From: Cornus controversa
Taxonomy: Eukaryota; Streptophyta; Magnoliopsida; Cornales; Cornaceae
Assembly: GCA_026545225.1 (NCBI GenBank)
Contig: CM048845.1
Span: 79,412,533-79,476,532 of the forward strand
Direction of reading: 5' to 3'
Length of the DNA: 64,000 nucleotides
Position numbers and translations under genes: made by a program. How positions within the stretch are numbered: the first letter of the stretch is position 1; each line of letters starts with the position of its first letter. Below, one piece after another: positions 1-64,000 of this stretch. The notes under the pieces were generated by a model. It was given only the letters and a program-made list of their open reading frames with translations. It had not been told where the DNA came from and ran no database searches.

Positions 1-290
1 TTACAAAATACTAAAACTATAGAGAAATTTTGTATTTTAGTGTGAAAAAAAGGCACTAATAAAAATTGAGAAATAAATGGCAATACTGAATTTTTTTTAT
101 CTATTGTATAAAATTTGAACTTAGTTGAAAATATTTTTTAAAAGTAAGACTTATTTGTCTTTGTAAAATTTTTATAGGACTTATTTACCATTGGTGTTTA
201 AAAGAATGATTTCTTTTTTAAAAAAATTTTTTATAGAACTTATTTGTCTTTAGAATTTAAAAGTGGGACTCATTTATAATTTTGCCAGTA
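1..290 (+). repeat. Unclassified dispersed AT-rich repeat, copy 1
   Basis: The stretch has no gene. The order of short blocks here (TTACAAAATACT, GGCACTAAT, AAAATATT, AAAAGTAAGACTTATTTGTCTTTG) returns in the opposite orientation near 42990-43250, so this looks like one copy of a dispersed repeat family. No terminal repeat or target duplication is visible, and the left end may lie outside the window. The class is unknown. Confidence 0.5.
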
Positions 291-1018
291 AAATTTCTGG
301 CTCTTCATGAGCTTTGAATCTTGTCGACCCATTGGTTAAATTCAAACATTTTTCAAAATGGGTCATGGTGGTGTGGGCCCAACTTTGTTCCATTGTCCCT
401 TTTATTTTAATGTTTTTAGGTTAGCCTCAAACCACGGCCCATCAAATTTATGACCAATCATCTTCTGCCACGTGATTGCTCTCTTTATAAGTTTTTTCCC
501 CTTGATTTACAAATTATATATATAAGTTTAGGATGTCAAAATGTGTGCAAACCTGCCAACTCTCCCATATTCGCTCACTCTTTAATGGACATAGGTGAAC
601 CATTTTAAAATATAAGTCAAAAATGGATTGGATAAATCAAACCTATTTTATAGAGGTTTAAATGGGTTGAATATGGATGCCCATATTCAATTCATATTTC
701 ACCCATGTTATAAGAGATCCAAAAGCATTCTAGAAAAAAAAAATTTATACATTATATTAAGCAAATATGATTCTCTCTTTGTATATCACAATTTTCTCTC
801 TCTATCCGCTATTTCTCAAATTCTCTCTCTATATCACAATCCTATCTCTCTCTAAAAGATTCTCTCTATATCATGATCCCCTCTCTATATTTATATAATC
901 TCTTTCTCTCTCTTCGGCTCTCTTCCAATCCCCCTCTCTCTAAGATTTTCTCTCTCTCTTTCTCCCTCTCTATATATATATATATATATGCAAAAGGCTC
1001 ATGATTTTATTGAATCAA
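291..1018. other. Gene-free stretch with CT-rich and TA-rich simple sequence
   Basis: No credible gene is seen. It contains CT-rich tracts (about 770-970) and a TA run (about 966-990). The segment near 610-720 has the GGGTTGAATATGGATG-type wording that returns near 3580, which may be a pair of ends of an old large element, but no target duplication could be shown. Confidence 0.5.
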
Positions 1019-1026
1019 GTTACAGG

Positions 1027-1903
1027 TAGGGATGCACATGGTATGGTTCCTTATGGTTCTTGATGAAATCGGAACCGTTCCTTAATTTTGGAACCGGAAT
1101 TGTTGAGTTTAGTCTTGTTCGGTTCTGTTCCGATTCTTTACGGTTCCGATTCCGGTTCTTCAACGGTTCTTTGTCAATTTTTTTTTTATTTTATAAACAT
1201 TGACAAGATACACCATCATACTTGTGCACCCCTAGTTATAACAATAGATTAGAAACTTTTAGTATTTATTTATATATCTTATATTATATAAATATATAGA
1301 ATATTATAACTTAGAAACTAAATGTATTGATTTATATATTATATATTTTATACTTTATATAGAAATAGAAGACTAAAATTTAGAAGTTATTAGTATTTAT
1401 TTATATATTATATATTTTATACTTCATCTATATATATATATAGAACACTAGAGCTTAGAAGTTATTATTATTCATTTATATATTATATATAAATATTTTT
1501 TCTAACGGATCCGGTTCTAGTTCCGATTCCTTGACTTGGAACCGTAATCAGAACCGTAATGAACGGTTCCTAAAATTTGGAACCGAAACTAAAATCGTAA
1601 TGAACGTTCGGTATGGTTCCTTATGGTTTCAGTTCTTTGACTTAGAATCTAAACCGGAACCGTAGTGAACGGTTCCTAAAATTTGGAACCGAAATTGAAA
1701 CTGTAGTAAATAGTTCAGTTCTGTTTAGCTACGGTTACTTACAGTTCTGGTTCCGATTTTGGTTCCTTGACTTGGAATCGGAACCGGAACCTGTAGTGAA
1801 CGGTTCCTAAAATTTGGAACTGAAATTGGAACCGTAGTGAACGATTCGGTTCGATCCACTGTTTCTTACGATTTTGATTCCACCGGTTCTTTGTGCACTC
1901 CTA
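1027..1903. mobile_element. Non-autonomous hAT-type DNA transposon, 877 bp
   Basis: The element begins TAGGGATGCACA and ends TGTGCACTCCTA, an imperfect terminal inverted repeat of about 12 bp. It is flanked by the perfect 8-bp direct repeat GTTACAGG at 1019-1026 and 1904-1911, the target-duplication size of the hAT superfamily. The interior is full of GGAACCG/CGGTTCC words in both orientations, a subterminal-repeat style seen in hAT MITEs. It has no transposase. A second terminus-like sequence, TGTGCACCCCTA, sits inside at 1223-1234, so the element may be a composite or an internally rearranged copy. Confidence 0.8.
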
Positions 1904-1925
1904 GTTACAGGTGACTGTTGATAAA

Positions 1926-1928
1926 TAC

Positions 1929-1978
<50 letters not shown>
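1926..1978. repeat. TA/TACA microsatellite
   Basis: A run of alternating TA with interspersed CATA lies directly right of the hAT-type element. It is simple sequence with no sign of function. Confidence 0.9.
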
Positions 1979-1979
<1 letters not shown>

Positions 1980-2186
1980 AATGTGTATACGTAAGTGTTG
2001 TTATTAATTGAATTTTATAGTTTCTCGGGACTTACAAAATGGGTCAGGTCAGGTTGGGTCCAAATGTTTGAAGTTCATAAAAATTAGACTTATTCTAAAG
2101 GGTTGACACGTTAGGTCATGTCAATGGATTGGGTCGGGTTGTGTTCTACAAATGGTTAGAGTCAAAACACATTATAAATTATTATT

Positions 2187-2721
2187 GCGAAAATTAGACT
2201 TTGGTGACCAAAATTAAAAAAAATTGACCTACAGTGACCTTAAACTCAATAAAAGGTAAATAGTGACTAATCTTGAAAAGTAATTGTCAATGAGTGACCA
2301 TTTAACTTTAATGCCCAAAATACCCTCCATTTTATTTAGAAATTCTCAATCCCTTATTCGTCTTCTCCAATCTCAATTCTAAATATCAAATCTTCAAAAG
2401 ACATACAAAGATTCTAGAAAAGAAAGTATATATAGAGAGAGAATATATATATATATGTTCATCTTACAATTAATGCATGTGCATATATGAAATTTTTTTT
2501 TTTTGGTAGATTTTAGGGCTCCAAAGATACAACAAGAGTTATAACTTGAAATAAATTAACTATAGGATACCTGATATAAAAATATATATATATATGAGGC
2601 AGTAGGTAATATGTTTATTAGCCAAGTCTATTCATATCCTCCAATATTTCTTATTAATAATTAATTGCACCCAAATTAGGTTTTTTTTTTTTTTTTTTGT
2701 TAATGAGATATTAATATACAA

Positions 2722-2755
<34 letters not shown>

Positions 2756-3017
2756 TATATCTTCTTTAGAATGTATATATGTTCATATATTGTATACAAG
2801 TCATTTGATTCTTTAAATTTTTTGATATTTGGGTTTTAAAAAAATAAAGAAAAGATGGGGATTATGGACAGAATAAAGGGTATTTTGGGCTTTAAGATTA
2901 AATGGTTACTTATTAGCAATTATTTTTTAAGTTTGGTCACTATTTACCTTTTATTGAATTTAAGATCACTAAATAGCAATATTTTTTCAATTTTGATCAC
3001 TGAAATCTAATTTTCCC
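2187..3017. mobile_element. Long-TIR MITE, Mutator-like, 831 bp
   Basis: The two ends are inverted copies of each other over about 145 bp (2187-2332 and 2874-3017), starting GCGAAAATTAGA on the left and, read from the right end, GGGAAAATTAGA. Long TIRs with no coding capacity fit Mutator-like MITEs. The flanks ATTATTATT and ATTATTAGG are compatible with a 9-bp target duplication with two changes. A tandem copy of the flanking DNA lies next door at 3115-3200 and lacks the element, which supports the boundaries. The centre holds poly-T and TA runs only. Confidence 0.65.
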
Positions 3018-3029
3018 ATTATTAGGGAT

Positions 3030-3200
3030 TTCTCTTTTGTTACATATTAGTCTTGATAATATCTTTTTATTTTTTATTTTTGAAAAAAATAATTTTCCTA
3101 GTTAAACGGGTTGATTCAAAACACATTATAAATTATTATTTATCTCTTTTGTTACATATTAGCCTTGATAATATCTGTTCATTTTTTATTTCTGAAAAAA
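3030..3200. repeat. Tandem duplication of about 114-bp flanking unit
   Basis: The string TTTGTTACATATTAG, then CTTGATAATATCT, then a T-rich stretch and GAAAAAAATA occurs twice, near 3036 and near 3150. The words CAAAACACATTATAAATTA occur at about 2163 and 3117. With the MITE at 2187-3017 removed, the two units line up directly. Confidence 0.6.
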
Positions 3201-3729
3201 ATAGTTTTTCTGGGTAAATGAGTCGGGTTATTGTGAATGGACGAGTTGCATAAATGGGTCGAATTCTTGTAAACAGATTGAAGTTTATATAAATGGATCA
3301 GTTCATACTAACTTGTTCTGTTAGCTTCAAATTTTATAAAATAGTATAAAATTTAAAAGAATTTCTGAAAAAGTTATTGAATTCAAGTGTGAAGCAACTT
3401 TTACCGTTAATATGAGTTTGTGTTTTTATCCGTTCATTTTTTTTTTAATCTGAATATGATGACGAAATTAGTCCAAATTAAAAATGACATTTATATTTTT
3501 AAAAATTAAAAATAGATCAATAAATTAAATTGACCTGATTCATATTTGACTCGTGCCATAATCAATTCGTTATAAATAGATTGAATATGGATGACAATTC
3601 CACCCGTATTTTAGCTGATCCAAACTCGTGGGTTTTGCCTGACCATATATATATATATATATATATATATATCTTAGAGCTTTGTTGTTTGGAGGTTTGA
3701 CTTGTTTGAAAATTCATATTCAGGAAGAA

Positions 3730-3959
3730 GTTAACACAGATTTTGACCAATCTAGATTTATGCAACTGGCAATGGGGAAAGAGTCTGAGTTGACCACCTG
3801 AAATGACCACATGTTTAAAAAATAGTATGACTAGACTATTACAGTTCCTATTCGACACATAATGATTAGTCAGAAAAGTCTATCTGGCTGATGATAGAGA
3901 CATTTAGGTATTTACTTTTCCACAAACACAAACTAATCCTTTTCAATACTAGTATTTTA
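3730..3959 (+). repeat. Segmental duplication, copy A, first part
   Basis: This segment matches 8172-8405 in order and orientation. Shared strings include GTTAACACA, TGACCACCTGAAATGACCAC, TATTACAGTTCCTATT and AGTCTATCTGGCTG. The match stops at TAGTATTTT and resumes at about 6190. It is non-coding and visibly diverged. Confidence 0.75.
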
Positions 3960-6189
3960 ATTATACTGTAGGTGCACGTGAAAACTTTTATTTATATTAA
4001 TGAAACGTAATATAAAAATAAAATATTTTAAATAAAATCAAATGAAATTTAAATACTTCCTTAAGTTTCTTTTTTCTTTATCTTTGAGTTTATATTGGAT
4101 CAAATTCTAACGGGAGGAATAAATTTCATTAGAGGATCAACACAATTTAGTCTATAACTAAAAAAATTATGAATTTAATATCTTCTTAAGTTTCTTTTTT
4201 CTGTATCTTTGGGCTAATCTTGCATTGCATCAAATTTTAGTGGGAATAATAAATTTTCTTAGAAGATTAGCCTTCTGGGAAAAAAACAGATTTTAGTAAC
4301 GCGATAAATTTAACAAGGTTAATAATAATAAACTCTTGTTTTGAAAAAAAAATGTATATAAAATATTTTGTTAAATTAATAACTTATTAATTTATCAATA
4401 AAATAATATCTTGTTTAATTAATAGAATTTATATGGTCTCAACGCTATTAATTTATAGAGGTTTTATTGTATGTGTGTGTGCGCGCGCGCGCGTGTGTCT
4501 ATATATATGTGTGTGTGTGTGTGTTAGTATTAACCTATAAAAGCAAATCAGGGAAGACAAAGCAACACGAAGTTCCCAGTCATGAATTTTGCAATATATT
4601 TTGGTTATAAACTAATGCAATATTATTTAAAATATTAAGAAAGTCATTAATGAATTATTTTGCAACAACATTACACAATAAATTATCATTATAGTTTAAA
4701 ATTCCAATATAATGGAAATATACTTTAGTTTCTCCTATTAGAAAAAGTGTGGCTCAAACAATTCTAAACAATTTAGTAATCATATCTTTAGAATAAAGCT
4801 TTAAAAATATAGTTCTTTAATTCAATTACCAATCTAATTAACACCCCTTTGAAATAAATAATATTGAAAAAATATTTTTTCTTTTTTTCAAAAATCACCA
4901 ATTTATGAGTTTTCTTTGCTTACACAATTTCAAGAGAGAAATTAAGTTGATAAATGGAGTTATGATGTTTATAATATTTGAATGGAGTAGAATACCTATC
5001 TAGCATAATTTTTGTCACTTATGTATATATCTTTTAGGATAAAAATCCTATAATATAAATTAAAATAAAATAAAAAATTGATGCATGCTAAAACTAAAAA
5101 AATATTAATTGTGTGAGGATACTTGTTGAAAAAATATTGCACTAAAGTAAAGTGATGCCTTCAAAAAAATAATAAATAATAAATAAATTTAAAAAAAAAA
5201 AATCAATGCAAAAATATATGTTTTAAAAAGAACTCCTAAATCAATTTTATTTGCTTATTTTGAAGTTATATTGCAAAATTTTGTATTTATTAGTTACAGT
5301 AGCACGTTATAAAGTCATACACAAGTCATACACAATATCTTCATACTCATACATTGAAACATACACTTTTAATTATAATTATGAGTTTTAGAGTAAGAGA
5401 AGAGACTAATTATTTATAGTAACTTGGTATAGAATTGTATACAACTAATATATAGTGAGTATAACTTGCATACACTATTTGGCACTATTAACGACACTAA
5501 TAAAATTATTCCCAACTATCTTAAGGAATATGAATTACAGTAATAAATCAATAAACCATAAACAACTTATACCTTCTTCCTCAAAATCATTTTCCATTCA
5601 TAGAACACGTTATAAACCAACCCACTTATTTATCAAAGAGCAGCCTCCACGATTATTACTCTATAAACCTGACAAAACTAAAAGAATAAAGTGAGATGAT
5701 ATTATTATTATTGGAACTCATAGAATAAAACCCGTCCAATAAATATAATAAATTTACATAATCAAATGTTAGAATAATCTATAAAACTTTATTAATTGAA
5801 AAAAAAAAGAGGAGATACAAGCAAGAGAAAATGAGCAGAGAGAGTCTTAAAACAATCTTTCACATTGAATCTATTGTAATATACGTCTAAATGTGTCTTC
5901 CAATGGTTTATGGTGAATTCTATTAATTATCTAAAAATGTCTCCCAATGGTTTACGGTGCATTCTATTATCCTTAGTATTTTATCCCAATTGTTTATTTT
6001 TGTGTCTCTATTTTAATAAATGAAGAGTGTATTAATAAAAGAGTTTTTATACCCTAATTGTTTATTTTTGTGTCACTATTTTAATAAATGGTATTAATAA
6101 AAGAGTTTCTATATAACTATAATAAAAGAGTTTATCAATAAAAGAGTTTTTATATCACTAAATAATTTGAAACACCTTGTACTTTTAAT
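3960..6189. other. 2.2-kb AT-rich segment present only in copy A of the duplication
   Basis: Copy B runs from TAGTATTTT into TATTATTGTTTTAATAAATG almost without a gap, while copy A has about 2.2 kb between these points. It could be an insertion in A or a deletion in B. It holds no protein-coding gene, a GT/GC/GT microsatellite at 4471-4524, and short near-repeats such as TGGTTTACGGTG and AAAAGAGTTTTTAT (about 5900-6150). No terminal repeats were identified. Confidence 0.5.
4471..4524. repeat. Alternating GT/GC/TA microsatellite
   Basis: Strictly alternating purine-pyrimidine sequence: GT, then GCGCGCGCGC, then GT, then TA, then GT again. A similar composite tract occurs at 49932-49998. Such tracts can adopt Z-DNA in principle. 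Confidence 0.85.
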
Positions 6190-6810
6190 AATAGTATATA
6201 TTATTGTTTTAATAAATGTAATTTATCAGGAGTATGTATTATTTTTCTTCTTATTATTATTAAATGTCTTGTTGTTTAAATTAAAATCTCAAGCTACCAC
6301 TTTCCTATTGTAACGACTTCTGTTAATTAAAGTTTTGAAGATCCACTCCAAAATCAAAGTAAAAATAAAATCTTTAACACTTTTACTAATAATTCAACAA
6401 TTTGAACAAAATTCAGATTTAAAAATCCAACCCTTGCCACGTGAACATGTTGCAGTTGTGGCATGTCCACGTGGATGCTGTCTCAGAAAGTCCGAAAAGT
6501 ATTTGTTGAGGAAAGTCCACATGTATATTTGAAAAAAAAACCTTCGATACAACAAAGATAAGAATTTGAACCTAAAGCCCATGTTTTGAATTGAGCTTGG
6601 GCTTTTTGGCCCATTTCACTTATAAGCCCATGATAAGAATTTGCATGAGCACCGCAAAGAATGATTCTGCAAAGACAAAGATATAGAATTAATGTGTTAA
6701 TCAATGAGTATTAATTGATGAGTAAAGCTCGAAATGGAAAATTAACTGTTTTAAGCTTAGAAAAGGGTCTTGGCATGTCGTGTAATTCTTGTTCTTATCT
6801 TACCATGAAG
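6190..6810 (+). repeat. Segmental duplication, copy A, second part
   Basis: This segment matches 8410-9950 in the same order, with gaps. Shared strings include TCTCAAGCTACCACT, GAAGATCCACTCCAAAATCAAA, ATTCAACAATTTGAACAAAATT, TTGGGCTTTTT and CTTAGAAAAGGGT. Copy B carries extra DNA at about 8570-8915 and 9119-9690. No reading frame is conserved between the copies, so this is duplicated non-coding DNA. Confidence 0.75.
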
Positions 6811-7591
6811 TAAGGGTGATAATTTGTGTTGGTGGATTAGAATCGTGTTATATCGATTTATGAGCATTCAGTTAAGAACAATGATACATATCATGAAATT
6901 ATTTTATCAATTTGTATCGTGAATGATGTGACAAATAGACAACTCTCTTGACTTTATCTTATTAATCAAGTAGTTGAAAGAAAATCTATTGAATTAGTGT
7001 CTCATAAAATTTTATATTATATGATTTTGAAGTGTTTTGAAAATTTCAATGATAGATTGCAGGTTAATTTAGGCTTGAAATTAATTGAAAAACAATTATA
7101 TTCTATAAAATCATATGAAATAGGTAGGAATATACTATTTACTTTCAATGACAAAATTTACTACACAAGCTTAGCTTAAAAAGAATAATGATAGAAACGC
7201 CGAAGTTTTATACTTGAAATTATCACCGAATATGATGTGGCCATGCCAAGTCACGTTCTTTAAACAAGCGTGTGAAAATAAAACGTTATCTCTCTTTGTT
7301 ACGTGATAAAATGAAAAAAAAAATACTTGAAAATCGTGAAAAGAAGGTGTGAAGATGCTGGATGTACACATTTGCGCACATATATATATATAGATATGAA
7401 AGTTCTCACTACAACATCAATTTTGTTGCAATATTTGTGATTTGTGATGGTAATGAAACAGATATACTAAGTGAATCGAAATACAACAAATATACAAAAT
7501 TACCAGCACACCAAGATGAAATCATTCAATCTCAAACTCGAATCATTACAGACCAAACAGATCCATCACAATGTTGGCATTGGCATCAAAG

Positions 7592-7631
<40 letters not shown>

Positions 7632-8171
7632 CGAATGAACATGTGTACAACAAATATAAAGAAAAAAAAAATTGGAAAAAAAAGATTTACAGACCAAAAA
7701 TTTACATATATTTTAGACAGTCGACATCATTATTGTGGCCATCTACAAATATACATATGTTTCGAAACTCCCTAGTGGGAGCAACCTAGCAAGGCATACG
7801 TCTTTGTATGGAAACTCTCCAAATCACACACAACGGGAGCAAAATTTTCTTTTTCTCACTCCGGCAGTAAAAATTAGTCATATCTTTCATATTTTGTACT
7901 GGGAGGAAAAATTAGTCTTGGCTTTGGCATCCCGAAACTCCCTAGAGGCTACGTCCTAGGTCCTCCACCTCTTCTGCCATATGAAAGATTGTGTTGATTT
8001 TCAAGTAAATTTTATTATTTTTTTTATTTTTAGAAGAGACGCTTTAAATTTTAAAAATTAACGTGTTCAAGTCCCATCATATTCGCTAACTCGTTCGGAG
8101 TTTACCTTCGATTCCTTGTCACTCTAAAAAAAAAATTATGAGGTACATGTAAATTAGAAAAAAATTCTTGA
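6811..8171. other. Gene-free spacer between duplication copies
   Basis: AT-rich, with a TA microsatellite at 7593-7627 and short similar words CGAAACTCCCTAG at about 7770 and 7932. Open frames here are short and run through simple repeats. No gene is recognised. Confidence 0.5.
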
Positions 8172-9950
8172 GTTAACACAATTTGACCAAGCTAAATTAT
8201 GCAGCTAGAAAGGAAAGAGTCTGAGATGACCACCTGAAATGACCACGTCGTTCAAACCCATATGACTAGGCTATTACAGTTCCTATTTGAAACGCAATGA
8301 TTGGTAAAAAAAGTCTATCTGGCTGGTGATACAGACATTTTAGGTGCTTACTTTTCCGCAAACACATACGACGACTGTACGAGTAATCCTTTCGAATAGT
8401 ATTTTATTTATATTATTGTTTTAATAAATGTAATTATCAGGAGTATGTACTATTATTTATCTTATTATTAAATTTCTTATACTTTAAATTAAAATCTCAA
8501 GCTACCACTCTACTATTAACGACTTCTATTAATTAACTTTTGAAGATCCACTCCAAAATCAAAATCTACATATATATTTTTTATTTTTGAAGACAGTTAA
8601 CACTCAATTCAGAAAGCCTTACCTTTTGGAGATGAAAATAAACCGAACAAAAAAGAAAAAATAAAACAGAAGGCAAAAACAAACATAAAACAAGAAAAAA
8701 AGGACCTAAGCATTAAACTTCATATATGCATCAAACTTTTGAATTGAATTGGGGTCATATTTAGTTGGAAAAAATTCTTGCAGAAATTTAGAATATCTAT
8801 TTAATTTAGAAAAAAAAAAGATCAGATTGAGGAAAACATGTATCTTAATATGTTAGTGAGGCTGAAATTTAGATACATTATTCAAAATTTTGATTGATTT
8901 TTGACAATGTAAATAAAATCTTAACACTTTTACTGATAATTCAACAATTTGAACAAAATTCAAATTTAAATATTCAACCCTTGCCATGTGAACATGTCAC
9001 TTTGCATCGTACCTGTTGTGGCCTATCCACGTGAGTGTTGACTCATAAATACGAAAAATATTTGGTGAGTAAAGTCCATACGTATGTGTGAAAAAACCTT
9101 CAATACAATAAAGATATCATGTCATAAACAACTTGGTATCGCCAATCAATTAAATCTTGATATATGATGAGGTTTAATTGATTTCGGTGATACCATGTTT
9201 GCTTGATAAGATGATATCACCTTTACACTGATTTTTTTTTTTGTTGGTAAATACTAGGGGTGCACAAAAAATTGTTGGAACCGTTCAATAGCGGTTCGGT
9301 TATAGTTTGGAATTCTTTGACACCGAACCGAACTGTTTACTTTATATATATATATTATATTTATATATTGTATTATATATATCATTTTTTTAAGAATGGT
9401 TGAACTGAACCAAATTGTTATTTTACGGTTCGGTTTGATTTGGTTTCATAATACTCACTGTTCGGTTTGATTTGGTTTGATTTTAATTTTTTTGGAAGAA
9501 AGCAAACCGAACCGAACTCCCTAGCAAATACAGATTTTCTGAAATAATTGAGTGTTTATGCAAATTTTATTGAAGTTTGACCAATATTTTTAAATTGGAT
9601 TTGCCACTGAGACCTTATAAGAGCCCATAAAAGGCCCATATTATTTTCACGGGGATCCAAGATTCAAAAGCAAACTGCTTTTTTTGATTATAAGAGTTTG
9701 CATGAAAGCCCATGTTTTGAAATGAGTTTGGGCTTTTTAGCCCATTTCACTTATAAGCACCTGATAAGAATTTGCATGAGCACAACAATGAATGATGATT
9801 GATGACGGGGTTCTACAAAGACAAAGATATAGAATTAATGGCTTAATCAAAGAGTATTAATTGATGACGGGGTTCGAAATAGTAAATTAACTGTTTTAAG
9901 CTTAGAAAAGGGTATTGGCATGTCGTGTTCCTCTTGTTCTTAGCATGAAG
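8172..9950 (+). repeat. Segmental duplication, copy B
   Basis: Direct copy of 3730-6810 without the 2.2-kb segment. Relative to A it has gained about 345 bp near 8570-8915 and about 570 bp near 9119-9690, the latter including a complete hAT-type MITE. The different insertions show that the duplication is older than the MITE insertion. Confidence 0.7.
9255..9523. mobile_element. hAT-type MITE, 269 bp
   Basis: It starts TAGGGGTGCACAAAA and ends CCCTA, and is flanked by GTAAATAC (9247-9254) and GCAAATAC (9524-9531), an 8-bp target duplication with one mismatch. The inside has repeated GGTTCGG and CCGAACC words like the larger element at 1027-1903, so the two belong to related families. It is inserted in copy B of the segmental duplication and absent from copy A. 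Confidence 0.75.
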
Positions 9951-9977
9951 ATGCTCTTCTGCTTAGGTTTATCAAAC

Positions 9978-9979
<2 letters not shown>

Positions 9980-10035
<56 letters not shown>
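9980..10035. repeat. TA microsatellite, about 28 units
   Basis: Uninterrupted AT dinucleotide run, followed by GGGGCAGATTTATGAAGC. Confidence 0.95.
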
Positions 10036-10038
<3 letters not shown>

Positions 10039-10261
10039 GCAGATTTATGAAGCAACTAGTGGGTACTAATATACCCACTTAATTTTATAATTTTTTTTTT
10101 TACATATAATAAATACAATTTTTTTGAGAGTTTAGAATTGAGAAGACCTGTTAAATTTCGAGTAATGTACTTAATTTTATAAAAAACAAATTATGGCTTG
10201 AACTCTTACCTTCGAACCAACTTGTTCAATTAGACACCTCGATCAATTAAAATTCTGACAT

Positions 10262-10315
10262 TAATTCAATATATATCTTTGTCTTTGTAGAACCACGTCA
10301 TCATTCTTTAAATCC
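10262..10315 (-). repeat. Inverted fragment of the duplicated segment
   Basis: Read on the minus strand this matches 9786-9840: GAATGATGA, then TTCTACAAAGACAAAGATAT. It is a third, inverted fragment of the segment, related also to about 6660-6690. Confidence 0.6.
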
Positions 10316-10319
10316 TTCG

Positions 10320-12640
10320 TTATATAGTAAGACCTTCTATTCTTAATCTTGTTTGTATCTTTGGTTAATGTCCATAATCTTCATATATATTATAACTTTA
10401 ATATATTCTCATTCTCTTGTAAGTTACGACCAATTGAAAGGGACAAGATTGCATTAACGTGGCTTTTAGTATTTTCCTTCTAGCCAATCAATCACCTTGT
10501 TGCTATGATAATTTCCTTGCAGCCAATCAACAGTTTCGCATAATTCCTAGTTTGGTATTTCTTGTAATAAACATATGTCCTTTTCTTGTCGTTAAATCTT
10601 ATAGATACTATTTTGATAAAACTCAAAATTAGTTACTGAAAATTTTAAGAGCTAAATTTTATAAATGTTGAAATTCAAAGAATTAATTATAAATTAAGAG
10701 TTCTTTGGTACGTTTTGAATTTTAAGTGTAGTTTTCAATCACAAGTAAATTCTCTTTTACTTAAAATTTCATCCTTTAAAATGTCACATATTATTTTAAG
10801 TGATATGCTAATTGTATTAACAAATGCACTTAAACTATGTTTGGAAGCGCCGAATCAACATTTTAATTTTGGGTACTGGGCAACTATAATTTACTTTCCT
10901 AGTAATGTTGTAAACTAAATTTCCTCTAATTTTAATTCGAATGTGCTAATTCGGTTCCTAAATTAGAGCATGATATTCTTTCACTCTGCTTTTCATGATA
11001 ATTCATTTGGTACATAATGAAAAAACTATTAATTAAAAAATTATGAAGGGCCCATTTTATGTTGTGTCATATTTTATCATAAGATAGGTGGTAATTGGAT
11101 GTTGTTAGTTGGCATATATATATATATATATATATATTCTCTCTAATCTTCTTGTTCCTTGCCTGTTTTTGTCGTAAATATTGCAGCTGCTAGGTAGTTG
11201 TATATGCGTGTACTTATAGATCGTCCTTCCTTTATATATATATATATATATAGTAATTGTTTTTGTGCAATTGGCATAGCGACCCTTTGGATACAAGAAG
11301 GGCGATCTCATATCGTGATCTCAGATAGAGAGAGACTTGATTGGCTAATTATCAAGTTCTCCAGTGCTTCTCATCAGCTGTACTACTGAACAAATTTCAA
11401 AGACTGATCAGTTGGGTCGGCACAAAACTTTACAAAAATGGACTTGCCGTCGGCGTATCTTTAGGTGTAAATGAACTAATTTTTATAATGAACGATTCGG
11501 ACTTGATAAGGAGAATGATTTGTATTCATTTGCTGTAAACAAGTTGAATATACTAGTGAAACTTGGAACATATGAAGGTTGATCATGAATATACTCTTTA
11601 AGAATTTGCTTCTAATGTCCGACAGCAATGATATTTTTATTGTGGAGTTTGTTTATTTGAGTTGACAGTATTTTTGATAACATAAAATTTGTTGCATTCA
11701 TTTTGAAAGCAAAAGTATGAAACAATCAATTATTAAATCTGCTGTAGTGTTTTAACCATTATCAATCCACTATAGTGTTTGGACTACATTGTCAATTTGG
11801 TGATTTTTATTCGAGTCTGTTTTCAAAAACAAATCGGGTAAAATGACAACAACCAAACATTTGTGTTTTGCGCTTTTTGTTTTTGTTTAAAACAGAACAA
11901 TTACTTTTGTTATGAATGTAATCGAAAATACATTTCGTAACGAAAATGTATTTTAATTTTTTTTTTTTGTGTAACGTCTTGACACTATTCCAAACACAAC
12001 GGACGGTACCAAATATATTATGCAGTGCCAAAACAAAATAGAAAAAACAAAAACAAAATACATGCCAAACAAACTCTAAACATGTTGCACTATCTTGTTT
12101 TGTTACCGTACACCACCCACAACACGAAACACCCAACAAAAACGCTAGCCAAACATGACCTAAAGAAATTGTCCCTTTATTAAAGTTTGTTTAGATTATA
12201 TTCAAATTTTCTTCTTGTCAATTTTAATCTCTAATCCGACTTTGAGCTTGAAATTAACTAAATTAACCAAGTGATTTAAGCGGAACTCAAACATCCATAT
12301 ATTATCTCAACTCAAACTCGAGCTAGAACAAGTGTTTGATTGTATCTGGTTTGACTTCCAAATTCATCAATTTAAAGGAGAAGAAAATTAAAGAGAGACT
12401 TAATCTTTAACATTCTTATTATTATTATTTTAGAAAAAGTAACTCCTCTACTAATCAAATCTCTACTCATTCTTGGAAAAAAATTTTGTAGTATAAACTC
12501 TTGCAAAGCCAAAAAAGTGCCGGAAACACACAGTAGTTTGAAAACACTCTTGAAGGTGAAGTCACTTTCATTAGTTGGAAAATGCACTTCTGGCGGCGGA
12601 GTTCACAAGCTGGGGTTTCGTCTTCTACCCAATGAAGTTT
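10320..12640. other. Gene-free intergenic stretch
   Basis: No gene is recognised. It contains TA runs at about 11114-11138 and 11234-11252. A segment near 11800-12165 is rich in AACAAAAACAAAA and CCAAACATGACC words that look like an old transposon remnant, without demonstrable ends. The DNA right of about 12600 is probably upstream or leader sequence of the proton-pump gene. Confidence 0.45.
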
Positions 12641-12731
12641 ACGTCCATCTCTCTCTCTCTAACTTTGTGTCATGTACTTTGTGTTTGTTCTCATTAAGAT
12701 AGAATTTTGTGCCAATATGTCACTGGTGGCA

Positions 12732-12734
<3 letters not shown>

Positions 12735-12780
<46 letters not shown>
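12735..12780. repeat. TA microsatellite
   Basis: Run of about 22 TA units in the DNA upstream of the H+-ATPase start codon. Confidence 0.95.
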
Positions 12781-12784
<4 letters not shown>

Positions 12785-13597
12785 ATACACGCCATGTTAA
12801 ATAATTCTCTCAAACTCTTTGGGAGCATATGTGACGTGAAGTGGTTTCTTGTTGATGAAAGCCACTCTTTGAATCTCTATAGGCAAACGTGGTCGGTTTT
12901 AAACATTCAATTCTGATTTTCTGCTTCTTGTGCTTTTTTAATGTGTTTTTTTGTTGCATTTTAAAGTAATGTGATTGTATTCAGAAACAGTTAAATGAAA
13001 TATTAACTAAGGGGCTTAGATAATTTAGCTTCATTTCTACCTTAATTTTGGTGATTATGATGATAACATATAGCAATGTTGCACCAGTAAGTGTTTATTC
13101 AAATAATTTTTAAATATATATCTGTATGTGTGCGCGCGAGCGCTAAAAGAGATTGATCTTAGGTGAGGTTCTAGATGAAATTTATCTCTAGTGGGATATT
13201 AATTTTTATCTCTAGTGGGATGTTGAATTATATGGTAGTTATAAAGGAAATGTAGGAGATCAGAGAAATGAATAAAAAGCTTTAATTTTGGATTTTAGTT
13301 TTTGCAATATGTGGGACCTGAGAGAAAAGAGGTATGTGAAATCAAGCCTATTCAGCTATTAGTTGGCTTAGTAGTTGATAAAACACTCTTTATGGTTAGA
13401 TTTTCTTTTCATTTCCTAGTTTTCTTGGCAATCAAAGGGAGGGTAAAAGGGGTTTGTTTAGTCATTCATATCTAATTTTGTGACTTCTAAATGTCAGAGG
13501 AATATGAAATGCAGATAGAACATATATGTGTTTTACTTTTTTTCCCATTAATGCTTGTATTATGAAGTCACTGAATGACAAGTTTCCAAATATGTAG

Positions 13598-13642
13598 GTT
13601 TCTTTTTCCAGTGTTGGGTAGGTCTGAAGGAGGCAAGCCACA
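13598..13642 (+). other. Probable 5' leader of H+-ATPase mRNA with a leader-intron acceptor
   Basis: A pyrimidine-rich run followed by CAG at 13609-13611 (TTTCTTTTTCCAG) looks like a 3' splice site about 31 nt before the ATG at 13643. This suggests an intron in the 5' untranslated leader. The matching donor and the first leader exon, perhaps in the CT-rich DNA near 12600-12670, could not be fixed. Confidence 0.4.
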
Positions 13643-16600
13643 ATGGACACGGACATGGACAAAACAGCAATTGCACTCGAAGCTATCAGCAAAGAAGCTG
13701 TTGATTTGGTACATATGTTACAATTACTGTGTTTTTTTGGCACACCTAATTATGCTATAATTTTGATTTTTGAGGTTGTGCATCTGCTAATTAAAGAGCA
13801 TCATTGTCAGTTTACAATGTGCCCCAATTACTTGTTTCAAAGACATGATATCGTTGATATAATCTTACAAATACATACTCAGTTAGGCATCCTCCCTTCT
13901 TGTCAAATAGCTGTTCACTTTTAAGTACAAACCAGTATTTTGGTAATAACCATGTTTTTTATGTATGTGAAGTGGCCAACATGGTTTTTTGGTGTCGATT
14001 CTCACTGGGCGCAAAAGCACCCGGGTTTAAATGATATATATGTGTGGTTTGCGGGTGATTGCACATATTCGAGGTTTATCTTGCAGCCATAAGTCCAAAA
14101 GGACCGGTGGTTGGAAGGCTTTCCCGTTTTCACAAAAAAAAAAAGAAGGTTTTTTAGTGTCCTTGCAATGTGGGGATGCCCAAATTCTGCTTTAGATTAT
14201 AATGCCTGTTGCAGAATCAATTATATTAAGTGATGGCTATCCTATTACCAATATCAGCTTCCACTTCTGAGTTGGAGAGTTCATTGCTATAGCTCAACCT
14301 CTAGTACTAATTTGCTAACCTAACATTTCCCCCCGGCAGGAGAACATTCCCATTGAAGAAGTTTTTGAAAAGTTGAAATGCACTAAAGAGGGTCTCAGTT
14401 CCAATGAGATTCAAAAGCGTTTGGACATTTTTGGGTACAACAAACTTGAAGAGAAAAAGGTATCTTGTAACTTGATTCAGTTTGTGTTTCTATTACTTGT
14501 ATTACTTATTTTTATATTAACCTTAAGAAGACAATTTTCCTCTTTATCAGTTTCCACCATGTCTCTTAACTTGCTATTCTGTCATTTCTTTCGCAGGAGA
14601 ACAAAGTGCTCAAGTTTTTGGGCTTTATGTGGAATCCTCTGTCATGGGTTATGGAAGCAGCAGCCATCATGGCTATCTCTCTCGCACATGGAGGAGTAAG
14701 TCCATATAAATCTCTCTTATTTACATATGCTGCAAATCTCTATATACGATATGTAACTACAATTCAACTTTTATGATTGCTGTTATAAAACTTGTGTGTG
14801 CAGGGAAAGCAAACGGATTACCATGATTTTGTGGGCATTGTAGTGCTACTTATAATCAATTCGACCATAAGTTTTATCGAGGAAAATAATGCTGGAAATG
14901 CAGCTGCAGCCCTTATGGCTCGTTTGGCTCCAAAAGCTAAGGTTTACCTCCCTGCTAATGTTTGGGATTAAAGTCCACTTCCTAATGCACTAAATCTCAT
15001 TGCTTTCCTTGCCCTCATCCTATTTGAACTTTTTTATGTTCCTTTGGTTTGAAATATAATTGTTCTCATCAGGTTTTACGTGATGCAAGATGGAGTGAGG
15101 AGGATGCATCTGTGTTGGTTCCAGGAGACATTATTAGTATCAAACTAGGCGATATTATTCCCGCTGATGCACGGCTGCTTCAAGGAGATCCTCTGAAAAT
15201 TGATCAGGTACTGTATGTAGTCATATTAGTTCATGAAAACACCTGATGCATATTTGATTATTTTCTGAATTTGGTTGAACCAGTAGCTTATAGTTGCTTA
15301 TGTATTGGTCGGTGTTGTTCTGTTTATAGCTTGTACTGATGAGTTGTTTAGGAACTATAATTCAAAATGTGAAACGGATATAATTAAAAATGATAGATGT
15401 TGAAATGTTTTATAGTGTTCGGTTTTCTACATTATCAGAGCATAATGTTCAATTTTGTATACTTGCAATCAAGAGCTTTTCCCCTTAAACTAAGAGACAA
15501 TATTCCGACTGACTGATATTGCACACCATCATTTAGCTATTGCAATTCTTTTCCTGATAGGAGGTCACATGTATCAAACAAACTGGGGCACCCTGCTTAA
15601 AGGAAATCCTGTGAAAACTAATCCAGTGTCCAGTAATGTTAAATTGTAATATTGACTAATGGATACATCTTCAATCTGATAATGAATCATTATTATGATA
15701 CTGAAATTAATGCTGTTATATTATGAAAACAATTTAGAGTAAAATAATAGCAAGTAAGATGCATGTTTAAATTTAAGTAAAGGGCAAATAATTCATGCCA
15801 ATGTACCTATAGAAAGTATATACATATAGACTACCATTCATGTACTTTTAACATCTATAGAACACCACGATGAAGTAAATTTATACAAGTTTAACGATCT
15901 AATCTAAGGAGCTCGAAGCAAGCTATCATCCCTGTATACCCTATATGTTTATTGGATAATACTTCTTTCAAATACACTGACCTATATGTTTATGACAGCA
16001 ACTTAATAGATTCTGCGAATTTGGACTTCATGTATAATTAGAAAAACTTACACAAACTATATATATTCATGATAAATTATACTGTAGGTTTATAAGATCA
16101 ACAAAAAGAAGCAAAGATTAAAAAAGATTCCAATGTGATGAATTTGAGATTTTGAAAACATGTTTAATAATTTACTCAAAATAGTTAATATTTTCCTTTG
16201 GCAAGGCTTGAACCTAAAATACTTACCTCCCCTCTCCCAACCAAAAAATAAAGGTCCATCACCTTAGACCTCCCAGCCTCAACCACCCTTAGCACCTGAG
16301 CCAAGGCATAGGGGCAAATAGGATTTCGTAGATGAAAGATACTATTGAAACTTACAATGGGTTATCACTTGATTTTTCAAGATCATTTTAGAAAATCACG
16401 CTTTACGTGTTTGCCTTGAGCTTCTGTATTGTAGCCAAAGAGTTATTTTTCAATGTGTTCCCATGGTAATGTTGTGGCACTGTTGAATTCAATAAACTTT
16501 GGATTCTTTTGTACTCAAAACCAACTGCTTTAGTGTAAATTTATCATATGTTTCATTAACAATTAATGTGCCATATACCTTCCCTAGTTTTTCCCATGTA

Positions 16601-19600
16601 ACAGACATAACCAGTTAAATGTTTACATAAACAATGATTTATTGAAGTTAATTGTCATACTTAAATCTCCAGGGTTCTGATCATCTAGTCTTCATTTTCA
16701 GTCTGCCCTTACAGGGGAGTCGCTACCAGTAACGAAAGGTCCAGGTAGCGGGGTATACTCAGGTTCAACATGTAAACAAGGTGAAATTGAAGCAGTTGTC
16801 ATTGCAACTGGAGTTCATACTTTCTTCGGAAAGGCAGCTCATCTTGTGGATTCCACTAACCATGTTGGGCATTTCCAGCAGGTTTGTTTTAGAAACTCCT
16901 TATATCCTGGTTATCCACTATAATCTGATGATCATATACTGGTGGAATTTTAACCTTGCAAGGTGTTGCTAGTGTGAAACAAATGACCTTAACATTATCA
17001 TTCAGTGACAAGAAAGATTTATATGTGATGCTTATAGGCCAGTAGAAACTATAACATGCGAGGGTCCTGCATGTAACATGTGAGAGAGAATCTATTATTG
17101 CTTAATTTTATATAATTTATCATTTTTCTTGATGGTTTCAGGTATTGACTGCAATTGGCAACTTCTGCATTTGTTCAATTGCCATCGGGATGGTATTCGA
17201 AATTATAGTAATATTTGGGCTACAAAGGAGGCATTATCGTGAAGGTATAGATAACCTTCTTGTTCTACTCATTGGTGGCATCCCCATTGCAATGCCAACA
17301 GTTCTTTCTGTTACCATGGCCATTGGTTCCCATCGCTTATCTCAGCAGGTTTGTGAAGCTTTAATTGATATACTGTTGCCTATAGTGCCATTGCCTTAAA
17401 CTCTCTTCACTAATGTATATATAATATTAATTTTCAGATGAAATTTTGCTTTATGTTTTTATTAGATAGGCCTTAGCTGCTTGTTTGTTATAGATAAGGC
17501 CAGATATTTCTGGTTGTTGCTCTCACTTTCCAAAAGAAAAATGTGGATGATTTTAGATAATATACATCAACTTTTTGTGCAGGGTGCCATAACAAAGAGA
17601 ATGACAGCAATTGAGGAAATGGCTGGGATGGATGTGTTATGCAGTGACAAAACGGGCACTTTGACTCTCAACAAACTTACAGTTGACAAAAATATGATTG
17701 AGGTCGTATCTTTGTTCTCTCTTTATTGCTTTAGTTTGCCTGACTAACATCGAAACAAACTCCATCAGATAGCCTCACCTATAGGAACTAGGTTAAAGGC
17801 ATGTTCTTCTTACAAGGTTCATGTTGCATGCTATAACTATGACATACCGCCTATGTGAGTTTTCAAGTTCATAGCGTGAGCTTTGTTTCATAAAAAACAA
17901 CCACAAATAAGTAAGATTTTTCTGCGCTAAAATATTTGAAAGAGATTCATTTGTAAAATTATTATGTATTCCTACTAAAAATCTTCCTTGATTGTTGGCT
18001 TTGTAACTGGGCACAACACTCTAAAATAATTTTTTTATTATCTGGAGTACATACAGACTGCACATGGAAGAGATGCCTGCTGTAGTATGTAGAAGAAGAA
18101 TGAAATCATTCAGACTTCTGCTCCATACTTCTTCTTAGAATTAATGTTAATAGATATATCCAAAACAATTCATCATGTGAGGGCTTGTACACTGAGAATT
18201 GTTTATGTCTTCCATGTCACTACAGGTTTTTGCCAAAGGTGTTGACAAAGACATGGTCGTGCTAATGGCTGCAAGAGCCTCAAGGTTGGAGAATCAAGAT
18301 GCAATTGATACTGCAATTGTTTCAATGCTAGCTGATCCTAAGGAGGTATTATTTCATACTAATTAGAAAATTTCAGTAACTATTGTCTGAACTTGATAAT
18401 GGGTATATATCTGATTTTAGTCTTCCAGTTGGAAGCTGTTTGTTTTGCACAACCTCTGGCTTAACCTGTTTGCATCAATTGAGGGTTGATTATTTAAGTT
18501 CATATTTCAACTAGTTTTGCAGCTTACTAATATTGAATTGATTTCCTTATGGCTGTAAAATGTGCTCAAAATAGGGATAATATATTCTGTTGATCTCTTG
18601 TTAGGCACGAGCTGGAATTACAGAAGTTCACTTCCTTCCATTCAATCCAACTGACAAGAGGACCGCGCTTACATACATAGACAAAGTGGGTAAAATGCAC
18701 AGAGTGAGCAAAGGTGCACCTGAGCAGGTACAGTGCGTGTCACTTTGAGACATTAAATTTTGATCAGTTCACTACTTCACTGTATAACTATAGTTCATGG
18801 ATTTTACCGGTTGTGAAAACGTGAATAATTGTTCGAATCATCTCATCTCGAATTATTACAACTAGAGGACATGACCAATTAATTAAATTGCCTAATTTTC
18901 ATTTTTTTGTACCTTAAGGTATAATGAAGATTTCAAGAAGCTATTGTCAGAAATGGGTAATTTGCTCACTTAGATATATACTGAGGCAAATAAAAGGCGG
19001 GTTATAAAGATATCCAAACAAACTCATAACAAACTAGGAATGTGTTCCTATCTTCCTTTGTCAAGTACTCTTCTTTGGTATGTGTTCTAGGGTAGATGTT
19101 CAGACTAATATTATGTCACTTTTGGCATGAGTATTTCTCACAATTTGAACTATCTGTGTAATATAGCCACATGCTTAAGTTTAAAACATTGAACTCCTTT
19201 TATGTGTGACTTTTAGATTCTCAATCTGGCAAGGAACAAATCAGAAATTGAGAAAAGGGTGCACTCAATAATAGATAAATTTGCAGAGCGTGGACTTCGA
19301 TCCCTTGCAGTTGCTCGCCAGGTAATTAAGCTTTTATTCACTCAAGGGTCTCTTTAAAGTCTGATTCTCTGTTGCCTTCATGGATGGAAAGTTTATATTT
19401 TCTACAGGAAGTACCTGATGGTGGCAAAGACAGTCCTGGTGGACCCTGGGAATTTATTGGTCTTCTCCCTCTCTTCGATCCACCTCGTCATGACAGTGCT
19501 GAAACAATTAGAAGAGCTCTAGATCTTGGAGTGAGTGTCAAGATGATCACAGGTGTGCATCACAACTGATGAGTTGCATTATTTCACTACTGCAACTTTT

Positions 19601-22600
19601 TTAATGGTGGTTCCTTGATCCAGAATAAAGGTTGTCTTGTATGGAAAATGGTGGTTATTGATTGCTACTGAAGGAAATGATGTCTTTTGCTCTAATTTTG
19701 TTTTATTTATTGCTATATGGTGCTTCCTAAACAATCTATGTTTCTTAATTGACTTGGTAAAGCAAAGTGTATATGGACTCCTCTTGTTTGGTATATGTTC
19801 CTCACTCAGTTTTCTTGTGCATTTATCTTATTATGGAATTTGTAAAAATAATGAATCTATCATGATTTCTACATGATCAAGGTGCCTTCTCTAGACTCTA
19901 ATAGATTATAAAACAGAAGTCCCTTTTTTTTCCTTAGGAAGGTTTGAACTTATCCAACTTGAATCAGCTAAGATTTTAATTTGACGTAAAATTTTGTCCA
20001 ACTGATTCTTTTCAGATAAATCTGCCATTTGCTGAAATTGCTAAAATTACATGCTTCACAAATTTATCCCTATGGGTCATTTTTTCAGGTGATCAACTGG
20101 CAATTGCTAAGGAGACAGGGAGACGCCTTGGAATGGGCACAAACATGTACCCTTCATCGTCTTTGCTTGGCGACCATAAGGATGCTTCTGTTGCAGCTCT
20201 CCCAGTTGAAGAACTCATTGAGAAAGCTGATGGTTTTGCTGGTGTTTTTCCTGGTAATTATGTTGGCTATGCATGGAACCTTGCAAATCTCCTTTTGCAT
20301 CCCATTTCTGAATCCATGCTTTCTTGTAGAGCACAAGTATGAGATTGTGAAGATATTACAAGGTAGAAAACACATATGCGGAATGACGGGTGATGGAGTG
20401 AATGATGCACCTGCATTAAAGAAAGCAGACATAGGAATTGCTGTGGCTGATTCAACAGATGCTGCTCGAAGTGCCTCTGATATAGTTCTGACTGAGCCTG
20501 GGCTGAGTGTTATCATTAGTGCTGTTTTAACAAGCCGTGCCATCTTTCAAAGAATGAAGAACTACACAGTAAAATTTTTATAAGTCATTCTTAAAGGAAA
20601 GTGCAATTGTTTGTTAAGATACAGTTTCTTGAATATAGATGCTGAAGTTCTTCCCCTTTCTCCTCAGATATATGCAGTATCTATCACGATACGTATTGTG
20701 GTAAGTGATCCTTAGCTACTATATCCAAATTTTAGACTACATGGGAAGTTTAAGAAATAATGTACCCATTGCAATAGTAATTTCTAATTGGCATCTGGGG
20801 TTTGTAAACAGTTGGGGTTTATGTTGCTGACTGCCTTTTGGGAGTTCAACTTCCCTCCTTTCATGGTCCTTGTCATTGCCATTCTTAATGATGGTAAGCA
20901 TTACTAGTCTTTTAAGTTCCATTGTCTTGAATGGTTAACAGCAATTGTTTGCAGTCTTATTACCATTGTATTTCTTATTGAGCTCTTGATTGGCCTTTTG
21001 ATCACCTTATCTAGATATATCTCACCGAAGAACTTGTTTCCAGGCACTATCATGACAATATCTAAAGACAGGGTTAAACCATCTCCATTTCCTGACAGTT
21101 GGAAGCTCAGTGAAATTTTTGCAACTGGGATTGTCATAGGCAGTTACCTCGCCCTGATGACCGTTTTATTTTTCTACGCAGTTCATGAAACCAGTTTCTT
21201 TGCGGTAAATCATGTACCTCTTGTCTCACATTTACCACTACACATTTTCAGATTTCGAGAGAAGAGTGAGGACTGCACAAAGCAATCAATTCTGCAAATT
21301 TGTCTTGTCAATTATAAGTATCTAGTGTGTGTATTTGAGCTGTTTGAAATACTGATAAAGGGACCAAGATGAACACTTGCTTCTAATCCTGTTTATTTTT
21401 CTAATCCTGTTCATTTTTCTTCCTCAGAAACATTTCCATGTAACAGATTTCAACAAGCACATTTACAATCTCACGGATCCCCACGTATCCAAAGCCCTGA
21501 ATGCGCAGCTAGCATCTGCTGTATACCTTCAAGTTAGCACCATTAGCCAGGCCTTAATATTTGTGACACGCTCTAGGGGTTGGTCGTTCATGGAAAGACC
21601 TGGCCTTCTTCTTGTCTGTGCTTTCATCATTGCTCAGCTGGTAAGAAAACTTTCTTTAGGTTTGTGTTGTTTCAATAGATAAAGATAATAGAGAATAATT
21701 ACATATGGGGATTATGTGCATGCTTCATGACATTCTCTTCAGATTTTATAGCGAAAAAGAAGGGGAGAGAGAGAGAGAGAGAATGATCCGTTATCCACAT
21801 TTTCCAAACTGCCTCCCTGTTCTTTTAGCATCTACAAAATTGCTCTTATATATTATGAACTTCTAGTATGATTTCTATATGTATAACAACATATGATATT
21901 ATAGCTTCACCCCACCTTCTTTAGTAACATTGTATTTGAATGGTGTGTTCTTTCCTCTATTTTAATTTTTTTTCATTGAAGTATAGTTTCTTTATGTGAT
22001 TTGCTTCAGTTTTAATGCTTAGTTCTGAAATTGATAATGCACTATCTTTGTAGTTTGCAACTTTATTATCTGCATTGGTTTCATCGAGTTTCGCTGGGAT
22101 CGGCAAGATTGGCTGGGGTTGGACTGGTGTTATTTGGCTGTTCAACATCTTAACCTACTTGCTTCTTGATCCTATCAAATTTGCTGTACGATATGCACTC
22201 AGCGGGAGAGCATGGAGTCTACTACTAAACCAAAAGGTGAGTGAAACTGAATTACCCCATCATATTCAATTGTTTCTTGCTGAGATAAATCATATTCACT
22301 TCAAATTTGGATGAAGATTTAGCTCCATTGTTCATTATTTCCATTGAGATATTTTCCTTTTTGTGTAGTTAGCTTATGATGTTTTACTGTAAATCTATGT
22401 TACCAGACGGCTTTCAGCACCAAAAAGGACTTCGGTAAGGAAGCTCGCGAGGCAGCATGGGCAACAGAACAGCGGACACTTCATGGCCTTGAGCCTAAGG
22501 AAAAAAAGACCATGTTTACTGAACCATACACTTTCAGAGACATCAATATCATGGCTGAAGAAGCCAAAAGGCGTGCCGAGATTGCAAGGTCAGTCTCTTT

Positions 22601-23173
22601 CTTGAATTCTTACTTAAAATCCATACTCTAAAAGGTCTAATTTCTTAAAAATGTGTTTTTTTTTTAGTTATATGAAAACTATTTAAAAAAATATAAAAAA
22701 ATGAACCAAACACACCAGAGTAAGCCATTACATTTATCCCAACATTGAAAACATCCCATATCAATGTAGAGCAGCTACAAAGTCACACCCACATCCCTTA
22801 TTAATGTTTGGGGAAAAGGAAAACAATAAAGAAAAGACATTCAAACACTGTAATATTTGTTGAAGTTGAGATTGACAAGTATGAGCATATTAATTAGTTA
22901 TTTACCAGAAAAAAAAAAAAGAAGTTTCAATGATCATGTAGGCAGGACCAGTTCTTGGCAATAACATTTTAGTTGCAGAAGCTTGTATGATTGCAATGCC
23001 TATAATCATTAATATGCCTGCGCCTATACAACCAATGTCCAATGTAATGTAAAACTAATTTTAAAATCTTGCGTCGCAGGTTAAGGGAGATTCACACTTT
23101 AAAAGGCAGGGTTGAGTCCTTTGCGAAGCTAAGGGGCTTAGAAATTGATGTCAACCCGCATTATACACTCTGA
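13643..23173 (+). CDS. Plasma-membrane proton-pumping P-type ATPase (P3A), 21 exons
   Basis: Hydrolyses ATP to pump H+ out of the cell and energise the plasma membrane. Exons: 13643-13708, 14340-14459, 14597-14695, 14804-14941, 15073-15207, 16702-16881, 17142-17348, 17583-17702, 18226-18345, 18605-18727, 19217-19321, 19408-19552, 20089-20253, 20330-20568, 20668-20700, 20812-20893, 21044-21204, 21428-21640, 22054-22236, 22407-22588, 23080-23173. They sum to 2910 nt (969 residues), with every junction GT..AG and in frame. Visible marks: TGES at 190-193, phosphorylated Asp337 in CSDKTGT, the TGDGVNDAP hinge at 594-602, and Asp691 in ILNDG (equivalent to the proton-binding membrane Asp of Arabidopsis AHA2). 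The C-terminal regulatory domain ends HYTL, keeping the penultimate Thr968 whose phosphorylation creates the 14-3-3 site; the usual last residue is Val. Wording is closest to the AHA4/AHA11 subfamily, by inference. The start gives MDTDMDKT, and exon 15 is only 33 nt. Confidence 0.96.
13983..14161 (+). mobile_element. SINE-like retroposon in H+-ATPase intron 1
   Basis: The body (13997-14147) ends in a poly-A tail and is flanked by 14-bp direct repeats with one mismatch, GGTTTTTTGGTGTC (13983-13996) and GGTTTTTTAGTGTC (14148-14161). Variable-length target duplications with a 3' poly-A are the signature of SINEs moved by LINE machinery. A second copy, 5'-truncated and with its own duplication, lies at 51739-51841, sharing GATTGCACATATTCGAGGTTTA-like and ATAAGTCCAAA-GACC words. 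CACCCGGGTTTAAATG may be a degenerate Pol III B box. The intron splice sites are unaffected. Confidence 0.7.
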
Positions 23174-25657
23174 TTCCCATTTTGACTGCACACTTTCTTT
23201 CTTATACACTCTGTATCTGAGTTTTCTTTATATGTATGTAATTTTCCCCCATTATTGTTTGGAGTTTGATTGTGCACAAAGCTCTTACATTCTTATAAAT
23301 AAGAGAGCTGTTCTTTTCAATTTAAACCATCTGCATTTTATGCAGTGCTTTCATTAATATTGCAATATAATAGTTACGAGTTTTATGATTCATTTTTTTT
23401 GCTACAATGGTCAAAACTGTGAAGACGTCGATTGAAGGTTGAGAACAGTTGAATTGGTGGTTTGGATTTGAAATTAGAAGTATCAATTTAAATTTTGAAT
23501 TAAATTTTCTACAATTTTAAATTCAAGGCATTGATCCGACACTGCCAAAATAGGATTAGCATTTCTTTCATGGTTCTTGAAAATTGATAATGTACCTTTT
23601 ACATTCTGGGCAATTTGGAATGGTTTCTTCGTTGTGGGACGTTCAAATAACTTGATAATAATTCACGTGGTGAAATTAATTAATTAATAATATTGATTGA
23701 TTGTTGTCTGTTGATTAGAATATGAAGTGTAAACAATTATTTTAGGTATGATATTGACATCAACATTTGGATTACGCAACTTATGTCATTATCTCCCCAA
23801 TATATGATATGATTCCTCTCTCTCTCTAGCTTGATTTTTTTATTTTTTATTTCCTTCTGTGATGGAAACTATCCTCTGTTGCAATAATATATATCTGCAG
23901 GGGCATATATTGACAAATACACGTAAATCCCTTTTCCCAAATAGATAATAAAATGCTCTTTCAAATAAATTATAAAATGAAAGCAATAGAACAAATTTAT
24001 TGGTTTAAGATATTTCTTTGTGATAATTGGCTTATCAAATACCGTGATACATTTTTGTCCGTCTGTAGACAAATCTTAAGTGCAACACATCTTAAACAGA
24101 ATTGTTTAATTACACCATAGTAATTCAAGGTTTTTATAACTCTTGCTTGTCTCGGGTTCACTGTCTTATTTTTACTTGATAATGATGATAGGTACAAAGT
24201 CTCCAAATATATATATATATATATATAATAAAGGACTGTATTAGATAGCCGCAATCAACGTAAAACTTTCCATGAAGATGAATATAATAGAATAATTACA
24301 CATCAATTACTAGAAGGCGGCTTAGAACAATGCATCAGTGTCTTTTACCATTGTCACTGGTGTACTGTAAATTTTTTCTCTGTCTAGACGGTACTAATGC
24401 AGCAATTCGAGTGGCCAAGTGTAACGAGTTAAATATTATTTTTTATTTAAGTTATTAACAGTACGCTATATACTCACTCATTTAAACTTAATCACTTTTT
24501 TTTAACGCGGCTCACAATCACCACCGACTCCTTTTATTCGTTTGAGGTGGACCCATGTCTACCACGAGGGAGACACGTGATTACCATCATAAATGTCCTC
24601 ACCCAACATCACACCTGGACTTCTCAAATCCTCTCGCAACCATCGTTATAAAACTGAAAATGAATAATAATAAGTAAAAAAAAACAAATTTTGATATGCT
24701 GCTTTTGTAACATATTTGTTGAAATACAACCTGATTTCTAGTCCACTAGATGTCCCATTGACAAAGTTCTGATAGCCATTATTAGGATCAAACTCATGTG
24801 GTGTTATAAATGTGGTTCGAGATCTTTTTTCCTTTGTAATTTACACGCCCTTTGATCTGTATTGCAAGATATTAGTATAGTCCCCAATCCCCATGTAGCT
24901 CGCGGTTAATCCTCTTTGGATACTCGGAAAGCTCAGCCAGATATCGGGAAATCACGTGCTGTTTATGCGCTTCACACAATTTTAGTTGACAATGTCAAAA
25001 GGTCAAAACTGCACGCGCGCTGCTAAAGTGTACAGGTCCACTCTCTAAGAATTCGAATCAGACTGTCCCAACATTTTTTTTTAAATACCGCATACTTCAA
25101 TTCATTCGTTGAAATTAAGTTATACTATCGTCTCGTTAAATTAAAATTTAAAAATTTTATTACAACTGAATTGATAAGTATTAAAATTAAATAAGAAGAT
25201 GAAGTGATTGAATTTGAACCGAATCATTAAAATCTTTGAAATTCAACAAAAAAAGATTTGACTAGAGATAAATCTTTTTTTATATTGTGGAAGAGTAATG
25301 CTATATCAACCGACTAATTTTACACGTAATGTAGTATTAACGTGACTTAATTTTTGCAGGATATTAAAAATATAAAAAAAATTGGACTAAAATATCCTTA
25401 AATTTTCATGATATGTTATCTCTTTCATCCACCAATAAGTACCCTCACTCTCTTCACCATTAATCATCTTTTCTCTCTTTATTCAAATCCATCCTCATAA
25501 CAACACTTGTCTTCTTCAACAAAATTTCAGAATATATTTTATGGTTACTAGAAAACCCAGAGCTGGACACAGCAACACTAATAATTTGTTTTAAGAATAC
25601 TAGCCATATCTAATATTAGTGGAAGAGACCAAAGAAAAAAAAAATATTCACAGTAAT
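23174..25657. other. 3' flank of the H+-ATPase and gene-free spacer
   Basis: The first few hundred bases after the TGA at 23171 are presumably 3' untranslated region, with AATAAA-like words near 23299. The rest is AT-rich with a TA run at 24209-24227 and no credible coding region. It ends at the target site of the large retrotransposon. Confidence 0.5.
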
Positions 25658-25756
25658 ACAACTGTAAATAAGGGTTAACACAAGAGGACAACGGAGGATA
25701 AGGGATATAGGAAAAGAAGAGAGTGACTAGAGGAATGAAGCTCAGCACCAAGAGCC

Positions 25757-25895
25757 TTACGCGGGGCCCCCCTTCCCGCGTATGGGTTAAGCCCGCGGGG
25801 GATAGGCTCCCGCGTGGTTAACCCATGCGCGGGCAGCCTCTCCCCGCGTGGGGTCAGCCCTTCCCCGCGAAGGGATGGTCCTTTCCCCCGCGTAG
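25757..25895. repeat. Phased CGCG array in the 5' LTR (17-bp period)
   Basis: CGCG begins at 25760, 25777, 25794, 25811, 25828 and 25845, which is 17 bp each time, then at 25866 and 25889. Most units have the palindromic form YCCCGCGNNGGG. The counterpart in the 3' LTR starts at 37240 and has lost one core (CGCG to TGCG at 37325). The function is unknown; protein-binding sites or a degenerate minisatellite are both possible. Confidence 0.85.
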
Positions 25896-26608
25896 GGATA
25901 TCTACATAAAAGGAATTCTTATTACCCATGGGGGGGTTAGCAAAGCAGACAAGAGCACAGGGAGTGAGAAGATTGGGGGCAATCCTCTCTGACGGGCATG
26001 TTATGATTGGTAATTGGATTGTGTTTTCTGGGACCAACTCTGAAAGAAGTATGATTCCATAAGACACTTCTAAATTAACAATCATGGCATACTCTCAAGG
26101 GTTGCAAGGAACCATGGATGAATGGGCCATTATGCGGCTTACCAGCTCGCAATCCCGAGTGGTTATCCTTGTAGCAGGGGCTATGTAGAAGACTATTAAT
26201 TCCTCTCTTCAATATGGAAAGTAACTTGTCGCGACGTTACTTCCAGCATTGAGAAGTGGGAATTAGTATGAGGCTACGGTGTCCCACAGACCATTTTAGG
26301 CACAGGTACAGGCTGTGATATGGTCTGGGTGATCATGGTGTCATAATGAAGCATATGGCGTCATGGTCCCAGGCGGGAAGGTGGGTTGAGTGTGGTATGG
26401 AGGATTGAGAGGAAGACTTGTTGGGCCATGGGTATCTAAAGTTGTGCTAGTGTGACTCTATGCGGGCACCATCACAACGTTTCTCGCGGGTATGACCAAG
26501 CCCGCGAGGGGTATAGGTTCATGGTTACAACCGGGAGTGGTGAAGAAAGGGATACGCGGCCAAGTGCCACGTAGGATGACAGCTGTCATAAGCCCTATAC
26601 CTGAGGTC

Positions 26609-26616
26609 TATAAATA
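26609..26616 (+). promoter_or_regulatory. LTR TATA box
   Basis: TATAAATA follows GAGGTC and precedes CCCCATGGCATGG. Its position in the right third of the LTR and the exact copy at 38089-38096 fit the core promoter for the retroelement RNA. Confidence 0.7.
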
Positions 26617-26811
26617 CCCCATGGCATGGTGACATGTGGATCATTCTGGTGCCTCCTCCCTCTCTGAACCACTCTTGCTTTCTCTCTCTCCCATCTAGCA
26701 TCCAGCTCACATTCCTATTATTATTTCTCGATTACTTCATCAACTTGATCTCTTACGTTCCGGTCCTGTGATAGTCATTCCTCATAGCAGAACTGATCTA
26801 CTTATTTACAA

Positions 26812-26830
26812 TTGGCGACTCCACTAGGGA
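26812..26830 (+). promoter_or_regulatory. tRNA primer-binding site
   Basis: TGGCGACTCCACTAGGGA starts two bases after the LTR end. The TGG start pairs with a tRNA CCA end. The likely primer is a tRNA-Arg-type molecule, as reported for Ogre/Tat relatives, but the tRNA was not checked against a list. Confidence 0.7.
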
Positions 26831-26844
26831 GGATTGCCTCTCAC

Positions 26845-28941
26845 ATGGCTGGTCAGCAGAATGTTAAGCGGAAAGGGAAACAAGCTGCACCAACTTCTCA
26901 GAGAGCGGATCAAAATCTAGATCCGGTCAATCCTGTCAATTCAGGTGTTCCTCAACAAAGGCGTAAAGTACAAAGAAGGCAGAATCCACCAATAACTGTG
27001 TCTCCTCCACAGTCTCAGGATAATATCCCCTCAATGATGCTCCAGGTACTAGCAAACATCCAAGAAACTCAAGTGCAGATATTACAGTTTTTGCGAACTC
27101 AGCAGTCTAGTCCCAGAGCAGAGCGATCACCTATTCCCGGTCGAGGACAGTCACCTCAGCTGACAGCTCCTGATGTAACAGAAAATCCTGGTAGAAAGGA
27201 ATCTGACAATGATATCCAGCACAATGATAATGCCTCGTTCGTGACCATTGAGCAATTACAAGCAATCCTTAATTCCAAAAAGAACGCAACTGTTGATATT
27301 GAGGTCCCACCGCCTTATGATCCGGCCATTTTATTAAAGCCATATCCAGAGGGATATTTCTCTCCAAAATTCAGGCAGTTTGATGGTAGGGAAGGAGATG
27401 CAAGGGAGCATATCGCGCGTTTTGTGGACGCATTAGGTGCTTACAGAAATGATGAACAGCTTAAGCTCAGAGAATTCTCAAAATCTCTCACAGGAAGAGC
27501 TTACACTTGGTACATGAATTTAGTGCCAGGGACAGTGTTGACTTGGGCAGAAATGCTGGCTAAATTCTATGAAAAATTTTTCACCATTGAAGAGCGAGTC
27601 ACAATGCTGTCGTTAACTCGGCACAAGCAAAAGTTGGGCGAAGAAATAGTCACATATGTCAAACGTTTCCGTGAGATGTCATTAGAATGTTTCGAACCGA
27701 CCTTAGAAGAACAACTGATAAAAATATGTGTGGATGGTATGTTGAGAGAATATCGGGTACATTTAGTTAATCATGAGATAAAAACCTTCTCTGCCCTAAT
27801 GAATAGTGCTAGACGCTTGGGGGAAATTATTCCACCACCGGCAAAGGGAAATGTCTTCCCGCGAAGGGCCACTGTGGCAGCAACTCCGAGTCAGATGAGC
27901 AGTAATACAGGGAGAATCCGACGGCCTGAACCTGCACCTTTGCCATTTGGTATTAAAGAGGCAATATCATTATTAACTCAGTGGATCAAGGATGATGTTG
28001 TCACCTTACCCGCGGTAGAAAGACTTCCTAGCAGAGAGGAAAAGGCAAAGTCGAACTACTGCCCCTTCCACCGATCTGTGCGACATTGTCTGACTGATTG
28101 CTGGGCATTCAGGGGAATAATGCAGAAAAAGATCACTGAAAAGAGCATAGACATTGCTGGAAATAACGTGGTCAACAATCCGTTCCCTCAACATGCAGCA
28201 ACCGTTGGTGTAACTGATCCAATGGATGAGGGAGAATACCAAGCTATGAATACGGATACGAATACTTATATACATTGTTTCTTCAATGATCTTTCAATTC
28301 TGGAACAGATTAAGGAATTTTTAATAAATCAAACCGTGGCGGCTCTGGTTCACACTCGCAACGAATCATGTAAACAAGATACGACCAAGCAAGGAGAGAT
28401 TGTCTTTTCAATGGCAGATAAGCAAGTCGCTTTCCCTCACAATCGACCTCTGTATGTACCAGTTACAGTCAATGGTCGAGATTTGAAACGAGCTTTTCTT
28501 GATAGCGGGGCTTCAGTAAATATCATGCCATTGTCCACTTTAAAGGCAATACAATTCTCTGAAGTGAAGATTGTGCACCAACCTATAAGCGTTACAGCCT
28601 TCAACGGTGAACAACAAGTTACAATCGGATATGCAACAGTTGATCTAAAAGTAGGAAAAATCAGAGCACCTACCAAGTTCCATGTCATAAAAGGTGAACC
28701 ATCTTATCAGTTATTGTTAGGCAGACCCTGGATGCACGCGTACGGGGTCGTCCCATCCTCTTACCATCAAGTTATGAAGGCTAATTGGGGAAAGGGCACT
28801 ATGACGCTCCGGGCTTCTAAAGACCCTTTTTGTCCTTCGGAGGCTCATTTTGCCGATGCAATTTTTTTTAATGAACATACGGATGAAATGGCCAGTGATG
28901 AGGTTCAGGCCATTCCACTTCCCAACTGGGAAGATCTATAA
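26845..28941 (+). CDS. Retrotransposon Gag-protease polyprotein
   Basis: Gag packages the element RNA and the aspartic protease matures the polyprotein. The frame is open through the primer site to 28941; the first ATG is at 26845. Residues about 170-330 form a retrotransposon gag domain with its conserved Trp/Tyr-rich core (AYTWYMNLVPG). A Cys-His cluster of the form C-x2-H-x4-H-x4-C (CPFHRSVRHCLTDC) replaces a classical zinc knuckle. The protease active site LDSGAS is followed by the conserved LLGRPWMHAYG region. It ends at TAA (28939), and the frame after it continues into pol, so the stop separates Gag-PR from RT. Confidence 0.88.
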   Translation: MAGQQNVKRKGKQAAPTSQRADQNLDPVNPVNSGVPQQRRKVQRRQNPPITVSPPQSQDNIPSMMLQVLANIQETQVQILQFLRTQQSSPRAERSPIPGRGQSPQLTAPDVTENPGRKESDNDIQHNDNASFVTIEQLQAILNSKKNATVDIEVPPPYDPAILLKPYPEGYFSPKFRQFDGREGDAREHIARFVDALGAYRNDEQLKLREFSKSLTGRAYTWYMNLVPGTVLTWAEMLAKFYEKFFTIEERVTMLSLTRHKQKLGEEIVTYVKRFREMSLECFEPTLEEQLIKICVDGMLREYRVHLVNHEIKTFSALMNSARRLGEIIPPPAKGNVFPRRATVAATPSQMSSNTGRIRRPEPAPLPFGIKEAISLLTQWIKDDVVTLPAVERLPSREEKAKSNYCPFHRSVRHCLTDCWAFRGIMQKKITEKSIDIAGNNVVNNPFPQHAATVGVTDPMDEGEYQAMNTDTNTYIHCFFNDLSILEQIKEFLINQTVAALVHTRNESCKQDTTKQGEIVFSMADKQVAFPHNRPLYVPVTVNGRDLKRAFLDSGASVNIMPLSTLKAIQFSEVKIVHQPISVTAFNGEQQVTIGYATVDLKVGKIRAPTKFHVIKGEPSYQLLLGRPWMHAYGVVPSSYHQVMKANWGKGTMTLRASKDPFCPSEAHFADAIFFNEHTDEMASDEVQAIPLPNWEDL

Positions 28942-31179
28942 GCAAGAGTATCTCCTAAAAGGCCCGCAGAGAAGGAAGTAAACTGGACTAAGGTAAAAAT
29001 GGCAGATAGAAGGGTTGTATACAAGTTATGACGGGGCGTGGGGACAGGGCTCCCACCTGAAGCTCATGTCCCCAATACTGCCGAGGTTCTCATATGTGAG
29101 GATGCCATAAGGCTTTCAGAGGAAGGTGCTGCAAGTTTTCTGATAGAAGAAGAGCTGGAAGAGGTAGATATTGGAGATGGGGTCTCTCCGCGGCCCACAT
29201 TGATCAACAAGAAACTTGATTCAAACTTAAAAATGGCCATTATACAGTTGTTGAAAGAGTACCAGGATGTGTTTGCATGGGCAAATGATCAGATGCCCGG
29301 ACTTGATCCCAACTTAGTTGCTCACCAGCTTAACATAAATCTTTCCGCAGTACCTGTCAAGCAGAAACAGAGGGCCTATCGTCCGGATTTGGAGATACGG
29401 ATCAAAGAAGAAATCCAGAAGCTACTCAAAGCAGGGTTCATAAAACCCACTCAGCATCCCACATGGCTTGCTAACATCATGCCTGTACAAAAGAAAAATG
29501 GTCAGATTCGGATATGTGTTGATTATCGAGATCTCAACAAGGCTTGTCCAAAAGATGAATTTCCGCTTCCAAATATTGACACAATGGTGGATGCCACGGC
29601 AGGTCACGAGTTGTTTTCATTAATGGATGGATTCAGTGGCTATAATCAAATAAAGATGGCCCCCGAAGACGCAGAGAAAACAGCCTTCCGAACACCAATT
29701 GGAAACTTTCATTACACAGTCATGCCCTTCGGACTAAAGAATGCAGGCGCTACTTACCAACGGGCTATGACAGCAATTTTTCATGACATGATCCACCATG
29801 AAGTAGAAGATTATGTGGATGATTTAGTTGTGAAATCAAAGAAATGCATGGGACACATACGAGATTTAGAGAAGGTTCTCCGTAGATGCCGTGAATATAA
29901 CCTAAAGATGAACCCGATGAAGTGTGCCTTCGGTGTCCAACAAGGAAAATTTTTGGGATGTATAGTCCATAGGCAGGGTATTGATTTAGATCCCAGCAAG
30001 GCTAAGGCAATAATCAAAATGGATCCGCCGCGGATAAGAAAATTATTACGGGGTTTCATGGGGAAAGTATCATACTTAAGGCGTTTTATCCCAGCACTGG
30101 CAGAAGTTACTCATCCTTTAATCCAGTTAATGAAGGATAAAATTCCTTATGAATGGAGTGCTGAACATCAGGCTGCATTTGAGAAGGTGAAGGGAATCCT
30201 GACATCACCACAAACAATGACGGCTCCGACACCGGGAAAAGGATTGATCATGTATTTAACTTCTACTGAGAACTCTATCGGTGCTTTGTTGGCCCAGGAG
30301 CATGAGCAAATGGAAAAACCTGTGTACTATATTAGTAGAGTACTTCGAGGAGCAGAGGTGCGTTATACACCGATAGAAAGACACTGTTTATCTCTGGTCT
30401 TCGCAGCACAGAAATTTAGGCATTATCTGTTGGCACATCCAGTTGAATTGATTACAAAGAGTGACCCCGTTAGGTATTTACTGTCAAAACCACTGTTGTC
30501 AGGAAAATTGGCTCGCTGGTTGCTCGCCCTATCCGAGTATCAGATTACATGCTCCAATCCCAAGGCAGTAAAAAGTCAAGCTCTCGCTGATTTATTGGCT
30601 ATGTTCCCGCGGGGGGAGTCAGAACCGGATAGCATCTTTAATGTTGCAATTTGTGATAAAATTTCATCAGAAGAAGCAGATCTTTGGAAATTGGAATTTG
30701 ATGGATCCTCCACAGAAAGAGGAAATGGCGCTGGCTTCATAATGACCAATGAAAAGACAAAAGAGGAAATTGCTATGTCATACAGACTAGACTTCCCTTG
30801 TACTAATAACATGGCCGAATATGAGGCGTTGATACTAGGTCTGTCCGCAAGCTTGGCAGCAGGAATACAGAAAATGGTGGTCTACGGTGACTCTAACTTG
30901 ATAATCAAGCAAATCAGAGGAGAATATTCGGTAAAAAAGCCTCGCCTTGCCACCTATCGGGATATTGTGCAAGAAATGATGAAAAACTTTCAATACATAA
31001 AATTTGAGCACAAACCCCGAGCAAGTAACAAGCGATCTGATGCATTGGCTACTTTGGGGTCTCAATTGGAATTAAGAGAAAATATGACAATGGTCAATCT
31101 TCTTCGTCGAACTCAGCCCGCGACAATATTTTATGGTCACCCGAAGAGGAAGAAAGTGATTGGAGGAAGACAGTTATAG
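28942..31179 (+). pseudogene. Pol segment: reverse transcriptase, RNase H and archaeal-type RNase H
   Basis: This continues in the same frame as gag-pro but is cut off by TAA at 28939 and TGA at 29029. Beyond 29032 it is open to 31179. The RT domain shows the conserved primer-grip and palm blocks and the YVDD catalytic motif at 29812-29823. Next comes the gypsy-type RNase H region (about 30240-30610). From about 30685 a second RNase H begins with FDGSS, then MAEYEAL, then YGDSN and SDALA, the archaeal-type enzyme typical of Tat elements. The reading frame should pass to the next segment around 31105-31125, where a frame change occurs. No ATG start is apparent, consistent with expression as a Gag-Pol fusion in intact relatives. 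Confidence 0.85.
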
Positions 31180-32712
31180 AAAAACTCAAACAGTTGGGTA
31201 GGGTTAAAGATATGACATTAGAAAAGCAGTACCAACTGGTTGCTAATAGACTCTATCATCGCAGGCCAGACGGGGTATTGTCAAGATGTCTCGGGCCCAA
31301 AGAGGCTGAAAAAATATTGACAGAAGTACACAAGTCTTCTTGTGAAACAACAGATATTAGCCTGTACCGAAGATTACAAAGACAAGGGTACTTCTGGCCG
31401 ACAATGAAAGAAGAGGCGGTAAAGGTACAAGAGGCATGCTCAGGTTGTTGTTGTCTTACTGCGCATACTGAAACAAATTTTGCTGAGATCTCAGACTGGA
31501 GAGACCAATATGTGGAATACTTACGAGAACAAACTCTACCTAGAGACAAAAAGGAGGCTTTCCGTCTACAAAGAAGAGCGAAGAGATTTTTTGAGGAAAA
31601 CGGGGTATTATATCGGAAAGGGTTTAATGGTCGACCTTTGAGATGTTTGAAAGAAGAAGAAGCCCAGGAAGTCCTAAAACAAACGCATGATATGGGACAT
31701 CAAGGAGGACACAAACTCTTCCACCAATTGGTCGTGGCAGGGTATTATTGGCCTACCATAGAAAGAGATGCTTTGGATTATACGAAAAAGTGTCACATTT
31801 GCCAAGTCCACGGGTCTATGATACATGCCCCCGGGCAAACTTGCACAGCCTGATAACTCCATGGCCATTTCACGCTTGTGCGTTGGATATTGTTGGACCA
31901 ATTACACCGGCATCACGGGGCACATATGGCTTCTAGTAGCTACAGAATTATTCTCGAAATGGGTAGAGGCTATTCCATTAAAAAAGATCGTGGCAGTTAA
32001 TGTGGCGAGATTCATAAAAGAAAACATCATTTGCCGATTTGGAATACCAAAGGTATTACTTTCAGACAATGGTACACCATTTGTTAACTCAACAGTTAGA
32101 GAATTATTGGGCAACTATATGGTGTCCCATCACAGAGCAACGCCTTACTATCCAAAGGGGAATGGACAAGCTGATGCTAGTAATAAAACACTCATTCGGA
32201 TTCTAAGTCGTTTGGTTCACGAAAAGCAAAAAGGATGGGTCGAACATCTGCCAATCGCATTATGGGCATATAGAATTACTCGAAAAAATTCCACAGGAGA
32301 AACACCCTACGCGTTGGTATATGGCGCAGAAGCAGTGCTTCCCGCAGAGCTTCAAATTGAGGCAATAAGATTGGCAGGGAGGAGCGCAGATACTCAGAGA
32401 CTAAGCCAATTAGAAGCCCTAGATGAAAGGAGGGAAAAGGCCCAAAACCATCACAAGGCTTATTTGGCAAGTCAGTCACGACACTATAACAAGAAGATAC
32501 ACCCGCGAGAATTTAAGGTTGGAGAATTGGTGCTAAAAATGGTACCTGCAATTATGAGAGGGCAAGGGGTTCGAAAATTTCAACCAAAATGGGAGGGACC
32601 TTTTGAAATAAAGGAAGCAAATGAAAGTGGTTATTACAAGCTTGAAGAGTTGGGAACCAATTTTAAGACACGGCCTATAAATGTCAAATGGATAAAGAAA
32701 TATTTAGCTTAG
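31120..32712 (+). pseudogene. Pol segment: tandem H2C2 domains and DDE integrase, frameshifted
   Basis: The integrase inserts element DNA into the genome. The coding signal moves through three frames: about 31120-31835, about 31836-31930 and about 31930-32712. The first frame holds two zinc-binding modules in tandem: an upstream one that has lost a His (31240-31445) and a complete one ending CHIC (31590-31805). The first catalytic Asp lies in the LDIVGPI context in the short middle frame, and the second in LSDNGTPF. Exactly 35 residues later the expected Glu is Asp (GAT, 32173-32175). The C-terminal domain ends KKYLA. The frame changes and the substitution make a working integrase unlikely. 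Confidence 0.85.
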
Positions 32713-33441
32713 AAATATTTGTTACTTGTACTACAAAAGAGTTCAATAATAATAAAGGAAGTGCAGCTACAATGTATTGGTGGATTACAATCCAAAAGCC
32801 TGAGTCATCAAAAGAAAAAACAAACAAAGTTACAGAATATCCTTAAAGATTAGATCCGAGGGGATGACACCACAGGAGGACACTTTTTTCGAAATGATAT
32901 CCATAAGATCGGCTGCCTTCACTTTATTCGCGGCAATACGGTCCTCCAAAAATGATAAGTGCTGGCGAGTAGTATCTGCTTCAGCTTCATCCTTTGCAAG
33001 ATCTGAAGTTAAGAGAGCATGCTGGTCATTCAGGACTTGTATCTCATGACTATGAACTGTATCCTGTAGACGAGAATCCAGCCAAGGAAGTGATAAGCCA
33101 ACAGCTTGCCAGTCACTAATACGTCTTCGGAGACTCGGGACTGTCGCAGGATTAATACTAGACAATGGCTGATCATCAAGGGAGATAAGAAAGTTAGCCA
33201 CAACATCCAAAAAGAAACGTTGATACAAAGGATCTTGAAAAGCAAAATTAGCAAAAGTCTCAGGATAATGACGATAGATCCTATTAAGCATCCCCACATT
33301 ACGAAAGCTGCAAGAAAAGGAACGCCATTCAACGGGGTCATCAGGCTTTAAATTCTGAGGATTTAGAAATACTTCGAGGTCTGAACGCAAACCCTCGCTA
33401 AAAACAGAATCAGAATCCATAGCGGAAGTTTGAGGATCATA

Positions 33442-33533
33442 CTCTACAAAACAGGAGGGAGATTGTCAGAAAAATTGGATGAAAATATATATATATATAT
33501 ATGGAGAAAATTACATAAAAATATAGCAAATAC
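33442..33533 (-). other. Predicted intron 2 of the antisense PMD gene
   Basis: On the minus strand it begins GGCCAG|GTATTTGC and ends CTGTTTTGTAGAG|TATG. Of the two adjacent AGs only the second restores the downstream frame. It is TA-rich inside. Confidence 0.65.
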
Positions 33534-34430
33534 CTGGCCCGGGGGAAGGCTTATCAGTAGTATCAACATTAGGCATATAAGCCGCGGGAAGAGGGCAGGA
33601 TAAGGCAGGTGGTTGACTAGTTTCTCCCGCGGAAGGAATATCATCACCTTCAAAAATTTGGAGATCGTCACCCGGACGCCAAAGATTTCTTTGGATAAAA
33701 GAGCAGTATTTTTACTCACTGCAGCCAGCTCGCCTGCAACATCTGAAACATCACCCTCGGTCGCGGGCAAATTCTCAGCCCCAAGTTTTGACATCATAAA
33801 ATCTACTAATGGATCTTGGCTGGAGACAGGCTCTGTCCTGTCTACAGGTTCGCTATCTTGCGAAGAAAAAAGTAAGTGACCGGCATCATGTCTAATGCGA
33901 GCCAAGGGGTCATCATCCGCGGGTGCAGAGGGGGAAGGAACTGATAAAATAGGGGTAGACTGTGATTGTGGGACAGTGGGCTCAGGTAAGGCAGTTGGTT
34001 TATGAAGGGATAACAAGACTGAAATAGGCAGTTGGTCATCTTCATCCACAGTCATCATGGTTGTATGTTTTGAGGGTGAAAGAGGGGAAGAGCCCACAGA
34101 AGGTTGAATGAGATCACCAGAAGCCGTATGCTGACCCTCTGCGGGAGGAGGGAGAGCGGAGTCACCTTCATCAAATACAGTATGTTGACCCTCCGCGGGG
34201 AGGTTTTGGCCCAAGTTATCCTCCGCGGGGAGGTTTATGATAGGGCGAACTGAGTGATCTTCCACTGGGGGATCAGTGTGAGATGCAAACCCCTCCATAG
34301 AGCTTTCTGTGTCCATGGCTTGGTCAAAAGCCAAAGTAAGATTTCCCGATTCTGTTGGTAAAAATCGTGGGGGATCGCTTCTAGAAATAGAAGTTTCCTT
34401 GTACGTAACCGGTTTCCGCGGGCGAAGAGC

Positions 34431-34515
34431 CTACATTGGATAAAAATGTGGAAGATGTTAGGTTATACGCCATAAACAGTAAAAGGGATGGATTTACACA
34501 ATAAGAGAATTGTAC
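34431..34515 (-). other. Predicted intron 1 of the antisense PMD gene
   Basis: On the minus strand it begins GGATG|GTACAATTC and ends TTATCCAATGTAG|GCTC. Removing it joins codon 58 of the frame that starts at 34689 to the open frame reaching 33534, in phase 0. Confidence 0.65.
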
Positions 34516-36365
34516 CATCCGAACTTTCTTTTTGGCAGGTTCAGAGTCAACGATCGTAGTTGGCTCGTGTTCAGCAACAGAAGAAGCTTCGACATCCAAG
34601 GGTAAAGCGCCGCGGGTCAAGCGCTTGCCGCGGGGAGCCTTCTTAAAAAATGACTTCTGTACAAACAAGTCGTGTGGACCTGGGGACATTTCAAAGTAAG
34701 ATCATCCTTATAAATTAAGGCTGTTTCGGGAACAGAAGGGGGGCTCTCTGTAAAATCTTTAAGGATAGTATGCATGTGCTCTAAGTACCGCAAGTAACTG
34801 GCCGAACAATGACCCCTCCTGTGCATAGAAGGAATCTCTACATATGAGGAAAATCGCCAATTCAGTAATTCACGTTTTTTTTGGTAAAAAAGCATCGAAT
34901 CTTTGAAAGTTTCTTCCCATACGAAATTCATGGAAGGGATATTTTGGTCATAACTGAGTTGACGGGCTGCCCGCATGGGATAATAGCCAGTTCGTTTGAG
35001 GCGTGTCTCGTTCACCGCGGGGAGGGCGGCCCCAGCGACTATAGAGCAAAATATCATCTGAGACATAGTAGGCTTATCCTCTTCAATAATACAAGTCTCC
35101 TCCGGATAAAAGGGTGGGAACTGAATACCATCGTACTGGATAGTATAAGGCCGAAACTCAAAGAACTCCTCACAATCCAGTGAGTCTCCAATATCTCTAA
35201 CCCAACCAATGTTATGCCACCGCATGGCTTGACCATTGTCTAAGAGAACACCATCAACGTCAAACAGTTCAAACTCACAAGGCTTATTGGCATAACGAGG
35301 AAAACGCTCGAAAAGAAAGAGCATAAGGAAGAGAGATGAAACATGGCTACTGATTTCGTATCGACCTTTGGAATGAGGGTAGTCCAAAACGATGTCATCT
35401 AAACGGTTGTACAGTGAACCCAAGAACATAGGGGCCAGAGGAAGTGTATCACCCTTGGCCAAAACAGCTGCGAGAAGAAAGGTGTCCCTGTCAGGACCAT
35501 CCTGAGGACGACCCTCAAAGATAAACCTGTCCAACTAGTAAACAAGGAAGGCTGCCAGATCATAGCCTTTACCAAACTCCGGACCGTCTACGTACTGTCG
35601 AACACGCTGACTCTCGCGAAGGTCTTTGGTTCTTTTTTCATAATCTCTGAAGAAGTAACGGAACCAAGAAGTATAAGTGAGCTTGGGGGATTTAATCTTG
35701 GGACGACTCTTCAACTTCTTCGAACCTTTAAAAATAGTATCTAAACGCATAGCCTCATCGGCAAAAATATTCAGAGAATCACGAAGGGATAGAACTTCGG
35801 GTGAGGCTATTGGAGCAGTAACTTCTCCAGAACATAAAATGGGAAGTCTAAAAAGCACCGCCACGTCTTCTAAGGTAGGGGTAAATTCACCCCAAGAAGT
35901 TACAAAAGTATGGTGTACTGAACTCCACCGTGAAATGACAGAGGTGAGGCCTTCTGCGTCCCTCTTAATAGAAAGTTCGGAAAAAAGCTTAACAGATTGA
36001 AGGACTTTGGCCTTTTGAAGAATCTCACAGTACTCAGGAACTCCAAGAATGTAACGTGACCATTCGGTCCATTCTGCAGTAGCACCCATATGTGATTCAT
36101 ATTCGGTAAAACTGAAAGGATAGTCTCCCCGCTCTAATCGGAGACGAGAGATGGACTCGGGAATGAGAGCAAAACTATCCATGTTATCATCTATACTGAG
36201 TACCACGAGATCATCAGATACTTCCATATCAGGAACAAACTCTTCCATGGAACTCCAGAAGTGATCATGCTTCTCTTCAAAAAAGGGTGCCTTACGCCAT
36301 TCATCAAGAGGAGGAACTTGAGGAATTGAACCACTTGGTAATGACAGTTGCTTCTTTTTTGTCAT

Positions 36366-37130
36366 GGCAGAATACTGGGAAATTGGTGACTAAGTAAAAG
36401 AAGGGAAGAAAGAAAACAAACAAAGGAGTGAAGATTTAGTATGAAACACAAGTGGGATACTGTATGTGAAAGACTATATAAAGATTGGGACGCGGAAGCC
36501 GAAGCGACACGAGCGGTTACAAAGGAACCGAGGGGACGCCAATGATAGTCGCAAAAGGTATCTCACCCGCGTAGGGAACATGAACTCCATTACAGATGAC
36601 CGGAACAAGAGAGGACTGTGTAAATAAAGGGGAAGCATCACAAAGAAGAAATAGAGACTCTGAGGCATTTCGTCGAATAAGAAGGAAGCATAAAAAACAA
36701 ACCACAGAACAAGTCATACTGAGAGTAGCAGAAAACACTATTTTATCTAAAGACCGAAGGATCATCAACACGAAAAGAGGTGATCAAATGACGATAGGTT
36801 GACAAGAACAAAGGAGCCATTATGATCACAAGGGAAGAAGGAAGATAAAGCTGGTTACAAATGGTATTCTCCCCGCGTGGGGATTGCGAACAAGGAAAGG
36901 AATAATTAAAACTCTGAAAACATTTGGAAATGAATGTCTTTATGGTTATGAGGAAAGAAGAAAAAGAGAAAGAAAAAAGCAGAGGGTTCACAAGGGGCCA
37001 TCCTTCCCGCGAAGGGATTACAAGCTATGAAACAAGTGCTTTCAAGGAGAAGAGGCCCTGGTGGTACAAAAGAAGGATAATACAAAGGAGAATGTTGTAA
37101 ACACTACTTCAAAAAAAGAAGCATTGTTTA
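36366..37130. other. Spacer between the antisense gene and the polypurine tract
   Basis: Non-coding. It holds the promoter side of the antisense gene and three more CCCGCGNRGGG palindromes, near 36566, 36875 and 37007, the same motif as the LTR array. Confidence 0.6.
36473..36480 (-). promoter_or_regulatory. TATA box of the antisense gene
   Basis: On the minus strand this reads TATATAGT, about 110 nt before the ATG at 36365, a normal plant spacing for a TATA box with a short leader. It suggests the antisense gene has its own promoter rather than using the LTR. Confidence 0.5.
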
Positions 37131-37142
37131 CAAGGGGGCAAA
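37131..37142 (+). promoter_or_regulatory. Polypurine tract
   Basis: CAAGGGGGCAAA lies directly before the 3' LTR TG, the expected place for plus-strand priming in reverse transcription. Confidence 0.85.
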
Positions 37143-38290
37143 TGTAAATAAGGGTTAACACAAGAGGACAACGGAGGATAAGGGATATAGAAAAAGAAGA
37201 GAGTGACTAGAGGAATGAAGCTCAACACCAAGAGCCTTACGCGGGGCCCCCCTTCCCGCGTATGGGTTAAGCCCGCGGGGGATAGGCTCCCGCGTGGTTA
37301 ACCCATGCGCGGGCAGCCTCTCCCTGCGTGGGGTCAGCCCTTCCCCGCGAAGGGATGGTCCTTTCCCCCGCGTAGGGATATCTACATAAAAGGAATTCTT
37401 ATTACCCATGGGGGGGTTAGCAAAGCAGACAAGAGCACAGGGAGTGAGAAGATTGGGGGCAATCCTCTCTAACGGGCATGTTATGATTGGTAATTGGATT
37501 GTGTTTTCTGGGACCAACTCTGAAAGAAGTATGATTCCATAAGACACTTCTAAATTAACAATCATGGCATACTCTCAAGGGTTGCAAGGAACCATGGATG
37601 AATGGGCCATTATGCGGCTTACCAGCTCGCAATCCCGAGTGGTTATCCTTGTAGCAGGGGCTATGTAGAAGACTATTAATTCCTCTCTTCAATATGGAAA
37701 GTAACTTGTCGCGACGTTACTTCCAGCATTGAGAAGTGGGAATTAGTATGAGGCTACGGTGTCCCACAGACCATTTTAGGCACAGGTACAGGCTGTGATA
37801 TGGTCTGGGCGATCATGGTGTCATAATGAAGCATATGACGTCATGGTCCCAGGCGGGAAGGTGGGTTGAGTGTGGTATGGAGGATTGAGAGGAAGACTTG
37901 TTGGGCCATGGGTATCTAAAGTTGTGCTAGTGTGACTCTATGCGGGCACCATCACAACATTTCTCGCGGGTATGACCAAGCCCGCGAGGGGTATAGGTTC
38001 ATGGTTACAACCGGGAGTGGTGAAGAAAGGGATACGCGGCCAAGTGCCACATAGGATGACAGCTGTCATAAGCCCCATGCCTGAGGTCTATAAATACCCC
38101 ATGGCATGGTGACATGTGGATCATTCTGGTGCCTCCTCCCTCTCTGAACCACTCTTGCTTTCTCTCTCTCCCATCTAGCATCCAGCTCACATTCCTATTA
38201 TTATTTCTCGATTACTTCATCAACTTGATCTCTTACGTTCCGGTCCTGTGATAGTCATTCCTCATAGCAGAACTGATCTACTTATTTACA
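37143..38290 (+). repeat. 3' LTR
   Basis: 1148 bp, the same length as the 5' LTR, with about 10 single-base differences, all transitions, and no indels. It carries the TATA box at 38089-38096 and the CGCG array with one core lost. It is followed by ACAAC. Confidence 0.96.
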
Positions 38291-38582
38291 ACAACTTAGT
38301 CTTTTAATGGCAACAAAAGATAAGGAATGACAGATATACAGAAAGAGAATGGAAAGAAAAGAGAATGAAAACGATGAAATGGATGAAAATAGTATTTTTG
38401 TCTAAAATGCTTATTGTATTTAATATGCTTTGGGAGACTTGGAGAGTACCATTAGCTTATTGTCACGTAAAAGTTAATTTTCTCTCGATTTTGTAGAGTC
38501 GTAAAGTTTATCATTATCATTTCCTTTAACAAGTGAAAATAGTATTCCACAATCATCTCTGGTCAATTTTTTTTTTTATAAG

Positions 38583-38879
38583 AGATGTGACATTATTGAT
38601 GATGGCTATAAAAGTATCAGATTTCATGTGTTTAGTCTCAGACACAATTCTTGGAGAAAAATACAAGACCTGAGCTTGAGTCATTTAGGGACATTCTTAC
38701 AGTGTTTTCAGGGAAGTAATGAAATTTTCTTGAATGGAGCTCTTCATTGGCTACTGATGCCCAAAGGCATTGAATCATTTCCTAGGGTAATTCTTTGTTT
38801 TCAACTATCAACGGATGAGATGTCCCAATCATTTGAGCATATTTCTCCACAATGGAAAATGATTGTAACAAATATGTAA
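38583..38879 (+). pseudogene. F-box-associated (FBA) domain fragment
   Basis: The translation holds DDGYKSIRFHVFSLRHNSW, then FLNGALHWL, in the order found in plant F-box proteins of the FBA interaction-domain type, which recruit substrates to SCF ubiquitin ligases. Only about 95 codons are present, with no F-box upstream and no ATG in a suitable place; the frame ends at TAA (38877). It looks like a decayed fragment standing alone 290 bp right of the retrotransposon. Confidence 0.55.
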
Positions 38880-38889
38880 ATAGACAATA

Positions 38890-40060
38890 TTGGGTTGATG
38901 GATCATAACTTTACATCATAATGCAACACAATTACATTGCAAAAATGTAACACTAATGTGTTTCCTAATGAATGAAGATAAATTCCACATGCTCATACTA
39001 AACGTGCACATGCAATTCAAAACAGTGTAGTACTAATCGTCATGCTTGCACATTTTTTAAATAAACGTCACATGCATTCACATTGTACATGCTTCATATT
39101 TTTCATATTCCACATCACTTATATTGACAATTAAACATGTTTCACATCTAAACATGCTTTCAAGAAAATTTATCAAACACATAAGTGTCACATTCACAAA
39201 TACACATAATTATTTCACATTTTACCTTCAACATGTTTCATAATTATCTAAGGCAATTATAAATATGTAATTATCATACTTCACATAGTGAATTCTTTAA
39301 ATTATATAATCTAGCATGCTTTAACCTTGAAAGACAAATAATTATACTCACATAACCAATTGGTTGTCATAAACAACCAATATACTCACATAAACCTCAA
39401 ATTTCATGGGTGATCCCTACCTCAATTTGAAAGAGCTTCCAAATTAAAATTTTAATTTCTCACCAAAGTCAACTTTCTCTGAATTCGATTCTGAACGGAT
39501 CAAACTCCCTCGATGCATAGACCAATTCTCTCTTATTCAGCACCTTCCAATTCTCGCCATAAACTTCTCAAATTCAATGGAGAATGAAGAGGATGAATGT
39601 AGAGATATATGTATCTATATTGCTCTCTTAATCTGCTAAATAGAATGAGAGAATGAATTCTATATTATCCTCATTTCTATTTATAGACCTAGCATTCCTT
39701 ATTTACAAAAATGTCACTAGTCACTCACCAAAACTTTTCTGGCTTTGTTTTCATTATCGGAAACTTCTATGGATCTAAAATCGATTCCATAACTCATCAC
39801 ATATTTTATTTAAGCTAACCTCAAAATTTGGTGTCATTCTGACACTTTCAAATTTTTCAGGCCCACCGGACCTGCGCCCCAAGCCCACCCGACCCAAAAA
39901 TCTCAACTTTTGCTAAATGCTCCCAAAATTTTCTCGAATTTGTATAAGGGTCCCCAAATGCGTATTTAATATTTAAAACACTCATATAATCATTTAAAGC
40001 ATTTATATGACAATAATGAAAATAAAAGAAAACTAGCCAAAACTGGTCACGGTTCTTACA
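38890..40060 (-). mobile_element. Probable solo or truncated LTR, minus orientation
   Basis: Read on the minus strand from 40060 the DNA begins TGTAAGAACCGTGACC, a typical LTR start, and has a TATA-like CTATAAATAG at about 39677-39687, some 380 bp downstream. It abruptly interrupts a gypsy relic at 40061. The other end, primer site and target duplication were not found, so the left limit is approximate. Confidence 0.4.
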
Positions 40061-42102
40061 CTTGGTCTCCCCGAATATCAATCGTATCTCTTCCGTTTGG
40101 TGCTATACATTTCATTAGTTGGTGAAGTGTTGATGGAATTCCTTGCAGACGGTGTATCCAACCTTTTCCCATTATCATATGTATGAAGAGTTAAAATCGA
40201 CAACAAAAGACTCTGTCAAGGTTCTGACAGCTGTTGTTACTGGGAGTTTTACTACCCTAATTGGGATGACCTATCTTCCGTCGAACCCTATCAATGGTTC
40301 AGTCGTTGTCTTAATACGTTCTACGCTTAGGCCAATTTACCAGAAAGTCCATAGAGTTAAAACATTTGTGCTACTTCCTACATCAACCAAGACCATCATT
40401 ACTTCACAATTGGCTACAATGATATTAATCACAAGTGAATCTTTGTGGGGTGTTTGGATCTTGTTCATGTCTTCATATGTGAAGTTGATCGATACTTTAG
40501 CTGAACGATTATGTACTGAGTTAATCTCCCCAATCCTTTGCATCTTCTAGGCACTCCTTAGGTGTGATCGTCTTTTTGATCTGCTTTTTTGATCTGATGT
40601 CGGTCAATCATGAATAACGTTAATGACCCGAACATGAGCAGGGTTCTGCTGCCTGTTTGGCTTCTGCTGAGACTAATCGGATGGTTTGGCTTGCTCTTCA
40701 CGAAGGATATACTCTAATATGCTGCCTTTGGCGATTAGAACCTTCACTTGTTGCCTTAAACTTTTGCATTCATTAGTAGTGTGGCCAAAGTTACTATAGA
40801 GTAAACAATGCTTATTTTTATCCCTTTGCTCTAATGGTTGCCTAATAGCTGGAGGTACGCAAAAAATCCCTTTGCTCTTATTCTTATAATAAAGCCTGGT
40901 TAGGGATACTTTTAACGGAGAGATCTTCCCTTCGACCCTTTGCTTTTTTACTGGTTCTTGCATAGATGACGGAGCAACTTGAGGCTGCTTAGCTTTACCG
41001 ATTTAGCTCTTCGTCTGCTGTCCCATAATGATTAAAGTTGATTGTTGTTTCCTGGCAGCTTCGTCCTCTTCTATTCTTAGGTAGTTCTGAGCCCGAAAGT
41101 TTAGCTCGCCCATATTTCTTGGAGCATTTTTTTACCGAAGATCTGTGAAAACCTTCCCTAGGTAATATTGCTATTTTGAAAGCTTCTACCATCGTGGTTT
41201 GATCACATTAGTCTATCATTGACATCTCCAAATTAAAGCGGGTCAAAGAGGATTTTAAAATTTCTCCCTTAATCTATCTCATGGTGAACAAAAAAGAGAT
41301 AGTCCTTTTTAGTTCTTGATTTCAAGCATATTGAGCGACGAAAAGATCGCAAAGCCTTGTGAAGTTTGGGATTGAGCGAGGCGGTTGTTGTTTAAACCAT
41401 ATTAACGTCGGTCCTAACAGGCTAGAGGAAAGATTTTGCACATGAGCTCATCGTTTTCCACATCTAGAGTCATTTTCTGCTGATGCTGATAAATGTGCTC
41501 TACATGATTTGTTCTGCCGTCGAAGGTAATGAACGTAGGCATGGTAAACCTCCTCGATCTTTTGATTCTGATTATATTTTCTGTGAAGGGAGACTCGATC
41601 AGCTTGTTGATTGTGAACGCTCGATCGGCTGGATAGCAGGATTTATTACCCTTTAGTTCATTGATCTCATGCTGTATTTGGACTCTCCACTTCGGATAGA
41701 ACTGTGTGGGATTGATCTGATCATCATTGACCCGATCAAGCTGTGGATCATTGCTTACGAGCTGGTTATGATGAGACGCACTTAATGAGTGGTTACTTGA
41801 ACCAGCTCTTTTGTTCTGTTGTCATCTAGGGTCTCTCGCACTTTTGGCTCGTTCGACCCTTGTTTGAAGGTCGACGATCTATTGGCACATAGTCTCGTTC
41901 TATTGGATCAATTGTTGAACATTCGGCTGTACTGGCGACACCTGGATGTTCGGATGTATCGGTGGCTCCTCCCTTTGATTCTAAGGGGTCTCCCCAAATC
42001 CGTCATGTCATAAGTGTTTCTTTGTGTATCCACCAGTAACTATAGATTGTTTAAGCTTTGAAGAAAAATCGATAGAACGTTTCCCACAGACAGTGCCAAA
42101 GT
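40061..42102 (-). pseudogene. Decayed Ty3/gypsy gag-protease, minus strand
   Basis: Broken pieces on the minus strand follow gag-pro order: a gag segment near 41600-41400, a Cys/His cluster with GHTTNECKSLRQQ near 40800, a protease with LVDVGSS (normally D-x-G-S-S) near 40400, and the WIH..GIPSTLHQ block near 40110. Stops and frame changes are many. The pol part is missing because the relic is cut at 40061 by another LTR. A primer-binding site resembling TGGCGCCGTCTGTGGG lies at 42082-42099. It is older than the element at 25663-38290 and comes from a different gypsy family. Confidence 0.7.
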
Positions 42103-42521
42103 GTTAGTACAAAAAATTTTCTTAGCTAATTTCACCAAACCAATACGTTGCACACACCCGAAAATTAAAAAGTATTCAATATATGTTTTTTTTGAAGAAA
42201 AGAGGATCATTTTTCATTAATCATTTCCTCTATTTATATAAGTTTGAAACTTGAATCCTTTTAGGACTCAAGTTTCTTTATTTACAACTTTCTTTTCTCT
42301 CAAGTATGTGAATTCCTAATAGAACTTGGATTGATGGCTAAGTTAGGCCATCTAGCCTTCTTTAGGAGGCTCGACTCATTCTTTCCTTTCAAGTTGTACC
42401 TTGTGGCCTGATTTACTTCTCCTTTCGGGATTGAACTTAATCTCTCCTGGACCTAACCTATTTGTCCTTTAGTAGGCCTATATGGCCCATTGCGAATAAC
42501 TGGGTTTTTTGTTCTCCTACA
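42103..42521 (-). repeat. LTR of the decayed gypsy element (minus orientation)
   Basis: 419 bp with TG and CA at its ends. On the minus strand it begins TGTAGGAGAACAAAAAAC and ends TGTACTAACA, directly before the primer site. A TATA box, TATATAAATAG, lies at about 42230-42240 on the minus strand. The partner LTR is missing from the window. Confidence 0.6.
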
Positions 42522-44357
42522 TTACCCTTATTATTTTAAACATAGACTGAGGTATTATAAGCGATGTCTTGGAGAATATATATCTATATATATGTGCGTG
42601 TAATGCTTTTACAAGCTAAATCTAATAGTAGTGGTCACAATTCTCTTTATCAAGTCATGACAATTTTTTATTGTTTCATTGATTAAGCTTGTTTAAGGTG
42701 ACCTGAGATGAATTATCAAGTAAAATTGTGGCAGTTGAAGGTAATATACACATATATATGATGGGTATAATAGAAACTTTAGCTAAAAAAGGGCACAATT
42801 TCCATAGATACAAAAAATTTCGCGTGTCTTATGCGCGTGAGAATTCGAGGTGAATGAGAGAGAATTCATGTTTTCATAAGAGCAAAGGGTACGATTAAGT
42901 TGCCAATAAGAGGGGAAAAAAAAAGAAAATTTCGTGCTCTAAAATTTTTATACTATAGTAAGCATTGAAACATATTGTTTGAGATCAAATATTTAAGGAA
43001 AAATTATTAGTTAGTCTTACTTTTAAACTTTAAAGACAAATAAGGAATATAAAATTTTTGTAAGACAAAGAAGTTCTACTCTTAAGAAATATTTTCAAAT
43101 AAGTACATATTCTATAAATGATGAACCCTTCTCCAGTATTTTCTTTTATTACTAAATTAACATTAGTGCTTTCCTCAGTAAATTTCGCTCTCTACTTTCA
43201 GTATTTTGTAACTAATATTTATTTTACAAAAAAAAAAGGTACTAATTGTTGCTAAAATTAGTATTCCTAAAACATTTAACAAATTATTTCAAACTTATTT
43301 TCGGGCAATAAACTACTCACCACATATTAAAATACAAAGAATATTTTCATGTATTACATTTATCAATAATAAATGAATTATTTTCATTATTTTTGAATTT
43401 TTGACTTCATATTTCTTTAAAAAAACTCAAGAATAAAAAACAAATCTCTGTAAAAGTGAGATGATGTTATTTAAAAATATTGCAATAAAATTATCTTAAT
43501 GTATCAAATATAAAGTGAATTTGAAATATATATTTTTTAATTATTTTATTCAATCAAAAGGATAGTAGTTTACAATTGTTAGGAGAAAATTAGTTAAACA
43601 AGATATACGATTTAAAAAAATGGTAAAAGAGAGATTGTATTAGTAGGAAATATTTATGAGAAGTAAGACTTGATTGCTATCTGAAAACAGTTGTGAGATT
43701 TATTAGTGATTAGAGTACAAAAATACGAGTAACTCGTAATTTTCTCACAAACATTATGACAGTGGCTTATGATTTTTTTCACAATAGAGTGCGCGTGTAT
43801 CATGATTCCACGCTCCTAAAAGGCGCGTTCTAACTAACACTGTCATTTTTCAAAGACCACTCTCTTCCTCGCAATTTCCATTTCTGTTACCAGACGTTAT
43901 TTACTTCCTCGTTTTCTTCATTTGAATTTTGGGCTGTGAGAAGATCTTTCTCGTTCATTTTATGCATTTGTCACTTCCACACAAGACCCATTTCAGACCA
44001 CAAGTTTAACCCACAGATATATCAACATGAATAATTCATGAGCTCAGTCATGGCTTTATTGGCTTGTCTTCATCTGAATTTATTCCCAAGCTTCTTATGA
44101 TGCCTTGGTTTCATTGTCTCCACAATATATGTTGTATACTTGTTTAATTACTTAACTATGCTTTAGTTGCTCCGAGAAGCGATGAATCCCAAGATTTTTC
44201 TTGTTCTTCAGAGAAAATCCAGATTGTTCTGTACAAGTTTTGAGATTATCCAATTGTATATTATATTATAATCCTCTCTATTTATACATTCAGATTTTGA
44301 TTTCATTTGAAGAATTGTGGTTATTGTGAAGTAGTTGAGATTTGAAAGTTCACTTTA
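42522..44357. other. Gene-free spacer and probable promoter/leader of the Nudix gene
   Basis: AT-rich to about 43750. The part near 42990-43250 is an inverted copy of the repeat at 1-290. The composition becomes less AT-rich from about 43800, with TTCCTCG- and CTCTCTTCCTCG-like pyrimidine patches that fit a transcribed leader of the gene starting at 44358. No TATA box could be fixed with confidence. Confidence 0.45.
42990..43250 (-). repeat. Unclassified dispersed AT-rich repeat, copy 2
   Basis: On the minus strand it shows the same block order as 1-290: TTACAAAATACTGAAAGTAGAGAG, GCACTAAT, GAAAATATTTCTTAAGAGTAG, TTTGTCTT, TTATTTGTCTTTAAAGTTTAAAAG. The copies are clearly diverged. Confidence 0.5.
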
Positions 44358-47300
44358 ATGGAGCTCAAGTTTTTTTATTCCAAGTCCATATCTGGTTCTA
44401 ATCTAGTTGGTGCAGAGAGGATGTTTTTTAGCCCATCTCTGAACTCAAGACAGGTCTTTGGTGTCAAAATCTCTCCACAGTCATGTTCATTCAGAGGTAA
44501 TTTTTTTGCTTCCCAAAGTTCAATTAGGATTTTCTTTTTGTGCTTTGTTTGGTTGCTGAGAATATATATCAGAAGAGAAAATAAAACTTGGGTCACATAC
44601 AACAGCCATTTCAATTTCATGCTGTTGTAACATTTCCAAGTTTTGATTTTAGCTTTCAATCAATTTGTTCAGCATCAGAAAATTTAAGCCTAACAAATAG
44701 CTGTTGAAAGTTCTGAGTGTAAAATTTAGTTAGAGCCTTGTTTAATTTGAGTCTGATCAGTTTTAATGATTTCGTTGTTAATTGAGATTTATAATTTTAT
44801 CAATTAATGAAAACACTATATTTAGAACTATCAGGGGCTTATCTCATTGTGTGGTCAGAGTTCCACCAACTAAATTTGCAGAGTGAATGTTTTTCCTTCT
44901 TCTTATGGCTTCTTTATTCAGGCATTTCGTCAGATGCTTCTTATTCAAGTACTTATAGTAAAGCCATTAAGTCAGTTGGCCAAGAGAATTTTATGGTGGA
45001 CACTGATTCGTATCGTATCTATGGAACCAATGGCTCAAGCTCAACTCAGTACTTTAGGGATATGAGAGCACTTGATGCATTTAACGACAAGTATGGAGGA
45101 GTTATTGTTAACCCTAAAAGATTACCGTCCGATCCAGATGTCTTTGCCTCTATACTTCATTCATCTCTTTCTCACTGGAAATTAAAGGTGATTTCTTCTT
45201 CTAACTCCTAATGTGTTTCAATTGTCATTTGATAGTTGCATTTTCTTTACAAGAAGCTGAATATTATGCACTTCACATTACAAAAGGCTAGCTATTATTG
45301 AGATACAGTGTATGTAATTATCTTGTTATGAAGATTTCTCTTGCAAATTGGATAAAATAATTTCATCAGGATTTCTTCAGATATTTGGACTTTCAGGACC
45401 ATTATGCTCACGAGTTCGTCACTGATTAGGCCAATTATTTCTTAAACACGTACGAGATAACATACTAAAACTTTTTGACTCATTTTCCTTCTTGAGTAAT
45501 TACATGACTTGAGATGACGCTCTGTTTTGGGATTTCGTACATGTAATTTGTCAAAAGTGTTAATTTGTTCTGTATAGGTGGTAGGTCTCATATTTTCCCT
45601 ACTTGAGAGTTGAGAATTCACAAGCATGACCAAACACTTCAATCTTGCATTTGTTTTTTCCACTATTTCTTTTGTTTCTGTAGAGCTTCTAGCCATGAGA
45701 TGTTTTTGCATAACTAGATAAAGTCCTCTTGTCCATGTTTCAAAATATATCCAGTTTATTCGGGGCACTCACTGTCTTTTGTGATTTAACTGCAGGGAAA
45801 GAAGGGAGTTTGGCTTAAGCTGCCACTTGAAAGATCCGAGCTCGTTCCTATAGCAGTAAAGGTAAACTTCCATATCGTTTGTTTTCTTACAATGAACTGT
45901 TTTCGAATTGAAATGGAAGTATATGAAGTTAATATCTGAACCACTTTCATTAAAGCCGTGTGAAGAATGTCTAAACAATTGGTTGGCATCGAATACCAAA
46001 CTACTCTTTGGTTTTTGTTATCCATAAATCAGTGCAATCTCTAAAGTCGGTGATTTTGATTATAGGAAGGGTTCCAGTACCACCATGCAGAAAGAGGGTA
46101 CGTCATGTTGACGTATTGGATCCCTGAAGGACCTTGCATGCTTCCTGCAAATGCTTCTCATCAAGTGGGAGTTGGGGGATTTGTGATCAATGACAAAAAT
46201 GAGGTATGCTTGCTTGTTTTAATACTCTGGGATAGATTTTGCTAACCAAAAGCTGCCAAGCTTAGGCAATCATACTCAGACATTAGAGGATGCAGACAGT
46301 TTTATTTAGTTACTTAGTTTGAATGGATCTTTTATTTATTATTTATTTTATTGTGGCTGCTATATATATACTTAATGTTTTGGGCTATATGACATGTAAT
46401 TTCCTCAGATTTAGTTTTGATTTGTAAAGAAATTCCTCTAGTTATACTTCAATGGTTTATGGCATCGGAGGGAATTACTCAACTAAGTGTCTTGAGACTT
46501 CTGCAGCTCTGCTGCTTGTTGTCAATGTAGCCTAGCTATGGTTTTGGTTCTTGAGTTCTCTAAAGCCTTCAAGTCCCTGTACTTTCCAGATGCCTAGATA
46601 TGGTTTTGCTTCTTTCATAGATCAATTTCATTTCTATCACCTTGTCATAATTTAAGAAATTATTCTGGTCATATATATATATATATTGTTTTCGGTAAGC
46701 TGGTTATGTTTTCTTAGTAAAAATGGAACATAAGAGCCTTTTCAATCAACTCATTAATGTCCTTTTTTTTTTCCTTTCGTTAAGTTGCTCACTTTAGTAA
46801 TTTGTATTACATGACCTGGTGTTACCTTAATCTTGTACATACACTGAAAAATTCTAGTATTGTATAACAAAGAATTCTAATGACCACAACAGGTGCTTGT
46901 AGTACAAGAGAAGCACTGTTTCCCAGCACTTCATGGCCTTTGGAAATTACCAACTGGTTTTATTCTTGAGGTATATTTTGCATTTTGCACATTGATCTCA
47001 CTGGTTTCAGACTCTAAACAAAGTGAAAATTTTAACATGAAAAGTTTCCCTTTGTTTTTTTTTGATATGTTTTAATTGGTTTATCTGCTTTAATCAGTCA
47101 GAGGAGATCTTTACGGGAGCTATAAGAGAAGTCAAGGAAGAAACTGGTGTAAGAACTTCATAGTGGATATATTTCCTCTGCATATTCTTTACCTTGGGAT
47201 ATCATAGTTCGGTCTACATAATATTTTAATCGAACTTCTGGAAATATTGAAATTTTTTTATTTTCTTTGGTTATATTATGCAGATTGATACTGAATTCTT

Positions 47301-48386
47301 GGAAGTTATAGCTTTCAGGTAACAAAGATACCATATCTTTTACATCCATAAATATGATGCGAATGGATTAGGATCTATGGATTTTTTTAGTTGGCATATT
47401 AAAACTACAATATCATCCCAGTTAAGAAGAAAATGCTTATGCAATTACTGAATGAGTCACATGTCACTCATAAGTTCATAATAGCAGCATTATCTGACTC
47501 ACTAGCTACCGATGAACTAGGTCTCACTTGTATAAAGAAGTTATGTAATTTTACTTAATTACAGTGATAGGTCTAAAGCCCCCCTAACAATTGAGTTTTA
47601 TTATTATTATTTTTATGTTGAATTTAAAGTTTTATATATTAAAAGATGTATACATTCTGTATAGGTTGTAATATTATCTTGACATGCGAAATGAGTGCCA
47701 AGGTGTACTTCATTTTCCTTGTGTGTAGAATGGGTTGTATTCAAAATGACATGATGTATTTCTGTAAGCTTCCACTGCTGTTCTTATATAATCTGTGTGA
47801 CTTCAATTCCAGGCATGCTCACAATGTGGCTTTTGGGAAGTCAGATTTGTTCTTCATCTGCATGTTAAGACCTCTGTCAACTCAGATAATAATCGATGAT
47901 CATGAAATTCAAGCAGCCAAGGTGAATACCTTACCTCACAGAACCATCAACAGCTTTACACAACCATTTCTCTATGACGTCTCGATACTCACTACACCAC
48001 TTAACCATCACTTTTAACCAATTTAACTTCACAAACTATCTAGAACACACTTGATTGGTTTATGCATGACCAAATTGTTCGGCTTGCCAGATCATCTGAT
48101 CATGATCAGATGCTAAAAGAACCATATTTTTTTTCTTTATATTATTAATTTGAGAAATATCCCATTTGTTATCACGCAGTGGATGCCTTTATTAGAGTTT
48201 GTAGAGCAGCCACTGATCCAAGGAGACTGCATGTTTAAGAAAATAATTGACATTTGCATAGCACGGCTGGGGAAGCGTTATTGCGGGTTATCTGCCCATC
48301 TAGTGGTGTCCAAATTCGATGGCAGACTATCCTCATTGTACTATAACACAGTTGATGCCAAAGATTTCAATTGTCAAACCAGTTAA
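44358..48386 (+). CDS. Nudix hydrolase, NUDT8-like, 9 exons
   Basis: Cleaves nucleoside diphosphates linked to another moiety; the exact substrate is not readable from sequence. Exons: 44358-44496, 44922-45187, 45796-45861, 46066-46203, 46893-46970, 47098-47148, 47284-47318, 47813-47921, 48180-48386. They total 1089 nt, 362 residues, all GT..AG and in frame. The Nudix box at residues 225-247 fits G-x5-E-x7-REU-x-EE-x-G-U completely (ends REVKEETGI), spread over exons 5-7. An N-terminal pre-Nudix domain (RALDAFNDKYGG) is shared with plant NUDT2/NUDT8 proteins. The first 60 residues are Ser-rich with few acids, like a plastid transit peptide. An ATG at 44807 in frame with exon 2 could start a shorter form if intron 1 is retained. 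Confidence 0.93.
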
Positions 48387-48984
48387 AACTACTCGAGCAC
48401 CACTCTCAGATGACCATGACCATGACCATGACTATTTATTTGATAATCGTCTGTGGAATGTAATTCTCATTCTTGTTTGTCTTCTCCTTTTCTAATTGAG
48501 AAGTAATTACAGTTGGGGGTGAAGCTTGACAGCAGTAATTCCGTTTGTTCATATATCATGACGGATCTATACAATGTAAATGCATCCATCTTCCTAACGT
48601 ACATGCTTTGTAATATAATATGTTGCTATATATTGTACATGTCTGACAATCGCCTTCCCTTTGCTAATATTGATTTCCATTCTTAATTTTACTGAGAGTT
48701 GCTTCCCTTTCGGCGTTTAATATGAACAAAGATACTCTGAAAGCGTATTGAATTTTTTTCCAGTAAATTGTATGCTATCACTCCTTGGAAATGCAACATA
48801 CTCTTAATGAAAATGAACAAATTGAAGTCCCAAATGCCCTTAATTTAAGCAAGTTTTAAGTAGAATGAATAGACAACACAATGAACTGATTCAAAAATTT
48901 AAGGCCTTACTGAAATGAGATCAACCACAAAAGTCCTAATTGCCGGTTGTTTCAATTATTAAGAAAAATGAGTGTATATGCAAC
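48387..48984. other. 3' flank of the Nudix gene
   Basis: Probably 3' untranslated region at first, with a short CCATGA repeat just after the stop (about 48410-48430), then AT-rich spacer. No other feature is seen. Confidence 0.5.
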
Positions 48985-48987
48985 TTA

Positions 48988-49408
48988 GGCTATCTGGTAT
49001 GGTGGTTCTCTATCCGGATGACCACATTTGAATTGTGAAAAGTCTTTTGGGTTGACGTGACTCTTCATAATTGTGACCATTGCCCAGCCCACCTAGCCAG
49101 TATGGTAGTGACTGGACTAGCCGCACATTTGAATTGTGAAAAGTCTTTTGGGTTGATGTGACTCTTCATAATTGTGACTCTTCATAATTGTGACCATTGC
49201 CCAGCCCACCTAGCCAGTATGGTAATGACTGGACTAACTGCTTTTAATACAATATATGATAGAGGGATTTACGAGGTGGAGGAAAGAGAGATAAGAGCCA
49301 AGGCTTGCCAACTATGGCGAGCCTATTGGCTAGCCAAGTGTGGGGCCGCCATGTGGCGAGCCCACACAACGAGTATTTGCCCCCAAAAGGCATCCATACC
49401 GGATGCCC
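48988..49408. mobile_element. PIF/Harbinger-type MITE, 421 bp
   Basis: Ends are GGCTATCTGGTATGG and, inverted, GGGCATCCGGTATGG (12 of 15 identical), flanked by TTA at 48985-48987 and 49409-49411, the TWA target duplication of PIF/Harbinger. Inside, a unit starting CACATTTGAATTGTG is repeated with a 101-bp period (49023 and 49124), and the second copy has a further 17-bp internal repeat. It has no coding capacity. Confidence 0.6.
49023..49242 (+). repeat. 101-bp tandem repeat inside the MITE
   Basis: Two nearly identical units begin CACATTTGAATTGTG at 49023 and 49124 and end near TGACTGGACTA. The second contains GACTCTTCATAATTGT twice in tandem. Confidence 0.85.
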
Positions 49409-49411
49409 TTA

Positions 49412-49957
49412 CAAGCTCGACTGGTTCTTCCTATTAACAGTATGCACGGTGAGGTGAGATTAGAATTCGACATCTTGTTTATGCTATATTAACAGTCAAA
49501 CTACTCATGATGTTAAAGTGAACATCAACTTGTTCCGTAACCGCTTCAACCACAATTTACAAATGCTTAAGTATCCCATTTGTAATTTGATTTTCAGCAA
49601 TTTTACAAGTTGTAATGTTGTACCTTCTAAATGAATTTGTTTCTTAAATTCGAAATGTGGAAATGCTTATCCCATTTGCAATTAGGACCACAAGTGGTTG
49701 TTCCTTGATGGGTCAGTTCTGAAGCATCCAATTCGGCTCAGTCTCCAGTCTCCAACCAACATTTCCTGGTCATAGGCAAGAGAAAAACAAAGCCATGTGT
49801 GGCATGCTCACAGCCAAAAAAACAGATGGTCCAGGCATTGCATTCATATGAACCCTGGTCAATTATTTATGAACCAAATTTGCGTTCATGTTCCAGTGAA
49901 CCTTCTGCCTTCAAATGCAGAACTGCTTGCTCGTGTGCGCGTGCGCGCGCGCGTGCG

Positions 49958-49998
<41 letters not shown>

Positions 49999-50208
49999 TT
50001 GTTATTAATAGGTAAGTATTCACACACACTTTGTCCATACTGGGCTGGACATCTCCCATTCTCTTTGAGAATAGAGAGGTATAAATAACATTAGACTAAT
50101 GACCCATTAGTGAAATGAGCATATATTCTACCATGTGATGTCTTGTTTTATAAACCTTCAAATTTCTTGCCATGAAGTTGTTGCACTAGAATTGGTGAAC
50201 ATGAAATC
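49412..50208. other. Gene-free spacer with composite microsatellite
   Basis: No gene is seen. It contains the alternating GCGC/CACA/TATA tract at 49932-49998 and short repeats of AAATGCTTA..CCCATTTG near 49562 and 49661. Confidence 0.5.
49932..49998. repeat. GT/GC/CA/TA composite microsatellite
   Basis: Long alternating purine-pyrimidine run, GCGC then CACA then TATA. It is the second such tract in the window. Confidence 0.9.
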
Positions 50209-50213
50209 TCTAT

Positions 50214-51171
50214 TGTTAGATTATATATTTCTTATTATAGATTACATATATTTTTTTAATAAGTTTCTTATACCTTCTCTTAAATCATTTAGGATTAAGA
50301 TTTTTTATTTTCTAAGTTTACTTAACTTTCAAGATTATGTGCCTATAAAAAGGTCTTATATTATGTATTCATCAATCAATTTAATATATATTATTTCCAT
50401 ATTTCTAGCATGATATCAGAGCCTATCAATTCCTGATCGTCTTCATTGTTCATCAGCTTCATCCCGATGGTCCTGGTCAATCGTAGAAAATAGCTTCCGC
50501 CTATATATATATATATATATATTTTATGCAGATAATAAAAGAAGAAAAATATAACAGCCCAACTCAAGTTCAATTCATCGGCTCCCACTAGCATTTGTGT
50601 TACCATTTTTTTTATTTATTTCTAATCAGTTTTCACTCCGGCGAGTAACTTTTAGTCTTATTGTCGTTCCAACGAGTTCGCTCTTTTACAGCTTCTTTGT
50701 ATGTGTTTTTTAGCCACTGATGATACCATCACCAGATTGCTTTCACGAGCTATAACATCTGTGTGTCAAAGTTGTTGATTTCAACGAGCTTCTTTTTTTA
50801 TTTTCAAATTAGTTTTCTCTCCAACAAGTCGCTTTTGATCTTTCTGACTCTTTTGCAACTTTTTTGTATGTGTTCGCAGCCATAGTTAGTTACATCACCA
50901 GATTGCTTTCGTGAGCTGCATTCATGATTTTGTTTCCAAATTCAAGTTGGCTTCATATGACTCACTTTGGGCTTGCAGGAATTGTTAAATTATATATTTC
51001 CTATTATAGATTATCTATCTTTTTCTAATAGGTTTTTTACCCCTTCCTCTAAATTATTTAAGATTATAATTTCTTGTTTTCTTAACCTTTAAAATTATGT
51101 GTCTATAAATAAACTTTTATATTATGTATTCATCAATCAATTCAATATATATATTTTTCATATTTCTAACA
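50214..51171 (+). mobile_element. TRIM (miniature LTR retrotransposon), 958 bp
   Basis: Two short LTR-like repeats (50214-50410, 197 bp; 50983-51171, 189 bp) begin TGTTA(G/A)ATTATATATTTC and end TTTCTAGCA or TTTCTAACA. Right after the first comes TGATATCAGAGCC, one base from the standard initiator-Met primer site TGGTATCAGAGC. Flanks TCTAT and TCCAT are a 5-bp target duplication with one change. The internal part is only 572 bp, has no gag or pol, and contains a diverged tandem duplication (about 50627-50757 and 50811-50920). These are the defining traits of TRIMs. Confidence 0.85.
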
Positions 51172-51176
51172 TCCAT

Positions 51177-51738
51177 CGTGTCAATTTGATGATTTTGACC
51201 ATTTAGTTTACATCAACGGCTTGAAGGTTGATAATTTTGGCAGAAGTATATAAAAATCAAATGAGTGAGATATATAAGGGCTATAGACACAAAGTATACA
51301 AACAATATGAAATTGTATTTGAATTTTGACTAGAAGAGTAAAACATAGCTGTAAATAGCCTGCTTTGTATTGAATATCTTCTATATACATTCTGTGTGCC
51401 AGACTTTCTGCCAAACCCCCCTACATGCCAAAATTGCGGAACATTAGCCATATGTAGCTTGGAACTATTGTCAGGAGCGGCATACCATACCCGACATGGA
51501 ATTAATAAAAATTTCAAAATTGCCACTGCTTTGCTGGAACAGTGCTCTCTCAAAACAGCTGTTCTATTTGAAGTATTCAGTTATACTTAAACCTAAAAAG
51601 CTACATTGAATGAAATGAGTAGACAATTAACAAAGTTTTAATTGATGAAAGAGCAATTTAAAAATGGTGTAATGATTTAAAAACTCAAGCTTGCATAAGT
51701 TTAAGCCATAGAAGCTAAATGAAAAACTTATGTTAAAT
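51177..51738. other. Gene-free spacer
   Basis: Short open frames on both strands show no codon-level or domain signal. Nothing recognised. Confidence 0.5.
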
Positions 51739-51850
51739 GATATGTGTGATTTGCAGATAATTGCACATATTTGAAGTTTACGTTGTAGTTATAAGTCCAA
51801 AGACCAATGATTGAAAGAGTTCTCGTTTTCTTAAAAAAAGAATGTTAAAT
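51730..51850 (+). mobile_element. SINE-like retroposon, 5'-truncated copy
   Basis: The body 51739-51841 is related to the 3' part of the SINE at 13997-14147 (ATATGTGTG, GATAATTGCACATAT, ATAAGTCCAAA, TTCTCGTTTTC, then A-tail). It is flanked by the perfect 9-bp direct repeat ATGTTAAAT at 51730-51738 and 51842-51850. Confidence 0.65.
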
Positions 51851-53092
51851 TTCGTATATGTATAGATGAAGTGAACTCTATAATGGAACCATACCATACC
51901 ATTGATGGTGTAAAGTTTCCATGTGACACATTAACAATTGTTTGGAATAATTCCCACTAAAGGTGGAATATGTTTCAGTTTGAAGGGTAAGCTTGAACTA
52001 CTCATCTTAATGATTCCTGGAACCAAATCAAACTAACAAAACCTTCCAATTCAAATTATTTGGATTGCATTAGAATGACTAAAATTGGTTCGACTTCATG
52101 TATCCTTGTTTAATTGAACCTTTAAAATAACCACGCTTAATACAAAGTTGAGTCTCATATAAACTTATAACCAATATATTAATTAATATCATTAAATAGT
52201 CAAATAAATACGAGTAACACTACACTTTGTCGATTATGACACTCACTTACAGTTGGATAAGTTGGGGTGTGCAATTTTACCTTTTCTATATATATATATA
52301 TATATATAATATAATATAATATAATATAATATAATGTATAAACAATACTCTAATCTCATAATATAGTTTCACTATATTTGAAATTAGGATTCAAACAACT
52401 GACCTTTAAACTAAACCAAATGATCTAATTTGATTTGGATTATACTAGTTTGAACTGGATTGGTAGAATGGCAAATAGATACTAACGGTGAAGGGTATTG
52501 TAGTGATTGAGCACAAAAGGTGGGGCCTTTTCTCATTACAGCTCTTCAACTAATTTTCTTAAATTAATCAAAATCCCAAAGACTAATTTTTGAAGAGCCT
52601 TTTTAAAACTCTCTTGTCGAGTTTTCTCTCTCTCTGATCTGAGGGCAACGCCACCCCCACTGACGCACAAACTTACACGCATATAACATCTGTAAGCTCT
52701 CTCTCTCTCTCTCTCTACATATACAATTATATATATATATTTATGTGTCTGTATATGTATAACTAGTGTTCAGATTTATATTCCATTTCCTGTTCCCATT
52801 CTAATATCTAGGGTTTCTAGCTTCAATCCACTGCAGTTTGAGTCACTTCAATTGAAATTCTCCATACTCTGTTGAAAGTGGTGTATTTAGGGTTTCTTTC
52901 CGTGTTAATTACTTGTTCAATTTTTGAAGTTGAGTTTGTAGTTTGTACATTAATAAGCTGTTACTAAACTGTTGAGTTATTGTAATTATTTTAGAGTTCT
53001 AACTTATTATAAGTTCTCTAGAAGCGGATGTTGAGCTTGAGGTTATAGGAGATTATATTTGTTGGAGCACCGAGCGGTGGGTGAACGATACA
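51851..53092. other. Spacer and 5' leader region of the DeSI gene
   Basis: It contains a TA run followed by a TATAA repeat (about 52288-52335). From about 52620 CT-rich tracts (52626-52640 and 52697-52717) and TAGGGTTTC words resemble a plant transcribed leader. A leader intron is likely, but its sites were not fixed. Confidence 0.45.
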
Positions 53093-56000
53093 ATGCGGTT
53101 GTTCCCATCGAGCTCGAGTTCGTCCAAAGGTCAGAGTAATGGAGGAAGCAATAGTGCTATGTTGTATCTCAATGTATATGATCTCACACCTATAAACAGC
53201 TACCTCTACTGGTTTGGGCTCGGAATTTTCCATTCGGGCATCGAAGGTACACAATTTAGTTTTACACGTTTTAAATTCTGTAGAAGTTTTTGCTGTTGAA
53301 TTTTGGATGTATCTTCAGTTCGTTTTAGGGTAATTTGAGTTGTGCGTGATAGAAACCACCTAATATGTTTCGATGATATTATAATTCCTTTATCTATTTC
53401 TTCTATATTTTCCATTTGAGGGGTATAATATATTATTCTCGAGGATTATTGTTGCACATGTGTGAGTTCTCTTGTATATTGTCATCTGTATAAGAATTGA
53501 GATGCTAATATGAAAGAAGACCATTACCCAGTGCTGATCTTGCCTACGTAGGTTCTTCAGGGGGAAAACCAGTGACAACCTAACAAGTGACATTTGTTGT
53601 GCATAAAAGTTTCTGCTTCCACAAACTTGAACCGAGCTTTATGGTTATTGTTGGCACTGAAAAAAAAAGGTTGACTGTTGAACCAGAGCAACCTTTTTTC
53701 AATTAAAAGAAATGATTTTTAGGTTGACACCCATATTTTGTCATGAATCACTCAGAACTGGAAATTTTCAAACCATTTTTGATTGAAATGGGACAAACTT
53801 TTGATCCATGGATGCCAAATACTTTTCATTTAGTATTATTGTTGTTATGGCCATTAACTTATCTGCAGTGCAATTTGAGTGTAGCTATAATCTGCAAAAG
53901 GTTGTGCATTCATTTCCATTAAAATCCTAGAATTGGCTAACTTTGAATGTCTGAGGTTCCATGTTCTTGTTGAGCATAGTTTCTACTTTAAGTTCTATCA
54001 TTTGTTGATTGGGTACCATGGTTGGTTATAATCATATACAGTCACATCATGTTTTCATTGATGAGCTCAATAGAATGTATATCTTGACTAAAATTCTTGT
54101 TTAGTCATGTTGATATATGGAATATAACATTTGTAGAGATTGATAGATGGTTAAGCTGCTTAAGCAATGACTAATAGAGGAACCTCTCCATGTATTTGAG
54201 TACTCAATTCTTCAAATCTTAATGTTGGTGTTAGCTTTGTTCTGGCAATCTCAGGTGGGGCTTCAATGTTCATTTGTGCCATTCTAGGTTCCTCTATTGC
54301 TAGATGTAGGCATTTTTCCTACTTAAAACTTTCTGTTGGGTGTACTTACAAAAAAAAAAAAATCTTTTGGGCGCAACCATTTTAAAGAGAATAGAATTGG
54401 CAATTGACAACATGTTTAAAATGAATCTACGATGAATGCTAGTTTGTTTTGTTAGGTCTAAAACTTGTGACTTCTGCATTGTTGTTAAATTATATCGAAT
54501 GCCACTCTCGATCTTGGAAAATTTAATATTTGTTGCACATCTTGTACTAGTTTTCTCTCTCTATCATAGGGATGACAGATAGGTACGTTCAGGATAGGGA
54601 GAATCCCATTTGTGTTTAACCCAAACCCAACCCTGGTTTGTGATCAATCAAAATATTTTTGAACATATGTATGATATATTTGTATGTGTGTGTATAATCT
54701 CTCTCTCTCTCTCTCTTTCTCTCTTCCCAGTGAGTTTCGCCTAAAGTTGCTATCCCCAAATAAGAACTCTGTAATCTGTATATGTGTGGCAATATGAGTC
54801 TCTCTCACCCCACAATGTCCTTGGGCTGATTTCTTGGCTATGCAAGCACTTAAATTCTTTGTAAGGATGGTGGTCCAATTTTGATGTATCTACTCCATTC
54901 CAAGGAGTACCAGCCCGAAATATGATATTGCTTTATTGATCGTGATTTATCACACATTATTTCTTTTTCTTTTTTCTTGCTCTTTTCTTTTTTCAATTGT
55001 TTTTTGCAAGTGAATGAGCTGTTATTAATTAGAGAGCTTATGATAATCTGCTAGCGTCTTATTTGAAGCAGTGAGGCTTCTTCTTTTTTCTTTTCTGTTT
55101 TTTTCTTTTTAAATATTGGTAAGACATAAACTCTCTCTCTCTCTCTCTCTCACTCTCTCACACACACACACACACACACAAACACCTACCGTTGTCCCTA
55201 TGGGGAATTGAACTCTCAACCTCCCATGTGAGAAGAGGAGATACCTCTTGAGATAAGGGCTTGGTGGTTCATCTTTTCTTTTGAAGCTCCTTCGAATAAT
55301 TATTTTAAAGGTTTTCATGTTTTGAGATATTGAAAATTATAGACCAATGATGATGATGATGATAATTTTAATTTTCTTTAGCTCTTTTTATGCTATATAT
55401 ATGTATATTTTATTTTGTATTGGACATTTATTTCTGAATCGTATTTAATATTATAGTACACTACTGCCCTAGTGCCAATCTTGGCATTATGTATAATGGT
55501 TAACTTTCATTTGCCATCGACTGCGTCGCATTCTTATTTTTTTAGACAGAAAGCAGAAAGCAAACCTTATCCTTTTGATTTGAAACTTACAATGGAAATA
55601 GGGGGGAGTTTGTAGAATATACTCTCCTTTAATGTCGAGTGGAGATGATCCATAATATGCTTCTTCCTATCAAATTTACTGCTTTATTTCACTGTCATCA
55701 TGATTTGTCGCACTTAAAACCAATTTGAACTGCTCTGGCATTGGTGTTTCATCAGTCAACCCATCTTCCCTTTCCTTGAGATTCCTACTCTTCATAACTA
55801 ACCAACTCTCCCTGGATGAGTGGAGCTGGTTTCATACTTTTCACAACTTATTAATGTGCCAGTTATGATGACACCTTAATTTAATATGGCATGCAAATTA
55901 CATACAGATAAGTATGTGCAACACTTTTAGTGACATGGTTTAGTTTATTATTCTCACAGCTTCCAACTGCTGTTATTGTAAATGTTGCTTTATTAAGATT

Positions 56001-58768
56001 GTCAGCATTATACGTTGACATTGTGCGTGTGATATTTTCCATGTTTACTATCAGTTAATGCTTATGTCAGTCACTAGCATAATATGCTTGCACTTGATTT
56101 GATAAACAGTACATGGTTTGGAGTATGGATTTGGAGCTCATGAGTACTCAACCAGTGGGGTGTTTGAGGTGGAACCAAAAAGTTGCCCTGGTTTTATTTT
56201 TAGAAGGTCGGTGCTTTTAGGCAGCACTGACATGTCTCGTTCAGAATTCCGGTCGTTCATGGAGCATCTTTCTGGAAAATATCATGGGGACACTTATCAT
56301 TTGATTGCCAAGAATTGCAACCATTTTACTGAAGAAGTTTGTTTGCGTCTCACTGGAAAGCCTATTCCTGGATGGGTGAATCGGCTTGCCCGAGTAGGTA
56401 AGACTGAAGATCCTTTGCTTGCTTTTGCAAAGCTACTTCTTTTTTGCAAGGTCAATTTTAAACATTGTAATTGCTTGTCAAGTTACTTGGTTATGGATGT
56501 GTGTCACTATTTGTCAAAATATGAGGGAATGCGTCTGATAATGGTAGGCTCTATAATTATATATAATTAGCCTTTTATTTCTAAGTTTAAGAAAATATGA
56601 GTGTCTCTGAGCCATCTCTGACACAAAATCCATATAGAGCATTATTGTTCTAAATGGGTAACAGAAGGGTCCTGAGGGTCTGGTGAATGCAGTTGCTGTG
56701 TTTTTTGGACATGTGAACATGGGCGTGATTAGTTTCTCTCATTATCTAATGCTATGGCTTTTTGAAGTTTCAGGTTCTTTTTGCAACTGTCTACTTCCAG
56801 AAAGTATTCAGGTTACAGCAGTCAGACATTTGCCTGATCATTCTGCAGATTCTGGTTAGTTTCCCCTTTTTTCCCTTTTGTACAACCATTGATTTTTTTC
56901 AAGTCTCTGCTTCTCTGGTGTAATAATTTTGCTGACACCGGCTATACGAGAAATAGAGGATCAAATACATCAAAGCCTTTCATATGTTGCTAGATATGGT
57001 GAACTTGAAAGAGGAAATGAATAGAAGGAATTTATGCACATGAAATATAAAAATCGCAAGAAGATAAAATGTGTTAACATTTTGTAGGTTTATGCTGATA
57101 GGTAATAAGTGGAGGTATTACAAGTAATACGGTAGAGGTTTAGGTGGAATAGGCTAAGTGGAAGTTGAGACTGACTTGTAAGAAAGAGGGGAATAGTATC
57201 GGGAATAACAGAGTACAAACTCAGTTAGGGTCTAACTAGGTGTTATTCTAGGTCTCGGGGGATCTGGTCCAGTTCTCTGGTCCTTTCTAAATGTGGGTTA
57301 GAGGCTTATTTCTAGTTCAAAGTAGAAAGCAAAGTGGTGATCATGCCAGCACGGTGTTCTCAGGAGGTCATGTCACATGCCCTTACCACAGTTGAAATGG
57401 ACGTCACTGCATGCATATGGAGAAGACATTGGGTGAGCCAGACATACCACATCATTGGTACGCCCACTCAATGAAAATGCACCATTTCAGTTTGTTGAGA
57501 GCAGTTTTTATATGTAGGTGGGACCAATTTCATTGAATGGTGCATTTAAATTTGCTGGGCATACCAATGCCGTGGTATGTCCGGCTCATCCAATATCTGT
57601 CAATGCATGTGGGGACGGTCCTTTAGGCGATGTCCATTGTAGTATTCCAATATAGTGTTTGCGTCATAGAGGCCATATCTCATCCAGGAGTTAGGTGATG
57701 TCTCTCTCTCTTTAAACTAGGTTGAAATGTGTTCAGAACTCAAGAAGTGATCACATCAGTGAATCTGGACTTTAGCCACAAACCAAGTACTTAGGATCCC
57801 ATAGGTTGTGACACTTCTGAGCACAGAAGGTAGGCCATATCAATAACCGCATGAGGTGTTATAACCTTTATGAGTACGACGAGGAGAGCCATGACAGTAA
57901 CTGTACTGAGCTATTGAAGTTTAAGTCCTGCTCCCTACCTACGCGGCACACTAGTGTATTAGGGTGTACTGACTTTCAATGCAAAAATGTCTTTGGAGAG
58001 GCAACCACCTTATTTGAGGGGAGGAGACACTTGCAGAGAGGCTTAACCTGAAAGAGATCCTTGCAATATCACTTATATGCCATATACAGTTATGAAATGG
58101 CTGAATAGCTGCCTCTATGTGCTTGAGGCACTCATGTGGCAATATTGTGGTGCCTGGTAATTACATTTTACATTGCAATTACCCATGGAATTTTTGGGAA
58201 GTAAAGTTGAATTGATTACAAGAGATTGAACCTGATGTGAATTGGATTATTCATATAATGAAGCATTCCTGATTATCTGGACTGAGAAAATTGGAGCTGT
58301 CTTGCCCCATACAAGCTGCCATTGATTTGTATCTGCAACAATGTATCTATAATATGGAATCTAGGATATTTTCATTCAATTTGTTGCTGAACTACTTTAC
58401 AATGACTAAAATTTTTAGTGGGATGGATCTTATTCTTGTATACATGTGATGGTGTATGTATGTCGAAATCCTATGAAAAAGGTTAAAGAGAGAAGAAATA
58501 ATTTTTCTTGTAATTCTATTTTTTTTTTAATTCTCTGAACACCTATCCAGATATTAAGTCAACAAAATATCTAACCCTATATATATATATATATATAAAG
58601 TGATTTTGCTAATTCAAATATTATTCTAAAACAGAAGATGGGTCAGATACTGCTGTGTCAGTGGAGAGCGAAGATGAGGAGGTGGATCATCATCTGCTGA
58701 CTTGGCCAAATGCTGATGTGGCATTTCTAAAAGAGAAACCAGTGAGAGTAGCGAAAGAGCAGCTTTGA
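53093..58768 (+). CDS. DeSI/PPPDE-type cysteine isopeptidase, 4 exons
   Basis: Family members are papain-like peptidases that remove SUMO or ubiquitin from proteins (DeSI-1/2 in animals); the plant substrate cannot be read from sequence. Exons: 53093-53246, 56110-56397, 56774-56854, 58635-58768; 657 nt, 218 residues, all joins GT..AG in phase 1. The catalytic pair is His47 in FHSGIE and Cys121 in KNCNHFTEE, the two conserved PPPDE blocks. The first 22 residues are a Ser/Gly-rich tail, and the last exon is acidic (VESEDEEVDHH). Intron 1 is 2.9 kb, and intron 3 (1.8 kb) carries a foldback MITE. Because exon 3 ends in phase 1, a second acceptor at 59090 can also be used in frame. Confidence 0.92.
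55131..55180. repeat. CT/CA microsatellite in DeSI intron 1
   Basis: A CT run followed by a CA run. Intronic simple sequence. Confidence 0.9.
57394..57638. mobile_element. Foldback MITE-like element in DeSI intron 3
   Basis: Two inverted arms of about 95-105 bp (57394-57487 and 57532-57638) share GGTGAGCC(A/G)GACATACCAC, then CATTGGTA(C/T)GCCCA and AAATGCACCATT. The loop is about 45 bp. The target duplication is not clear, so the superfamily is open. Confidence 0.6.
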
Positions 58769-59090
58769 TTTTTTTTCTTTTGCTCCAATTCATTAATTTT
58801 CTGTTTTGGGTGCTGTTGTTTGTACTTGTAGTATATTAGTATATATAATGTCAAGTATATGAGTAAAAATCTGTGTCAATTAAATTGATGATTACCAAGA
58901 CCCTGTCTATTGACCAGTGTTTCAATTGTAGGATTGATTATGCTTGGTTTTCCAAAATTCTATATGAAATGACGTCTGCTTTACAGTATAAAACTTTGTT
59001 TACAAATTATTAATGGGTGGTTCTAGTTCTGAAAAATTATCTTGTTCTTGTACTTAATTCCTTAATGAAGTTTAGAGATCCCATTCCCAG

Positions 59091-59173
59091 GTGAACAAAA
59101 TCTGACTAAAAAGAAAAGGAAAAACAAGGGTAAAGGAAAAGGGAAAGGAAAAGGAAAAGGAAAATCATGTTGA
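59091..59173 (+). other. Possible alternative last exon of the DeSI gene
   Basis: Preceded by TTTAGAGATCCCATTCCCAG, a fair 3' splice site. Joined to exon 3 (phase 1) it stays open for 27 codons to TGA at 59171, giving a basic Lys/Gly tail (KKKRKNKGKGK and on) ending in Ser-Cys instead of the acidic tail of exon 4. The isoform would be 201 residues. The coding part is a purine-rich GGAAAA repeat, so chance opening is possible. Confidence 0.3.
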
Positions 59174-61050
59174 GATTAAAAAGAAAGATATTATTTTACT
59201 TTCTATCCAAAGAATTTGCAGTGTACATGGCATGCAAGATTTGCTGTATTTTGTGTTTCTGGTTCCTTTAACAATACAATTCCCATATTTCCATACAATG
59301 TGCATAGGAAACAAACACAAGTTCTGAATTTATAAATAATTTGCATTGATAAACAAGTAATAAAATAGAAATGATAGTCAAGATTCAACTGCTAAAACTT
59401 AAAAAGACATTCATTTTAGTTGAGGAATCATGTTCTCTCTCTCTCTGTCTCTCTCTAATTCTCATGTTAGCTGTGAAACTGGTATTGCTTACTCTTCTAT
59501 TCTCTCCCTATACAACTGTCAAACCAAATTCTTCATAGACCCTCACTGTGTTACTGCCCACATTTGATTTTCCATATTAAGGTTGAAAAATCCTTGTCAC
59601 ATTTTACAATTGTCACTATGTTATGTTTAGGCACCTCTAGATGGTATTTAATTTGTTATGGTCAATTCTACTAATTATGTTATGAGCATTTTGGTATTCA
59701 TTTTATGTAATAGTCAATGTAGAGGACCATGGCCTTTTCTTCTGTATCCATATCTCTATCTCTATCTCTCCCAGATGTTATTTTATTCAAAGGGTGTATG
59801 TATGTATGTATGTATGTATGTATGTATGTATATGATTGGATGATATTATTGCAATGAACACCTAGTTGTGCTACAGGATTTGATGGTTGGAGTCTAAACA
59901 TCAAAGTTGGGTAATACAATAATAATAGGTTGCAACATTGGATGTTATTCCTTTATTGCAACTATGTATCAAAACTCGGGTTCTGTTTGGTGCCATGTTT
60001 TGGCCTTCTTTTCATTCACGAGTTCAGGTGGATTCTGGCTCGTCTGACCGCACAAGCATACATCTGCCGAATACCGAACACTCATACAACTCAACATTTT
60101 AATAATATTTGTGATTCTACCATCGAAGGAAAGCTGGGTTGACAAAAATAGAATCCATATTGCAACGAATCCCAATACCACATTCCTTAGTGAAATAAAG
60201 TTGACTGTTTTTGAAGCTAATCTTTTTCAAACTTTGAAAAAAATTCACCACACCTTCATTCTGGTAATACAACACCTAAAAAAGAAAAATAATAATAATA
60301 AAGGAAAAAAAAAACTTCACTACTGATGGCTTATTTTGATTTTTCTTAGTTGGTTGTAATATCTTTGAGCTTTTCCAAATGAGTTACAATTTATGGGTGA
60401 AAATTAAAAAATAAAATAAACTTTTTGAAAGTGTTTTCAGCGTTGAAAATAAAATATGTATCATCATATTAAATTGATTATTTTTTATTTCATTATATTT
60501 AAAAACTATGAGACTTATTTACAGTAGATATGAAAATTGGAGTAGAGTAGTATCACACCTTATCCTACTATAGGTTGCTCGGGCCTTCTCCCAAAACTTC
60601 ATTTTGCCTGCTCCAAAACTTTTAACGGTTATTATATTTCGGAGAAGACAAAACTTTAACGGTAGCATCAAACCTTATCCCTTACCATAGAACAAATATT
60701 GAGTATCCGCCATACATCTGGCAATCACAGTTTTATGTGTACAACAAACGTTTGTGAATTTTATTGCGCGTCTTATGCACATAGGATTGTGATACATTCG
60801 GTGAGCTGAGCGCATTGAATATCTTCTCGTGAAGTTTCAAAGCCTTCTTCAAAAACTTTAACGATAATAATATCTTTGGAGAGATGGAGCCTACACTATG
60901 TCAGACAGACCCTCTCACCACGCAGACGTGGTATGCCTTTTCCGATAGAAGCACGCCACATAAATTAAAACTTACACATAAGAAAATCATTAGAATTACA
61001 AGACAGAAGAATAAAAAATGGATAATACTTGAGTTCAATCGCATGAGAAC
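59174..61050. other. Gene-free stretch
   Basis: It contains a GTAT tetranucleotide microsatellite at 59795-59833 and AT-rich DNA. Open frames are short. Nothing recognised. Confidence 0.5.
59795..59833. repeat. GTAT tetranucleotide microsatellite
   Basis: About nine to ten GTAT units in a row. Confidence 0.95.
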
Positions 61051-61052
61051 GA

Positions 61053-62226
61053 AGTTGATTCTCCTATATGATGTGTCCCAATTAAATGTTGATATCGGTT
61101 TAAATATGTAAATTATTAAAAAACTTAATATATGGTTTAAACCTATTTTAAATTGGATCCAACCTATTTGGATTTTCTCTCTCCAGCAAATCTACCTCTG
61201 TCTCCATCTTCCATACATATTCAACCACACACACGCACATATATATACACCCACAATTCCATCATCAATCGCTAGCAAACACATTTTCTTGTTAATAATC
61301 TCTATTGTGATTTGGTGGTTCAATTCTTTGATAGATATGCCATTCACTACAATTTCAGAATCTTTAACTCATAGAATTTTGTGCCCTTAAGATTAGCAGC
61401 GATGAAAAGGGCATCGATCAATACAAAATTACCCAGCATATGTATAGAGAGTAGTTGGAAAGGGCGAGGGAGATTGAAAAGTCAAGATCGGCAACATTGG
61501 AGAGGGCATCGAACATTCCTCCTCCGAGGCATTTCAGCGGCCTCTTCCCAACCCAAGTCATGTCACTTCCCATAGACAATCTATGTAAATAGACCCAGAA
61601 CGAATTGAGAACCCTAGACATTGATAACAAAAAAAATGCCAATCACACCAATCAATTGAATTTCACCAATTAAATCAAAAGAAGTTATCTTTTGTCGTTT
61701 TCCTTATTTTCTTTTCTTTTTTTTTCAATTGAATTTCCTTTGCTGCTAGAGTACTCAATCTTAATGAGTCCCTCTCTGACAATGGAATTAGTTTGATTTG
61801 TGTGTTATACAAAGAGGAAAAATAGAGTACGAAATTTGAAATGAATCGTGAGAGGGAAGGGAGATCGCATATATATATATATGTTTGTTAATTTTGTATT
61901 GTTCTTGTTTTCACAACAATTTCAGAATCTCAGCAAGAAATTTGTGTGCGTGTAAATTGAACTTATATAATTGCTGGTGTATTTCAGCAAGAAATTTTTA
62001 TTATTTTCACAATAATTTTGTAATTTTGATGATAGAATTGCTTGTGTATATATGTGACTGTATATATGTATAGGAGATGGAGACCTAGATTTGCCGGAGA
62101 GAGAGATGTAAATGGGTTGGATCTAATTTAGAATGGGTTTAAACCATATACTAAGTTTCTTAATATTTTATATATTTGGGACAGATTGCAACGTCTCATC
62201 ACACATCATCCGGGAGAACCAACTTG
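61053..62226. mobile_element. Long inverted-repeat element, about 1.17 kb, Mutator-like
   Basis: The left arm (61053-61215) and right arm (62070-62226, inverted) share AAGTTG(A/G)TTCTCC, GATGTGT, CTTA(A/G)TATATGGTTTAAACC, ATCCAACC and TCTCTCTCC(A/G)GCAAATCTA. The arms are about 150 bp with small gaps. No clear target duplication was found, so the exact ends are approximate. The interior holds a possible captured gene fragment at 61401-61590. Confidence 0.55.
61401..61590 (+). pseudogene. Possible captured gene fragment inside the inverted-repeat element
   Basis: The frame from 61401 reads a charged, helical-looking segment (Tyr-Lys-Ile-Thr, then LERAREIEKSRSATLERA, then Pro-rich IPPPRHF) with one in-frame TAG at 61452. 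It ends at TAG (61590). The amino-acid content looks protein-like compared with the surrounding DNA. The parent gene is not recognised. Confidence 0.3.
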
Positions 62227-62413
62227 GTATAAAACAATTTAGATTTTCCACTCTCCCTTCCCGCGTCCTCTTAACTTCCTCACCAACTTCGGCAACCAGC
62301 AATCTCTCTCTCTCTCTCTCTCATTTTCTCAATTAGTCACAAAATTATCAAGAGGAAGAGGATGACTAACCAAGGAAGAGGACGAGTAACCTTGGTACAA
62401 ACCAAGTTTTGGG
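62226..62413 (+). other. Orphan promoter, leader and first exon
   Basis: A TATA-type box (TATAAAAC, 62227-62234) is followed by a CT-rich leader (CT run at 62302-62321) and ATG at 62362. The frame reads MTNQGRGRVTLVQTKFW and runs into a donor-like GGGTACGT at 62412. No second exon is recognised downstream before the TRIM at 63156, so this may be the 5' end of a degraded gene. Confidence 0.25.
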
Positions 62414-63155
62414 TACGTATATTATATATACATATGTCTGATTGTGATAGATTTTGTTTAAGGGGATTAATCTTAATTATGTTCTTCCGTTGAACATTTT
62501 ATACACACAGCTACAGATCACGAAGCTCTATACTAATGGTTCAGTTTTTTTTTTTTTTTCTCGAATCAGTTTCCGATGGATTGTCTTTTTTTAAGCTTGT
62601 ATTTATTTCCAAGTTACTAGGCTTAACGTCCCTTTTTAAAACCTCGATCCCTTTTATCATTGATTTTATTAAGACATACCTTTATTTTTGACGCATTGAT
62701 TTATATGTATTAATATCGGAGAGTTGGTTTTGCGTGGGTGTTTTGCCTCTATCATGTAGAGTTGATTATCGAATTGAAAGACACATATAGAGAGTAGGGG
62801 GAATGTGATATTTGATTGGTTTATATACAGGTACATTGAGAAGGGCTTTTGGTGTTTGATTAAACAATTGCATACATAATTCAATCATTTTGCTTGAATA
62901 AAAAAAGGTATTGCTTCTAAACAAGGTTGTTAATCTTCCGGATGAGTACATGATACAAAAAAAAAAAAAAACTACTAGTACTGAATTAAGCTAAGTTTTT
63001 GGAGTAGATGGTTGTTAACATGGTATCAAAGCCAGGTTTCTGTCCTAGGCAAGGTCCTGAGTTTGAATCTCACTGTCACCCTAATTAAAAATTGAAACAC
63101 GTGTTGGACTAAAAAGAAGGCCACACGTGAGGATTTAAGTTGCACCCTCTCTAAC
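62414..63155. other. Gene-free stretch right of the orphan exon
   Basis: AT-rich. At 63019-63032 there is ATGGTATCAAAGCC, then GGTCCTGAGTTTGAATCTCAC, a tRNA-derived wording seen beside LTRs and in SINEs. No complete element could be bounded. Confidence 0.4.
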
Positions 63156-63591
63156 TGTAACAGCCCGCTTCACCACATGGTATGATATTATCCGCTTTGG
63201 GCCCTAGCCTGCACGGTTTTGCTCTTGAATTTTACTCCAAAAGGCCTCATACCATTTGGAGAGAGCACACCACCTCTTCCACACAATCAAAGTCTTTACA
63301 ATCCACCCCCCTTGGAGGCCCGACGTCCTCGTCGGCACACTTCCGGCTGGGTCAGGCTTTGATACCATCTGTAACAGCCCGCTCTACCACATGGTATGAT
63401 ATTGTCCGCTGTGGGCCCTAGCCCGCACGGTTTTGCTCTTAGATTTTACTCCAAAAGGCCTCATACCATTTGGAAAGAGCACACCACATATATAGCACAT
63501 CCTCTTTCCACACCCAGACAATGTGGGATTGGGCACCCTTGGGGACAAGAGGAGACAAACACACCTCTTCCACACAACCAAGGTCTTTAGA
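63156..63591 (-). mobile_element. TRIM-like unit with a very short interior, minus orientation
   Basis: Two repeats start TGTAACAGCCCGCT (63156-63300 and 63370-63591) and share almost all of the 145 bp of the first; the second has 77 bp more. The 69 bp between them hold, in minus orientation, TGGTATCAAAGCC (initiator-Met-type primer site) next to one repeat and AAGGGGGGTGGAT (polypurine tract) next to the other. This is the layout LTR-PBS-PPT-LTR with almost no interior. The opening resembles Cassandra TRIM LTRs, but the 5S rRNA-like boxes of Cassandra were not seen. No clean target duplication. Confidence 0.6.
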
Positions 63592-63690
63592 AGTTTAATT
63601 AGTTGCAAACTGCTACTTAATTCCCACCACACCACATTCCCTTTTTTCCTCCAATATTAATATTATTGTCCCTGGCTACCAAACATAGTG

Positions 63691-63998
63691 ATGGAAATGG
63701 AGATTCAACATCAACATTTTAGCAAATGCCATGAACATCGATCCTTTGACCAAACATAATGAGGCCAACTCATTTCAGGTCCGGCCTACGTACTGTTGCA
63801 ACAAAAATGACTGCAAGTATTACATCCACAAATACTGTTTTCAATTGTCGTTAAGGCTTCAGATCAAACACGGGCCTCTTTCAACTGCAACACCCTCTCA
63901 CCCTCCAATATAAACATCAGCTTGACCAGTAATATTCTGATGATGATGTCATCATCTGCCATGCCTGTGGACGCGATACGCCGGACTTCTTCTTCTAG
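63691..63998 (+). pseudogene. DC1 (C1-like) zinc-domain pseudogene, partial
   Basis: Pieces in different frames follow the order of plant DC1 domains: an N-terminal His-rich IQHQHFSKCHEH from the ATG at 63691, then YCCNKNDCKYYIHKYCFQL in another frame (63788-63844), then CHACGRDTPDFFF (63957-63995). At least two frame changes and several stops separate them. Intact relatives are Cys/His-rich proteins that bind metal. It is cut by the window edge, so a functional gene with odd introns is not fully excluded. Confidence 0.5.
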
Positions 63999-64000
63999 TG

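Follow-up and report, generated by a model that had tools for sequence, protein, structure and literature searches.

A Tat-group LTR retrotransposon family of Cornus controversa appears to carry an intron-bearing antisense gene for a plant mobile domain protein

A gene copied by way of RNA should, in principle, shed its introns. The 64,000-nucleotide stretch of Cornus controversa DNA analysed here (the window) raises the question of whether a retrotransposon gene can nevertheless keep them. The initial annotation of the window described a gene for a plant mobile domain (PMD) protein on the minus strand of an LTR retrotransposon, interrupted by two introns, and proposed that these persist because the genomic RNA of the element is the opposite strand. 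Here we ask whether such a gene exists, in the window copy and in the family to which it belongs, and whether its introns could be carried through retrotransposition.

As shown in Table 1, the element is bounded by two LTRs and an ACAAC target duplication. Pairwise alignment of the two LTRs gave 11 mismatches over 1153 aligned positions, 10 of them transitions, and 0 gaps. Stops separate the gag-protease and reverse transcriptase (RT) frames between 28941 and 29032, and in the window copy the integrase is divided between two open frames that overlap (31041-31853 and 31822-32712). Among the Pfam matches of the window, the additional RNase H (RVT_3) is positioned after RT_RNaseH and before Integrase_H2C2 and rve. 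An additional RNase H between RNase H and integrase is described as a mark of angiosperm Tat elements, Ogre or Retand (PMC6317226), and because of this arrangement we place the element in the Tat group of Ty3/gypsy (Ogre/Retand type). A PMD-bearing extra open reading frame (ORF), which serves as a criterion for Ogre, is present: the PMD profile PF10536 scored above its curated cut-off of 34.9 in two pieces of the window and in 6/6 open exon-1 proteins of the family. Transposase_28 (PF04195), the mark of the Retand antisense ORF, was absent among the Pfam matches of four window pieces, eight exon-3 members and six exon-1 members, exon 2 being scanned in the window. Ogre is also recognised by a primer binding site complementary to tRNA-Arg, and a pattern search for a tRNA end matching the putative primer binding site found none.

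Table 1. Features of the element and of its antisense gene, in window coordinates.
Feature	Position	Strand	Details
5′ LTR	25663..26810	+	TGTAAATAAG...CTTATTTACA; preceded by target duplication ACAAC at 25658-25662
Gag-protease open frame	26797..28941	+	PF03732 (E 4.3e-9), PF13975 (E 2.3e-8)
Putative primer binding site	26812..26830	+	TTGGCGACTCCAC...; adjoins 5′ LTR
Open frame with RT, RNase H and additional RNase H (RVT_3)	29032..31179	+	PF00078 (E 8.7e-31), PF17917, PF13456 (E 6.5e-20)
Integrase	31041..32712	+	PF17921 (E 3.4e-15), PF00665 (E 2.9e-12)
Exon 3	32830..33443	-	C-terminal part; stop at 32832-32830; open in window copy
Intron 2	33444..33533	-	90 nt in window copy, phase 1; GT..AG
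Exon 2	33534..34430	-	variable linker
Intron 1	34431..34515	-	85 nt in window copy, phase 0; GT..AG
Exon 1	34516..36365	-	ATG at 36365; PMD; KKKVRM-like basic stretch at end
Conserved upstream island	36445..36535	-	CGGTTCCTTTGTAACCG dyad and TATATA (36480-36475); putative antisense promoter
3′ LTR	37143..38290	+	followed by target duplication ACAAC at 38291-38295

The antisense gene lies where it had been placed, between the end of the integrase ORF (32712) and the start of the 3′ LTR (37143). The minus strand there encodes a PMD in two pieces, at 35538-36365 (42.1 bits, E 8.4e-11) and 34684-35534 (37.1 bits, E 2.7e-9), both of which qualify as plant mobile domain proteins by the PF10536 cut-off. 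The basic stretch that closes exon 1 may be a nuclear signal. No convincing Pfam match was obtained for exon 3 in eight members with E allowed up to 10 (best 0.014), and an NCBIfam scan of one exon 1 gave no match. A search for six simple polyadenylation motifs in about 500 nt downstream of exon 3 found none, a result that is not informative in plants.

The pieces of the gene had been reported to join exactly in frame, which is not the case in the window copy. An in-frame TAG interrupts exon 1 at 35537-35535, and the frame changes twice, near 34644 in exon 1 and near 33680 in exon 2. In the alignment of copies described below, none of the 27 other rows has the length of the window near 33680, and 23/24 depart from it near 34644, where the one row of equal length (L035) has a separate gap nearby. 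The full protein cannot be made from the window copy, and the claim of a gene applies to the family and not to the window copy. The frame change around 34690 prompted us to consider a third intron, which was dropped because other copies with an open exon 1 continue their frame through this stretch.

Of the two introns, the first has the ends originally given, 34515 and 34431. Its splice pair alone is within chance, with 48/300 shuffles scoring as high, and the intron is established by the comparison of copies and not by its own sequence. For the second, the donor at 33533 stands and the acceptor does not: the proposed site at 33442 (an intron of 92 nt) resulted from entering the intron in an incorrect frame at the end of exon 2, and the frame kept in the family leads to 33444. 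With the acceptor TAG at 33446-33444, intron 2 is also the best-scoring local splice pair (10.3 vs 5.5 for acceptor 33442).

We evaluated the gene in the family by comparing copies from the same genome (771.7 Mb, 61 contigs). A search of this genome gave at least 50 match rows, 40 of the 99 candidates being scored, and the window was aligned with 27 loci, 20 of them taken with flanks and seven partial; the rows are related and partly mosaic, and the counts that follow are not counts of independent events. The exons keep their length class. Exon 1 is 0 mod 3 in 13/18 complete rows, exon 2 is 1 mod 3 in 20/25 rows while taking 13 distinct lengths, and exon 3 is 2 mod 3 in 24/27 rows. Intron lengths drift (82-87 nt for intron 1, 77-97 nt for intron 2), and all three mod-3 classes occur. 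GT..AG ends are found in 28/28 rows for intron 2 and in 22/25 for intron 1, where the three exceptions (L024, L028 and L049) are all copies with broken exons. Between the six clusters of intron 1 the median identity is 0.46, and the GT and AG ends are still kept in most. The introns are short and T-rich, with a median GC of 0.31 compared with 0.43-0.51 for the exons. Of the complete rows, 8/18 have no interruption between ATG and stop in any of the three exons; five of these belong to one young group and three to another. The open exon 1 of locus L034 matches the PMD at residues 125-480 with 96.3 bits (E 2.7e-27). GT..AG ends and exon frame are kept across diverged copies, the pattern looked for in a gene with spliceosomal introns. 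The initial annotation had named random indels across introns and exons alike as what would count against it, and this comparison did not reveal such a pattern. Together these data give good support, at the level of sequence, to an antisense gene with two introns in the family.

Rows lacking an intron were not found wherever the position was readable (25 rows for intron 1, 28 for intron 2). Processed, intronless copies, sought as proof of splicing, were also not found: the patterns for both spliced junctions, searched with up to three mismatches, matched at 0 places in the genome, and the positive control, which covers the intron-2 pattern only, located the unspliced intron-2 sequence at 28 places. 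This absence is expected if introns lying opposite to the genomic RNA escape removal before reverse transcription, and is no proof that the antisense RNA is spliced. The proposal that the introns are kept because the genomic RNA is the other strand fits both the rows and the missing junctions, and we treat it as the probable explanation.

The initial annotation had also proposed looking among copies for an excess of synonymous changes, which was observed. Median dN/dS was 0.061 for exon 1 (range 0.04-0.20; 52 pairs with dS >0.15 from 13 copies), 0.262 for exon 2 (0.18-0.57; 148 pairs, 20 copies) and 0.116 for exon 3 (0.06-0.49; 203 pairs, 24 rows). Constraint is looser in exon 2, where dN/dS reaches 0.57. 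A second test, using 15 chosen representatives of 30 loci and pairs with dS >0.1, gave medians of 0.147 for the integrase, 0.100 for part of exon 1, 0.252 for the first part of exon 2 and 0.117 for exon 3. The other frames of exon 1 gave 1.38-2.02, save one sense frame at 0.18, which shares its third codon positions with the antisense frame. We read this value as a mirror effect of the antisense frame, because open frames on the sense strand of this stretch do not exceed 108 codons. These ratios indicate that the codons of the sister copies are under strong selection.

A TATA box had been placed about 110 nt ahead of the ATG, and TATATA is indeed found about 115 nt before it (36480-36475, ATG at 36365). 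The 11 upstream sequences that were aligned have this TATATA in common, at about the same distance, together with a block just behind it. Among four divergent sequences, 60-70% of columns are invariant at about -167 to -79, compared with 26% overall and 20% just downstream; invariant columns are also raised, at 53-57%, in the last 50 nt before the ATG. The maximum of the island was reached by 0/2000 column shuffles. These data support a putative promoter that lies inside the element and outside the LTR. The suggestion of a transcription unit of its own is supported to the extent that the island argues for such a promoter. On geometry alone, RNA made from this gene would be complementary to the genomic RNA in its 3′ part.

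This geometry of convergent genes raises the alternative that the antisense gene has an RNA-only role, an idea that is discussed in PMC7264820 and with which the conserved upstream island is compatible. Such a role would require neither selection on antisense codons, which is seen in all three exons, nor the keeping of a frame, which is maintained despite the variable lengths of exon 2, nor a PMD, which is retained. We consider an RNA-only role unlikely, and note that RNA and protein roles may coexist. It is also conceivable that each exon is a small gene by itself, or that frameshifting connects them, the stretches in between being unspliced spacers. Some intron lengths are indeed multiples of three, yet lengths in all three classes occur, the stretches are T-rich, their GT and AG are kept, and the exon frames fit only after exactly these stretches are removed. 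This makes separate genes or frameshifting very unlikely.

A further possibility is that the family recently captured an intron-bearing host PMD gene. A search of the same genome for PMD gave at least 143 match rows with 117 of 1004 candidates scored, and five further loci of different score classes were read (L051-L055). In 5/5 of these, PMD and pol are on opposite strands. In three (L051, L053 and L055) the PMD frame is closely followed by a candidate intron of 84-94 nt that is beyond chance, with 0, 1 and 2 of 500 shuffles as good, respectively. The in-phase candidate intron of L054 is not beyond chance (44/500 shuffles), and L052 has no candidate that is (103/500). A possible source for a capture is present on C8, where strong PMD matches whose frames are open lie clustered; one gene read from this cluster, which we take from its tandem setting only to be a host gene, has its PMD and C-terminal part within a single 564-codon frame, unlike the split gene of the family. 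Moreover, exon 1 of the copies differs by dS >1 with few replacements, other element families show the same antisense layout, and a published phylogeny contains element-only PMD-A clades (PMC5418596). Recent capture is accordingly highly improbable. Least credible of all, and already contradicted, is a decayed captured gene with chance GT..AG pairs and functionless relic frames: the stop and two frame changes of the window copy and the unremarkable intron-1 pair would suit it, but not the 8/18 complete rows open in all exons, the low dN/dS or the splice ends kept in diverged introns.

The preferred reading is that the family carries an antisense gene with introns that survive retrotransposition since the genomic RNA is the other strand; taking gene, introns and strand argument jointly, we regard this as likely. 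An intron-bearing antisense gene moving with the element, as first proposed, is thus borne out for the family by the comparison of copies, and the integrity once attributed to the window copy is not. The data show the structure of the gene, selection on its codons and conservation of its splice sites and upstream island: a Tat-group Ty3/gypsy family holds a three-exon accessory gene opposite gag-pol, with a putative TATA promoter of its own close to the 3′ LTR. Transcription would start from the upstream island, and splicing of the antisense RNA would yield an mRNA for a PMD protein of approximately 1,100 residues, with the PMD first, then a variable linker and a C-terminal part without known domain. 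The genomic RNA being the complementary strand, the splice signals would not be read in it and the introns would pass reverse transcription unchanged. From what holds for retroelements in general, the spliced antisense mRNA would not contain the terminal and primer-site sequences needed for copying.

What the protein does is a more speculative matter. In the host, the PMD proteins MAIN and MAIL1 work together with PP7L to silence transposable elements, and it has been proposed that the PMDs of elements serve to counter silencing (PMC8616336, PMC5418596). In line with this published hypothesis, we tentatively suggest that the protein might have a nuclear role, affecting either the host PMD (MAIN/MAIL1-PP7L) silencing pathway or transcription of the element, although we would put this at somewhat less than an even chance. 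We hold with similar reserve the broader idea that placing the accessory gene on the opposite strand is a general strategy of the Tat group, by which a counter-silencing gene with introns and a promoter of its own is taken through an RNA life cycle. Its antisense introns might then be kept for use, in expression, in export or in making the PMD part alone by intron retention, and might set the antisense mRNA apart from the overlapping genomic RNA.

An element gene that keeps introns over dS >1 by facing the other way would show how far the rule of intron loss depends on strand. Surveys for long antisense ORFs in plant elements would fragment such genes and miss the full protein. The PMD is shared with the host silencing proteins MAIN and MAIL1, and because it is their domain family, the published counter-silencing idea becomes directly testable with intron-aware gene models.

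Antisense accessory ORFs, element-borne PMDs and the counter-silencing idea are already in print, and the principle has precedents. Antisense ORFs between pol and the 3′ LTR of plant Ty3/gypsy elements (maize Grande gene23, rice RIRE2 and Silene Retand) are reviewed in PMC7264820, which reports that the maize Grande antisense gene is transcribed from its own upstream promoter and has a nuclear product, and which urges looking at antisense and spliced transcripts. A 2025 survey of Retand describes antisense TRP28 ORFs in 97% of clusters (PMC11963269); a term search of its main text did not find the word "intron". The family described here resembles Grande, RIRE2 and Retand in having its antisense gene between pol and the 3′ LTR (PMC7264820, PMC11963269), and differs in encoding a PMD in place of Transposase_28 and in a coding part apparently split by two introns. 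In carrying a PMD it is like the Ogre extra ORFs and the PMD-A clades of Gypsy elements: 57% of Ogre elements are reported to have a PMD (PMC6317226), as are Gypsy elements from many angiosperms (PMC9289625), and PMD-A1/A2 are described as encoded only by Gypsy elements (PMC5418596). In the literature searched, we found no description of introns in antisense PMD or accessory genes of plant elements.

Outside plants, HTLV-type retroviruses produce spliced antisense transcripts (PMC8622228) from antisense promoters within the 3′ LTR (PMC10186651). HBZ of HTLV and its relatives is thus a spliced antisense retroelement gene, and the gene of the window family is likewise antisense and probably spliced; the HBZ promoter is located in the 3′ LTR, whereas the TATA island that is the putative promoter in the window (36535-36445) lies about 600 nt inside the LTR boundary, and the proteins are unrelated. 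A mobile group I intron has been described in which an antisense homing endonuclease gene is interrupted by a spliceosomal intron (PMC9548176). Like the window family, it is a mobile element with an antisense gene and a spliceosomal intron; in contrast, it is no retroelement that is copied in full as RNA, and its protein is unrelated to the PMD. Finally, the Ogre intron between protease and RT is a spliceosomal intron kept by an LTR retrotransposon (PMC6317226). That intron belongs to the sense RNA and persists since splicing affects just a part of the transcripts, whereas the introns of the window family are antisense.

Copies of the element's family elsewhere in the genome support a history of exchange within the antisense plant mobile domain (PMD) gene. 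When compared with window positions 35900-31330, copies L019-L021 are 96-100% alike in exon 1, 69-80% in exon 3 and 91-97% in the integrase, whereas L004-L011 have the opposite pattern, with 78-86% in exon 1 and 96-98% in exon 3. L012-L014 are also mosaic over this stretch. These patterns point to recombination between subfamilies within the antisense gene. L012, L013 and L014 lie on the same strand at C1:64506228-64544997, are spaced by ~17 kb and share a similar mosaic pattern, which points to a local duplication that carries the element.

Strong PMD matches also cluster at C8:6640444-6921794 and, among the matches listed, most have open frames of ~600-1260 codons. This cluster, in which a single gene (L056) was read, is probably a tandem family of host genes.

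The island upstream of the antisense gene contains a dyad, CGGTTCCTTTGTAACCG, ~50 nt 5' of the TATA box. Across the four divergent sequences compared, nothing else upstream of the gene is as well conserved, and the dyad may be a factor-binding site.

Further features of the window are listed in the table. A Pfam search with the two gag-like frames returned no match, and one of the H+-ATPase-like frames gave a weak match to a HAD hydrolase (E 7e-4).

Window positions and assignment of features
Feature	Position	Strand	Assignment
Exon-like frames	19980-21682	+	By eye, similar to a gene for a plasma-membrane H+-ATPase
Gag-protease/RT gap	28941-29032	+	
Upstream island	36535-36445	-	
Two frames	40673-41821	-	Look like gag fragments of a different retroelement, by eye
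Frame with start of Nudix hydrolase domain	44795-45208	+	PF18290, E 4.2e-8; probably an exon of a host gene

On the sense strand, gag-protease and RT share a common frame and are separated by ~90 nt containing stops. In its reading frames, this gap resembles the layout of the Ogre sense intron reported in PMC6317226.
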